In this document: positions 1 to 35,879 of the stretch, piece after piece
Position numbering within the stretch: position 1 is the stretch's first letter
How the letters are laid out: each line of letters starts with the position of its first letter
Assembly: GCA_018303105.1 (NCBI GenBank)
Contig: JAGVYU010000018.1
Coordinates: 1-35,879 of the forward strand
DNA from: Candidatus Woesearchaeota archaeon
Lineage (GTDB): Archaea; Nanobdellota; Nanobdellia; Woesearchaeales; JAGVYU01
Reading direction: 5' to 3'
DNA: 35,879 bases
Notes under the pieces: generated by a model
The model's database searches: none
What the model saw: only the letters and a program-made list of their open reading frames with translations
What the model was told of the DNA's origin: nothing
Position numbers and translations under genes: made by a program

Positions 1-327
1 AAAGGGCATCAGGTAGACATATCCTTTGAGGGGGGAATTAATGGCATTACGCGAACCGCTACAGTACGATACAATGCACCAGGAATGAACGCTCATTGTA
101 CACTGACATACGGTTGCAAGGAAGGGGAAAAGTTTCCATTAAAAACAGAGACTGTCCTTACCATTGAGCAGATTGTTGAGAAACAATTTGAAGTTGACCT
201 CCCGGGAGCTCAATGGACATACACATATCCAACCATTCAGCCAGCCAAAGGCGTGATTCGCATTATTCCGGGTGATGAGTCAGGAGCGCAAAAAGAAGCG
301 CCCAAACCTGCAAAAAAGGTAAAATGA
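1..327 (+). CDS. 3' end of an unknown protein gene (5' truncated by window)
   Basis: The frame is open from base 1 and ends at a TGA at 325-327, so this is the last 108 codons of a gene that starts before the window; the internal ATG at 85 is only a methionine within it. The piece is beta-rich, has two cysteines (in the stretch reading AHCTLTYGCKEG) and ends in a Pro/Lys/Ala-rich basic tail (KPAKKVK), which looks like a disordered C-terminus. I recognise no family. Downstream, T-rich stretches at 328-350 could serve as a terminator for this gene, facing the L15e gene that converges from the other side. Confidence 0.6.
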   Translation, partial: KGHQVDISFEGGINGITRTATVRYNAPGMNAHCTLTYGCKEGEKFPLKTETVLTIEQIVEKQFEVDLPGAQWTYTYPTIQPAKGVIRIIPGDESGAQKEAPKPAKKVK

Positions 328-376
328 GTTTTATTTCTAGCACTTTTTATCAAAATAAATGAAAAAGAAAAAAATT
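328..376. terminator. T-tract terminators between convergent genes
   Basis: The 49-bp gap between the two convergent stop codons has T-runs on both strands: on the + strand the gene ending at 327 is followed by TTTTATTT and CTTTTTATC, and on the - strand the L15e stop is followed at once by a run of seven T and then CTTTTTC. Archaeal termination typically uses such U-tracts without a needed hairpin. No hairpin is evident. Confidence 0.5.
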
Positions 377-1003
377 TTATCTTCTATACTGCTTCCTCAC
401 TTTAGTCCTGTAATCCGCAGTATACTGCTTCCTCACTTTAGTCCTGTAATCCGCAGATTTTGACGGTCGTGTATGCTCTGATCCTTTTCCTGTCCATCTC
501 AAGCCGCGAGACTTCTTCCCTGCGCTTGTTAATCCTCTGAAGACCCTGCCATGCTGGTTGAGAATCCAGTTGATATGCTGATCAGCTTTGATGACGGGAT
601 GCGCGATGTCCACAAGAATGACTTCATACCAGAAAAATAATCCATCCTGGCCGACCCAGTAGCTGTTGAGCACTTCGCAGTTCTTATATTTCTTTATCGC
701 GCGTTGCTCAGCAATCTGCTGATAACTGATATCCGGATCAATCCTTCTGCCATAATGTTTTGGCCGCCTTCCAGAGACGATCTTCGGCCTTTGGCGCCCT
801 CCTCTTAAAACACGCTGGCGCACGATGATAAAACCCTGCTTCGCCTTATAACCCAAGCTCCGCGCGCGATCAATTCGTGTTGGACGTTCCAAGCGCACGG
901 TCACGGGCTGCTTGCGCCATTGGATCAAACGTTCATGATTAAGCTCTTTTAATTGTTCAGAAGGAACTTTCCAGGCTTTCGATTCAGGCAAGCACGCCCA
1001 CAT
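377..1003 (-). CDS. rpl15e: Ribosomal protein L15e (large subunit)
   Basis: This is the archaeal/eukaryotic L15e, a 23S-rRNA-binding protein of the large ribosomal subunit. Signatures are the run [21 protein letters not shown], the basic [20 protein letters not shown] stretch, [21 protein letters not shown] and [19 protein letters not shown] longer frame reaches base 1159, but that extension has no L15e similarity and overlaps the divergent gene. I start at ATG 1003 because a TATA-like TTTTAAAC box lies about 33 bp upstream and the protein then begins, as in other L15e, shortly before the ERLIQWR motif. The product is 208 aa, slightly longer than the usual about 194. The surplus is a tandem 12-residue C-terminal duplication (unit [12 protein letters not shown]). 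Family certain, exact start fairly sure. Confidence 0.93.
385..456. repeat. 36-bp perfect tandem duplication in the rpl15e 3' end
   Basis: Bases 385-420 and 421-456 are identical 36-mers beginning TATACTGCTTCCTCAC. The length is a multiple of three, so the gene stays in frame and its C-terminus gains a second copy of a 12-residue basic unit. Perfect identity points to a recent duplication, or to an assembly artefact. Confidence 0.95.
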
Positions 1004-1031
1004 TTCGTGCTGAACGGAATGAATCGGGGTT

Positions 1032-1057
1032 GGTTTAAAAAAGTATGGGTTTAAAAA
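1032..1057. promoter_or_regulatory. Divergent TATA boxes for rpl15e and the 244-aa gene
   Basis: GTTTAAAA at 1033-1040 serves the minus strand (read as TTTTAAAC, about 33 bp upstream of ATG 1003) and TTTAAAAA at 1050-1057 serves the plus strand (about 27 bp upstream of ATG 1080). The spacings imply leaderless or nearly leaderless transcripts in both directions. Confidence 0.6.
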
Positions 1058-1079
1058 CACACAAACACTTTGCTTGTCC

Positions 1080-1814
1080 ATGACTGAGATCATAGGCATG
1101 GACGGCTCAAGGGAAGCAGCGCCAGAGTCATTCTTTGTGACGCGTTCGCCTCCAGGCATAACTGTTGGGCCGTATCATCCGGGGATTCTTCTAGCGGCGG
1201 CTGAATCCACACGATCACCTGATTTTGGTTTCGCTGAATTTAGAATGGAGGATGATTACAGAATTCAGCGCTTACTCAATCCACCCCCTGTCACTGATCC
1301 TGGAGCGACATACGAGCAAAAACTCACGGTCATGATGAGGATGCTCAAGATGATTGAAGAGGACTGGCGCCGCAATGGATCCGGCGCAGTGAGGATTGAT
1401 GGTGATTTCTTTGATCCACTAAGCGGTAAAATTGTCAATTACGAGACAACACCATATATTCATGTGCTTAATCGAGGCGGCCGCGGTTGGGAATTGCATA
1501 TCGACACAAGCAAACCGGATACGACGTTCGCGTTCTTTAGGGATCCGTTTAATGATAATCTTGTGAAACTCGTGCGACGTTTGGAGAGGGGAAAAATGAA
1601 ATTTGGAGGAGAAGGAGCGCAGACCCTCATAAGTTCTTATAAAGGATGGAAAGTGCCCATTATCGGATTGCAGCGGGTCTTGGTTGTTGACTTCGAGTCC
1701 GAGACACGCTATGAGGAAGGACAGACTACTGTCCGAGCACCAAAGCAGTCAAGGGTTGGTGATTATCCGAGCTACCTTACGCTGCGTGATGATGGCTCAT
1801 TGGACATGGCATAG
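1080..1814 (+). CDS. Hypothetical protein, 244 aa
   Basis: I do not recognise this protein. It has no signal peptide, membrane segment, cysteine motif or obvious catalytic signature. The N-terminal about 45 residues are Pro/Ser/Gly-rich; the remainder alternates charged helices (around residues 75-95) with beta-like stretches such as [10 protein letters not shown] and [19 protein letters not shown] at 1074 would add two residues, but ATG 1080 sits 27 bp from a TATA box, which favours it and a leaderless mRNA. It is divergent from rpl15e and converges on vapC with only 4 bp between stop codons. Confidence 0.7.
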
Positions 1815-1818
1815 TGAT

Positions 1819-2220
1819 TTAATACGTCAAAACCTTCATCCCGGGAATCTTAGCAAAATGTTTCCTATCCCGTGTCACAATCGTTTTCACGCCGTTGCGG
1901 ATCATAATCCCGGCAATCAGTGCATCATTGTCCTTAATGAATACACCGTTTTTCTCTACGTTTGCCTGAATCTCTGCCGCTTCCACTCCAAACAGGTTTG
2001 AGCTGTATAAAACATGAACACCATCCACGAACTCAAACATTTGCCTTAGACGCTCATGAAATTTTCGCATTGACCGGGCATCATAGATTCCATAAAAAAG
2101 CTCAAATATGGAAATATCCGTGATTGCGATCTCTTCTTTCCCATACTGTTCATATACTCCTAGCGCTCCAGGATCTCCCTTCATAAAATCGATGACGAAG
2201 CACGTGTCAGCGCAGATCAT
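1819..2220 (-). CDS. vapC: VapC-type PIN-domain toxin
   Basis: A 133-aa PIN-domain ribonuclease, the toxin of a type II toxin-antitoxin pair. The start reads MICADTCFVIDFM, giving the first conserved acid (Asp5 in the ADTCFVID motif); further acids are the Glu in ISIFELFYG, the Asp pair in IKDNDALIAG and the Asp in VTRDRKHF. These match the PIN acid tetrad that binds Mg2+/Mn2+. Family members cleave tRNA or rRNA; the target here cannot be read from sequence. The start ATG overlaps the vapB stop (ATGA-type, 4 bp), implying translational coupling and co-transcription from the vapB promoter. Confidence 0.9.
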   Translation of the reverse strand: MICADTCFVIDFMKGDPGALGVYEQYGKEEIAITDISIFELFYGIYDARSMRKFHERLRQMFEFVDGVHVLYSSNLFGVEAAEIQANVEKNGVFIKDNDALIAGIMIRNGVKTIVTRDRKHFAKIPGMKVLTY

Positions 2221-2462
2221 AGTCCTTCAAACATCTTTCTAATCTGTTCATGTCGTTTTTTTGAATCAGCGAGCCGTCTTTTTGCAAGTTTGCTGTATAT
2301 ACTGGTATCAAAATCTTTCCATGCCCCGGCGAAGTCTTCAAGGCGCATGCGTTTTTCTCCAAGTATGCGGCGGACTACGTCACTAAAGCTTTCTCCTTCG
2401 AGCTTCGCCTTATTCAGCATCTCATACGCGTCATCCATGAGGTTAATCGTCTTTGTTCCCAT
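2217..2462 (-). CDS. vapB: VapB-type antitoxin
   Basis: The 81-aa antitoxin partner of the adjacent VapC. The N-terminal MGTKTINLMDDAYEMLNKAK followed by GESFSDVVRRIL is the typical archaeal VapB DNA-binding segment; the C-terminal half is a charged, probably disordered toxin-binding tail (KKRHEQIRKMFEGL). The frame extends upstream to 2510, but those codons are a TG/CA hexamer repeat (Thr-His run). ATG 2462 lies 28 bp from the TATA box at 2486-2493, so I take it as a leaderless start; ATG 2468 is an alternative. VapB family proteins normally autorepress with VapC. Confidence 0.88.
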   Translation of the reverse strand: MGTKTINLMDDAYEMLNKAKLEGESFSDVVRRILGEKRMRLEDFAGAWKDFDTSIYSKLAKRRLADSKKRHEQIRKMFEGL

Positions 2463-2470
2463 ACACATGT

Positions 2471-2493
2471 GTGTATGTGTATGTGTATTTATA
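2471..2493 (-). promoter_or_regulatory. vapBC promoter with a GTGTAT hexamer repeat in the leader
   Basis: TATTTATA at 2486-2493 reads TATAAATA on the coding strand, 28 bp before ATG 2462. Immediately downstream, three perfect GTGTAT hexamers (2471-2488 on the + strand) fill the gap between TATA box and start. Confidence 0.6.
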
Positions 2494-2506
2494 GGTCTCG
2501 CTTCAC

Positions 2507-2773
2507 TCATGCTTCTCTCGAAGGATTTTCGGGGATCTTTACTTCCTTCGGCTCACTGATTTTAATGTCGAGCTCAAACGCGCTCACTAATACCTCAAGG
2601 TCCGAGCGCACTTGTTCCGTGCATTCGATGTCAAAAAACCGCGTCTTCACGTATTTGAGTTCTTCCTCGCTCGCAAGCACTCTGCAGCCGTACATCTCAA
2701 ACAGGATCTGCAGTCCCGGCTTGTATGCCTCGTTCGTGTATTCAAGGCGGAATGCCTTATTTTCTTCGTCCAT
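2507..2773 (-). CDS. Small hypothetical protein, 88 aa
   Basis: An acidic small protein of unknown function, without signal peptide or membrane segment; predicted mixed alpha/beta (ILFEMYGCRVLASEEELKYVKTRFFDIE). The start is decided by a clear AGGAGGT Shine-Dalgarno seven bases before ATG 2773; the longer GTG start at 2782 would place the SD inside the gene. It overlaps the 3' end of the subtilase gene by 17 bp in the same direction, so the two form an operon and are probably translated in a coupled way. That arrangement suggests a link to the protease (for example an inhibitor or chaperone), but this is only context. The vapB promoter lies just beyond its stop. Confidence 0.75.
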   Translation of the reverse strand: MDEENKAFRLEYTNEAYKPGLQILFEMYGCRVLASEEELKYVKTRFFDIECTEQVRSDLEVLVSAFELDIKISEPKEVKIPENPSREA

Positions 2774-4508
2774 AACGCGCACCTCCTATGGCGTTTACTA
2801 AAGTTTGCGCCTGAACAAGGCCTGCTCCGAAGACATCTTCTTTTCCGAGATGCTTCGCCGATTTTTTCATGGCCTGCTCAAAGCGCCCAGGATCATGCAA
2901 TTGTAATGATACAGCGAGCGCGGCAACACCGCTGATGTGCGGCGTCGCCATAGACGTTCCAGTTAATTCCGTATATCCATGCCGTAAATACGTAGAATAA
3001 ATGTTGACACCGGGAGCTGAGATGTCATTCGTATCCCAGACGTTGCTGAAACTGGGATGCTTATTATCGCGATCAACTGCGGCAACGGCAATCACCCCGG
3101 GATACGCCGCGGGATAACTCGGCCCAAATCCTTCATTTCCTGCAGCTGCTACGACAATGACGCCGTGGTCAAATGCAGCTTTACACACTTCCTCTTCAAC
3201 GGTTGATTCCCTTGAACTACCAAGGCTCATGCTCACGACATTCATACCCTGGTCAATACACCACTCAATGCCTCGAATGACATTAATCTCAGAGCCATAG
3301 CCCTGCGCATTGAGAACACGGACTGCGTAGCACGTCGCTTCCGGAGCCACGCCTATCAATGAGTCGTTAACTTTTCCGGCGATCGTGCCACAGCAGTGCG
3401 TCCCGTGACCATTCTCATCCCTGGGATCATTGCCGCCATTCACAAAATCAATACCTTTCACAGTGCCAAAGCGGTCATGCAGCGCGGGATGCGTGTAATC
3501 AACAAGCATGTCCTGGGCGATTTTTTTTGTATAACGCACAGGCTTTTCGAGTACTGGTGCAAGCAGTTCAGGAATCCAGTATGTGTGGGCAAGGCGCGCC
3601 TCGCGGATGTATGGACTCTCATGCCGAAGCGCTTTCAGGACACGCTGAGACTCGTTCGGATCAACGGGAAGCGCGAGACAAAGCGCGTGCTTGTACGCGA
3701 TGCACTTCGCGCCGAATATCGCGGCGAGCTTTTCAGCGAGGTCATATTGGCGCTCTTCGTCATGATCGCGCTGTCTCGCGAGTTGTATGATAATATGCTT
3801 ATGATCCTCATATGACCGCGAATGCATGAGGTCAAGCACTTTTCCTGAAATATGCGATGCGGTTCTCGCTATGACATTGATTAATGGACGCTTTTCTGGT
3901 ATTCCCTCAATATGCTTTCTGCGGCTGCGCAAAAACATGCGATAGTCGAGCATTTCCAACGGGCCATATCCGAGATTGAGATACGCTTCAAGCAATGCTC
4001 CTAATGAGGCCTTTGTTTTTTCATGCCCATAGCTCTCCTCATCAAAGTGGGAGAGTTTTGCGAGATGCCCACGCACAAGTTCTGCAGTTAGATTATTCAA
4101 AGCGCGCTTTTGTTTTCCCAGAATGCCTGCATAATGCGAAGGATTAACTGTAACATTTGTGTCTGTGGAAAAAAGGACTTTGCACTGTTTTTCAGAAAGA
4201 ATGCCCAGCTGCACATCATCTTCTCTGGCAATGTCCTCCAACTTTGGCGAATATCTTATTTCGCCTTTGCCTATCTTTCTCGCAGAAATCTCAAGAGAAT
4301 CATGCGGATGATATGCTAAGAACGCTACAGTTCCCGATTTGTGCTTCAATGCCCTCTGAATTTTCTTTGGAACCGTGCACCGAGCGAGAACATCGCAAAG
4401 ATCATCGTCGCTGGCTTTGAGAATGCCTTGTTTTCCCTGAAATAAGCGTTGTCGTTTCCCCTGCGCCGCAACAATGTGCAGCCCGTTGAGAGCATAGTAC
4501 GTTTCCAT
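2757..4508 (-). CDS. Subtilisin-like serine protease (S8) with I9-like prodomain
   Basis: A 583-aa subtilase. The catalytic domain (about 315-580) has the His motif in NGHGTHCCGT (His368), the oxyanion Asn in AAAGNEG (Asn458) and the nucleophile in GTSMATPH (Ser519). The Asp motif is unusual: where the family has DTG or DSG before the conserved DYTHPAL, this protein has Asp333 followed by Met-Leu. Residues about 235-312 look like an I9-type propeptide (inhibitor/chaperone). Residues 1-230 form an N-terminal region I do not recognise. There is no signal peptide, so I infer an intracellular enzyme. A CTTTAAG box 25-30 bp upstream fits a leaderless start at 4508. It heads an operon with the 88-aa gene. 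Confidence 0.92.
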   Translation of the reverse strand: METYYALNGLHIVAAQGKRQRLFQGKQGILKASDDDLCDVLARCTVPKKIQRALKHKSGTVAFLAYHPHDSLEISARKIGKGEIRYSPKLEDIAREDDVQLGILSEKQCKVLFSTDTNVTVNPSHYAGILGKQKRALNNLTAELVRGHLAKLSHFDEESYGHEKTKASLGALLEAYLNLGYGPLEMLDYRMFLRSRRKHIEGIPEKRPLINVIARTASHISGKVLDLMHSRSYEDHKHIIIQLARQRDHDEERQYDLAEKLAAIFGAKCIAYKHALCLALPVDPNESQRVLKALRHESPYIREARLAHTYWIPELLAPVLEKPVRYTKKIAQDMLVDYTHPALHDRFGTVKGIDFVNGGNDPRDENGHGTHCCGTIAGKVNDSLIGVAPEATCYAVRVLNAQGYGSEINVIRGIEWCIDQGMNVVSMSLGSSRESTVEEEVCKAAFDHGVIVVAAAGNEGFGPSYPAAYPGVIAVAAVDRDNKHPSFSNVWDTNDISAPGVNIYSTYLRHGYTELTGTSMATPHISGVAALAVSLQLHDPGRFEQAMKKSAKHLGKEDVFGAGLVQAQTLVNAIGGARYGRRK

Positions 4509-4570
4509 GCCCCATAATGGAAAACTGATCTTAAAGGGTGTTTAGGAAGAAAAGACGGAGAATTTACGCA

Positions 4571-4586
4571 GAATTCAAAGGAATTC
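4571..4586 (-). terminator. Possible terminator hairpin after the 567-aa gene
   Basis: Two GAATTC palindromes separated by AAAG can fold into a small hairpin in the 127-bp gap between the 567-aa gene and the subtilase gene; on the minus strand a T-rich stretch (CGTCTTTTCTTCC) follows. Weak evidence. The rest of the gap holds only the subtilase promoter and AT-rich sequence. Confidence 0.3.
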
Positions 4587-4635
4587 CGACTTATCCGTTA
4601 TTTTTTCAGTTTTGAAGTGGTATCTCAAAATATAT

Positions 4636-6339
4636 TCATTTTTTCCAGAGCCAATACGCCGCGTTTTTAGCGAGAACCATGCCTTTTTCATCTGACTCAA
4701 AGATATCACTGTAAAACTTACGTGCGAAGCCGGCAAAGCGCATATTCTGTTTCACAGTTGCGCCAGCGCGTGCGGAATAGTTTTGCGCAGTATTATATTC
4801 ATGACTTCCCATGACAGCGCCATCATATCCATGTGCCTGTGCATATGCCCCAATCCATTGCTCAACATACGCTGTCAGTTGCTGAAACGCTGATCTTCCG
4901 CCAACGATCCCGAATCGTGAAAGCTCAAGGCTATTGCATGCAAGAATCTTTTTAGAACCGGAAAGCGCGTCAAATGCTAACACAAGACCAACCCTGTGCC
5001 TTGTATCTCTGTACACGCCAAAGAGATGGATATGCGGATCGTGTAAATAGACGGGGACAAACAGGCCATTAGCCAGTTTAGATTTATCCTCAGGAACAAA
5101 AATGCAGCAGCCAGAATCATTCCCAAATGTGAGGTCTAAAGGATTTTTTGGCAGCTCCATAACTGTGTATCTCTGCTGTTGCTTACCCCTAACTTTTGAA
5201 GAGACTGCGATGTCCGATATGTCTGGAATGCACTCAAGATAAGCACGCATTTGCTCAGCAAGATGTTTTGCCGCACGCTTGATATTTGCTGGATAAAGGA
5301 CGTTCGGAAAATGCGCGTGGTTTTGCAAAACAGAGTAAGGATCAACGGAAGGATTTGTAATTCGGTGCCTGTGAGCAATTTGGAGAAGCCCCGTCGCGAT
5401 GTCTTTCACATACGCATAGTCGTGCTCATACATATCAAGAAAGTCTTGGCGCACTCTCAATGGGGCTGCGAGGAGCTTTTGGAGAGGAGACATTGTGCCT
5501 GGCATTGCATTAACTGCGGGGTCGTCCGCAACCTGAAGCCAAATCTCCAATTCTGATCCCGTAAGCTCTGAGCATTCGTCTTCTATGAGCTCATTGTCCA
5601 GGTGATTCTCGAGTTGATTACGTGCCTCCTTGAGTGTTTCGCCTCTCCATGTGCTTCTTCTGTGTTCAATATATTTTTCGAACAAGCCAGTCATTACCTT
5701 AGAGTCTTTGAGCGCGTTCTGAATGAGTGAGCATATAGAATTGCCATCTTGTTCCGCGTTTCCGGCTGGTTGAAATTTAGGGAAATATTTCAACATCCGT
5801 TCCAGCTCAATAGGCATCATAGCGGTTCCCTTATACCTCTCGAGCCTCGGAAGTTTCGCTTCAATTAATCTCTCATAATCCCCACGCCATCGCTGTAGCC
5901 TCCTTGGATCGTCAGGAATCGCATGCAAATCTTTGTACATGCGAAACAGTAATTCGTCATCATCACACGTAACCTTTTGGACGTGTGAAAAAATAAGCTG
6001 GTTTGCCTGAACGCACAACGAGGGTAACACTTCCGCTGCTTCGAACGCTTGTGTAATCATTGATTCATCAGCATGATGCGTGTAAGCAGTTCGTAAAGGC
6101 CCCTTCCTCAATAACCGAGAACGAAAGAATGCCAATAGCAGACGTTCATCGCCCGACGGCTTTATTGTTGTAAAAAGTTGTTCATATACGTCCGTGCCAA
6201 GCGCATCGCTTACTTCCAGTTCCCATGAGGGATTGAGCAAGCACAGCCCATAGTACTCGGCAGCTTCTGATTCAAGCAGCACCGCCTGCCGTTTCAGTCC
6301 TTTGGCACGCATGCGTTCTGCAATCTGATCCAAACCCAT
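4636..6339 (-). CDS. Hypothetical protein, 567 aa, with a distinct C-terminal domain
   Basis: I cannot assign this protein. It is soluble, with no signal peptide. Residues 1-385 are mostly helical and charged, including a possible nucleic-acid or protein-binding helical repeat. Residues about 390-567 look like a separate globular domain: LDLTFGNDSGCCIFVPED (402-418, with Cys411-Cys412), then LFGVYRD, a beta strand GLVLAFDAL and a long helix with VEQWIGAYAQAHGYDGAVMG. By eye the Gly-Asn-Asp-x-Gly-Cys-Cys segment followed by strand-Asp and helix resembles GNAT-related domains found in some large uncharacterised proteins; this is a guess. A TTTTTAAA box at 6362-6369, 27 bp upstream, supports ATG 6339 and its own leaderless promoter. 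Confidence 0.75.
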   Translation of the reverse strand: MGLDQIAERMRAKGLKRQAVLLESEAAEYYGLCLLNPSWELEVSDALGTDVYEQLFTTIKPSGDERLLLAFFRSRLLRKGPLRTAYTHHADESMITQAFEAAEVLPSLCVQANQLIFSHVQKVTCDDDELLFRMYKDLHAIPDDPRRLQRWRGDYERLIEAKLPRLERYKGTAMMPIELERMLKYFPKFQPAGNAEQDGNSICSLIQNALKDSKVMTGLFEKYIEHRRSTWRGETLKEARNQLENHLDNELIEDECSELTGSELEIWLQVADDPAVNAMPGTMSPLQKLLAAPLRVRQDFLDMYEHDYAYVKDIATGLLQIAHRHRITNPSVDPYSVLQNHAHFPNVLYPANIKRAAKHLAEQMRAYLECIPDISDIAVSSKVRGKQQQRYTVMELPKNPLDLTFGNDSGCCIFVPEDKSKLANGLFVPVYLHDPHIHLFGVYRDTRHRVGLVLAFDALSGSKKILACNSLELSRFGIVGGRSAFQQLTAYVEQWIGAYAQAHGYDGAVMGSHEYNTAQNYSARAGATVKQNMRFAGFARKFYSDIFESDEKGMVLAKNAAYWLWKK

Positions 6340-6361
6340 GCCAGACTAAAACGCGCCACGA

Positions 6362-6369
6362 TTTAAAAA
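6362..6369 (-). promoter_or_regulatory. TATA box of the 567-aa gene
   Basis: TTTTTAAA on the minus strand, centred 27 bp upstream of ATG 6339. Confidence 0.55.
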
Positions 6370-6375
6370 GAAATA

Positions 6376-7125
6376 CTATTGCTGTGTTAAGGCATTCAGC
6401 TCCAACACGAGCGTCTCCATATACAGATCATTGAGCATATCCGTGCCGTGCGCGTTTCCCTCAAACGATCGTATTTGCAGCTTAGGGTTTTTCGCGAGAT
6501 CATCGAGCTGCTCCGCGGACTGCGCGCTGTATGTGTCTCCATCCGATACTGCAATTTCGACAAAACGCGTACCATACTGCACAATCGCGTCATGCGTTTT
6601 CACGCCCCTATATTCTAATCCTGGCGAAAGCAAAAATAAGCCAAGCACATCAGGATCTTCCGAGGCATACCGCAACGCGGCGTTCGCCCCAATGCTTGCC
6701 CCTATAATCACGAGATGATCTGTCGGATACCCATTATCTGATAAAAACTGCTTTGCCGCTTTGATATCCAATACGATATTCGCGAAATCAGCGTTCGAAA
6801 ACGATTTCCATGAGCCTTTATTCTCGCCGTGACCGCGCATGTCAATGGCAAGAGAAGAGTATCCTTTCTCCTGAGCGTACCGCGCGAACGCATCCCATGT
6901 AGACCTGTCCTTATTCAGCTGGTGAACAAGAATCAATACTCCTTTGCCAGAACCGTTATATAATGTGGCGTGTATTAAAACGCTGTCTTCAGTGAGAAAA
7001 TTAACGTCCTGAATAGGGGATGAAGAGGTCATATCTGTATTATTAGGATCCACAGTCGGGTTTGGCTGATCCTCACATCCAAGGATTAAAAAAAGAATGC
7101 ATACTATGAAGATTATTGAACGCAC
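6376..7125 (-). CDS. Alpha/beta-hydrolase lipoprotein
   Basis: A 249-aa serine hydrolase. The N-terminus is a short signal peptide ending in a lipobox (LILGC, lipidated Cys17), followed by an Asn/Pro/Asp-rich linker, so it should be anchored on the outer face of the membrane. The fold signatures are the oxyanion strand LVHQLN, DMRGHGEN, the nucleophile elbow IGASIGAN (Ser144), a candidate acid in VSDGDTY (Asp195 or Asp197) and the terminal His226 in NAHGTD. This matches the esterase/dienelactone-hydrolase/acylaminopeptidase-type group; substrate unknown. The start is GTG 7125, overlapping the upstream coiled-coil gene by 13 bp, so the two are an operon and their products may meet at the membrane. 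Confidence 0.85.
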   Translation of the reverse strand: MRSIIFIVCILFLILGCEDQPNPTVDPNNTDMTSSSPIQDVNFLTEDSVLIHATLYNGSGKGVLILVHQLNKDRSTWDAFARYAQEKGYSSLAIDMRGHGENKGSWKSFSNADFANIVLDIKAAKQFLSDNGYPTDHLVIIGASIGANAALRYASEDPDVLGLFLLSPGLEYRGVKTHDAIVQYGTRFVEIAVSDGDTYSAQSAEQLDDLAKNPKLQIRSFEGNAHGTDMLNDLYMETLVLELNALTQQ

Positions 7126-7658
7126 GCGTCAACAACTCCCTGATACTCATCGCTCATCTTACGGAGATGCTGCTGAGCCTCCTCAAGCTCCTGCTGGGCT
7201 GCCATTAGCCGATCGACTGCTTCCTCATATTCTGACAGCTTTGATCCTACCTCATCCTTCGCTCCTTCAGCCGTATTCTGCGCGCGCTTGAGCTGAAGAA
7301 CACATTCCTTTGAAGGGCCAACATTTTGAATAGGCTGTACGAGCTGGATAGCTGGTGGCGTTTGGTTCTTGACAACTGGGCTTACAGGAACTGCCTGCGC
7401 GAGCTGCTGCTGGGGAATGTCTTCAAGAGCGCTTTGCGGCGCGGCATCTTTGACCACGTTGCCCGTGAATGAAGGCTTCCACATGATGAGGGCAGCACCA
7501 AGAAGCAGCGCAAGAAGAATAAGCGCGGGAATCCTCGCTTTTTGAAGAAATGACTTCTCTTCTTCAAAGACTTCATCAGGCTTGAACGCCGGAAGCTTTC
7601 TCTTTGGCTTTTTAATTTCCGGCTTAACGGGATCTGACGCGTATGTTTCCATATCCAT
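7113..7658 (-). CDS. Membrane-anchored coiled-coil protein, 181 aa
   Basis: A bitopic membrane protein of unknown role. It has a basic cytosolic N-terminus (KPEIKKPKRK), one hydrophobic segment (PALILLALLLGAALIMW, about residues 42-58), a Gln/Pro/Val-rich linker and a C-terminal coiled coil (about 118-178) with heptads of Leu, Ala and Glu. The reading frame extends to 7697, but the TATA box TTTATAAA at 7681-7688 lies inside that extension and is 27 bp from ATG 7658, so the shorter leaderless form is preferred. It overlaps the lipoprotein hydrolase by 13 bp. Confidence 0.75.
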   Translation of the reverse strand: MDMETYASDPVKPEIKKPKRKLPAFKPDEVFEEEKSFLQKARIPALILLALLLGAALIMWKPSFTGNVVKDAAPQSALEDIPQQQLAQAVPVSPVVKNQTPPAIQLVQPIQNVGPSKECVLQLKRAQNTAEGAKDEVGSKLSEYEEAVDRLMAAQQELEEAQQHLRKMSDEYQGVVDACVQ

Positions 7659-7680
7659 ACATGGCTCTGAAGCGTTTTTG

Positions 7681-7688
7681 TTTATAAA
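7681..7688 (-). promoter_or_regulatory. TATA box of the coiled-coil/hydrolase operon
   Basis: TTTATAAA, preceded on the coding strand by GCAAATC, 27 bp upstream of ATG 7658. The same extended form AAATCTTTATAAA recurs at 12789 and 16670. Confidence 0.65.
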
Positions 7689-7726
7689 GATTTGCATGGG
7701 ACTCTTTGAGAATCAAATCGTATTCG

Positions 7727-7910
7727 CTCTAAACAGAGTTCCCGCACGCCACAACGTCAGCGGCATACGGTAGCTGAAGCCAGCTAGCATCTGCGGGTCT
7801 CGCTACCGCTCGAGCCCACGGAAAAAAAGAGGGGCTAAGGCGCAGGCCCCTCAAACGATCAACCCGTTTGCGGGTTGTGACCGTCGCACCGCCACCGTCG
7901 GCGCTCATAG
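7727..7910. ncRNA. Candidate structured non-coding RNA (unknown family)
   Basis: This stretch between two divergent promoters is about 64 % G+C by my count over 7741-7910, richer than its flanks, and dense in inverted repeats. CTCT/AGAG pairs at 7727-7738; CCCGCA (7741-7746) with TGCGGG (7792-7797); TAGCTG/CAGCTA (7771-7786, loop AAGC); GGG(T)CTCG with CGAGCCC (7795-7817); GAGGGGC with GCCCCTC (7829-7852); CAACCCG with CGGGTTG (7860-7877, loop TTTG); CGCC with GGCG (7890-7903). CGGTAGC (7768-7774) can alternatively pair with GCTACCG (7802-7808), so two competing folds exist. I checked by eye for RNase P, SRP, 5S and tRNA signatures and saw none. The transcribed strand is uncertain; minus is slightly favoured by the T-tract after one hairpin. 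A 59-codon minus-strand frame from ATG 7908 exists but looks like chance. Confidence 0.5.
7822..7852 (-). terminator. Intrinsic-terminator-like hairpin plus T7 (minus strand)
   Basis: On the minus strand GAGGGGC, a ten-base loop and GCCCCTC are followed directly by seven T (complement of A-run 7822-7828). That is the form of a factor-independent terminator. If used, it would end a minus-strand RNA of about 100 nt initiated near 7920. Confidence 0.45.
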
Positions 7911-7942
7911 TGTTGAAAACTGAATATACCATTTCCAATACC

Positions 7943-7950
7943 TTTATATA
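7943..7950. promoter_or_regulatory. TATA box usable in both directions
   Basis: CTTTATATAG at 7942-7951 lies about 31 bp upstream of ATG 7978 on the plus strand. Read on the minus strand it is CTATATAAAG, about 26 bp from a possible start of the structured RNA near 7920. Confidence 0.5.
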
Positions 7951-7977
7951 GTAAATCTGCTGAAATCCTCCTCAGCA

Positions 7978-9696
7978 ATGTCTCGTAAAGGTATCAAAGG
8001 GTTTTGGATGCAGCATTGGAGAATCATGCTGCTCGTGATTCTAGCACTCGTTGTCTTAATAACACCTGCAGGATGCGGAGGCTGCGCTTGTGGGGAAGAT
8101 AGCGATGACAAAGGAGATGATGACGAGCCCAGCGAAGATGATCCGAATCCCATAGGACCCGGCGGCCAATTTGGGGGAGGGATCGTTAACAGAACGTTTG
8201 AATGTCCTCCAGGATTATCCGCGGCGGAATGCACGGATTATAAGAACACGATCGGCAGGCCAACCGTAAGCGGTACAAAGACTGTTCTCGGAGCAAACCA
8301 GTTTGTGTATACGTACACGTACTCTATCTTTGCGCTTGCTGACGGAGTGTACAGGGTATATCTCACGGGAACAAATGGTCAGGCAGATCTTGAGGTAGGC
8401 ATACTCGATGGGCTCACAACAAAGGCAAATAGTGGCGATAAGGATGACATCACGGTTGACTATACTGAAGTGTGTGCGTTGTCGACGACAGATGAAGCGC
8501 GAGAGCGCTGCGCTCTGCTCACAACAAGCGTTGCGCCTGTGCTCGCTCAGATCGGTGATAAGGCTGCGAGGCAGAACCAGGAGTTCAGGCTTCAGCTCTC
8601 TGCGGCTGACCCCGACTGTGAATCTGCAAGCTGCATCTCATTCAGCGCGGACAACGCGATATTCGCGGATCATTTTATTCAGGGCAACCTCATCAAATTC
8701 ACACCGTCACAGGAAGATGTTGAAAACTCGCCATATGATATTACGGTTACCGTGACGGATGTCGATGGCCTTACAGATTCAGAACGATTTAGATTTACGA
8801 TTCAGGATGTCAATGATGCTCCGGTTTTAAGCATTCCGGCAATATCGTTTAACCAAGGATCCTCATATAGCTTTTCGCCCAGGGATTACGCGACGGACAT
8901 TGATGGAGATACGCTATCCTTCACTGTTACCGCTGGCACGATGCTCACGGCCAGCTATGACCGCGCAACGAGTACCATCCTTATCAACCCGGCAAACGCA
9001 TATTTCAATGGGCCAAGCGATATTAGAGTTACAGCTAATGATGGCACGACAACGACACCCCAAACGGTCCAGGTTACTGTCGTCGACACCCCTGATGATC
9101 CTTGGATTGAGCCGCCGATTCCTGCGCAGAATCTCGTTGAAGATTTTGCTCCTTACACGTTGGATCTCACGCCCTATGAGAAAGATTTGGAAAGCTCAGG
9201 TCCTGGATTGCAATGGAGCGTTTCAGGATTCGACGCGCAGAAAATCCAGATTACGTTGTTAAACCGGGATCAGGATCAGTTCACCGTTAGGCCTGTGGCA
9301 AATGCGGATGGCACAACATCTGCTTCATTCACGCTTACGGATGAAAGCGGAAGATCAACAAGCCAGGATGTCACATTCACTATTGTGTCTGTTAATGATC
9401 CTCCGAACCTCAAGAATATTCCTGACGTTGTCATGACAAATTCAGAAGTCAAGACGGTCCAGTTGAGCAGTTACATTGAGGACCCCGATACGCCATTAAA
9501 TCAGATCACGGTTGAAGTCGCGAATTATTACGACAGCAATGGAGCGATTCTTGAAGGGCAGATTGTGAATGACGCCGCGAAAACATTGACGTTGCGGCCG
9601 CGCGCAGGATTTATTGGGTTTGTGGCGCTCAATATTGGTGTGAGCGATGGTACGAACATTGACATGGGAGTTCTATTGATAGAGATTAATGGGTAA
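7978..9696 (+). CDS. Secreted/anchored protein with cadherin-like repeat domains
   Basis: A 572-aa cell-surface protein. A basic N-terminus and a hydrophobic segment (about residues 16-33, LLVILALVVLITPAG) are followed by Cys-Gly-Gly-Cys-Ala-Cys, which could include a lipobox-like cysteine or simply follow an uncleaved anchor, then an acidic Asp/Glu linker (38-57). The rest consists of Ig-fold modules of the cadherin-like/tandem-95 type: recurrent DVNDAPVLSIP, SVNDPPNLKNIP, TDIDGDTLSF and YIEDPDTPLNQI signatures mark domain boundaries at about 285, 375 and 480. Such repeats commonly bind Ca2+ and mediate adhesion. The surface protein starting at 34894 has a related domain. Start ATG 7978 with TATA at 7943-7950. 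Confidence 0.85.
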   Translation: MSRKGIKGFWMQHWRIMLLVILALVVLITPAGCGGCACGEDSDDKGDDDEPSEDDPNPIGPGGQFGGGIVNRTFECPPGLSAAECTDYKNTIGRPTVSGTKTVLGANQFVYTYTYSIFALADGVYRVYLTGTNGQADLEVGILDGLTTKANSGDKDDITVDYTEVCALSTTDEARERCALLTTSVAPVLAQIGDKAARQNQEFRLQLSAADPDCESASCISFSADNAIFADHFIQGNLIKFTPSQEDVENSPYDITVTVTDVDGLTDSERFRFTIQDVNDAPVLSIPAISFNQGSSYSFSPRDYATDIDGDTLSFTVTAGTMLTASYDRATSTILINPANAYFNGPSDIRVTANDGTTTTPQTVQVTVVDTPDDPWIEPPIPAQNLVEDFAPYTLDLTPYEKDLESSGPGLQWSVSGFDAQKIQITLLNRDQDQFTVRPVANADGTTSASFTLTDESGRSTSQDVTFTIVSVNDPPNLKNIPDVVMTNSEVKTVQLSSYIEDPDTPLNQITVEVANYYDSNGAILEGQIVNDAAKTLTLRPRAGFIGFVALNIGVSDGTNIDMGVLLIEING

Positions 9697-9769
9697 GTAC
9701 GTCGGGCCGCAAAGTAACATACTCCTTCTCCCTATGCGAGCATAATACTCATTTTCCAGCATATGAATC

Positions 9770-9777
9770 TTTATATT
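9770..9777 (+). promoter_or_regulatory. TATA box of the 391-aa gene
   Basis: TTTATATT centred 27 bp upstream of ATG 9801. The 104-bp gap from the previous stop holds nothing else I can identify. Confidence 0.55.
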
Positions 9778-9800
9778 TGTTCATTGAGTTGCCTGCAGCA

Positions 9801-10976
9801 ATGCGAGTAGAATATCTCCTGTATCCTGAAACCCTAGCCAAACTGAACGAGTCCGGAATTGAAGAGAGAGTACGACAATTGAAGGAATCTGATGAGGGGC
9901 TTCACTTTATTGGGGGATTCGTATATGGCACTGAAATTTTCAACGCTGTGCAGGATTTAAAGGCGCGCGGATTTTATAAGGGTGTTCCTGAGGATTTCAG
10001 GAAGACGTACTTCACAACGTTGAACGCTATGGTGCGCAAACCAGAAGAATTTAAGTGGACAGTGCAACGCCCCACAGGCGCGCTGACAGAACCATGTGAT
10101 TTGGAAGACATGCTGCTGTTTACGGGCGAGCTCGCGTCACTGGTTTTGAGTCCTGAAGAACTGTGGGATTTTGCAAAGTTTGGTTTCCCATCGGCGTCGG
10201 CGTTTATAACCTCTGTGGGAGCCTTCATCTTAAGAGAGTCCAGAGACGTCAAATCCACCCACGAGGGATACACATGGACTCGAAAAGGAGAGGACGGCTC
10301 GGAAATCATAACCGAGGTCACGGGTGATATGAATGCTGATCTTCGAGTATTCCAGACGGATATTGCTCCGTATCCAACATTGGATCCCTTTGGAAACGCC
10401 ATTGGAATGCGGCCTGAAATGGATGCTGATAAGCACTTCGTAGCTGCATATCATTCCAATGAGGGAACTCTTCTTTCTGCTGTGATGAAGTACATCGAAC
10501 AGCTGGGCATTAAGGTTGACTTTTATGAGGACAAGGCTAAAAAGCTCATTGCATGGGGAAGATCACTGGGCCAGGGAGGAGGATCGTGCGCTGAACACTT
10601 TGGCGGCTGTGATCAAGACGCTCGTATGTTTTTTTTTGGATTTATACATCCCATTCCCGTGCTAAATGATGCAAATGCTACAGATCAACACTCTCCCTGT
10701 TGGCTAACCACAACAGAGCAAGGGGCATACGGTGTGTATATAGCGCATAATGGTGATCTTGTTGTATCTTATCAAAATAGTAAGACAATAAAAAAACCAG
10801 AAAAAATAATCAATGCAAGATTCCCGCCTGATGATGCGCATCATCTCGTGAAGGGATTGATCTATCAATCTGCCAAAGGCCTTGGCAGGACATCAGCGAA
10901 GCAGCTCCTCGATATTTTAGCATATCGGTTCTCGCCCCAATTCGAAGAAGATCAAGCCAGATACATAAAACCATGA
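9801..10976 (+). CDS. Hypothetical protein, 391 aa
   Basis: I do not recognise the family. The protein is soluble. Notable parts are a helical N-terminal half (MRVEYLLYPETLAKLNESGI and GKxEEF-like segments), a middle region with GYTWTRKGEDGSEI, and a Gly/Cys/His cluster GQGGGSCAEHFGGCDQDARM (about residues 255-275) followed by FGFIHPIPVLND and SPCWLTTTEQGAYGVYIAHNGD, which has the look of a catalytic or metal-binding pocket (Cys, His and Asp close together) but matches no motif known to me. An upstream TTG-initiated frame (9777) overlaps the TATA box, so ATG 9801 is preferred. The gene is monocistronic and converges on the SDR pair. Confidence 0.7.
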   Translation: MRVEYLLYPETLAKLNESGIEERVRQLKESDEGLHFIGGFVYGTEIFNAVQDLKARGFYKGVPEDFRKTYFTTLNAMVRKPEEFKWTVQRPTGALTEPCDLEDMLLFTGELASLVLSPEELWDFAKFGFPSASAFITSVGAFILRESRDVKSTHEGYTWTRKGEDGSEIITEVTGDMNADLRVFQTDIAPYPTLDPFGNAIGMRPEMDADKHFVAAYHSNEGTLLSAVMKYIEQLGIKVDFYEDKAKKLIAWGRSLGQGGGSCAEHFGGCDQDARMFFFGFIHPIPVLNDANATDQHSPCWLTTTEQGAYGVYIAHNGDLVVSYQNSKTIKKPEKIINARFPPDDAHHLVKGLIYQSAKGLGRTSAKQLLDILAYRFSPQFEEDQARYIKP

Positions 10977-10988
10977 TATACTCTTCCC

Positions 10989-11882
10989 TTACAAACTCTT
11001 CTTAATCCCAAGTTCTAGCGGCGTGAGCTTCATGCGGAAATCCCGCTCAAGCACATCCGCATCAACTTCCGTGCTCGTCTCCAATTCAAGAATCCCTTCT
11101 CTTGTGATGGGAAGATTCTTCGTGATCATTTCCGCTATCGTAAGCATGGGCCAGACAACCCACTTCGGCGCGTGCACTAACAGCTTCTTTTTTCCCTGGG
11201 CTTTGAGAATCATTTTCACATACTTTGTAAAAGGAACGGCATCCGGGCCTCCGATCTGATACACTTTTGACTGTTTAAGGGGCACTAACGCAGCTTTCGT
11301 GAGCAATTCCGCGGCGTCCTCAATATAGATCGGCTGTTTTTTTGCCTTTCCAGAGCCAATGACGGGAACAACGAAAGGAAACATATTGATCATGCCAACA
11401 AGCTTTTGAAATGTTATACCCTCTTTTCCATACAGCAATGTTGGGCGGATAATTACGGAAAGGAATTTCTTTTTTCTCAGATGTTCTTCAGCGAGTTTTT
11501 TAGACAGCCCATACGCATTCGGCTTTGGAGACGTGGCTGTCATGGAAGAAGTAAATACAAAGCGCTCAACTCCTGCTTTTTCTGCTAAGTCTGCGATGTT
11601 TTTCGTGCCCTCAAAATTAATGAGCATGTTGAGCTTTTCGTCCGGGCAGTTGAGAATGGCGGCAAGATGAATCACGACTTCGATATCGTGCATGACTCCT
11701 TTCAGGGTCTCTGGTTTTGTCAAATCTCCGCGGACAATGTCAATGGACGTTCCGAAACCCGCCAGATACGTGCAGTCCTCCTCCGGTATGACAAGAGCCC
11801 TGACAGCATGGCCGTCATCAATCAGCCGCTTCGTGACTTTTTTCCCGAGAAACCCATTCGCCCCGGTTATGAGAATGTTCAT
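10989..11882 (-). CDS. NAD(P)-dependent epimerase/dehydratase-like SDR (second of a pair)
   Basis: A 297-aa extended/atypical short-chain dehydrogenase-reductase. The Rossmann dinucleotide motif is TGANGFLG (residues 6-13), the second strand ends in RGD (51-53), IHLAA follows, and the active site has Ser112-Ser113 and Tyr124-x3-Lys128 in NAYGLSKK. Residues after about 200 carry the variable substrate region. It is most like the NAD-binding proteins loosely annotated as nucleoside-diphosphate-sugar epimerases or complex I NDUFA9-like; the substrate cannot be stated. The start overlaps the stop of its paralogue by 4 bp (ATGA), so both come from one transcript. Confidence 0.88.
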   Translation of the reverse strand: MNILITGANGFLGKKVTKRLIDDGHAVRALVIPEEDCTYLAGFGTSIDIVRGDLTKPETLKGVMHDIEVVIHLAAILNCPDEKLNMLINFEGTKNIADLAEKAGVERFVFTSSMTATSPKPNAYGLSKKLAEEHLRKKKFLSVIIRPTLLYGKEGITFQKLVGMINMFPFVVPVIGSGKAKKQPIYIEDAAELLTKAALVPLKQSKVYQIGGPDAVPFTKYVKMILKAQGKKKLLVHAPKWVVWPMLTIAEMITKNLPITREGILELETSTEVDADVLERDFRMKLTPLELGIKKSL

Positions 11883-12766
11883 GCGAACGACCTCTCAATG
11901 ATCTCTTTGAGCGGCTCCGGACGGATATGAAATGTTTTCTGAAGATCGTCAAGGCTGGATACCGTATCCTGATTGAGTAAAATCAACTGCCCTCTCGCAA
12001 GGGGCGGATTTTTCAATGCCAATTGCAGCAGTGTCGCAAGAATATTGCACGCGAAGATAGGAAGATGAATCTTCATTTTTTTCTTATGAAGCGTTGCCTC
12101 CGTTACGATATCAACGAATTCATTGAACGAAACAGCGTCTCTTCCGGAAATGGTGTATGTTCGCTGCCTCGTAGTCTCATCATGAACCGCCTGGATGATG
12201 ACGTTCACGACCGTGTCGACATCTATGGGCTGGATTTTCTTCTTGCCTGAGCCGACAATGGGAACAACGGGAAGCTTTAATGCAAATCCCGCTATTTTCT
12301 CCAATTGAGGGCTGAGCTTTCCAATAATCAAGTTGTAGCGTAAAACGGTTGTTGGAATCCCTGAAAGCAAAAGAACGCGCTCCGCCTTCAATTTCGAGTC
12401 TGCGTAGAAGCTCCTTCTCGGCAATCCGGCGGCGATCGAGCTCACATAGATGCATTGTTTCACATTGTGTTTTTTCATAGCTGTTACGAGTTCCTCAGCG
12501 CCTTTCGCATGGATGGCATAATTGAGCTCCTTATTGTCATTGCCAATGAGCGCTGCGGCATGGACGACAAGATCAACACCCTTCAGTGACTTCTCATACG
12601 TCGTATGATCTCTTATATCCCCTTCAATGTATGTTACATTCTTGAATCTGTCCTCTGGTTTTTTATTATGAATGAGCGCGAGGACTTCTGAATGCTCCGC
12701 TTGCAACGCTTTCAGAAGGTGGGAGCCAACATATCCCGCAGCTCCGGTAACGAAGATTTTCTTCAT
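11879..12766 (-). CDS. NAD(P)-dependent epimerase/dehydratase-like SDR (first of a pair)
   Basis: A 295-aa paralogue of the following gene, with the dinucleotide motif TGAAGYVG (residues 7-14), EGD at 48-50, VVHAAAL, and the catalytic Tyr121-x3-Lys125 in YADSK with VSSIAAG upstream. The two share order of motifs and length, for instance VPIVGSGKKKIQPIDVD here against VPVIGSGKAKKQPIYIED there, so they arose by tandem duplication and may form a heterodimer or act in successive steps, for example on lipid or sugar intermediates. TTTATAAA at 12789-12796, 27 bp upstream of ATG 12766, gives the promoter of the pair. Confidence 0.88.
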   Translation of the reverse strand: MKKIFVTGAAGYVGSHLLKALQAEHSEVLALIHNKKPEDRFKNVTYIEGDIRDHTTYEKSLKGVDLVVHAAALIGNDNKELNYAIHAKGAEELVTAMKKHNVKQCIYVSSIAAGLPRRSFYADSKLKAERVLLLSGIPTTVLRYNLIIGKLSPQLEKIAGFALKLPVVPIVGSGKKKIQPIDVDTVVNVIIQAVHDETTRQRTYTISGRDAVSFNEFVDIVTEATLHKKKMKIHLPIFACNILATLLQLALKNPPLARGQLILLNQDTVSSLDDLQKTFHIRPEPLKEIIERSFA

Positions 12767-12788
12767 AGAAGGAAGTTACGAATATGTG

Positions 12789-12796
12789 TTTATAAA
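12789..12796 (-). promoter_or_regulatory. TATA box of the SDR pair
   Basis: TTTATAAA inside CCCCAAATCTTTATAAAC on the minus strand, 27 bp before ATG 12766. Nearly the same string precedes ATG 16646. Confidence 0.7.
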
Positions 12797-12909
12797 GATT
12801 TGGGGTTGCTGTGATCATTTTACACTGAAAATGTTGCATGTGTTTTAGGGATTTCCCGTGAATATCAAAAAGCGTAACAATTAAATAAGACACACATAAT
12901 ATGTAGATT

Positions 12910-13368
12910 ATGGATAAATATCATTTTCAGTATTGCCAGAAGATTGTTGTGTTGTCCAAAGACCTCAAGAAGGTGCTGCTTTGCAAGCGCAAAGGGGAGG
13001 CCGATTTTGATGGGGTTTTCTCATTCATTGGCGGGAAGATGGAAATCACAGACAGCAGTATAATTGATGGTTTGAGGAGAGAAAAGAATGAAGAGGTTGG
13101 AAGCACATTTAAAGTGCGGGTATTTCCGAAATTCAGCATCAACGTGCTCTTCAGGAAAAAAGACGGCAACTCAATGATCCTCCCCCATTATTTAGCGATC
13201 CATGAAAAAGGAGATATTCAATTGAATGAGGAATACTCTGAATACAAATGGGTCGACTTGGACACATTGCAGACATTTGAGCCTAAAATACCTAAGATTC
13301 ATGAAGTTGTACGAGATCTTATGAAACTTCTTACTTTTGCAAAAGAAGAGGAATTTGTGTTACTGTGA
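12910..13368 (+). CDS. Nudix-like hydrolase with a slightly irregular Nudix box
   Basis: A 152-aa Nudix-superfamily protein. These hydrolyse nucleoside diphosphates linked to another moiety. The Nudix box runs from Gly45-Lys-Met to RREKNEEVG: the REx2EE core is intact, but the spacing to the upstream acid is one residue longer than the canonical Gx5Ex7 pattern and that acid is Asp rather than Glu. Flanking strands (VLLCKRKG, FSFIGGKM and YKWVDLDTL) fit the fold. Activity is likely but the irregular box leaves doubt. TTAAATAA at 12881-12888 is about 26 bp upstream of ATG 12910. The 3' end overlaps the convergent 339-aa gene by 9 bp. Confidence 0.82.
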   Translation: MDKYHFQYCQKIVVLSKDLKKVLLCKRKGEADFDGVFSFIGGKMEITDSSIIDGLRREKNEEVGSTFKVRVFPKFSINVLFRKKDGNSMILPHYLAIHEKGDIQLNEEYSEYKWVDLDTLQTFEPKIPKIHEVVRDLMKLLTFAKEEEFVLL

Positions 13369-14379
13369 GCGTCTTTGTAATGCTCGGCGTATAAGATCAC
13401 GATTACTATAACCCGCACCATATTTTGATGCCCACTCTTTTCGAGCTCTTTCAAAAATCTGGATTCTTGCATCAGTTGTCATTTCCCCATCCGACATCAC
13501 GTGGTGTACGTCTGGTTCAGTTAACGAAAGTCTATTCGTTGTACGAGACTCTCCTCGATGTTCGTAGTGCAACACGAGAGACTCAAAGTTAGTATCCCAA
13601 AAAAACGCTCTGTCGCCATCAAACTCCAATGAGTTCACGAGGATCATCTGACCTGTTTGTTTATTGAAGCAGAGGATCATGTCATGGCTGCTGTTGTCTC
13701 CCCGGCCTTCACTGTGAGGTTTGTACGCATAATTTACAGCAGTAAATGCAACATCAGGATGCCTAATGACATATCGCAACAAGGGTAATAACCGGTCTCG
13801 TACATGCGTACATTTACCAGTTAGTCTTCCATCTGGGGATTTCGTCTCTTTGTCGATATTTTGCCAGTGATACGCGCTTTGAGCATAGTTGACTGCAGCT
13901 CTTATCGCTTCTCCGAGCGGGGCATAACCATTTTGCATGATTTGTTCTAGAGCCTGTATATGAGCAACGTTGCTGGGAAGTCCTAATTGCATCCTTCGGA
14001 TTTTACAGAGTGTGTCAAAAGGAAATCCGGGATAAACCGCGGCCTCAATTTTGACATCCAGTTTCCTTTCACCCATAGTGCAAATCTGGCTAATGTTATC
14101 CAGTATAAGGCTGCGAGGCATTGGCCTGCCATTGATATAGATTATGAATCGTTCCCTTTGCGTACCCGAATTATCCGTATAATGATCATAGCAGCAGTGT
14201 AACGTGGACTTGGCGAGGTCGTCCACTGAAATACCCTCCGGTAAATTTATGTGTAACTCTGTTAAATGATCTGTGATTGATTTCATCGTTAAAGCAATAC
14301 CATTCACATCTAAATTGTCGCCCATTCGACGGATAACACGATGAGCGTCAAGGTCATACTCTATATGTCCCGTCAGCAT
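13360..14379 (-). CDS. Hypothetical protein, 339 aa, possible Cys/His peptidase-like fold
   Basis: No family recognised with confidence. The C-terminal half has an arrangement reminiscent of transglutaminase/papain-like folds: Cys190 at the start of a long helix (TGKCTHVRDRLLPLLRYV), His232 at the start of a strand pair (SHDMILCFNKQTGQMILVNS) and a polar residue (Asn249) in the second strand. The family order is Cys, His, Asp/Asn, so the match is plausible, but the N-terminal residues (1-150) have no known counterpart. The gene overlaps the preceding ADP-ribosyltransferase-like gene by 7 bp in the same direction, implying co-translation and a shared process. Confidence 0.65.
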   Translation of the reverse strand: MLTGHIEYDLDAHRVIRRMGDNLDVNGIALTMKSITDHLTELHINLPEGISVDDLAKSTLHCCYDHYTDNSGTQRERFIIYINGRPMPRSLILDNISQICTMGERKLDVKIEAAVYPGFPFDTLCKIRRMQLGLPSNVAHIQALEQIMQNGYAPLGEAIRAAVNYAQSAYHWQNIDKETKSPDGRLTGKCTHVRDRLLPLLRYVIRHPDVAFTAVNYAYKPHSEGRGDNSSHDMILCFNKQTGQMILVNSLEFDGDRAFFWDTNFESLVLHYEHRGESRTTNRLSLTEPDVHHVMSDGEMTTDARIQIFERARKEWASKYGAGYSNRDLIRRALQRRSQ

Positions 14380-15023
14380 GGTAACCTCTCACGTCTCCTC
14401 CAATTCGTTGGATCTTTGACTGCACGGTTTGTCGAAGTCTTATCACGAACCCAAGGAATATACGGACCAAACTCTCCTTGGACGAGAAGTTCAGAATGAG
14501 CATCATCATTGAGTATCTTGACGGCAGCGATTTCATCCGGATAAATGAGACCAAAAATCATGATTTCCTGCGCGGCGCCGCACTCACCCGTGTTAAACGG
14601 ATCAACAATGCATCTGTTTGCCGGAATTGTGATCTCGTAAATGGTCTTTGGATGTTTTTTACGGACGAAACGGTCAGTTGGCGCAAAAACCTGCGCGCAT
14701 TCGGGATTGAACGTAGCTGAAAGAAGAGGCGTATGCCCATAATACGATGTGTGTCTGTCAAGCAATTCGCGAAGGTCATAGCCGGATTCGATTTTTCGCT
14801 TTATATCCCAAAGGTGATCCCAGTGTCCTCTTCGAATGGCGTTTGAGACAAATCCCATGTCCTCAAATCCTTCGAGCGCTCCTTTGAAGAGGAGTATTCT
14901 ATCATCAGGTGATGCGCTTGCATGATATTCGGGAGGAACTCTGCTATAATCGAGCGTAAATTCTGACCTGGGAATTGTAATTTCTGCTGGAAGCACGACC
15001 GCGTCTTCAAGAAGGATGCTCAT
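14373..15023 (-). CDS. ADP-ribosyltransferase-like fold protein (tentative)
   Basis: A 216-aa soluble protein. The order of motifs resembles the R-S-E class of ADP-ribosyltransferases: an LFKG strand (45-48; the family has YRG), then LSATFNPECAQVFAP (101-115; compare the S-T-S strand followed by a helix with Ala and Phe), then TIYEITIPANRCIVDP (127-142) and GAAQEIMIFG (149-158; compare the glutamate strand, here Glu153) and a final VKIL strand. The arginine is replaced by Lys47 and the ExE or QxE dyad is incomplete, so if the fold is right the enzyme may be divergent or inactive. I infer the fold from pattern only. It is the middle gene of a minus-strand trio, 39 bp after the metallopeptidase. 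Confidence 0.55.
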   Translation of the reverse strand: MSILLEDAVVLPAEITIPRSEFTLDYSRVPPEYHASASPDDRILLFKGALEGFEDMGFVSNAIRRGHWDHLWDIKRKIESGYDLRELLDRHTSYYGHTPLLSATFNPECAQVFAPTDRFVRKKHPKTIYEITIPANRCIVDPFNTGECGAAQEIMIFGLIYPDEIAAVKILNDDAHSELLVQGEFGPYIPWVRDKTSTNRAVKDPTNWRRRERLPC

Positions 15024-15062
15024 TGTGAGAGGCCCGAGGTTAGAATACTTGCATTCATTATT

Positions 15063-15944
15063 TCACGCCCTCAAAAACGAAACATCATTCCGCATCACAT
15101 TCCTGTAAACCTGATCACCGTGCAATGCCTCGGCAATTGACATCGCGGCCGTACCCATACTATAATGATGGGCCATGATCCTGTGAATCCATCCCACGTG
15201 AGGAGATGGAGCGTCTCGGAGCGATTTCTTTTGGTGTATCCCTGCAGTTCTCGTGATATAGAGATATGCCTGCTTTAATTCACGAGCGACGCGGCAGAGC
15301 GTGTCATACTGATGCGCAGGATTATCGCTTTGTTCTGAATGCAGCCTCGCAATTGCCTGCTCTACTCCTCGTGCGTGTCCTTCTATGATGGGATTATTGG
15401 ATTTGAAGTTCAGCTGCGTTCTTGTTTTCTGCAGAAAGTGCGTGTATTCATGAGCGATAATACAGGGGACAGTCGCTTCCCGGGCAATACCAAGTTTTAT
15501 CTGATTGTCTGAAGACTGAAATCGGGGAAAACCATCATCTCTGAACATTTGCGCCACCACGGCGCCGCCAAAGCTGATCCCAATAAGTGTTGCATAGCCC
15601 AATTCTGCCACCGCGATGCCTGCTGGCACATATGATGCGAGCGAAACTCCGAATGCGACAAGTGCGCCGGTTGTTCCCTTCCTTACTATCTCGGGCACTG
15701 TGAGCATGTCTATTGACACCGGATCTGCGGCTTGCACGTCCAAAAAATCCCTCGTTTCGCGGGTTATGACCGGACCAAGTTCATCCAATCGATCAAATGT
15801 GAGGTGAGGGCCAAAGCGATATTTATTCGCAACTCCCTTCGCAGCCGCATATTCCTGAGAACGTTGATTGAGAATGTCTTCAAGAACCTCAAGATGATTC
15901 GCGATAAATCTTTCGACGTGCGGCCTCTGCGTTAAATCAATCAT
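15063..15944 (-). CDS. Putative zinc metallopeptidase with transmembrane hairpin
   Basis: A 293-aa protein with the zinc-binding motif HEYTH (His165, Glu166, His169) in IIAHEYTHFLQ and a plausible third ligand Glu188 in IIEGHARG, 19 residues later, the gluzincin spacing. Residues about 90-132 are a Gly/Ala-rich hydrophobic stretch long enough for a transmembrane hairpin (LVAFGVSLASYVPAGIAVAEL and onwards). The N-terminal about 85 residues are charged and helical. Function unknown; a membrane-linked protease is the simplest reading. TTTTAAAG at 15970-15977 lies about 29 bp upstream of ATG 15944. The two following genes are close behind on the same strand. Confidence 0.75.
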   Translation of the reverse strand: MIDLTQRPHVERFIANHLEVLEDILNQRSQEYAAAKGVANKYRFGPHLTFDRLDELGPVITRETRDFLDVQAADPVSIDMLTVPEIVRKGTTGALVAFGVSLASYVPAGIAVAELGYATLIGISFGGAVVAQMFRDDGFPRFQSSDNQIKLGIAREATVPCIIAHEYTHFLQKTRTQLNFKSNNPIIEGHARGVEQAIARLHSEQSDNPAHQYDTLCRVARELKQAYLYITRTAGIHQKKSLRDAPSPHVGWIHRIMAHHYSMGTAAMSIAEALHGDQVYRNVMRNDVSFLRA

Positions 15945-16160
15945 GCTGATGATGAAAGCGGTTAGGCGTTTTTAAAGCTTTCTAAATGTAATCACTGCTA
16001 AGAGACTATATTACTTAAGAATCGTTTCAAAATCTACCGAAATGCGTAGACATACGCCATTAATATCCGCATAGAACTCAGATTACGGTGAGTTTTTGTG
16101 GCGAAGCATGAGCAATTTGATGGTTTTGCCCCGGGAGTTAAATGTTAAAAGAATTCTTTA
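15945..16160. other. Intergenic stretch, 216 bp
   Basis: It holds the promoter of the metallopeptidase gene (TATA 15970-15977). A TGATGATGA near 15948 recalls the C box of a C/D guide RNA, but I find no matching D box (CTGA) at the right distance. Nothing else is supported. Confidence 0.5.
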
Positions 16161-16646
16161 TCAATAAAAATCATGCCTATACCCATGTAACTTACGTGCT
16201 GGCTCAGACTCCTGAATTCCATGTCTCCTGAGAAATTCTCCGCGAATGCGTGCTGTTTCATCTCTTTGCGAATGCCCAGATAAAACTTCAAATATCGTCG
16301 CCATGCCAATAGCTTCTCTCGCGCCATCCCCCCGATCAGGACCAACATCAATTCCATGTTCCTTGCCTAAATACTTTTTATCCCATGTCCATCCGGCTGC
16401 TTCCAGGCTGTACAGAGTGAGTAAAAAATCTGTGGCCGTTAATCTCGGCATATCGACGACCATACAAACAAACTGATCCGCAGCGTCTTTCCCATGGGCA
16501 CTGTGGATTCCCTGATAGACTTTCTCCAAAATTGTATCATTAAGATCGCTCTCTATTGCTCCCCGTCCACTGTAATATTCGGGTCTGCGGGACATGCCTG
16601 CCGCGACAACAATCTCGGCTGCCGTCACTTTTTGATCAATGCTCAT
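16161..16646 (-). CDS. Hypothetical protein, 161 aa
   Basis: A soluble, largely helical protein that I do not recognise. Recurrent polar motifs include HSAHGKDAADQF, GKEHGIDVGPDRGDGAREA and SGHSQRDETARIRGEF; the His/Asp content is suggestive of metal binding but no known motif fits. TTTATAAA at 16670-16677 is 27 bp upstream of ATG 16646, embedded in the same extended promoter string as the SDR pair, so it is transcribed alone as a leaderless mRNA. It is divergent from the relBE pair. Confidence 0.7.
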   Translation of the reverse strand: MSIDQKVTAAEIVVAAGMSRRPEYYSGRGAIESDLNDTILEKVYQGIHSAHGKDAADQFVCMVVDMPRLTATDFLLTLYSLEAAGWTWDKKYLGKEHGIDVGPDRGDGAREAIGMATIFEVLSGHSQRDETARIRGEFLRRHGIQESEPARKLHGYRHDFY

Positions 16647-16669
16647 TGAACTTTGAAAGTCATTGTGGC

Positions 16670-16677
16670 TTTATAAA
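16670..16677 (-). promoter_or_regulatory. TATA box of the 161-aa gene
   Basis: TTTATAAA, preceded by CCCCAAATC on the coding strand, 27 bp upstream of ATG 16646. Confidence 0.7.
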
Positions 16678-16719
16678 GATTTGGGGTTTTTATCGGCAGC
16701 TGTCATCGCTACAGAAAAG

Positions 16720-16727
16720 TTTATATA
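16720..16727 (+). promoter_or_regulatory. TATA box of the relBE pair
   Basis: TTTATATA, 27 bp upstream of ATG 16751. An in-frame ATG at 16730 falls only a few bases from the box and cannot be transcribed from it. Confidence 0.65.
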
Positions 16728-16750
16728 CTATGGCAGATTATATAGTCGCT

Positions 16751-16969
16751 ATGGCAACCACAATCCAAGTGAGCAAGCAGCTCGCGAACACCCTCAAAAA
16801 AAGGAGGCAGTATGACAAAGAATCCTATGAAGAAGTTATCTGGAACTTAGTAGAGGATACCATGGAGATCAATGCCGAGGCAAAAAAGGAAGTGGAGCAG
16901 GCAAGAGCGGATATCAAAGCAGGAAAATTCTACACACACGACCAAGTAAAAAAGAGACTGGGCATGTAG
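16751..16969 (+). CDS. relB: RelB-type antitoxin
   Basis: A 72-aa antitoxin. The N-terminus MATTIQVSKQLANTLKKRR and YEEVIWNLVEDT form a ribbon-helix-helix-like DNA-binding unit; the Lys/Glu-rich tail with ARADIKAGKFYTHDQVKKRL is the toxin-wrapping helix typical of archaeal RelB/Phd-like partners of RelE. The open frame extends upstream to 16556, but the promoter box at 16720-16727 puts the leaderless start at ATG 16751. The toxin ATG follows the stop directly with no gap. Confidence 0.87.
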   Translation: MATTIQVSKQLANTLKKRRQYDKESYEEVIWNLVEDTMEINAEAKKEVEQARADIKAGKFYTHDQVKKRLGM

Positions 16970-17221
16970 ATGTACGAGATTCTCTATTCCCCGGCAGCGC
17001 TAAAGCAATTAGAGAAACTTGAACGCTCCATCAGGGAAAGAATTCTTATCGCGTTAGAACGATTGAGAATCCGGCCCGAGTCCTGCGATATTAAGAAACT
17101 TGTAGGCATGCCGGGATACCGGTTTAGGGTAGGCGATTATAGAGTTCTTTTTGACATGGAAAAAGAAAAATTGATCATCCTTGTTCTCAAAATCGGGCAC
17201 AGAAAAGATATTTACAAGTGA
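16970..17221 (+). CDS. relE: RelE-family toxin
   Basis: An 83-aa RelE/ParE-superfamily toxin: MYEILYSPAALKQLEKL, a two-helix segment, then the characteristic C-terminal sheet KLVGMPGYRFRVGDYRVLFD and VLKIGHRKDIYK. The conserved basic residues of the family (Arg in YRFRVGDYRVLF and His-Arg-Lys near the end) are present. RelE proteins cleave mRNA in the ribosomal A site; ParE relatives poison gyrase. The GHRKDIYK ending is typical of RelE. It directly follows relB. Confidence 0.92.
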   Translation: MYEILYSPAALKQLEKLERSIRERILIALERLRIRPESCDIKKLVGMPGYRFRVGDYRVLFDMEKEKLIILVLKIGHRKDIYK

Positions 17222-17244
17222 TTTTATGGTTCATTATAAACTTT

Positions 17245-18357
17245 TTACCCAAACGTAAACGTATACGCCATCAATCCCGGCTCTGAGAGTTCAATCGTGA
17301 GCTCATGCGTACCGTAGGTTTCATCTTGGATCAGCGGATATAAGTCAAAGTCCTTCACGATCATGGTGTTCACGAGCTGCCCATCTTTGAGAATGGTTAA
17401 TGTCATTGGCTTCGCCGCTCCCGCAACAAGATTCACATTTTTCGCAGTGTATTTTATGATTATTTTTCCCTGATTGCCTGTAAGCTCCATATTGTCATTA
17501 TGATTAAACCAGTCGCCCTCGAGATAAAACAGATCATCTTTAAGCGAGCTGGGAAGAGCATATGTCTGCAGTTTTTCAGGCTTCCATCCTTCTGTGTTTC
17601 CCATCTGTGATCGTTGGAATTCATACCCGAAGTAGATTTCGGGAGTCCCAATCTGTCCAAAATCAGGAAGCGACGCATTCGGCTGCGTGACACCTTCTTC
17701 CAAAACGGCATTGAGTTTAAGCACGCTGTTGCGCTCACGGAGCAATTCCTGAATTTTCTGCTCTGTTTCCTCATAACCGCCTTCGCCAATATGATCATAC
17801 ACGATAAACCCGTCGATGTCAATAAGGTATTTGTGCGGCCAATATCTGTTTTTATACGCACGCCACGTCTGCTTGTCATTGTCTTGCACAACGGGATATT
17901 CAACGCCATACTTATCCACGGCGCGCTTGACATTCTCATACTCCTCCTCAAACGCGAATTCGGGAGTGTGAACGCCAATGATAACTAGGCCATCAGCTTC
18001 ATACTTTTCCCACCACGCATTCAGATACGGAAGCGTTCTTTGGCAATTGATGCATGAGTATGTCCAAAAGTCGACAAGTACGATATTCTTTCCGATGTTC
18101 TCTCCAATAGTTATTGCCTCTGTATTGATATAACCCTCTGGAGAAACGAGCTCGACATAGTTTTGATATTGCTTTTCCTTGTCTTGCACACGCGAGGGAA
18201 TAAACGGCGCGGATTCCTCGGGCAATACGACATTTTGATTTTCACCAATCATAGCTACGTCTTGGGGAACTTGCTCGCGGGTTTTAGAGGACTCTAACAC
18301 CAAGATAGCACCGACTATGGCAACGATTACAACGACCGTGATAATTATTTTTTTCAT
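17245..18357 (-). CDS. DipZ-like thioredoxin-domain protein, extracytoplasmic
   Basis: A 370-aa membrane-anchored redox protein. Residues 5-22 are an uncleaved signal-anchor. Residues about 65-215 form a TlpA/AhpC-type thioredoxin domain with the redox pair Cys102-x-x-Cys105 in FWTYSCINCQRTLPYL, the hallmark of the DipZ periplasmic domain, and HKYLIDIDGFIVYDHIGEGGYEETE. Residues about 230-370 form a beta-rich C-terminal domain (DLFYLEGDWFNHND and AKNVNLVAG) as in DipZ. In bacteria DipZ fuses CcdA to this module; here the two halves are separate genes overlapping by 4 bp. It should receive electrons from CcdA and reduce extracytoplasmic disulfides or peroxides. Confidence 0.9.
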   Translation of the reverse strand: MKKIIITVVVIVAIVGAILVLESSKTREQVPQDVAMIGENQNVVLPEESAPFIPSRVQDKEKQYQNYVELVSPEGYINTEAITIGENIGKNIVLVDFWTYSCINCQRTLPYLNAWWEKYEADGLVIIGVHTPEFAFEEEYENVKRAVDKYGVEYPVVQDNDKQTWRAYKNRYWPHKYLIDIDGFIVYDHIGEGGYEETEQKIQELLRERNSVLKLNAVLEEGVTQPNASLPDFGQIGTPEIYFGYEFQRSQMGNTEGWKPEKLQTYALPSSLKDDLFYLEGDWFNHNDNMELTGNQGKIIIKYTAKNVNLVAGAAKPMTLTILKDGQLVNTMIVKDFDLYPLIQDETYGTHELTIELSEPGLMAYTFTFG

Positions 18358-19052
18358 TTTAAGAGCAACGCATTCACAAAGCCGAAATTAGCCACAAACC
18401 CAAGCGTTTGCGTAAACACAAGGATGCCCAGGAGGATGATGAGGATTCCGACAACGATGTTGAAGTATTTGAGGAACTTTTGCGAGCGATTAATCAACGC
18501 AAGCGCCTGCGTCGCGAATAATCCCACGAGCAGGAACGGAAGGCCAAGCCCTAAGCTGTATGCGAGCAATAGGAAAAAACTCTGGCCCGGTTGCGAAATC
18601 GCGAGCGCAAATACGCTCCCTAAGATCGCTCCAACGCACGGCGTCCAGCCGACGGCAAACGCGGCGCCGAAGACAAAGCTCGTAACATACGATATGCTGA
18701 ACTTCTTGACTGAAAATTTGTGCTCTCGCTCTAAAAAAGGAAGTTTGAGTAAACCGACAAGGTATAATCCGAACAAGATGATGATGACTCCGCCAATTCT
18801 TGAGAGCCACTCCTGAACTGTAAATGAGACTGTGCTCAATAGCGTGTTAAACAGCACTCCAAGAAGCGCAAACACGGACGCAAAGCCAAGCACAAAAAAG
18901 ACGCTGTTCAGGAACATTTTCACCCGGTTTGGATCCTTCAATGAAGTTCCAGAAAGATACGCGAGGAATCCTGGAATGAGAGGTAAGACGCAGGGACTGA
19001 GAAACGAGAATAATCCCGCGATGAACGCCGCGATGAGTGTGACTTCAACCAT
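18354..19052 (-). CDS. ccdA: CcdA/DsbD-type transmembrane electron carrier
   Basis: A 232-aa, roughly six-helix membrane protein of the CcdA family. The two redox cysteines are in the canonical places: Cys21 in LSPCVLPLIPG and Cys139 in GWTPCVGAILG. It moves electrons from cytosolic thioredoxin across the membrane to outward-facing thioredoxin domains. Its neighbours provide two such acceptors: the lipoprotein ending 1 bp upstream of its start and the DipZ-like protein overlapping its end by 4 bp. An AGGAAA stretch before ATG 19052 could be the ribosome-binding site. Confidence 0.95.
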   Translation of the reverse strand: MVEVTLIAAFIAGLFSFLSPCVLPLIPGFLAYLSGTSLKDPNRVKMFLNSVFFVLGFASVFALLGVLFNTLLSTVSFTVQEWLSRIGGVIIILFGLYLVGLLKLPFLEREHKFSVKKFSISYVTSFVFGAAFAVGWTPCVGAILGSVFALAISQPGQSFFLLLAYSLGLGLPFLLVGLFATQALALINRSQKFLKYFNIVVGILIILLGILVFTQTLGFVANFGFVNALLLK

Positions 19053-19053
19053 G

Positions 19054-19617
19054 TTAGTATTTCCTCAATTCTGTGAGATATCGCTGCTTGTCCCAGGTAT
19101 CGGGAGCCTTGAGCACTTGCTCCCCATTTTGGATAATGACTTTCGTATGCTGGTACGGAATGCCAAACTCGCGGGCCAACGAACTTTCAACTTCGTCAGT
19201 ATCACTGTCTTTATAGTTTACCCTGAATCCAACTATGTTTGGATTTTTAAGCTCATTAAAAGCTGCGAGCACATCCGGCTCCTCGGCTTTGCACAGCGGA
19301 CACCAATTCGCATAGAAATTCAGGAGAATAATCTTGTTTTCTCTAAGTGCCGTCTCGTAGTCACCTTGCGCAAATTCGTAATATGGCGACGTTGACCCAG
19401 CAAGCTTTGTTCCTGCATACCCTGAAGACTTCATTAATATTGCATCATCATCCGGTTCAGGCATCGCATTTTCCGTTATGGCATCATCAACCGGGGCAGC
19501 AACGGGTTGCTCTGTCTCCATCACAATTCCCTTTTCTTCCATCATTGCCTGATCCTGCGGAGCGCATGCGACAACAAACAACACAGCACACCAAGCCATA
19601 ACGATCATCGGTTTCAT
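19054..19617 (-). CDS. Thioredoxin-fold lipoprotein
   Basis: A 187-aa exported thioredoxin. The signal peptide ends in the lipobox VVACAP (lipidated Cys18), followed by an acidic Glu/Asp/Pro-rich linker and a thioredoxin domain with Cys106-Pro-Leu-Cys109 in FYANWCPLCKAEEP. The Trp-Cys-x-x-Cys and the adjacent Lys-Ala-Glu-Glu resemble reductive extracytoplasmic thioredoxins. The first ATG (19623) abuts the GGAGG ribosome-binding site; the second, ATG 19617, is six bases from it and gives a better signal peptide, so I choose it. It is the likely acceptor of electrons from CcdA, encoded immediately downstream. Confidence 0.9.
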   Translation of the reverse strand: MKPMIVMAWCAVLFVVACAPQDQAMMEEKGIVMETEQPVAAPVDDAITENAMPEPDDDAILMKSSGYAGTKLAGSTSPYYEFAQGDYETALRENKIILLNFYANWCPLCKAEEPDVLAAFNELKNPNIVGFRVNYKDSDTDEVESSLAREFGIPYQHTKVIIQNGEQVLKAPDTWDKQRYLTELRKY

Positions 19618-19628
19618 ACTCATCCTCC

Positions 19629-19913
19629 TTACTTATATGTGATCCACGTCAAAGTCGCGAACGCGAGCATTTGGAGCGTTTTCAGCACAAATACAAAACC
19701 TTCAATGTCCATCGCGTAGTACGGCATCATCGTAACGAAAAAATACAGGCTCACAATATTCTCAATGAGAAACAATAAAGCGAACACGAATAATCCCATC
19801 GTGAACCCTGAACGAATCTTCATCATATTCCGGACATACACATTCAGCAGCGCAATAATCAGCAGCACATTGACTGCAGTAACGACCGTTGTCAGCGTCA
19901 TAAGCAATGCCAT
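19629..19913 (-). CDS. Small integral membrane protein, 94 aa
   Basis: A very hydrophobic protein with about three transmembrane helices (residues 3-27, 37-62 and 72-92) separated by short basic or acidic loops such as RNMMKIRSG. I do not recognise the family. Its place between the winged-helix regulator and the thioredoxin lipoprotein makes it part of the redox operon. A GGTGAT ribosome-binding site lies just before ATG 19913. It has no cysteines, so it is not itself a thiol carrier; a scaffold or sensor role would be a guess. Confidence 0.8.
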   Translation of the reverse strand: MALLMTLTTVVTAVNVLLIIALLNVYVRNMMKIRSGFTMGLFVFALLFLIENIVSLYFFVTMMPYYAMDIEGFVFVLKTLQMLAFATLTWITYK

Positions 19914-19917
19914 ACAA

Positions 19918-20205
19918 TCACCTCTGTTTTTTCGCGTTTAAGTACTTTTTCCCAAATTCAGCCCAAATCGCCTCAATTTCGGGAGGAATGTAATACGCTG
20001 CGCCGTATGCGCCTTTGTTGATCGTTGCAAGAACCCTGTGCTTTTCAAGAACCCGAAGATGATGCTGAACCGTTTTGTAATCGAGCATGAGCTCTTTTGT
20101 CAATTGATGCGCATTTTTTGGATGCACACTGAGGCTCATCAAGATTCTCTGTCTGGTTTCACCACCCCTACTGCCCGCGATGAGATACAGAAGTATATTC
20201 TTCAT
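19918..20205 (-). CDS. ArsR-like winged-helix transcription regulator
   Basis: A 95-aa winged helix-turn-helix protein: TRQRILMSLSVHPKNAHQLTKEL, then the recognition helix DYKTVQHHLRVLEKHRVLA and a wing (TINKGAYGAAYYIPPEI). The DYKTVQHHL motif is typical of archaeal ArsR-type regulators. ATG 20205 is 27 bp from TTTATAAA at 20228-20235; a TTG nine bases upstream is less likely. It is the first gene of the redox operon (20205 down to 17245) and probably regulates it. It carries no cysteine, so a thiol switch within the protein is excluded. Confidence 0.9.
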   Translation of the reverse strand: MKNILLYLIAGSRGGETRQRILMSLSVHPKNAHQLTKELMLDYKTVQHHLRVLEKHRVLATINKGAYGAAYYIPPEIEAIWAEFGKKYLNAKKQR

Positions 20206-20227
20206 ACCCTGCAAACTAGAGAAATTG

Positions 20228-20235
20228 TTTATAAA
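20228..20235 (-). promoter_or_regulatory. TATA box of the redox operon
   Basis: TTTATAAA, 27 bp upstream of ATG 20205, just beyond the stop of the neighbouring 100-aa gene. Confidence 0.65.
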
Positions 20236-20531
20236 CCTTGTGCAGGACGCGTGTAGATGCGGAATGCGGTATACCCAGAGTCCTGATCACCGAGCATGAG
20301 GATCCCGCAAGGATTGCCGCTTGCACCTCTAATACTCCTGCTTTCCATTAATGCGTCTCTCCGCACAAGAATCCTTTCAAAGCGTGTACGCGGTTGCAGC
20401 TCAAACGCCCCTGTGGGTGTCGCGGTCACAATGATTTCAGCGTGGGCAGGCTCAACGTGAAAATGATCATCCAATACCTGAGCGACATAACGCAAGGTTT
20501 CTGCGTCATTGATCATGAATGTCCAAGGCAT
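20229..20531 (-). CDS. Hypothetical protein, 100 aa
   Basis: A small soluble alpha/beta protein of unknown function, with strands AEIIVTATPTGAFEL, RFERILVRRDAL, CGILMLGDQDSG and AFRIYTRP; no known motif. ATG 20531 has CTTAAAAA at 20553-20560, 26 bp upstream, giving it its own leaderless promoter. It lies between the GHKL-metallopeptidase gene and the redox operon on the same strand, and its last codons overlap the redox promoter. The 48-bp gap to the GHKL gene also allows co-transcription. Confidence 0.65.
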   Translation of the reverse strand: MPWTFMINDAETLRYVAQVLDDHFHVEPAHAEIIVTATPTGAFELQPRTRFERILVRRDALMESRSIRGASGNPCGILMLGDQDSGYTAFRIYTRPAQGL

Positions 20532-20552
20532 GGGATTGAGAACGCGGATGAG

Positions 20553-20560
20553 TTTTTAAG
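20553..20560 (-). promoter_or_regulatory. TATA-like box of the 100-aa gene
   Basis: CTTAAAAA on the minus strand, centred about 26 bp upstream of ATG 20531. Confidence 0.5.
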
Positions 20561-20579
20561 CGTTCCTAGATTGGAAAAT

Positions 20580-22184
20580 TCATTGAGGGTCTCCAGCAGA
20601 GACTTTATCCGTCATATAGATTAGCACAAATTTTGTGAGTGCTTGAATAAAAAAGTCAGTGAATTCTCTGTAATAATCACCCTTCCCTGTAACTAAATGC
20701 CCCAGTTCGTGAATATACGTGCTGGCAAATGCTTCGAGACTCTGCAGTTGCGACTGTTTAATTCCAATATATTCTTGACCATCAGGCGATCGAACATACA
20801 CTCCGTGTTGACTCTCTATTTCCCGACCTGTGTTCAAGAATAAACCAGAATAGACGCGTACGTCAACAGGAATGAGCTCCCCCAAGACAGTTTCCGTGAT
20901 CTCAGGGATTCTCTCCAGCATTCCAGTTTCAGCAGGAGTTAAATCTAATCGATCAACCCATCGATATTGCTTTTCAGTTGCAAGACTACTTGCTCGTTTG
21001 ATTCCAAGAATTCCAAGATAACAATCAAGATCAGAATTGAGCTTGACCGGATTAAATCCCATAAGCCTCGCATCGCTGTTCTCGTTAACATTGCTTGAAG
21101 CTAATACCGCGTTTTCTCCGTAGAGCTTCCTGAATACATCGACCCAGGGGTTAGTTTGAGTCTTGGGTATATCCATGCGCCTCCAAAGTTCCTTAAACTT
21201 CTCAGTTTCAGGATCATCTTTAGGTATCCTATAGTCTGCATAAATGAGGGAGCTCTGGGGACGCCGATCCCGCAATGCTTCGAATTCAAATCGATAGCAA
21301 CGATCCGTTTCGGCCTCGCGCAGCAATGTTTCAATGACAGAATGATCCGTACACTCCTTCAATATGCGTGCAATCTCATTCAGCAACGTTTCCCGGTCAG
21401 CAAACAATCTGTCAGGTGAAATGTTTTCCAATCCTAGATCATAACTGAAGATTGCACCCATAGTTTGTACTCTTACTCCTTTAATAAAGAGGCTCTTGTC
21501 TCCCGCGCCCAGATCAATAATACGTGGATGATATCTGGAAGGCCAATTACGATACAAACGCGTAGCATGCCGATTCTCAGGGGTGGAAGACCCTTCAGCG
21601 TAGATCACAGAGAATGAATCATTCAGTGCAAGCACTTTCTCGGGAATCTTGAATATTTCGCGCATAAGCTCCTTAGAGGGATTTCTAAAGACGGTTCGTG
21701 ATCCTTCGATATGATCACCATTTTCGGTGATGTGAAAGCAGAGCCGTTGCACCGCATGCTCATCAATACGCTCAGATTTTGCGTACGGGACTGCTATCCA
21801 GTTTTTTGAGCGGTATTCCACATCAATGCCACTGCGCAGCGCGGCTGCCGCAACAAGCTTAAGCCCTTCACCAAACTGCCCCACACTCATCACATCCGCA
21901 GCTTTCGGCGAGAAGAGCACAGACAATAATCCTGCGCTATACCCCGCACCATCATCCTCAAAGACCACCTCTTCTGCTGGCTTTGCTGGGTCTGCCCGCT
22001 TTAAGTCATACCACCGACCTTCCTGTTTGATCCTTACGGTCGTTTTAGAACCTTTACTGTCCGCAGGAAGATGATTGGAAATGCTGTCAAGAACGATGCG
22101 CTCTATTCCCCAGGCAAACCTCCGATAGTCCGTCGTCAGTGATGTTTCGATATCACACGTTGTGCTTGCCACGGGAAACCTCAT
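20580..22184 (-). CDS. GHKL-type ATPase fused to an HExxH metallopeptidase
   Basis: A 534-aa two-domain protein. The N-terminal about 230 residues carry the Bergerat (Hsp90/MutL/MORC) ATP-binding signatures: Asn37 in DSISNHLPAD (Mg2+-binding N box), VVFEDDGAGYS (Asp78-x-Gly-x-Gly81) and SVGQFGEGLKL (Gly102, Gly105, Gly107; ATP lid). A second part (about 230-440) includes a transducer-like strand pair, SLFIKGVRVQ. The C-terminus has YIHELGHLVTG (His492, Glu493, His496), a zinc-peptidase motif, followed by YYREFTDFF where Glu507 could be the third ligand. An ATPase that gates or allosterically controls a protease is the inferred design. No signal peptide. The start overlaps the 51-aa RHH gene by 32 bp. 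Confidence 0.85.
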   Translation of the reverse strand: MRFPVASTTCDIETSLTTDYRRFAWGIERIVLDSISNHLPADSKGSKTTVRIKQEGRWYDLKRADPAKPAEEVVFEDDGAGYSAGLLSVLFSPKAADVMSVGQFGEGLKLVAAAALRSGIDVEYRSKNWIAVPYAKSERIDEHAVQRLCFHITENGDHIEGSRTVFRNPSKELMREIFKIPEKVLALNDSFSVIYAEGSSTPENRHATRLYRNWPSRYHPRIIDLGAGDKSLFIKGVRVQTMGAIFSYDLGLENISPDRLFADRETLLNEIARILKECTDHSVIETLLREAETDRCYRFEFEALRDRRPQSSLIYADYRIPKDDPETEKFKELWRRMDIPKTQTNPWVDVFRKLYGENAVLASSNVNENSDARLMGFNPVKLNSDLDCYLGILGIKRASSLATEKQYRWVDRLDLTPAETGMLERIPEITETVLGELIPVDVRVYSGLFLNTGREIESQHGVYVRSPDGQEYIGIKQSQLQSLEAFASTYIHELGHLVTGKGDYYREFTDFFIQALTKFVLIYMTDKVSAGDPQ

Positions 22185-22308
22185 CCAGGTATTTTTGTGT
22201 AGCTAATTCAATAAAATGACTCTTGTTTCTAAAGATACCATTTTTGATTTTTTGTTCAACACTCTCCAATGTGTGGGTATCCATTGAGATTGAGACTTTG
22301 ACTTTCAT
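22153..22308 (-). CDS. Ribbon-helix-helix DNA-binding protein, 51 aa
   Basis: I translated this by hand. It begins MKVKVSISMDTHTLESVEQ and continues with a helix, the turn NGIFRNKSHFIELA and a second helix to YLDEV, which is the RHH (CopG/ParD-type) fold: N-terminal strand, helix, turn with Asn-Lys-Ser, helix. RHH proteins bind DNA as dimers and often autorepress. ATG 22308 is 30 bp from TTTATAAA at 22334-22341, and a 21-bp inverted repeat lies between box and start. The stop lies 32 bp inside the GHKL-metallopeptidase gene, so the two are co-transcribed and translationally coupled in the manner of antitoxin-toxin or repressor-effector pairs. Confidence 0.85.
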   Translation of the reverse strand: MKVKVSISMDTHTLESVEQKIKNGIFRNKSHFIELATQKYLDEVSRGKHNV

Positions 22309-22309
22309 C

Positions 22310-22341
22310 GTAAGAAGTAGGAATTCTTACTACTTTATAAA
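22310..22341 (-). promoter_or_regulatory. Promoter and inverted-repeat operator of the RHH/GHKL unit
   Basis: TTTATAAA (22334-22341) is the TATA box. GTAAGAA (22310-22316), seven bases and TTCTTAC (22324-22330) form a perfect inverted repeat covering the expected transcription start. Farther upstream (about 22351-22373) GTAAC occurs twice around TACTAGTTA. A dimeric RHH repressor bound at the repeat would block initiation. Confidence 0.65.
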
Positions 22342-22388
22342 TCTTTGCACTAAGTAACTACTAGTTAGTAACAGCACGTTTTAAGGCC

Positions 22389-22405
22389 ATTGAATTTTTC
22401 AATGT
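22389..22405. repeat. Short perfect inverted repeat in intergenic DNA
   Basis: CATTGAA, three T and TTCAATG. It lies between the RHH promoter and the divergent Nudix promoter and could be a terminator-free hairpin or a protein-binding site. The surrounding 160 bp hold no gene that I can support. Confidence 0.4.
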
Positions 22406-22471
22406 GTATAGGCTATTGGGAGAACACGCGGCAGAGCCCTCTTCATAATAACGAATTGCGTCGCATAATCC

Positions 22472-22479
22472 ATATAAAC
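22472..22479 (+). promoter_or_regulatory. TATA box of the Nudix gene
   Basis: ATATAAAC, centred 26 bp upstream of ATG 22502. Confidence 0.55.
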
Positions 22480-22501
22480 CTTATATTCTGCAAGCGTTAT
22501 A

Positions 22502-22912
22502 ATGATCCTCGCAAGCGGCTGTGTGGTATATCGAGATGGCGAAGTGCTTCTGATGCACCGGGTCCATTGCCCAAAATTCAATGATGTGTGGTCGAATCCC
22601 GGAGGGAAGATTAAAAGAGGAGAAATAGCAGAGGCCGCGGCTATTCGAGAAACGAGGGAAGAGCTTGGCATTGGGGTTAAGATAATCATTCCGTTGGGCA
22701 CGTATCTTGATTATGAAAGAGATACGGTAGCTGGTCGGTTTCATGGGTTCTTAGCTGAGCTTGCAGAAGGAACTCCAACTATCAGAGAACCAGATAAATG
22801 CGATGGGCTGGAATGGTTCTCGTTTCGAAGAATTCCGAGTCATGTCGCACCATACACGATGCAATACCTGGATGAGCTTGTGCACTATCTAATCCAGCAC
22901 CGAAGAACTTAA
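22502..22912 (+). CDS. Nudix hydrolase
   Basis: A 136-aa Nudix enzyme with a fully canonical box: Gly-Lys-Ile-Lys-Arg-Gly-Glu, seven residues, then RETREELGI (Gx5Ex7REUxEExGU), which coordinates Mg2+ or Mn2+ for hydrolysis of nucleoside-diphosphate derivatives. Preceding WSNPGGKI and the later strand GRFHGFLAEL and DGLEWFSF fit the MutT/8-oxo-dGTP or ADP-ribose pyrophosphatase groups; the substrate cannot be read. Leaderless start at ATG 22502, with TATA 26 bp upstream. Unlike the Nudix-like protein at 12910, this one has no irregularity. Confidence 0.93.
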   Translation: MILASGCVVYRDGEVLLMHRVHCPKFNDVWSNPGGKIKRGEIAEAAAIRETREELGIGVKIIIPLGTYLDYERDTVAGRFHGFLAELAEGTPTIREPDKCDGLEWFSFRRIPSHVAPYTMQYLDELVHYLIQHRRT

Positions 22913-22937
22913 AAAGAAGAAGCATTAGTCAGAAAAA

Positions 22938-23300
22938 ATGGTAAGCGCATTCGTGCTTGACATCCTTGTTTTCATCGTATTATCAATTCCACTCTATCTT
23001 GCAGTGCGCTTCCTCAAGGGAAAGCCTACTATCGTCAATGTTCTGCTTGTCAACCTCATCACGGGACTCATGTTTAGCTCTTTGAAACAGAGCCTCAGCC
23101 TGCTCAAGCTTGCGTTGGGATTATTCCTCATGCTCTGGCTCTATCATGAGATCTTCAGGCTGAAATGGATAAAAGCGGTTTTGGCGTGGGCGCTTCAGAT
23201 CGCGATAACCATCATTGCGTATGTGATTCTTGTAATACTTCTGGCTATTCTGGGTATCACAACGAATGTGTTGCCGGAATGGACGATTAGAGTTTTTTAG
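22938..23300 (+). CDS. Hypothetical integral membrane protein, 120 aa
   Basis: About four transmembrane helices (residues 3-24, 33-53, 56-74 and 80-108) with short loops; sparse charges such as RFLKGKP and RLKWIK would sit at the cytosolic face. It shows no cysteine or catalytic motif and I do not recognise a family. CTTAAAAA at 22908-22915 is 26 bp upstream of ATG 22938, overlapping the Nudix stop, so it can be transcribed on its own. Confidence 0.78.
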   Translation: MVSAFVLDILVFIVLSIPLYLAVRFLKGKPTIVNVLLVNLITGLMFSSLKQSLSLLKLALGLFLMLWLYHEIFRLKWIKAVLAWALQIAITIIAYVILVILLAILGITTNVLPEWTIRVF

Positions 23301-23331
23301 GAGCGATACATTCAATGCTTGATATTTTCCC

Positions 23332-23958
23332 TCACCAGAAGTTCTCTAAAAACGCATCAAAGCTTAGATCCTGGGCATATAACTGCCGGATTTGCTCTCT
23401 CTGCGGATACACGCTGATCGTCCTATTGAGCTCAAGAGTGTTCTCCAATTCCCTAACCTGCTCTCGAATCTGATCCTGCCGTGTTGGCGTTTCAATATAC
23501 TGCTCGAGTGTATTAATAAAGGAGTCATCCATGCTCCGGATGTCCCTGATGATGACTGATGTTGGCTCCATATCGAGCTTCGCAAGGATGCGGGTCACGC
23601 GTTCGCGCTTCTGCATTCTGATTACTATCGCACTCTCTGTTCTGGATGCATCGCCGCTTTGAGCCATTCCTTCATTAGTGCTCCCTATATCAGCTGCATC
23701 TGGCGTTTCTTGCGCAGCTTTTGCATCGCTCACCGCAGATGGTTTGCTGGTTCGCAGGGTTCTTGAGGTGTCAGAATTCGTTGCTCCCTGATCATCAGAG
23801 GAATCTGTATTTGAATCAGTATCTGAACTGGCTGAGTCATCAGATCCTACCTGCGCAGTACTACCCCCATCTTTGTTTACAACAGCGAGCTGGGCACTCA
23901 CGGGAATCAAGACTATCAGGTGTAATAGTAAAACGCCGATTACGATTTTACAGCTCAT
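23332..23958 (-). CDS. Exported low-complexity protein, 208 aa
   Basis: A signal peptide (residues 1-22, IVIGVLLLHLIVLIPVSAQ) leads into a long Ser/Asp/Thr-rich region (about 30-110) typical of a disordered extracellular stalk, then a charged helical C-terminal part (IRMQKRERVTRILAKLDMEP, RDQIREQVRELENTL-like) that may form a coiled coil. I recognise no family. ATG 23958 is preferred over the TTG just before it, since a GGTGG ribosome-binding site is five bases upstream. It overlaps the preceding membrane wHTH regulator by 11 bp, so the two are an operon. Confidence 0.72.
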   Translation of the reverse strand: MSCKIVIGVLLLHLIVLIPVSAQLAVVNKDGGSTAQVGSDDSASSDTDSNTDSSDDQGATNSDTSRTLRTSKPSAVSDAKAAQETPDAADIGSTNEGMAQSGDASRTESAIVIRMQKRERVTRILAKLDMEPTSVIIRDIRSMDDSFINTLEQYIETPTRQDQIREQVRELENTLELNRTISVYPQREQIRQLYAQDLSFDAFLENFW

Positions 23959-24769
23959 CAAACCACCTTGTCAGCTTGACAAAATGAACAGTCTGACTTT
24001 TATCAATCTCCACGAGATTCTTTCTCTCCAGATTGTGCAGGGAGCTCGCTAAACTCGATTTTGGCATCTTCGTGATGCGCTCAAGCTCATTCCTCTTTAT
24101 TGCCCCCTGGTTCTGAAGCAAGCACTCAACGACCGTCCGCTCATTGTGCAACAACGCTTTCATAACATTCTGCTTTTGGGATTTCTTGGGCGTTTTCCGG
24201 AGAAGAATGAAACCGGCAAGAGCACATAACACAACAACCACGATGATAACCGTCCATAGCATGACTTTTGTCGTGCTCTCCTTTACGGGAAGGCTCTCAA
24301 ACTCATCGACTTCCGGCATCTCGTATGTGTAGTACAGCATTACCTCCTTTGGATTTGCCCATCGTATTGCAACGAATCCATTATGCTCTATCAAGGCAAC
24401 AGGCTCTGTTGAAGAAACAACAGCCGAATCGGGCAAATACACCGTGATGGGTGCTGGCTCACTCGGCATGAAGTTTAACTGCCAAGAGCCGTTGTGCTTC
24501 GTTGTCAAGGCTTCAGTCTGGTATGCAATGCTCGCTTCGCGAGTAGTGCCTACGGAAAGTTGCAGCGCGTTGCCCTCTTTGGTGTAAAGGCCTCCCTTCA
24601 CCCTGAGCTGCGTTGCATCCTCGGGTAATGTTATGTTATACACACCCGTGCCGTTAACATTAACGATCACAAGCGCATTGCCTGCTTCCTTCACAAATAG
24701 TGTGTAGTCTAAAGGGAAAGCGGCAGGAATTATTAACAGGAACATCACGGTTATAATATATGCTTTCAT
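23948..24769 (-). CDS. Membrane-spanning winged-helix regulator
   Basis: A 273-aa protein with an unusual topology that is known in archaea: signal peptide (1-19), an extracytoplasmic beta-rich domain (20-165), one transmembrane helix (168-190, MLWTVIIVVVVLCALAGFILL) and a cytosolic winged helix (about 200-273: ERTVVECLLQNQGAIKRNELERITKM, then recognition helix SSLASSLHNLERKNLVEI and wing). This matches the archaeal membrane-associated HTH family (DUF7343/7345-type arrangement). It would sense something outside and act on DNA directly. CTTTAAAT at 24795-24802 is about 30 bp upstream. It is coupled to the exported low-complexity protein, a possible ligand or co-sensor. Confidence 0.88.
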   Translation of the reverse strand: MKAYIITVMFLLIIPAAFPLDYTLFVKEAGNALVIVNVNGTGVYNITLPEDATQLRVKGGLYTKEGNALQLSVGTTREASIAYQTEALTTKHNGSWQLNFMPSEPAPITVYLPDSAVVSSTEPVALIEHNGFVAIRWANPKEVMLYYTYEMPEVDEFESLPVKESTTKVMLWTVIIVVVVLCALAGFILLRKTPKKSQKQNVMKALLHNERTVVECLLQNQGAIKRNELERITKMPKSSLASSLHNLERKNLVEIDKSQTVHFVKLTRWFDEL

Positions 24770-24826
24770 TTACCATATTCAAGTAGCGGGCTTAATTTAA
24801 AGGTTTCTAAAAAAATAAAAAAAGCA

Positions 24827-25333
24827 TTACTTTGCAGTAATGGCTGGCAGGGGAGCAATCCTTGAGTTATCTGTTGGCTCTGCAGCAAGCGTCACAGCGG
24901 GAAATGTAACATACTGCCCCCACGTAGATCTCATGCCAAAGATTCCCCGGGCTTTCCAATGCCCCTCAGCGTACCTTCCATAGAAAAACTGTTTTCCATA
25001 GAAGCCATAAAAGTCACCCGCATAGTATATACCCCATGCTTTCTTCCCAAGGTTATCCTTTCCCGTAAAGTAATTATTGCCGTACACTCCCCACATGACA
25101 TGAATTCCGGTATAATCCCATAACACAAAGCGGTTACGGGGCCGAATTTGGTTTGTAACCGCTGCATAGCTTGGAATCTCATTCGCAAGCCCTTTCACGT
25201 CGTCCGCGGATTTCTCTTCCACTTCAGTTACTCCCACTGCATTTTCCTCTAACGCAACTGGCTCAGCATCAAATGCCGCAACGGGAACAGCAAGCATGAG
25301 CGCTGCGAGCACCACTATTTGCAATAACTTCAT
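24827..25333 (-). CDS. Exported aromatic/Gly-rich protein, 168 aa
   Basis: A signal peptide (1-20, MLAVPVAA) is followed by an acidic segment and then, at residues 79-133, a run of short aromatic-Gly repeats such as MWGVYG, AWGIYYAGDFYGFYG, FFYGRYAEGHW and ARGIFG, spaced by about ten residues. Such repeats are likely beta strands of a surface or carbohydrate-binding sheet; I do not recognise the family. A GGAGG ribosome-binding site precedes ATG 25333. The TATA box is 25377-25384, so the mRNA has a leader of about 20-25 nt, unlike most genes here, and the SD lies in a hairpin. Confidence 0.75.
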   Translation of the reverse strand: MKLLQIVVLAALMLAVPVAAFDAEPVALEENAVGVTEVEEKSADDVKGLANEIPSYAAVTNQIRPRNRFVLWDYTGIHVMWGVYGNNYFTGKDNLGKKAWGIYYAGDFYGFYGKQFFYGRYAEGHWKARGIFGMRSTWGQYVTFPAVTLAAEPTDNSRIAPLPAITAK

Positions 25334-25339
25334 TATATC

Positions 25340-25419
25340 CCTCCATGTTTTAATGGAGTTCTAATGGCATGAACAGTATATAAAGCGGGAATAGAACAAC
25401 CATGAACAGGGGTGAACAG
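25340..25419 (-). promoter_or_regulatory. Promoter with TGAACAG repeats and an SD-sequestering hairpin
   Basis: TATATAAA at 25377-25384 (TTTATATA on the coding strand) is the TATA box. TGAACAG occurs three times on the + strand: 25370-25376, 25403-25409 and 25413-25419, the last two 10 bp apart. Downstream, CTCCAT and ATGGAG (25341-25346 and 25353-25358) form a 6-bp hairpin in the leader; the Shine-Dalgarno GGAGG (25340-25344) is part of its arm. Confidence 0.6.
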
Positions 25420-25496
25420 GAAATACGCACACATAAGATTTTAAAAAATGCAGAGGAATTAAACCCCCTTGACGAGCAAAGCCTGCCGTTAGAGTG

Positions 25497-28244
25497 TTAA
25501 TAAACCCTCATTCCATCAGCGATGTCAGCAGAAACCTCTTCCTTATCGGTCCGAAGCGGCTTTCCATCTATGAGAATCTTTTTGTGCTTAGTCACCATCA
25601 CGAGCTTTGAGAATTCTTCGTATTTAATCTCGGATTCATTCTGCTTCATACTATCCACACATACAATATCCCCCGGACTGCTCTTGGGCGCTTCCACGAG
25701 AGCGAGCGTTTCCTGGTCTTCGGATACCGCGGCGAGCAGCATACCCTTGCTTTCGATACCCCGTAATTTAGCGGGCTTCAGATTCGCGACAATCACAATA
25801 TTTTTTCCCGGCAGTTTATCAACATCATAATATCTTTTAATTCCCGCGACAATCTGTCGCTTCTCAGTTCCCAAGTCAACTTGCAGCACAACGAGCTTTT
25901 CAGCGTCAGGATGGGGATCTGCAGCAATGATTTTTGCAACACGCAGATTTAACGGAAATAAGCCGTTTCGCGTTGCTTCAAGAATCTTATATGATCCCCC
26001 GCAAAATTTCACGATATTCTCGCAAATCTCATTCAAGCCGTCTTTTAAAACATCATCACTCGTTTCTTTATTGCCTTGAACATACACCATCACATTTTTG
26101 GTTTTTTCATCAACTTTTGTATATTCACTTTGTTTTACGTTCAGCCTGCATAACACGTGCTTTTCGTCGGCACACGCATACTCTCCCTGTTCGACATTTT
26201 CCAGGCCCGCTTCACCAAGAGGGATATATTTCTCAGATCCGGTGGTTATTCGAAACTGTATTTTTCCATGTATTTTTGAGATATCATGCGCGCCTGCGGA
26301 GATCAGGCGTTTAACGGAAACCGGGTTATAAGAGTCTACTATCGTGTTGATATTAGGCAGCTTTCCTTTTTCCTTGATGAGTTTCAATAAATGATAGTAA
26401 GGCGGTTCAAAGGGTTTGTGGTTATAGAGCTTTTTGTCTTCTAAGTAGATTCCATCTCCGGTTACGTCAAAATTCTTTACTTGACCTTCCGTCTCTCTCT
26501 TCAACTTTTCAAGACCTTCATGCTTCTTCTTGCAGTTTACTCCGGTTAATTGAGCAACTGCGAACTTAAGTCCTAAACTACTGACCTTATCCTCAACGTC
26601 ATATTCGATAGGCGCAGACTTTTCATGCGGCGCTTCTTGAATAGCGTGCTCCTTCTTCTCAAACTTATGCATCACAATCTCCGCATTCCGCACAGAACCT
26701 TTGAATCCGAAACCGATATCCTTCCATTCAAGATGTTTTTCTCCGAGCTGTTCTTGAATCTTTTCTGCAAAAATGGGAAGGATTGGACTAATGAGGATGC
26801 TGAGATTCCTTGCGATGTTTGCACATAATCCAAGAATTGGAGCAGCCTCTTCCTTTGATTTTTTCCACGGCTGCTCATCCTGCATATATTTGTTGCCGAG
26901 CGCTCCCAACGCGAGGATCTCGCGCACCGTTTCACGGAAGTTATACTCTGCATAGAGTTTTTTCACGCGCTCGGCTCCATCAAGGAATGTTTTCTGTAAC
27001 GGTTCATTGCCCGCAACTTCTTTAATTTCTCCGTTATAGTTTTTTTGGATGAAGCTTAACACCCGATAGCAAAAATTCCCGATGTTTGCGACTAGCTCAT
27101 TGTTGATCGTATCCGAGAAGTCATCCCAGTCAAGGTTGATGTCCGAAAGCTTCTTGCTCAAGCCCTTCGCGTAATAAAACCTCAAATGCTCAGGGTTATA
27201 GAGCCGCACATAGTCTTCCGCGGTGAACAAACTGCCTCTGCTTTTGCTCATCTTCTCTTCCTTCTGTGTGAGGAAGCCATGCACAATGATATCTTTTGGC
27301 AGGTTGAATCCAATGCCCATCAAAGTAGCAGGCCAAAACAAAAAGTGGAAGTAAATGATGTCCTTACCAATGAAATGTATGATCTCTGCCTTGTCTCCCG
27401 TCCAATAGTCTTCCGCCTTTAATCCATGCTGTTTGCAATAGTTCTCTGTTGACGCGATGTATCCAATCGGGGCATCAAGCCAAACATAATAATACTTATT
27501 CTCCTCTCCCGGAATCTTAAACCCAAAATACGGGCCGTCTCGCGTGATATCCCAGTCCTCTAAGCCGTCTTTGATCCAATTGCGGATGAAGTTGATGATC
27601 TCCGGCTGCAGGTTTTTGTTCGACGTCAACCATGCATCAAGCTTTTCAGAAAACGCGCTGAGCTTGAAGAAATAATGCTCAGACTCTTTCCTCACTGGTG
27701 TGCTCTTGCATATCACGCAATACGGGTTGACGAGGTCAACGGTCTTGTACGCGGAATTGCATTTCTCGCACACGTCTCCATACTGGTCTTCAGCCCCGCA
27801 CTTCGGGCATGTTCCTTTGACATAGCGATCGGGAAGGACGCGCTTGCATTTTGGGCAGTACGTCTGCTCAATCGTTTTTTTGTATATGAATCCATTTTTT
27901 TTGAGGGTAAGGAAAAAATGATCAGAAAAGTGCTTGTTCTCGGGGGAATTTGTCGTGTAATAACTATCGAACTTTATGTGGAAGCGGCTAAAATCGTTTG
28001 TGTGCTCCTTATGAACTTTTTCAATAAGCTGCTCAGGCGTAATGCCGAGTTGTGATGCCTTGATCTCAATCGGAGCGCCGTGCGTGTCATCCGCGCAGCA
28101 GTAAATCACATCCTCGCCAATCAACTTAAGGAAGCGAACAAAAATATCCGTTTGAATATACTCCACTAAATGGCCTATGTGAATCGGGCCATTCGCATAC
28201 GGTAGTGCGCTTGTCACGAGTATTTTCTTTTTGAAGGGAATCAC
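25497..28244 (-). CDS. metG: Methionyl-tRNA synthetase with extra B3/4-like domain
   Basis: A 915-aa class I synthetase that charges tRNA-Met. The catalytic domain has PYANGPIHIGHL (HIGH at 22-25) and KMSKS at 331-335; four Cys-x-x-Cys knuckles (Cys130/133, 146/149, 159/162, 176/179) bind zinc as in archaeal MetRS. The anticodon-binding helices span about 385-525. Residues about 766-865 form the C-terminal OB-fold tRNA-binding domain (LRVAKIIAADPHPDAEKL, ANLKPAKLRGIESKGM). Between these, about 555-755 is a domain with LPNINTIVDSYNPVS, PLGE, VEQGEYACADEKHVLCRL and VMVYVQGN, which resembles the PheRS B3/4 fold. That insertion makes the protein about 200 residues longer than usual. TATA 28270-28277 is about 29 bp upstream. 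Confidence 0.96.
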   Translation of the reverse strand: MIPFKKKILVTSALPYANGPIHIGHLVEYIQTDIFVRFLKLIGEDVIYCCADDTHGAPIEIKASQLGITPEQLIEKVHKEHTNDFSRFHIKFDSYYTTNSPENKHFSDHFFLTLKKNGFIYKKTIEQTYCPKCKRVLPDRYVKGTCPKCGAEDQYGDVCEKCNSAYKTVDLVNPYCVICKSTPVRKESEHYFFKLSAFSEKLDAWLTSNKNLQPEIINFIRNWIKDGLEDWDITRDGPYFGFKIPGEENKYYYVWLDAPIGYIASTENYCKQHGLKAEDYWTGDKAEIIHFIGKDIIYFHFLFWPATLMGIGFNLPKDIIVHGFLTQKEEKMSKSRGSLFTAEDYVRLYNPEHLRFYYAKGLSKKLSDINLDWDDFSDTINNELVANIGNFCYRVLSFIQKNYNGEIKEVAGNEPLQKTFLDGAERVKKLYAEYNFRETVREILALGALGNKYMQDEQPWKKSKEEAAPILGLCANIARNLSILISPILPIFAEKIQEQLGEKHLEWKDIGFGFKGSVRNAEIVMHKFEKKEHAIQEAPHEKSAPIEYDVEDKVSSLGLKFAVAQLTGVNCKKKHEGLEKLKRETEGQVKNFDVTGDGIYLEDKKLYNHKPFEPPYYHLLKLIKEKGKLPNINTIVDSYNPVSVKRLISAGAHDISKIHGKIQFRITTGSEKYIPLGEAGLENVEQGEYACADEKHVLCRLNVKQSEYTKVDEKTKNVMVYVQGNKETSDDVLKDGLNEICENIVKFCGGSYKILEATRNGLFPLNLRVAKIIAADPHPDAEKLVVLQVDLGTEKRQIVAGIKRYYDVDKLPGKNIVIVANLKPAKLRGIESKGMLLAAVSEDQETLALVEAPKSSPGDIVCVDSMKQNESEIKYEEFSKLVMVTKHKKILIDGKPLRTDKEEVSADIADGMRVY

Positions 28245-28269
28245 CCTGCATGTTGAAAATGAGGGTACT

Positions 28270-28298
28270 TTTTAAAGGTATTGCGAGAGGTTTAAATA
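28270..28298. promoter_or_regulatory. Divergent TATA boxes, metG and PIN-like gene
   Basis: TTTTAAAG at 28270-28277 reads CTTTAAAA for metG (29 bp from ATG 28244). TTTAAATA at 28291-28298 is 26 bp upstream of ATG 28321 on the plus strand. Confidence 0.6.
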
Positions 28299-28320
28299 AG
28301 CAACCCTATTTTGCTTTCCC

Positions 28321-29361
28321 ATGCAAATACGTGATCTGGATGCGCTCATGGAGTCAGACGCGACAATTCTGCTTGATACGAATGCATTCTATAAATTTGC
28401 GCCGAGCCCACGCCATATGGATTATAATGATTGTATTCATGCCCTCCATGACTGCATTTCTCCCCGTGAGGCAGAAACAATCATTGGATTGGAGCAACAC
28501 TATCAAGTGAAACTCGCACAATTGCTTGTGCGTCGCAACACGTTCGTGCTCCCGGAAGTGGAAGATGAACTCCGTGAAAGCATCCATGCGAGAATCCACT
28601 CGGCGCAAGCACAAAGCAAACGGAAACTTCGCCCCGAACTAAGGGAACTCCTAGAGTCCGTCACGTTAGCAAACATTCAATCACAACGAAACCGCCACAC
28701 GGCCCAGCATGAGAGAAAATATAAGCCTCAGCATCCCGAGACGCACCGCGCAATGGCAATTTTGATATCGGAGTTCGACAAAGTGTATGGTTTCGAAGAA
28801 GACACGCTCAAGAGAACAAGGAGATTGGGGCACGATACCCCGCAGATTAAAATTCATGAGCGATATGGATTGTCGACAGACATGCTGATTGTGAGCACGG
28901 CAGTATACCATGCCATCTTTGAACGGGAGCCCGTGATCATATTCTCTCATGACAAAGCGCTGGCATGGGAGTTTGAGAGCGTGTATCGCGTCATCGGGTA
29001 TAATCTTGGACTTATCCACACACCGCCATTCTGCAGGCTCGAGCGATATCCGATATCATTTATGGGAGACCAATTCGATGGCACAATGCACCAATTTGGA
29101 ATGCAGCTCACGAGTACTCATATCAAGCGGGTGCGGCATAAAACAAACGTTGCGCTGCCGTTTGCGGTTTATGAAAAGATTGTTCATCTTGCGGAGGCGT
29201 GGTACGCAGAAGTCACGGCTCAGTCCTCATTAGCCACGCAATTTGATGTCGAGCATGCACAATGCGCGGCGATTGAAGATCGCCTCACGAGATTGCAAGA
29301 AAACGCGGTTACCCGCCATCCTCATCCGATTTCCCTTTCGCCTTCTTCATCTTCTTCGTGA
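28321..29361 (+). CDS. PIN-like nuclease-fold protein, 346 aa
   Basis: The first strand ILLDTNAFYKF (Asp19), the acids in LPEVEDELRE (Glu79, Glu81/Asp82, Glu83), STDMLIVSTAVY (Asp187) and IIFSHDKAL (Asp211) follow the order of the PIN-domain active site that cleaves RNA. The insert between the second and third motif (about 85-180, rich in Arg, His and Gln) and the long C-terminal helical region (about 250-330) are larger than in VapC toxins, so I infer a stand-alone PIN-like RNase rather than a toxin; no antitoxin gene is adjacent. The C-terminus ends in a Ser run. The last 53 bp overlap the convergent zinc-ribbon gene. Confidence 0.78.
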   Translation: MQIRDLDALMESDATILLDTNAFYKFAPSPRHMDYNDCIHALHDCISPREAETIIGLEQHYQVKLAQLLVRRNTFVLPEVEDELRESIHARIHSAQAQSKRKLRPELRELLESVTLANIQSQRNRHTAQHERKYKPQHPETHRAMAILISEFDKVYGFEEDTLKRTRRLGHDTPQIKIHERYGLSTDMLIVSTAVYHAIFEREPVIIFSHDKALAWEFESVYRVIGYNLGLIHTPPFCRLERYPISFMGDQFDGTMHQFGMQLTSTHIKRVRHKTNVALPFAVYEKIVHLAEAWYAEVTAQSSLATQFDVEHAQCAAIEDRLTRLQENAVTRHPHPISLSPSSSSS

Positions 29362-29725
29362 TGCCAATCTTTTTTTTGCAGGATTCACATTCAAACACAT
29401 AACTGGGAATGCCATTCCACGCCTTGCGCTTAAAGGGCGTTGTTGCCTCCCCTGATTTCCCGCAATAAGGGCATGTATACTGAACTTCCACAATGAGACT
29501 CTCCTCATGCGGCTGTTTTTGCTCTGTATATCCGCAGCTTGGACAGACATACTCCGTTGCCCGGATCTTGACTTTGCCTTTTTCAACGGGCTTGCCCATC
29601 TTTGCCTTTTTGCATTGCGGGCATGTTTTCTTGTAGACCCAGGCAATGGCTTTTCCAGTATCTTCAATCTGACGGTTTGTGAAGTAGATGCATTCAGACG
29701 TGGATTCTGGAAATCGTAATGCCAT
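29309..29725 (-). CDS. Double zinc-ribbon protein, 138 aa
   Basis: Four Cys-x-x-Cys knuckles form two zinc ribbons: Cys35/38 with Cys61/64 (CPQC and CPSCGYTEQ) and Cys85/88 with Cys113/116 (CPYCGKSGEATTPFKRK and CESCKKKIG). The first recalls the archaeal TFS/RPB9-type ribbon (C-x-x-C-G-Y), the second the transposase/transcription-factor type; the acidic Asp-Glu hairpin of true TFS is missing, so it is not an obvious transcript-cleavage factor. The C-terminus is very Lys-rich, as in nucleic-acid-binding proteins. TATAAAAA at 29748-29755 is 27 bp upstream. Its end overlaps the PIN-like gene by 53 bp on the opposite strand. Confidence 0.78.
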   Translation of the reverse strand: MALRFPESTSECIYFTNRQIEDTGKAIAWVYKKTCPQCKKAKMGKPVEKGKVKIRATEYVCPSCGYTEQKQPHEESLIVEVQYTCPYCGKSGEATTPFKRKAWNGIPSYVFECESCKKKIGITKKMKKAKGKSDEDGG

Positions 29726-29747
29726 TACAGGATTCTAAAAATACAGG

Positions 29748-29755
29748 TATAAAAA
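29748..29755 (-). promoter_or_regulatory. TATA box of the zinc-ribbon gene
   Basis: TTTTTATA on the minus strand, 27 bp upstream of ATG 29725. Confidence 0.55.
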
Positions 29756-29803
29756 GGTTGTGGCTACATTCTACATTAGTTACATAACGCATTCACTATA
29801 ATA

Positions 29804-30622
29804 ATGCATAAAAACAATGCCTCACTCTTTTCTCGTATGAACTATGCTGAACTTGCGAAACACATTGAAGCAATTGAAGGTGCAGCAGTCATTGGCAGTG
29901 TAAGTAGCGAACGTTTTCCACTCTATCGCATTCGATGCGGACAGGGAATGCCCGTGCTTCTTTCAGGAGCAGTCCATGGAGATGAACCTGCCGGCGCACA
30001 TGCGCTTGTTGAATTCTTTCGCAATCATTCGGCCCGTTATGAAGATAAATTCGCGTTCACCGCATTTCCCTGTGTCAATCCTTGGGGTTTTGAGCATGAG
30101 CAGCGCGGCAACGAACAAGGACTTAATCTGAATAGAGAATTCAAAGAGGATACAACTGCTGAAGAAATTAAATTGATGCTGTCTTTAATTTCACGATACC
30201 GCTTCGCAATGGATTTACATGAAAGCTGGACGGGGGCATCACGAGTTCCCGGAGCGGCAGAGCCTGATGGAGAAGATCCGAACGAATTTTTCATGTGGGA
30301 AATCTGCAAAGACAAAGAACAACGCGTAGGAGCAACGATTATTCAGCGTGTACGAGCAGCTGGACTTCCTATTTGCACATGGCCAAAGATCTTTAATGAA
30401 GTCAACACAGAGGGCGTTATTGCGTATCCGGAAGCGATTGCGACTCCGTGTTATGCGCAGGGAACTTCATTTGATGCGTACAGTGAACGCATGCTTACTG
30501 AACATTCATTTACGATCGAAACTTCACGCGAATGGCCTTTGGAAAAAAGAGTGCTTGCAGATATTATTAGCATTACGACTATGCTTGAAGCGTGTCTCGA
30601 ATCCGGGCAGCAAGCAAAATAA
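29804..30622 (+). CDS. M14-type zinc carboxypeptidase / succinylglutamate desuccinylase-like
   Basis: A 272-aa metallohydrolase. Zinc ligands are His58 and Glu61 in GAVHGDEPAG and His139 in MDLHESWTG; NLNREF (Asn110-Arg111) fits the substrate carboxylate site, and Glu239 in FTIETSREWP is the catalytic glutamate. This order (HxxE, NxNR, DLH, ExS) is that of the M14/AstE-AspA superfamily, which removes acyl groups or C-terminal residues. Substrate unknown. ATG 29804 is used; ATG 29837 would be 27 bp from the weak box CATAAAAA, so the shorter 261-aa form cannot be excluded. The 3' end overlaps the convergent HIT gene by 44 bp. Confidence 0.86.
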   Translation: MHKNNASLFSRMNYAELAKHIEAIEGAAVIGSVSSERFPLYRIRCGQGMPVLLSGAVHGDEPAGAHALVEFFRNHSARYEDKFAFTAFPCVNPWGFEHEQRGNEQGLNLNREFKEDTTAEEIKLMLSLISRYRFAMDLHESWTGASRVPGAAEPDGEDPNEFFMWEICKDKEQRVGATIIQRVRAAGLPICTWPKIFNEVNTEGVIAYPEAIATPCYAQGTSFDAYSERMLTEHSFTIETSREWPLEKRVLADIISITTMLEACLESGQQAK

Positions 30623-30998
30623 GCTTTTCTTCTGGAATTTTAAATTTCGTATCATACGGCGCATAGTTCTTTCCCCAATTGTGATCCGTAAATGTGATTC
30701 CCTCAAAGGTTCTTAGTGTTTTATATCTGGGAATAACATGGACATGCATGTGAGCAGATACATTTGCGAGCGCTGCATAGTTAAAAAGATCGGGTTGGAA
30801 GAGTTCTTGTAACGCATCCCTTACTCTTGTTCCCACTGAGAAAAATTCTTCCCGTTCTTCTGGAAGCGCATCCATCAAATCGACAACATCAGTGCGTTTT
30901 GCCCAAAGATAAACACGACCAAGATAATACTGGCTACCATGCACATACAGGCTCCAATGATCAAACTCCGCAACCTTGAGATGTTCATAATCAGTCAT
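30579..30998 (-). CDS. HIT-family nucleotide hydrolase/transferase
   Basis: A 139-aa histidine-triad protein. The triad is His83-Met-His85-Val-His87 in AHMHVHVIPRY, which binds the alpha-phosphate; LFNYAALANV upstream is the typical strand-helix. Family members hydrolyse dinucleoside polyphosphates or AMP-lysine. I start at ATG 30998 because it overlaps the stop of the upstream HD gene as ATGA (coupled translation); the longer frame to 31013 lies within that gene. Pairing with an HD phosphohydrolase suggests joint nucleotide clearance. The 3' end overlaps the convergent M14 gene. Confidence 0.92.
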   Translation of the reverse strand: MTDYEHLKVAEFDHWSLYVHGSQYYLGRVYLWAKRTDVVDLMDALPEEREEFFSVGTRVRDALQELFQPDLFNYAALANVSAHMHVHVIPRYKTLRTFEGITFTDHNWGKNYAPYDTKFKIPEEKLILLAARIRDTLQA

Positions 30999-31645
30999 CG
31001 CAGTCCCTTCCATTCATGATGAAACTGTTCGAGATATTGCTCCATGAACTGATGCCGCTCCTCGGCCATTTTTTTCGCGGTTTCAGTGTTCATGCGATCT
31101 TTTAACAACAGAAGTTTTTCATGGAAATGATTAATGACACTCGAATTTCCTTTATTCAAATAGGCATCCGCAGTGCTGTGGAGCTGTGGTGCAACATCAG
31201 GGTTATGCATGACAGTGCCTTTGCTGCCACCATACGCAAATGTTCTACCAATGCCTATAGCACCCATTGCATCTAAACGGTCCGCATCCTGGACGACCAT
31301 TCCCTCAACGGTTTTCATGGGCGTCGGCACTCCAGCGCCTTTGTACGATACATGCGCTACGATGTCACACACATGATCAACAATCGGCGCCTGAACACTG
31401 AGCGATTCAAGCCATGCTCGCGCTGTTTTTGGCCCAATTTCTGTATCTCCACCATGAAACTTGTAATCGGCAATGTCATGCAATAATGCGGCCAATTCAA
31501 CAATGTATTGATCCGCGTGCTCTTTTTCAGCGAGAACCAAAGCAAGATTCACGACGCGCTGAATATGCCACCAGTCATGGCCAGAGCCTTCACCCTCAAA
31601 TTTCCCCCTCACGTATTTTCGTGTTTGCTCAAGAACCGCTTTCAT
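30995..31645 (-). CDS. HD-domain phosphohydrolase
   Basis: A 216-aa HD-superfamily enzyme resembling the YedJ/YpgQ type. Metal-binding residues are in GSGHDWWHIQRV (His23/His27), LLHDIADYK (His56-Asp57) and VVQDADRLDAMG (Asp120). These hydrolyse phosphate bonds in nucleotides; YpgQ-like members act as pyrophosphohydrolases, here unproved. The frame opens farther upstream (31789), but TTTATTAA at 31668-31675 gives a leaderless start at ATG 31645, 26 bp downstream, and the extension has no HD similarity. It is coupled by ATGA to the HIT gene. Confidence 0.92.
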   Translation of the reverse strand: MKAVLEQTRKYVRGKFEGEGSGHDWWHIQRVVNLALVLAEKEHADQYIVELAALLHDIADYKFHGGDTEIGPKTARAWLESLSVQAPIVDHVCDIVAHVSYKGAGVPTPMKTVEGMVVQDADRLDAMGAIGIGRTFAYGGSKGTVMHNPDVAPQLHSTADAYLNKGNSSVINHFHEKLLLLKDRMNTETAKKMAEERHQFMEQYLEQFHHEWKGLR

Positions 31646-31667
31646 GTGTTGTGTTCCGATCTGCTTA

Positions 31668-31675
31668 TTAATAAA
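31668..31675 (-). promoter_or_regulatory. TATA box of the HD-HIT operon
   Basis: TTTATTAA preceded by CCAAATC on the coding strand, 26 bp upstream of ATG 31645. Confidence 0.6.
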
Positions 31676-31732
31676 GATTTGGTGCAATACGTTGTACGTT
31701 TGGAAATTCCTAGTTGATTCATGATATAAAAG

Positions 31733-31740
31733 TATATAAA
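31733..31740 (+). promoter_or_regulatory. TATA box of the deoxyribosyltransferase-like gene
   Basis: TATATAAA, 27 bp upstream of ATG 31764. Confidence 0.6.
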
Positions 31741-31763
31741 CAATGGTCGTATCAAAATAGACA

Positions 31764-32297
31764 ATGTCTCCCATCATCCTGCCCAACAATTATTATGATT
31801 GCATGGATACTCCTTTTATTTACCTTGCAGGACCAATTAAAAGCGCTCCGTGTTGGCAGGATGAAGCGATTCGTTACATTCTTGCAAACGATTCTGGAGT
31901 CATGATCGCGACTCCCCAACGAATTCTTGCAAACGATTTAACTCAGAACGTTATTCACAGGGGCGAGCCTCGATTTCACCGCCAGCGTGCATGGGAGAGA
32001 CACTATATGGATCTTGCAGCCAAGTCAGGAGCGCTCCTGTTTTGGCTTCCGGAAGAGCACGAGCATGACTGCGAAAAAGCGTATGGAGCAGTGACGCGTT
32101 TTGAATTAGGAATCTGGCTTGAGCGAATCCGCAACGCTCCCGAGCTGCATGTCTGCATCGGAACAGACGGTCGTTTTTCAGAATGGCATACGTATGCCTA
32201 TGATTTTTCTCAGGATGCGCCAAATCTCCGCATCTTTGAAACACTTAAGGCAACGTGCAAGGAAGCTCTTGACATTCTTCACAAAGGGGATATATAG
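31764..32297 (+). CDS. Nucleoside 2-deoxyribosyltransferase-like protein
   Basis: A 177-aa protein of the nucleoside 2-deoxyribosyltransferase/DUF4406-type fold. FIYLAGPIKSAPCWQDEA (residues 18-35) is the typical first strand with the LAGP phosphate- or ribose-binding loop; MDLAAKSGALLFWLPEE and RFELGIWLE (Glu114 in FELG, the position of the catalytic glutamate or its neighbour) follow in order. Members transfer deoxyribose between bases or cleave the N-glycosidic bond of nucleotides. Start ATG 31764, 27 bp from the TATA box. The neighbouring HD, HIT and Nudix genes give this part of the window a nucleotide-metabolism flavour. Confidence 0.82.
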   Translation: MSPIILPNNYYDCMDTPFIYLAGPIKSAPCWQDEAIRYILANDSGVMIATPQRILANDLTQNVIHRGEPRFHRQRAWERHYMDLAAKSGALLFWLPEEHEHDCEKAYGAVTRFELGIWLERIRNAPELHVCIGTDGRFSEWHTYAYDFSQDAPNLRIFETLKATCKEALDILHKGDI

Positions 32298-32311
32298 GAA
32301 TTGATGCCATA

Positions 32312-32830
32312 ATGACACACATAACGCATGCTCCGATTGTGGACAGGGGCATACACGCCGAAAGATTCACAGTACACGACAGATCTATTGACGTTATCGT
32401 ATGTTCACTTCCCGTTCCAAGAATTGTTGATATGTGTGCGGAATTTTATGAGCAGCAAATATTCAATCCAAACTATGCTGGTAATTTTGTGCATGATGGT
32501 GTCCGGAGTGAATATGCAGTCTCACAACAATGTGTTCGTGAATCACTTACGCGAGGGTTATTGGCGCAGTATAGAGAAGATGTGGGTTGCGTATGCCTCG
32601 GAGCGCACATCCCTTCTGCACCGAGAGGGCCGGTTGGAATGACTCTTTATCGAGAAGAGATCAGTGAGTTTCAGATCGTTATAGGTACATCAATTCCTGT
32701 GGAGGGATGCAATGATACATACATCGGCATTCCAGGGGCGCACGTAATTAAATACACATTCGGGGATAACATACGAGAGCCGTATGAGGAAGAAGTCGCG
32801 TTTCTCAACAGCCTAAGTGACGCCAAGTAG
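32312..32830 (+). CDS. Hypothetical protein, 172 aa (paralogue A)
   Basis: A soluble protein that I do not recognise. It is a diverged paralogue of the following gene: both open with a short region ending in DRGI, both have VCSLPVPRIVDM / VVSRLPILEIVE, HDG in the middle (FVHDGVRSEY / HVHDGSEGSY), an IGTSIPV / IGKNIPV strand and end with a shared signature, TFGDN..PYEEEVAFLN against LFGDD..PYAHEVAFLN. The shared His-Asp-Gly and Glu-Val motifs may mark an active or binding site. The gene begins 15 bp after the deoxyribosyltransferase-like gene and may share its transcript; a weak ATATATA precedes it. Confidence 0.72.
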   Translation: MTHITHAPIVDRGIHAERFTVHDRSIDVIVCSLPVPRIVDMCAEFYEQQIFNPNYAGNFVHDGVRSEYAVSQQCVRESLTRGLLAQYREDVGCVCLGAHIPSAPRGPVGMTLYREEISEFQIVIGTSIPVEGCNDTYIGIPGAHVIKYTFGDNIREPYEEEVAFLNSLSDAK

Positions 32831-32839
32831 ATCAACACA

Positions 32840-32847
32840 TTTAAAAA
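32840..32847 (+). promoter_or_regulatory. TATA box of paralogue B
   Basis: TTTAAAAA, 26 bp upstream of ATG 32869. Confidence 0.55.
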
Positions 32848-32868
32848 CGACCAAATGTTTCTAAATCT

Positions 32869-33408
32869 ATGGCCATTGAATTCGGTACATTCAGAGAGAT
32901 CGATGACAGGGGAATACGCGCTGTTCACCATAGCCTTGAAAGAGTCGAGATTCCTCTCGTAGTTTCAAGATTACCAATTCTGGAGATTGTTGAGAGAACC
33001 GTGCAGTATCACGCCATGCGCGTTCGTGAGTATGGCTCATTCGGAAGGCAGACGCACGTACACGATGGCAGCGAGGGATCCTACACGCTACAATCAAGGC
33101 CGATCCGCGCAGCAATGCTGAGAGGTCTGGCAGAGCGGACTCCATTGCAGATGGCAATCACTAAGAATCTTGAAGCGCTTCTTGAGCGTGAGATTAAACA
33201 ACCGCCCGTATCTCTTACGATGGACAAGGATTCAATGCATGAATTTAAAGTGAGCATCGGGAAGAATATTCCTGTTTTCAATGCAACTTCAGGATATACC
33301 GTGTACTTCATTGGCTCAGAGAGATTCACGCTTGTCAGGTATCTGTTCGGCGATGACCGCATACCTTACGCTCATGAAGTCGCGTTTCTCAACAACATCC
33401 AGGAATAA
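32869..33408 (+). CDS. Hypothetical protein, 179 aa (paralogue B)
   Basis: Second member of the tandem pair, 179 aa, soluble, family unknown. It shares the architecture described for the preceding gene, including DDRGIRAVHH, SRLPILEIVERT, HVHDGSEGSY, SIGKNIPV and LFGDDRIPYAHEVAFLN. Its middle (about 85-120) is a charged helix, RAAMLRGLAERTP, that corresponds to RESLTRGLLAQY in the first copy. It has its own TATA box, so although adjacent, the two copies can be regulated independently. Confidence 0.72.
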   Translation: MAIEFGTFREIDDRGIRAVHHSLERVEIPLVVSRLPILEIVERTVQYHAMRVREYGSFGRQTHVHDGSEGSYTLQSRPIRAAMLRGLAERTPLQMAITKNLEALLEREIKQPPVSLTMDKDSMHEFKVSIGKNIPVFNATSGYTVYFIGSERFTLVRYLFGDDRIPYAHEVAFLNNIQE

Positions 33409-33411
33409 GCG

Positions 33412-33588
33412 TTATACACATTCAGCAATTTTAACGGTCTCGGGAATTGGTTCAGCCATGATGAATTCCTGAACGTCGGAAGAATTAACTGTATGAAAAG
33501 TGGATGATTTCGGCGCTGAAGATTCAGCAATAAGCACAAATGCCCCCACGCAAAGCGTGATTAAAATCGCGATGATGAAAAGTTTCAT
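33412..33588 (-). CDS. Small exported or membrane peptide, 58 aa
   Basis: I translated this by hand. MKLFIIAILITLCVGAFVL is a clear hydrophobic signal or anchor segment, followed by a Ser-rich linker and an acidic end (IMAEPIPETVKIAECV) with a single terminal Cys. The gene sits between the stop of paralogue B and the thioredoxin gene. The coding strand has CATAAATTAAT near 33614-33623, about 30 bp upstream of ATG 33588, which fits the usual leaderless arrangement. No family recognised; a real gene is likely because signal, start and promoter agree. Confidence 0.6.
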   Translation of the reverse strand: MKLFIIAILITLCVGAFVLIAESSAPKSSTFHTVNSSDVQEFIMAEPIPETVKIAECV

Positions 33589-33619
33589 GTTTGTTCTAAG
33601 TCTACGTCCGCTTATTAAT

Positions 33620-33958
33620 TTATGGGATCCTGCTTCTCAGCGCCTGCTCAATGCGTTCCTCTAAGAGTTGTTGCGTTTGTATTCCAGCAGTCCTTCCAAT
33701 TTCCCTGCCATGATAAGCAATGACGAAACAGGGAACACTCTGGACACCGAACTGCTGCACGACATCCGGGTTTTGGGCAACATCAACCCTTGCAAACTTT
33801 AACAATCTGTCGGCATACTCATCGCTGATTTTTTCAAAGAGAGGAGCCATGCGCTTGCAAGGATCGCACCAGTCTCCATAGAAATCCATAACTACAGGAA
33901 TATTAGATTCGACAACCTCCCGCTGGTAGTTCTCTGGAGTAACATTAAGGATAGGCAT
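33620..33958 (-). CDS. trx: Thioredoxin
   Basis: A 112-aa cytosolic thioredoxin with the redox motif Cys31-Asp-Pro-Cys34 (DFYGDWCDPCKRMAP, where the usual sequence is WCGPC) and the cis-proline loop SVPCF (Pro76), which contains an additional cysteine, Cys77. The first ATG of the longer frame (34072) is rejected: TTTTTAAAG at 33980-33988 is about 26 bp upstream of ATG 33958. It could be the cytosolic electron donor of the CcdA system at 17245-20205. CACTTGTAAGTG, a palindrome, lies between box and start. Confidence 0.93.
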   Translation of the reverse strand: MPILNVTPENYQREVVESNIPVVMDFYGDWCDPCKRMAPLFEKISDEYADRLLKFARVDVAQNPDVVQQFGVQSVPCFVIAYHGREIGRTAGIQTQQLLEERIEQALRSRIP

Positions 33959-33960
33959 GA

Positions 33961-33972
33961 CACTTGTAAGTG
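33961..33972 (-). promoter_or_regulatory. Palindromic site between TATA and thioredoxin start
   Basis: CACTT-GT-AAGTG, a perfect 5-bp inverted repeat with two central bases, just upstream of ATG 33958 and downstream of the TATA box 33980-33988, where a repressor would block transcription. Candidate only. Confidence 0.4.
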
Positions 33973-34027
33973 CTTTTTTCTTTAAAAACCCGATAGGTTT
34001 TTCAACCAAACGTGATTTTTTGCGCAC

Positions 34028-34513
34028 ATGGGCTATTATGACGGGATCGCGAAAGGGTATGATGAGTTGCATAAGCAGGAGCAGCTGCAGAAGCTCACGA
34101 TACTAAAAAAATGGATTCAACCGAAGCCAGAGGACAAACTCCTGGATGTCGGCTGCGGCACGGGTATTGCAACTACTCCCTGGAATTGTGAGCGTTTTGG
34201 CATTGACCATTCTCAGGGAATGCTTGAACAGGCTGCTGTTGGGCCCGTGTACAGAAAAGCATACGCCGAAGAGATTCCATACCCTGATGCGTGTTTCGAT
34301 TATGTCATTTCCCTTACGTGCGCTCAGAATTTCGATGATGTTGAACGGGCTATCTCGGAGATTCATCGCGTGGCCAAGAAGATCGTAGCCCTCTCCTTTC
34401 TGAAAAAGAGCAATAAAAAACGGGAGATTCTGGAAGCGATAAAGAAACACTTCACTATCCTTCAGGAGCTTGAGGAAGACAAGGATTGTATGCTGCTATT
34501 GGAAAAAGCTTAA
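34028..34513 (+). CDS. SAM-dependent methyltransferase (class I), short
   Basis: A 161-aa class I methyltransferase. Motif I is LLDVGCGTG (residues 38-46), followed by the acidic end of strand 2 (GIDHSQGML), a post-I AYAEEIPYPDACFDYVISL (motif II/III region) and RAISEIHRVAK (the typical helix before strand 5). Length is shorter than most members because the C-terminal strands are reduced. The family resembles the UbiE/Methyltransf_11 group; substrate unknown. No clear TATA box lies at the standard distance; the shared 69-bp divergent gap with thioredoxin contains TTTAAAAA about 43 bp upstream. Confidence 0.88.
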   Translation: MGYYDGIAKGYDELHKQEQLQKLTILKKWIQPKPEDKLLDVGCGTGIATTPWNCERFGIDHSQGMLEQAAVGPVYRKAYAEEIPYPDACFDYVISLTCAQNFDDVERAISEIHRVAKKIVALSFLKKSNKKREILEAIKKHFTILQELEEDKDCMLLLEKA

Positions 34514-34516
34514 ATA
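34509..34516 (+). promoter_or_regulatory. TATA-like box of the acidic protein gene
   Basis: CTTAAATA at the end of the methyltransferase gene, about 27 bp upstream of ATG 34539. Confidence 0.45.
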
Positions 34517-34538
34517 GCGACCTGCTTAGGATATATAA

Positions 34539-34796
34539 ATGCCGGATGAGGATGATGAGCTCAAGAGCCTTGATGAGCTCTTCCAGCCAGAGCAAGCGCA
34601 AGAGAATTCTGTTCCTGAGACAGATGAGCCTCTCGGGGATATTCTCCCTGAAGTGCACAGGATTCCTGATAAAGTTCCTGAACTTAAAGAGGATGAGGAG
34701 AGTATTGACGCGCTGTTTAGCGAAATTGAGCACCCTAAGCCTGAACTTCTTGAGGACCAGACGAAGCTGATTGAGGATCATAGTAAGCCAACATAG
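34539..34796 (+). CDS. Small acidic protein, 85 aa
   Basis: Highly acidic (Asp and Glu make up roughly a third of residues) and Pro-rich, probably disordered. Two similar segments, DELKSLDELFQPE and EESIDALFSEIEH, are short amphipathic helices with Leu/Phe, a layout used by proteins that present helical docking peptides to partners. No family recognised. It starts at ATG 34539, after a TATA-like box at 34509-34516. Confidence 0.65.
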   Translation: MPDEDDELKSLDELFQPEQAQENSVPETDEPLGDILPEVHRIPDKVPELKEDEESIDALFSEIEHPKPELLEDQTKLIEDHSKPT

Positions 34797-34833
34797 CTTC
34801 CATATTCTCTATGTTTGAATAGCTCTATCGAAA

Positions 34834-34845
34834 CATTTATAAATG
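34834..34845 (+). promoter_or_regulatory. TATA box inside a 12-bp palindrome (surface protein promoter)
   Basis: CATTTATAAATG is a perfect palindrome whose core TTTATAAA (34836-34843) is a consensus TATA box. The start codon is at 34894, so the transcript would have a leader of about 28-30 nt, with GGGGGT at 34884-34889 as ribosome-binding site. Confidence 0.55.
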
Positions 34846-34893
34846 AACAAATAGTTTACTACTCCACAATAACTATATTATGTGGGGGTCAGC

Positions 34894-35879
34894 ATGAAAC
34901 GGTTCCTGTTCATCATTTTCGCGTTCATTCTCTCAATGCATATAGCACTTGCCGCGAACAGCGTCACAGACACTCTGCATGAAGGCGAGATTGAAACATA
35001 CGACCTTGAGGGAACACCCTACATGGTCGTTGTGAATTCCGTCAATGAAGCAACGCCCCACACCGCGAACTTCATCGTCAATGGCCAGTCAACGACAGAC
35101 CTTGAGGACGAGCAGTCATTCAAATTCTTTGATGACAGCAGCATCCAAATCAGATCATTCAGCCTCAACGCGACAGATTCGAACAATGACGCGGTCACAT
35201 TCGAACTCAGGCTCAACAGGGCTCCGATGATCAATATGCCTTTGAGCCGGACACTGATCGAAGGGGATGCATTAGCACTCAACCTTACGCAATTCTCAAG
35301 TGATCCGGATGGAGACACGCTTGCATTCAGTGTACTCGCTGAAAACACGAGCGCGGTTGACTGCGATATCTCGGCGGGAATGCTTACCGCGCAGGCGCAC
35401 ACAGGTTTTGTCGGAAACAGTCCATGCACGATAGAGGTCAGCGACAGCCCGAGCAATTCTGCGCAGCCAAGAACGGCAAATGACACGATCACGTTCATCG
35501 TTCAATCAAAGGACTTCTCATTCGGAGTGCCTAACCTGCTTAGTGTCGGCAATGCATTCGCGGGCAAAACAGTATCTCAAACATACACGATTACAAACCA
35601 GGGCAACATGCCATTAACGAATATCAATGTCACCCATTCCATCGACGCAGCGTATCAGGCAACCATCAGCATAGGCAACGTCACGCAGCTTGATCCCGGC
35701 AGATCAGCAACCGCCACACTCACACTCACCATCCCCAAAAACGAGCGCAACGGCCAGCGCACGATTGGCAGTATTCAGTATCGCGCGGTCAATAATGCTT
35801 CAGCATCAAGTGCCGTGCAGATCAACGTCGAAGGCCGCCTCCGGATTTCTCAGCTTGATGTTATTGTGGACACGGAGAA
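34894..35879 (+). CDS. Large secreted surface protein, 5' part (3' truncated by window)
   Basis: The frame is open from ATG 34894 to the window end (328 codons). The signal peptide is MKRFLFIIFAFILSMHIALA (cleavage after ALA). Then follow a beta-rich domain, a cadherin-like/tandem-95-type segment (INMPLSRTLIEGDALALNL, DPDGDTLAFSV, about residues 108-205) and a COG1361/NEW3-type domain (SVGNAFAGKTVSQTYTITNQ to LTLTIPKNERNG), which is common in archaeal S-layer-linked proteins. Many Asn-x-Ser/Thr sequons suggest N-glycosylation. It resembles the surface protein at 7978. A GGGGGT ribosome-binding site precedes the start, unlike the leaderless genes. Confidence 0.85.
   Translation, partial: MKRFLFIIFAFILSMHIALAANSVTDTLHEGEIETYDLEGTPYMVVVNSVNEATPHTANFIVNGQSTTDLEDEQSFKFFDDSSIQIRSFSLNATDSNNDAVTFELRLNRAPMINMPLSRTLIEGDALALNLTQFSSDPDGDTLAFSVLAENTSAVDCDISAGMLTAQAHTGFVGNSPCTIEVSDSPSNSAQPRTANDTITFIVQSKDFSFGVPNLLSVGNAFAGKTVSQTYTITNQGNMPLTNINVTHSIDAAYQATISIGNVTQLDPGRSATATLTLTIPKNERNGQRTIGSIQYRAVNNASASSAVQINVEGRLRISQLDVIVDTE

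Follow-up and report, generated by a model that had tools for sequence, protein, structure and literature searches.

The window analysed here, i.e., the whole stretch of 35,879 nucleotides, contains a G+C-rich interval at positions 7727–7910, from which the neighbouring genes diverge on both sides, as a preliminary description of this DNA had noted. The left-hand gene probably starts near 7658 and is accompanied by a TATA-like box at 7681–7688 on the minus strand. The right-hand gene (7978–9696) follows a TATA-like box at 7943–7950 on the plus strand, and its product combines a lipoprotein-like start with Ig/cadherin-like domains (Big_9, Cadherin_5). For each neighbour, this is the only TATA-like box predicted. 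Both boxes stand outside of the interval and point away from it, and neither predicted transcript therefore contains the element.

The interval has a G+C content of 61.4%, compared to a window mean of 46%, and about 0.06% of all 184-bp windows reach this value; the described richness in G+C was thus recovered, whereas the figure of about 64% was too high. Six exact inverted repeats of ≥ 6 bp with a loop of ≤ 60 nt were counted, whereas dinucleotide shuffles averaged 1.7 (none of 300 reached six). Three repeats were ≥ 7 bp long, compared to 0.4 after shuffling (a number reached by about 1% of shuffles). RNA folding energies corresponded to z-values of −2.75 for the plus and −2.76 for the minus strand. 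The inverted repeats listed in the preliminary description are present, including GAGGGGC/GCCCCTC at 7829–7835/7846–7852, followed by T7 on the minus strand, and the pairing arms CGGTAGC/GCTACCG at 7768–7774/7802–7808. Neither small reading frame in the interval matched Pfam, in line with the view that no convincing gene overlaps it. Rfam returned no match in the window at the gathering score and, at relaxed thresholds, a best score of 18 bits against a cut-off of 45, which we took as chance; no tRNA or tmRNA was found in the window. Elsewhere in the window, an imperfect 30-bp palindrome (32018–32047) formed its sole BLAST self-match.

The interval is a patchwork of dispersed Woesearchaeales repeats and not a lone new RNA gene. 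When 99 genomes including its own (G000) were searched, its parts matched seven places in G000, with different parts matching different places. The idea of a functional RNA specific to this locus could therefore not be maintained. The outermost parts belong to a repeat that we term W1. Its outer end A (7742–7770, plus strand; CCGCACGCCACAACGTCAGCGGCATACGG) shares 85–86% identity over 22–27 nt with the A ends of two full copies in the same genome (L008 and L010), and has the expected order and orientation relative to outer end C (7880–7904, plus strand; ACCGTCGCACCGCCACCGTCGGCGC). The C-end pattern GTCGCACCGCCNNNGTCGGCGC occurs in six copies in G000, compared to none for the reversed control, and in 17 of the 353 genomes of the order. 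An A+T-rich stretch at 7905–7933 on the plus strand (AACTGAATAT) is the probable right margin of W1, with an uncertain exact end; the match to L008 extends to about 7966 (76% over 91 nt), and the flank of L010 is similar.

Two other dispersed repeats, W3 and W4, make up the interior. The W3 piece (7772–7820, minus strand) consists of two hairpins, GTGGGCTCGAGCGGTAGCGAGACCCGC plus GCTAGCTGGCTTCAGCTA, and its 49-nt match reaches 90% identity to L005 (E = 2.4e-13) and 78% to L013, with folds that are retained through paired changes in the homologous copies. Both of these matches adjoin tRNA genes of G000. At L005 (1347–1571) and L013 (980–1180), a tRNA gene is followed by W3 and then by another, incomplete copy of a tRNA 3′ end, an arrangement reminiscent of a short element having inserted into tRNA genes at their 3′ ends. 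The adjacent hairpin at 7829–7852, in which 10 nt separate GAGGGGC from GCCCCTC, occupies the position of a G+C-rich hairpin in other W4 copies, as seen for L235 and L237, where a GTGGGG..CCCCAC hairpin precedes the W4 core on its upstream side. In the window, this core lies at 7853–7877 on the plus strand (AAACGATCAACCCGTTTGCGGGTTG), and 27 nt (7851–7877) are identical in L012. The W4 sequence AACGATCAACCCNTTTNNGGGTTG was found four times each in G000 and G010, with G-C, C-G, or T-A as the closing pair.

Full copies of W1 comprise, in this order, end A, a variable hairpin, a variable stem, centre B, a variable stem, a variable hairpin, and end C. Intact copies are built from one or two three-way-junction units of ~100 nt, and the two units of a doublet read outward from a common centre of ~19 nt. 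In each unit, B pairs with C to form P1, a long closing stem; P2 is an arm that has an apical helix and either tandem G.A or Watson–Crick pairs, and P3 is a hairpin that changes rapidly and often carries a C-GNA-G loop. Alignment A1, covering the B-to-C half of 27 copies, revealed 62 double-change cells compared to 16.6 after shuffling (0 of 500 shuffles as high), with double changes in 14 of 30 pairs. A covariance model built from A1 (R1), and trained on right-hand units only, also detected, in 30 of 53 loci, a left-hand unit that lies on the other strand and diverges in every case; 20 of these 30 doublets shared 19 nt at the centre. Across 83 units, 463 double changes were counted compared to 112 after shuffling, in an alignment that was fitted to R1 and hence leans towards the model, unlike A1; sliding the partners destroyed the signal. 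Most stem sequences turn over while the pairing stays. The call for a non-coding structured element without an Rfam match was thus borne out, and the covariation suggested as a check is very strong for the W1 family as a whole. A search with R1 yielded no match above noise in the window copy, because centre B and both arms are gone.

At two neighbouring positions in P2, 46 units have G.A and A.G, and nearly all of the remaining units have Watson–Crick pairs. Counted on the strand of the respective unit, G.T occurred 77 times versus 18 times for A.C, and G.A 133 times versus 12 times for C.T; P3 triloops follow GNA in 34 of 53 cases and TNC in 0 of 53. These asymmetries show that, within each unit, it is the fold of a single strand that is conserved, namely of the one read outwards from the centre. 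In a doublet, the folding strand of one unit is consequently opposite to that of the other. Two further observations concern sequences within W1: W1 loops at L003:1282, L050:1175, and L059:1270 contain a further, nested repeat (GGTTACGCYC...GRCAYGCAA...GGRGCATRAARCYCC-like), and about four tandem hairpins of similar build and different sequences lie inside a P2 arm at L184 (G207:C47).

R1 units were identified in 90 of the 353 Woesearchaeales genomes, with copy numbers per genome being lower bounds, as at most 11 matches were scored in any one genome. Their distribution across the order is patchy, and where contigs with W1 are named, the assemblies are those of Woesearchaeota or Nanoarchaeota, in keeping with Woesearchaeales as the order. 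Copies are intergenic and often near promoters, the flanking genes vary in kind, and they are arranged in every relative direction (17 >E>, 17 <E<, 11 <E>, and 6 >E<, based on rough gene calls). In 11 repeat-bearing loci, Rfam reported tRNAs only at the gathering score. Matches to the C-end pattern in bacterial GTDB contigs are not accompanied by the remaining parts of the element and appear to be coincidental, lying in G+C-rich coding DNA, and viral contigs contained no occurrence of two exact patterns. We found no description of W1 in the open-access literature searched; an earlier account elsewhere is possible.

Two genomes of one genus (G051 and G257), 85–93% identical in the compared flanks, allowed for a comparison of orthologous sites. 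At L003, an element of about 370 bp lies directly downstream of an apparent tRNA gene in G051 and is absent in G257. The insert is flanked by the direct repeat GCCTTTTTTTTA/GCCATTTTTTA, where G257 reads GCCTGTTTTTTA; this repeat is imperfect (10–12 bp), and a repeat resembling a target duplication was seen at this one site only. At L007, G257 likewise lacks the element. As the sister genome lacks W1 at two sites, W1 inserts or is lost; we infer insertion, and either absence could be a loss. At a further intergenic site, both genomes carry W1 variants with unrelated P1 stems (L274 at G051:C5, a one-unit variant, and L058 at G257:C6), which points to local replacement in addition to jumping. L045 was rejected as an empty site, since the sister G051 has two genes there. 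These genes, at L285 (G051:C17:16600-20300) opposite the W1-bearing L045 of G257, appear Lrp-type regulator-like and radical SAM-like by reading of the sequence.

A Y1 transposase (RAYT) was considered as the mobiliser of W1, and this was not supported, as Y1 neither tracks nor flanks the repeat. None of 30 Y1 loci had W1 modules nearby. Y1 genes were present in 10 of 17 pattern-positive genomes compared to 5 of 13 others, several of these others also have R1 matches, and several W1 genomes have no Y1 match.

W1 is a repeat whose fold is kept on a defined strand and which is present or absent at orthologous sites, and the interval in the window is likely a remnant of it, i.e., of a non-autonomous mobile palindromic repeat that is REPIN/BIME-like in logic and whose folded strand is moved in trans, with W3 and W4 pieces having replaced the interior. 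The folded single strand of W1 would be the substrate that is recognised and moved by an enzyme acting in trans, and it would more likely be DNA exposed during replication than RNA. The copy in the window lacks centre B and both units. It is probably a decayed remnant that was invaded anew, with its interior replaced in this way, and it is probably inactive.

The same fold could have been selected as RNA. In this case, the repeats would be transcribed, W1 would represent functional small RNAs, or RNA components of mobile elements, and the window copy would be a divergent member of the family. The very strong covariation and the tolerance of G.U on one strand per unit would fit this explanation, as would the fact that tandem G.A is stable in RNA too. 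We nevertheless regard it as rather unlikely, as the correct strands of the two doublet units are opposite, the neighbouring genes vary in kind and direction, and Rfam holds no match. Folded DNA is favoured over RNA for the following reasons: in any one transcript, one of the two units of a doublet would have the wrong sense; C-GNA-G loops form very stable minihairpins as DNA; and the window element contains no TATA-like box. Thus, W1 probably acts as folded single-stranded DNA rather than RNA. A static palindrome, bound by a protein or the nucleoid or insulating divergent promoters, and spread by recombination rather than transposition, is an unlikely alternative in our view: the intergenic positions, often close to promoters, and the replacement of one variant by another at one site in the sister species are compatible with it, but the presence and absence at orthologous sites and the patchy distribution argue against it.

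Two readings centre on the window locus itself. The preliminary description had raised the possibility of a switch-like leader with two competing folds, and a cis-regulatory leader or riboswitch of a flanking gene would account for the many hairpins and the low folding energy on both strands. Yet the predicted TATA-like boxes separate the element from both genes and point away from it, and other copies of the repeat adjoin unrelated genes. Moreover, the proposed alternative pairing of 7768–7774 with 7802–7808 is lost in both homologous copies, L005 and L013, because the left arm CGGTAGC reads CACCAGC and GGACAGC there, respectively. As this pairing is not conserved, the riboswitch with an alternative fold was rejected, and a leader function in general appears very unlikely. 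A short protein-coding gene is more improbable still, to the point of being nearly negligible: a 69-codon frame is open on the minus strand (7729–7938), but it has no Pfam match, it crosses the joints between unrelated repeat pieces, and copies of the repeats differ by hairpin-length indels.

Proceeding from the mobile-repeat interpretation, one may tentatively ask for more, namely a Woesearchaeales mobile system composed of W1 and the nested W3/W4, in which the folded strand and not the sequence is recognised by a novel enzyme, so that stems could turn over completely and hairpins be swapped in while mobility is kept. This broader scheme is possible, though we hold it to be doubtful; if true, it would amount to a fold-recognised mobile system driven by an enzyme yet to be described. 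Few mobile repeats have been described for DPANN archaea, whose genomes are small. W1 seems to be a widespread, hitherto undescribed family with an unusually elaborate fold, conserved by structure and not by sequence. Selection on single-stranded DNA folds could be studied with this family as a test case, and the family is a likely cause of contig breaks. It also serves as a warning that strong covariation alone does not mean a functional RNA gene.

Among known systems, REPINs/BIMEs, which consist of paired inverted REP sequences (PMC3116915, PMC2817692, PMC3733652) and for which mobility via a folded single strand and an enzyme in trans has likewise been proposed (PMC3116915, PMC2817692), are similar to W1 in several respects. 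Both are short non-coding intergenic palindromes, occurring singly or as inverted pairs in many copies, with a strand-specific fold and mobility without a gene of their own; for W1, the dispersed intergenic palindromes amount to 30 inverted pairs in 53 loci and occur in 90 of 353 genomes. However, a W1 unit is a three-way junction of ~100 nt, whereas a REP is a hairpin of 20–40 nt. Unlike in REPINs/BIMEs, the units of W1 share a 19-nt centre, most stem sequences turn over with pairing kept, and the host is archaeal. The unpaired GTAG/CGTC tag of REP sequences is lacking in W1, where AGG before P3 and CGTC after P3 merely resemble tags, and the flanking of RAYT (Y1) genes by repeats has no counterpart among the 30 Y1 loci.

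MITEs (PMC10969869) are likewise short, non-coding, dispersed, and absent at some orthologous sites. MITEs are defined by target-site duplications with empty sites and by terminal inverted repeats shared with an autonomous transposon. The two empty sites of W1, the short direct repeat around one insertion (imperfect, 10–12 bp), and the A+T-rich inverted ends of some copies may correspond to these features. In contrast to MITEs, no parent transposon with W1 ends was found, with Y1 being the only candidate looked at, and W1 has an elaborate conserved internal fold and ends that are not clean terminal inverted repeats. Palindromic repeats of organelles, e.g., of Volvox (PMC2670323), are also dispersed, intergenic, and thought to be selfish. 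They differ in their organellar host and were set beside W1 by description only. To our knowledge, they have no conserved three-way-junction core.

Integron attC sites are recombination sites recognised as folded single strands, in which the inner sequence varies while the fold stays. W1 is alike in keeping its fold while the inner sequence varies, but differs from attC in that, by eye, it is without RYYYAAC/GTTRRRY ends and no gene-cassette array was seen in the window. As a separate observation, the W4 core sits in the loop of an attC-like inverted repeat, GGTTAACAAAGTCCTATC...GATAGGACAAAGCGTTAACC, at L002, L006, and L009 (contigs C14, C4, and C3 of G010), at or near contig ends. This structure may represent an integron-type array, or else a repeat at which the assembly breaks.

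Follow-up and report, generated by a model that had tools for sequence, protein, structure and literature searches.

A short putative ribbon-helix-helix gene with an operator-like promoter precedes a predicted GHKL ATPase-minigluzincin fusion in DPANN archaea

Gene arrangement at the locus

The window, i.e. the whole stretch of 35,879 nucleotides analysed here, is contig 24 in a woesearchaeal genome of 72 contigs (1.3 Mb). Two overlapping genes are located on its reverse strand. The upstream gene, rhh (22153..22308), encodes a predicted ribbon-helix-helix (RHH) protein of 51 aa, the putative autorepressor, which was recognised from the ORF list, Pfam RHH_1 and homologue alignments. The downstream gene (20580..22184, reverse strand) encodes the effector, a predicted fusion of a GHKL ATPase and a minigluzincin, which starts with ATG at 22184 (534 aa) or more likely with GTG at 22172 (530 aa). 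An earlier note on this DNA had described the two ORFs with an overlap of 32 bp. Both ORFs stand, but an overlap of 20 bp and an effector of 530 aa are more probable, since GTG 22172 lies six bases after a GAGG and corresponds in the alignment to the point where the nearest homologue, L050, begins (MSKTTYDIETS). No Shine-Dalgarno sequence precedes ATG 22184.

The TATA box of the rhh promoter is TTTATAAA (22334..22341, reverse strand), and most of the nine RHH loci described below share its position. Between TATA box and ATG lies the predicted downstream operator GTAGTAAGAATTCCTACTTCTTAC (22310..22333, reverse strand), recognised by alignment and by a composite pattern that is unique in the genome. 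It includes the 21-bp inverted repeat GTAAGAATTCCTACTTCTTAC (22310-22330) of the earlier note, which was confirmed, with perfect 7-bp arms, directly 5′ of the rhh ATG and after the TATA box. An upstream operator half is predicted from the promoter alignment 5′ of the TATA box, in the form of the palindrome TAACTAGTAGTTA (22355..22367, reverse strand).

Predicted structure of the effector

A GHKL (Bergerat) ATPase domain with a transducer-like region (residues about 8-260; 21405..22163, reverse strand) was delimited by model, fold matches and motifs. The ATPase residues are the acid D33, N37, D77, G79, G81, GQFGEGLK (102-109) and R259, and the GHKL signatures that had been called complete (N37, D77-D-G-A-G81, G102-Q-F-G-E-G107) were all found in place. 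These motifs are kept in 26 of 26 aligned rows, save for E instead of N37 in L066 and L077. Residue 33, the GHKL general-base position, is D in all cellular rows but one; L066 (Desulfofundulus) has E there, as do the phage rows. Pfam HATPase_c matched the window effector at E = 0.0038, below the cut-off. An AF2 model of the full effector built from 26 sequences reached a mean pLDDT of 85.1, with low pLDDT at residues 91-102, the position of the ATP lid. When this model was compared with the PDB by Foldseek, topo VI-B, the Hsp90 N-domain and MutL were the leading matches (probability 0.87-1.00), weak by E-value (best E = 0.0013). The Bergerat fold was thus found in the structure prediction, and the effector N-terminus is predicted to be a Bergerat-type GHKL ATPase that would bind and hydrolyse ATP.

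Alignment and model place a linking domain with the signature W..F..LYG..AV at residues about 340-405 (20970..21167, reverse strand), and AF2 and Foldseek a minigluzincin-like metallopeptidase domain at residues about 436-530 (20595..20879, reverse strand). The C-terminal 195 residues (340-534) were modelled by AF2 at a pLDDT of 92.4. The sole convincing PDB match of the C-terminal domain in Foldseek was proabylysin (4jiu; probability 1.00, TM-score 0.62 on the target), again weak by E-value (0.024). The model has the features of a zincin, with HExxH on an active-site helix, a backing helix and a beta-sheet, in agreement with the C-terminal zincin proposed before. The HELGH zinc-binding motif (residues 492-496; 20697..20711, reverse strand) was likewise confirmed at the C-terminus by alignment. 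Its H, E and H and a D at +7 are at least 90% conserved among 23 aligned C-termini, and HExxH is kept in 22 of the 23 copies with a complete C-terminus, being lost only in one tandem second copy. The nearly invariant D503 (HExxHx6D; 20676..20678, reverse strand) is a candidate third zinc ligand; a weak motif match to an M85-type enzyme also includes it in the alignment. From the model, the effector C-terminus is read as a predicted minigluzincin-like protease domain that would carry out proteolysis. Abylysin (PDB 4jiu), its best fold match, is a free-standing zymogen of 105 aa, whereas the effector domain is fused to an ATPase and has the conserved extra residue D at +7. As to the M78 (ImmA-IrrE) peptidases, Pfam Peptidase_M78 gave no match to the effector at E up to 1.

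Distribution of the effector family

The effector had no match in NCBIfam or among plasmids. Single-sequence scans of genomes and viral contigs gave no match either, whereas alignment-based scans did. When whole genomes were searched, 10 of 378 in the class sample and 15 of 371 in the phylum sample contained relatives. The alignment-guided scan added Woesearchaeota, Pacearchaeota, Micrarchaeota, one Parcubacteria genome, two Clostridia and Desulfofundulus, and matched 17 viral contigs; the named relatives are mostly Woesearchaeota and other DPANN archaea.

A homologue from a complete Moorella phage has 24% identity across 95% of the length, and phrog_6077 matched residues 12-365 of the window effector at E = 2.4e-10 and tested relatives down to 5e-46. 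The effector family matches the phage families PHROG 6077 and 8203 (function unknown), and many phage homologues likewise end in HExxH. The phage copies differ in having E, not D, at the general-base position; no RHH gene was seen with them, and many phage matches span the ATPase half only. A well supported branch of the tree separates the phage copies and that of Desulfofundulus from the others. A fold search against viral models returned a 437-residue protein as best match (E 4e-25), an Erwinia phage protein (1e-14) and a Sulfolobales filamentous virus protein (6.5e-11). It also returned rIIA proteins (E = 5e-6 to 6e-4), whose TM-scores relative to the query were 0.23-0.33 and which did not agree with it over the full length. 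As judged from these models, the effector family appears to be structurally related to phage rIIA. The T4 rIIA family (GHKL with a variable C-terminus; PMC7824862) has the GHKL ATPase in common with the effector, but its members are larger and have different C-termini, and full-length similarity is not convincing. The phage relatives are located in replication and early gene clusters, as expected for counter-defence or host take-over.

Double GHKL units with a single C-terminal HExxH in one chain were found in Clostridial, Parcubacterial, Micrarchaeal and one other archaeal copy (L029, L060, L062, L063, L064). In both Clostridia a conserved gene of 141-167 aa follows the double-GHKL effector. 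L027:6208-9781 holds a tandem effector pair, the second of which lacks HExxH (TRLGE) and has intact ATPase motifs. The AR15 copy contains one in-frame TAG (L026:6965-6967) and the G296 copy (L034) two, and the effectors of L030/L054 and L048 are split into two frames or pieces. TAG recoding was considered for AR15 and G296 and rejected, as no PylS match over the cut-off was found; these copies are therefore read as broken genes. Some broken copies may be assembly errors. No further gene is conserved beside the RHH-linked copies, which together with the patchy spread and the tandem and broken copies fits a costly accessory gene.

RHH partner and its substitutes

Pfam RHH_1 matched the window RHH protein at E = 0.0078, below the cut-off; homologues matched Pfam at E = 0.00099 (L026) and 0.00089 (L027; RHH_8). 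Alignments of 6 and 8 homologues gave the subfamily signature RNKSHFIExATxKxL. A sequence comparison of the window protein with solved structures yielded no match. Its best named NCBIfam match was CdrS (E = 0.005, far below the cut-off), a haloarchaeal regulator and likewise a small archaeal RHH protein (PMC7439475, PMC8406309); CdrS is a conserved cell-division regulator, whereas the window RHH is a patchy accessory gene.

An RHH gene lies 5′ of the effector in nine homologous DPANN loci, mostly of Woesearchaeota (window, L050, L026/L051 (AR15), L027/L052, L028, L030/L054, L031/L059, L032/L058, L055), and mostly overlaps the next gene. At one of them a gene for a putatively exported 230-aa HELSH protein, whose N-terminus is signal-like (L054:3297-3989), is inserted between RHH gene and effector and overlaps each of them by 4 bp. 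An AbrB/MazE-like gene takes the RHH position at L029 and L045/L053, and three phage homologues of the GHKL-HExxH type (L069, L070, L072) end in an AbrB/MazE-like tail; these assignments rely on weak Pfam scores (0.00044-0.028) or, for L029 and L069, which have no Pfam match, on similarity to the others. The AbrB-linked L053 nests within the RHH-linked part of the tree with weak support. No regulator gene was seen at the effector homologues L056, L057, L061, L065 and L034 or in bacteria, and L035, L048 and L049 form one syntenic clade without any regulator. RHH genes were found neither in viral contigs nor beside phage homologues. The partnership of RHH gene and fusion claimed from the window thus recurs in nine loci but is not exclusive, with AbrB-like genes at two loci, several homologues without regulator and no RHH gene found with the phage homologues. 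Nor is the RHH protein specific to the fusion, as the same RHH family precedes many unrelated genes. The RHH and AbrB-like genes and the AbrB/MazE-like phage tails suggest that small DNA-binding partners have joined the effector more than once, and that these are not always RHH.

Promoter and operator

The nine RHH genes all have the same promoter layout, in which a TATA box is flanked on both sides by TAGTA/TACTA-type repeats that end just 5′ of the ATG. In the alignment a TAGTAGTTAC-like element is located near -55, the TATA box near -30, and TACTACTTNTTNC stops two bases short of the ATG in most promoters. A TACTACTT-type element at a distance of up to 21 bp from the ATG was present in 8 of 8 loci scanned. 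This layout is kept at effector identities that mostly reach only 40-60%, and it is absent at the two AbrB-linked loci. The nine promoters contain 19 TAGTA/TACTA elements against a mean of 11.4 and a maximum of 21 in dinucleotide shuffles. As this count is not significant by itself, the argument for the GHKL-linked promoters is their common position and layout.

A composite pattern of TATA box and operator occurred once in the window genome and once in G361, both times at the RHH-effector promoter, and not at all in the reversed control; the exact pattern was too strict for the G246 and G273 promoters. A regulon in the window genome was considered and rejected: the short motif with one mismatch stayed below the reversed control, and the composite site is single. 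This uniqueness points to autoregulation rather than a regulon and is the strongest evidence for it, with binding of the RHH protein to DNA predicted from sequence. The repressor-effector module of the earlier note is supported by the RHH gene conserved 5′ in nine loci, the conserved operator-like promoter and the predicted Bergerat ATPase and zincin domains.

RHH genes in front of other effectors

Searching 378 genomes of the class with an RHH profile gave matches in 87 genomes at E up to 1e-9; the profile was built from most of the GHKL-linked RHH genes, and ranking these first is partly circular. We surveyed 61 RHH genes (L112-L171) not linked to a GHKL-protease. In 60 of them an ORF follows next on the same strand, overlapping in 50 (17 by 4 bp) and with a median length of 438 aa. 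Sixteen downstream genes belong to one AAA/MoxR-like cluster and five to one kinase cluster, while singletons include SNF2, ChaN/Tiki, RlaP and another GHKL protein. Many of the 61 promoters contain TAGTA/TACTA repeats, at 1.36 per 70 bp overall compared to 0.15 before 186 control ORFs, and the total of 83 significantly exceeds 200 dinucleotide shuffles (mean 43, maximum 58). Besides the gene in the window, another RHH gene of the same genome (L085:557-1617) precedes a 303-aa gene and has a promoter without TAGTA repeats.

RHH gene and TAGTA/TACTA promoter may together represent a reusable DPANN regulatory cap with dozens of unrelated large effectors behind it, an undescribed class of conflict or stress systems that would include the GHKL-minigluzincin, a family with members in phages as well. 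We hold this tentatively, at a little under an even chance. No description of such a class was found in the literature searched.

Proposed working and alternative explanations

The RHH-effector pair is real and beyond chance, given the conservation of HExxH and D at +7, the GHKL motifs in 26 rows and the recurrence of RHH in nine loci. It falls within the known kind of autorepressed small-regulator/effector pairs. As to its working, the reading we favour, at about even odds, is a mobile, self-repressed, ATP-gated protease effector module, probably in conflict or stress. The RHH protein would bind the TAGTA/TACTA repeats on either side of TATA box and transcription start, and its occupancy would block the promoter and keep the operon low. 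Such repression, predicted from the conserved anatomy, is the well supported part. The GHKL domain may bind ATP and close as a dimer via the transducer region, like an ATP-operated clamp, possibly triggered by some ligand, e.g. a foreign or damaged protein complex. Closure would probably deliver substrate to the minigluzincin (HExxHx6D) or open its active site; that it switches the protease is suggested by analogy to GHKL biology.

The protease target and the biological role we infer: the role is most likely in conflict or stress, as defence against viruses or other elements or as controlled self-damage. In favour of such a role, related RHH genes also cap MoxR AAA, kinase and SNF2 genes, and conflict systems are known to include MoxR AAA proteins that have vWA partners (PMC7159879). 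The effector had no match among the PADLOC defence families at E up to 1, and the defence-island neighbourhood that had been considered was not seen, the window neighbours being NUDIX, MetRS and thioredoxins.

A small repressor gene adjoining an HExxH protease gene is also known from IrrE/DdrO and ImmA/ImmR, in which IrrE cleaves DdrO and ImmA cleaves ImmR (PMC8072749). Accordingly, the ATP-gated protease might act as an antirepressor that cleaves the RHH (or AbrB) repressor and derepresses its own operon, and the different repressor fold (AbrB) in the same place at two loci and the AbrB/MazE-like tail fused onto three phage homologues would suit such a role. However, the pair described here has RHH or AbrB instead of XRE, a minigluzincin-like instead of an M78 protease, in line with the lack of a Peptidase_M78 match, and an added ATPase. 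Furthermore, no other operator target was found and no RHH gene occurs with phage homologues. At 44-51 aa the RHH protein is so short that it offers neither a linker nor a second domain for cutting, and RHH genes of its family also stand before genes that encode no protease. Cleavage is therefore possible but less likely, and we regard the antirepressor as improbable. Slightly more doubtful is a type II toxin-antitoxin system, in which the RHH protein would directly bind and neutralise a GHKL-protease that is toxic when freed. RHH type II modules have the same upstream overlapping RHH gene and operator repeats in the promoter (here seen as sequence features), and the gene order, the RHH/AbrB partner, the patchy spread and the broken effectors all agree with this. 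Against it, almost no C-terminal tail extends past the RHH core to wrap a toxin, the predicted ATP-dependent effector is far larger than usual toxins, and several homologues have no partner. The very short RHH belongs to a family common to many unrelated effectors; since related RHH genes precede unrelated enzymes, direct binding to each effector is unlikely.

The least probable of these alternatives is a housekeeping role for a specialised chaperone or an rIIA-like protein of viral origin, whose protease domain would mainly bind peptides and whose dose is all that the RHH gene would set. It draws on the phage relatives in replication and early gene clusters, on the rIIA and Sulfolobales filamentous virus proteins among the structural matches, on a Sulfolobus virus that is reported to have a GHKL protein (PMC6105669) and on the syntenic clade without regulator (L035, L048, L049). 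Retention of HExxH in nearly all complete C-termini favours catalysis over peptide binding, however, and the patchy spread and broken copies speak against housekeeping.

For the self-repressed protease module, no named system with this exact pair was found in the literature or family libraries searched, as the earlier note had presumed, and the available parts of a MORC paper and a dark-matter paper do not describe it. Three features were not reported together in the literature searched: the GHKL-zinc protease fusion, the tiny self-repressing RHH cap with conserved operator, and phage relatives of the rIIA kind. If the proposal is true, it provides a testable handle on the function of rIIA-like GHKL proteins, and one interchangeable promoter-repressor cassette may serve to control large effectors in the DPANN archaea, a group rich in dark-matter genes.

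Other genes in the window

Elsewhere in the window, 25497-28244 encodes a methionyl-tRNA synthetase that has an additional B3/4 domain and, at its C-terminus, a tRNA_bind domain. At 17245-19623, genes for thioredoxin-like proteins are clustered about one for a membrane protein resembling CcdA.
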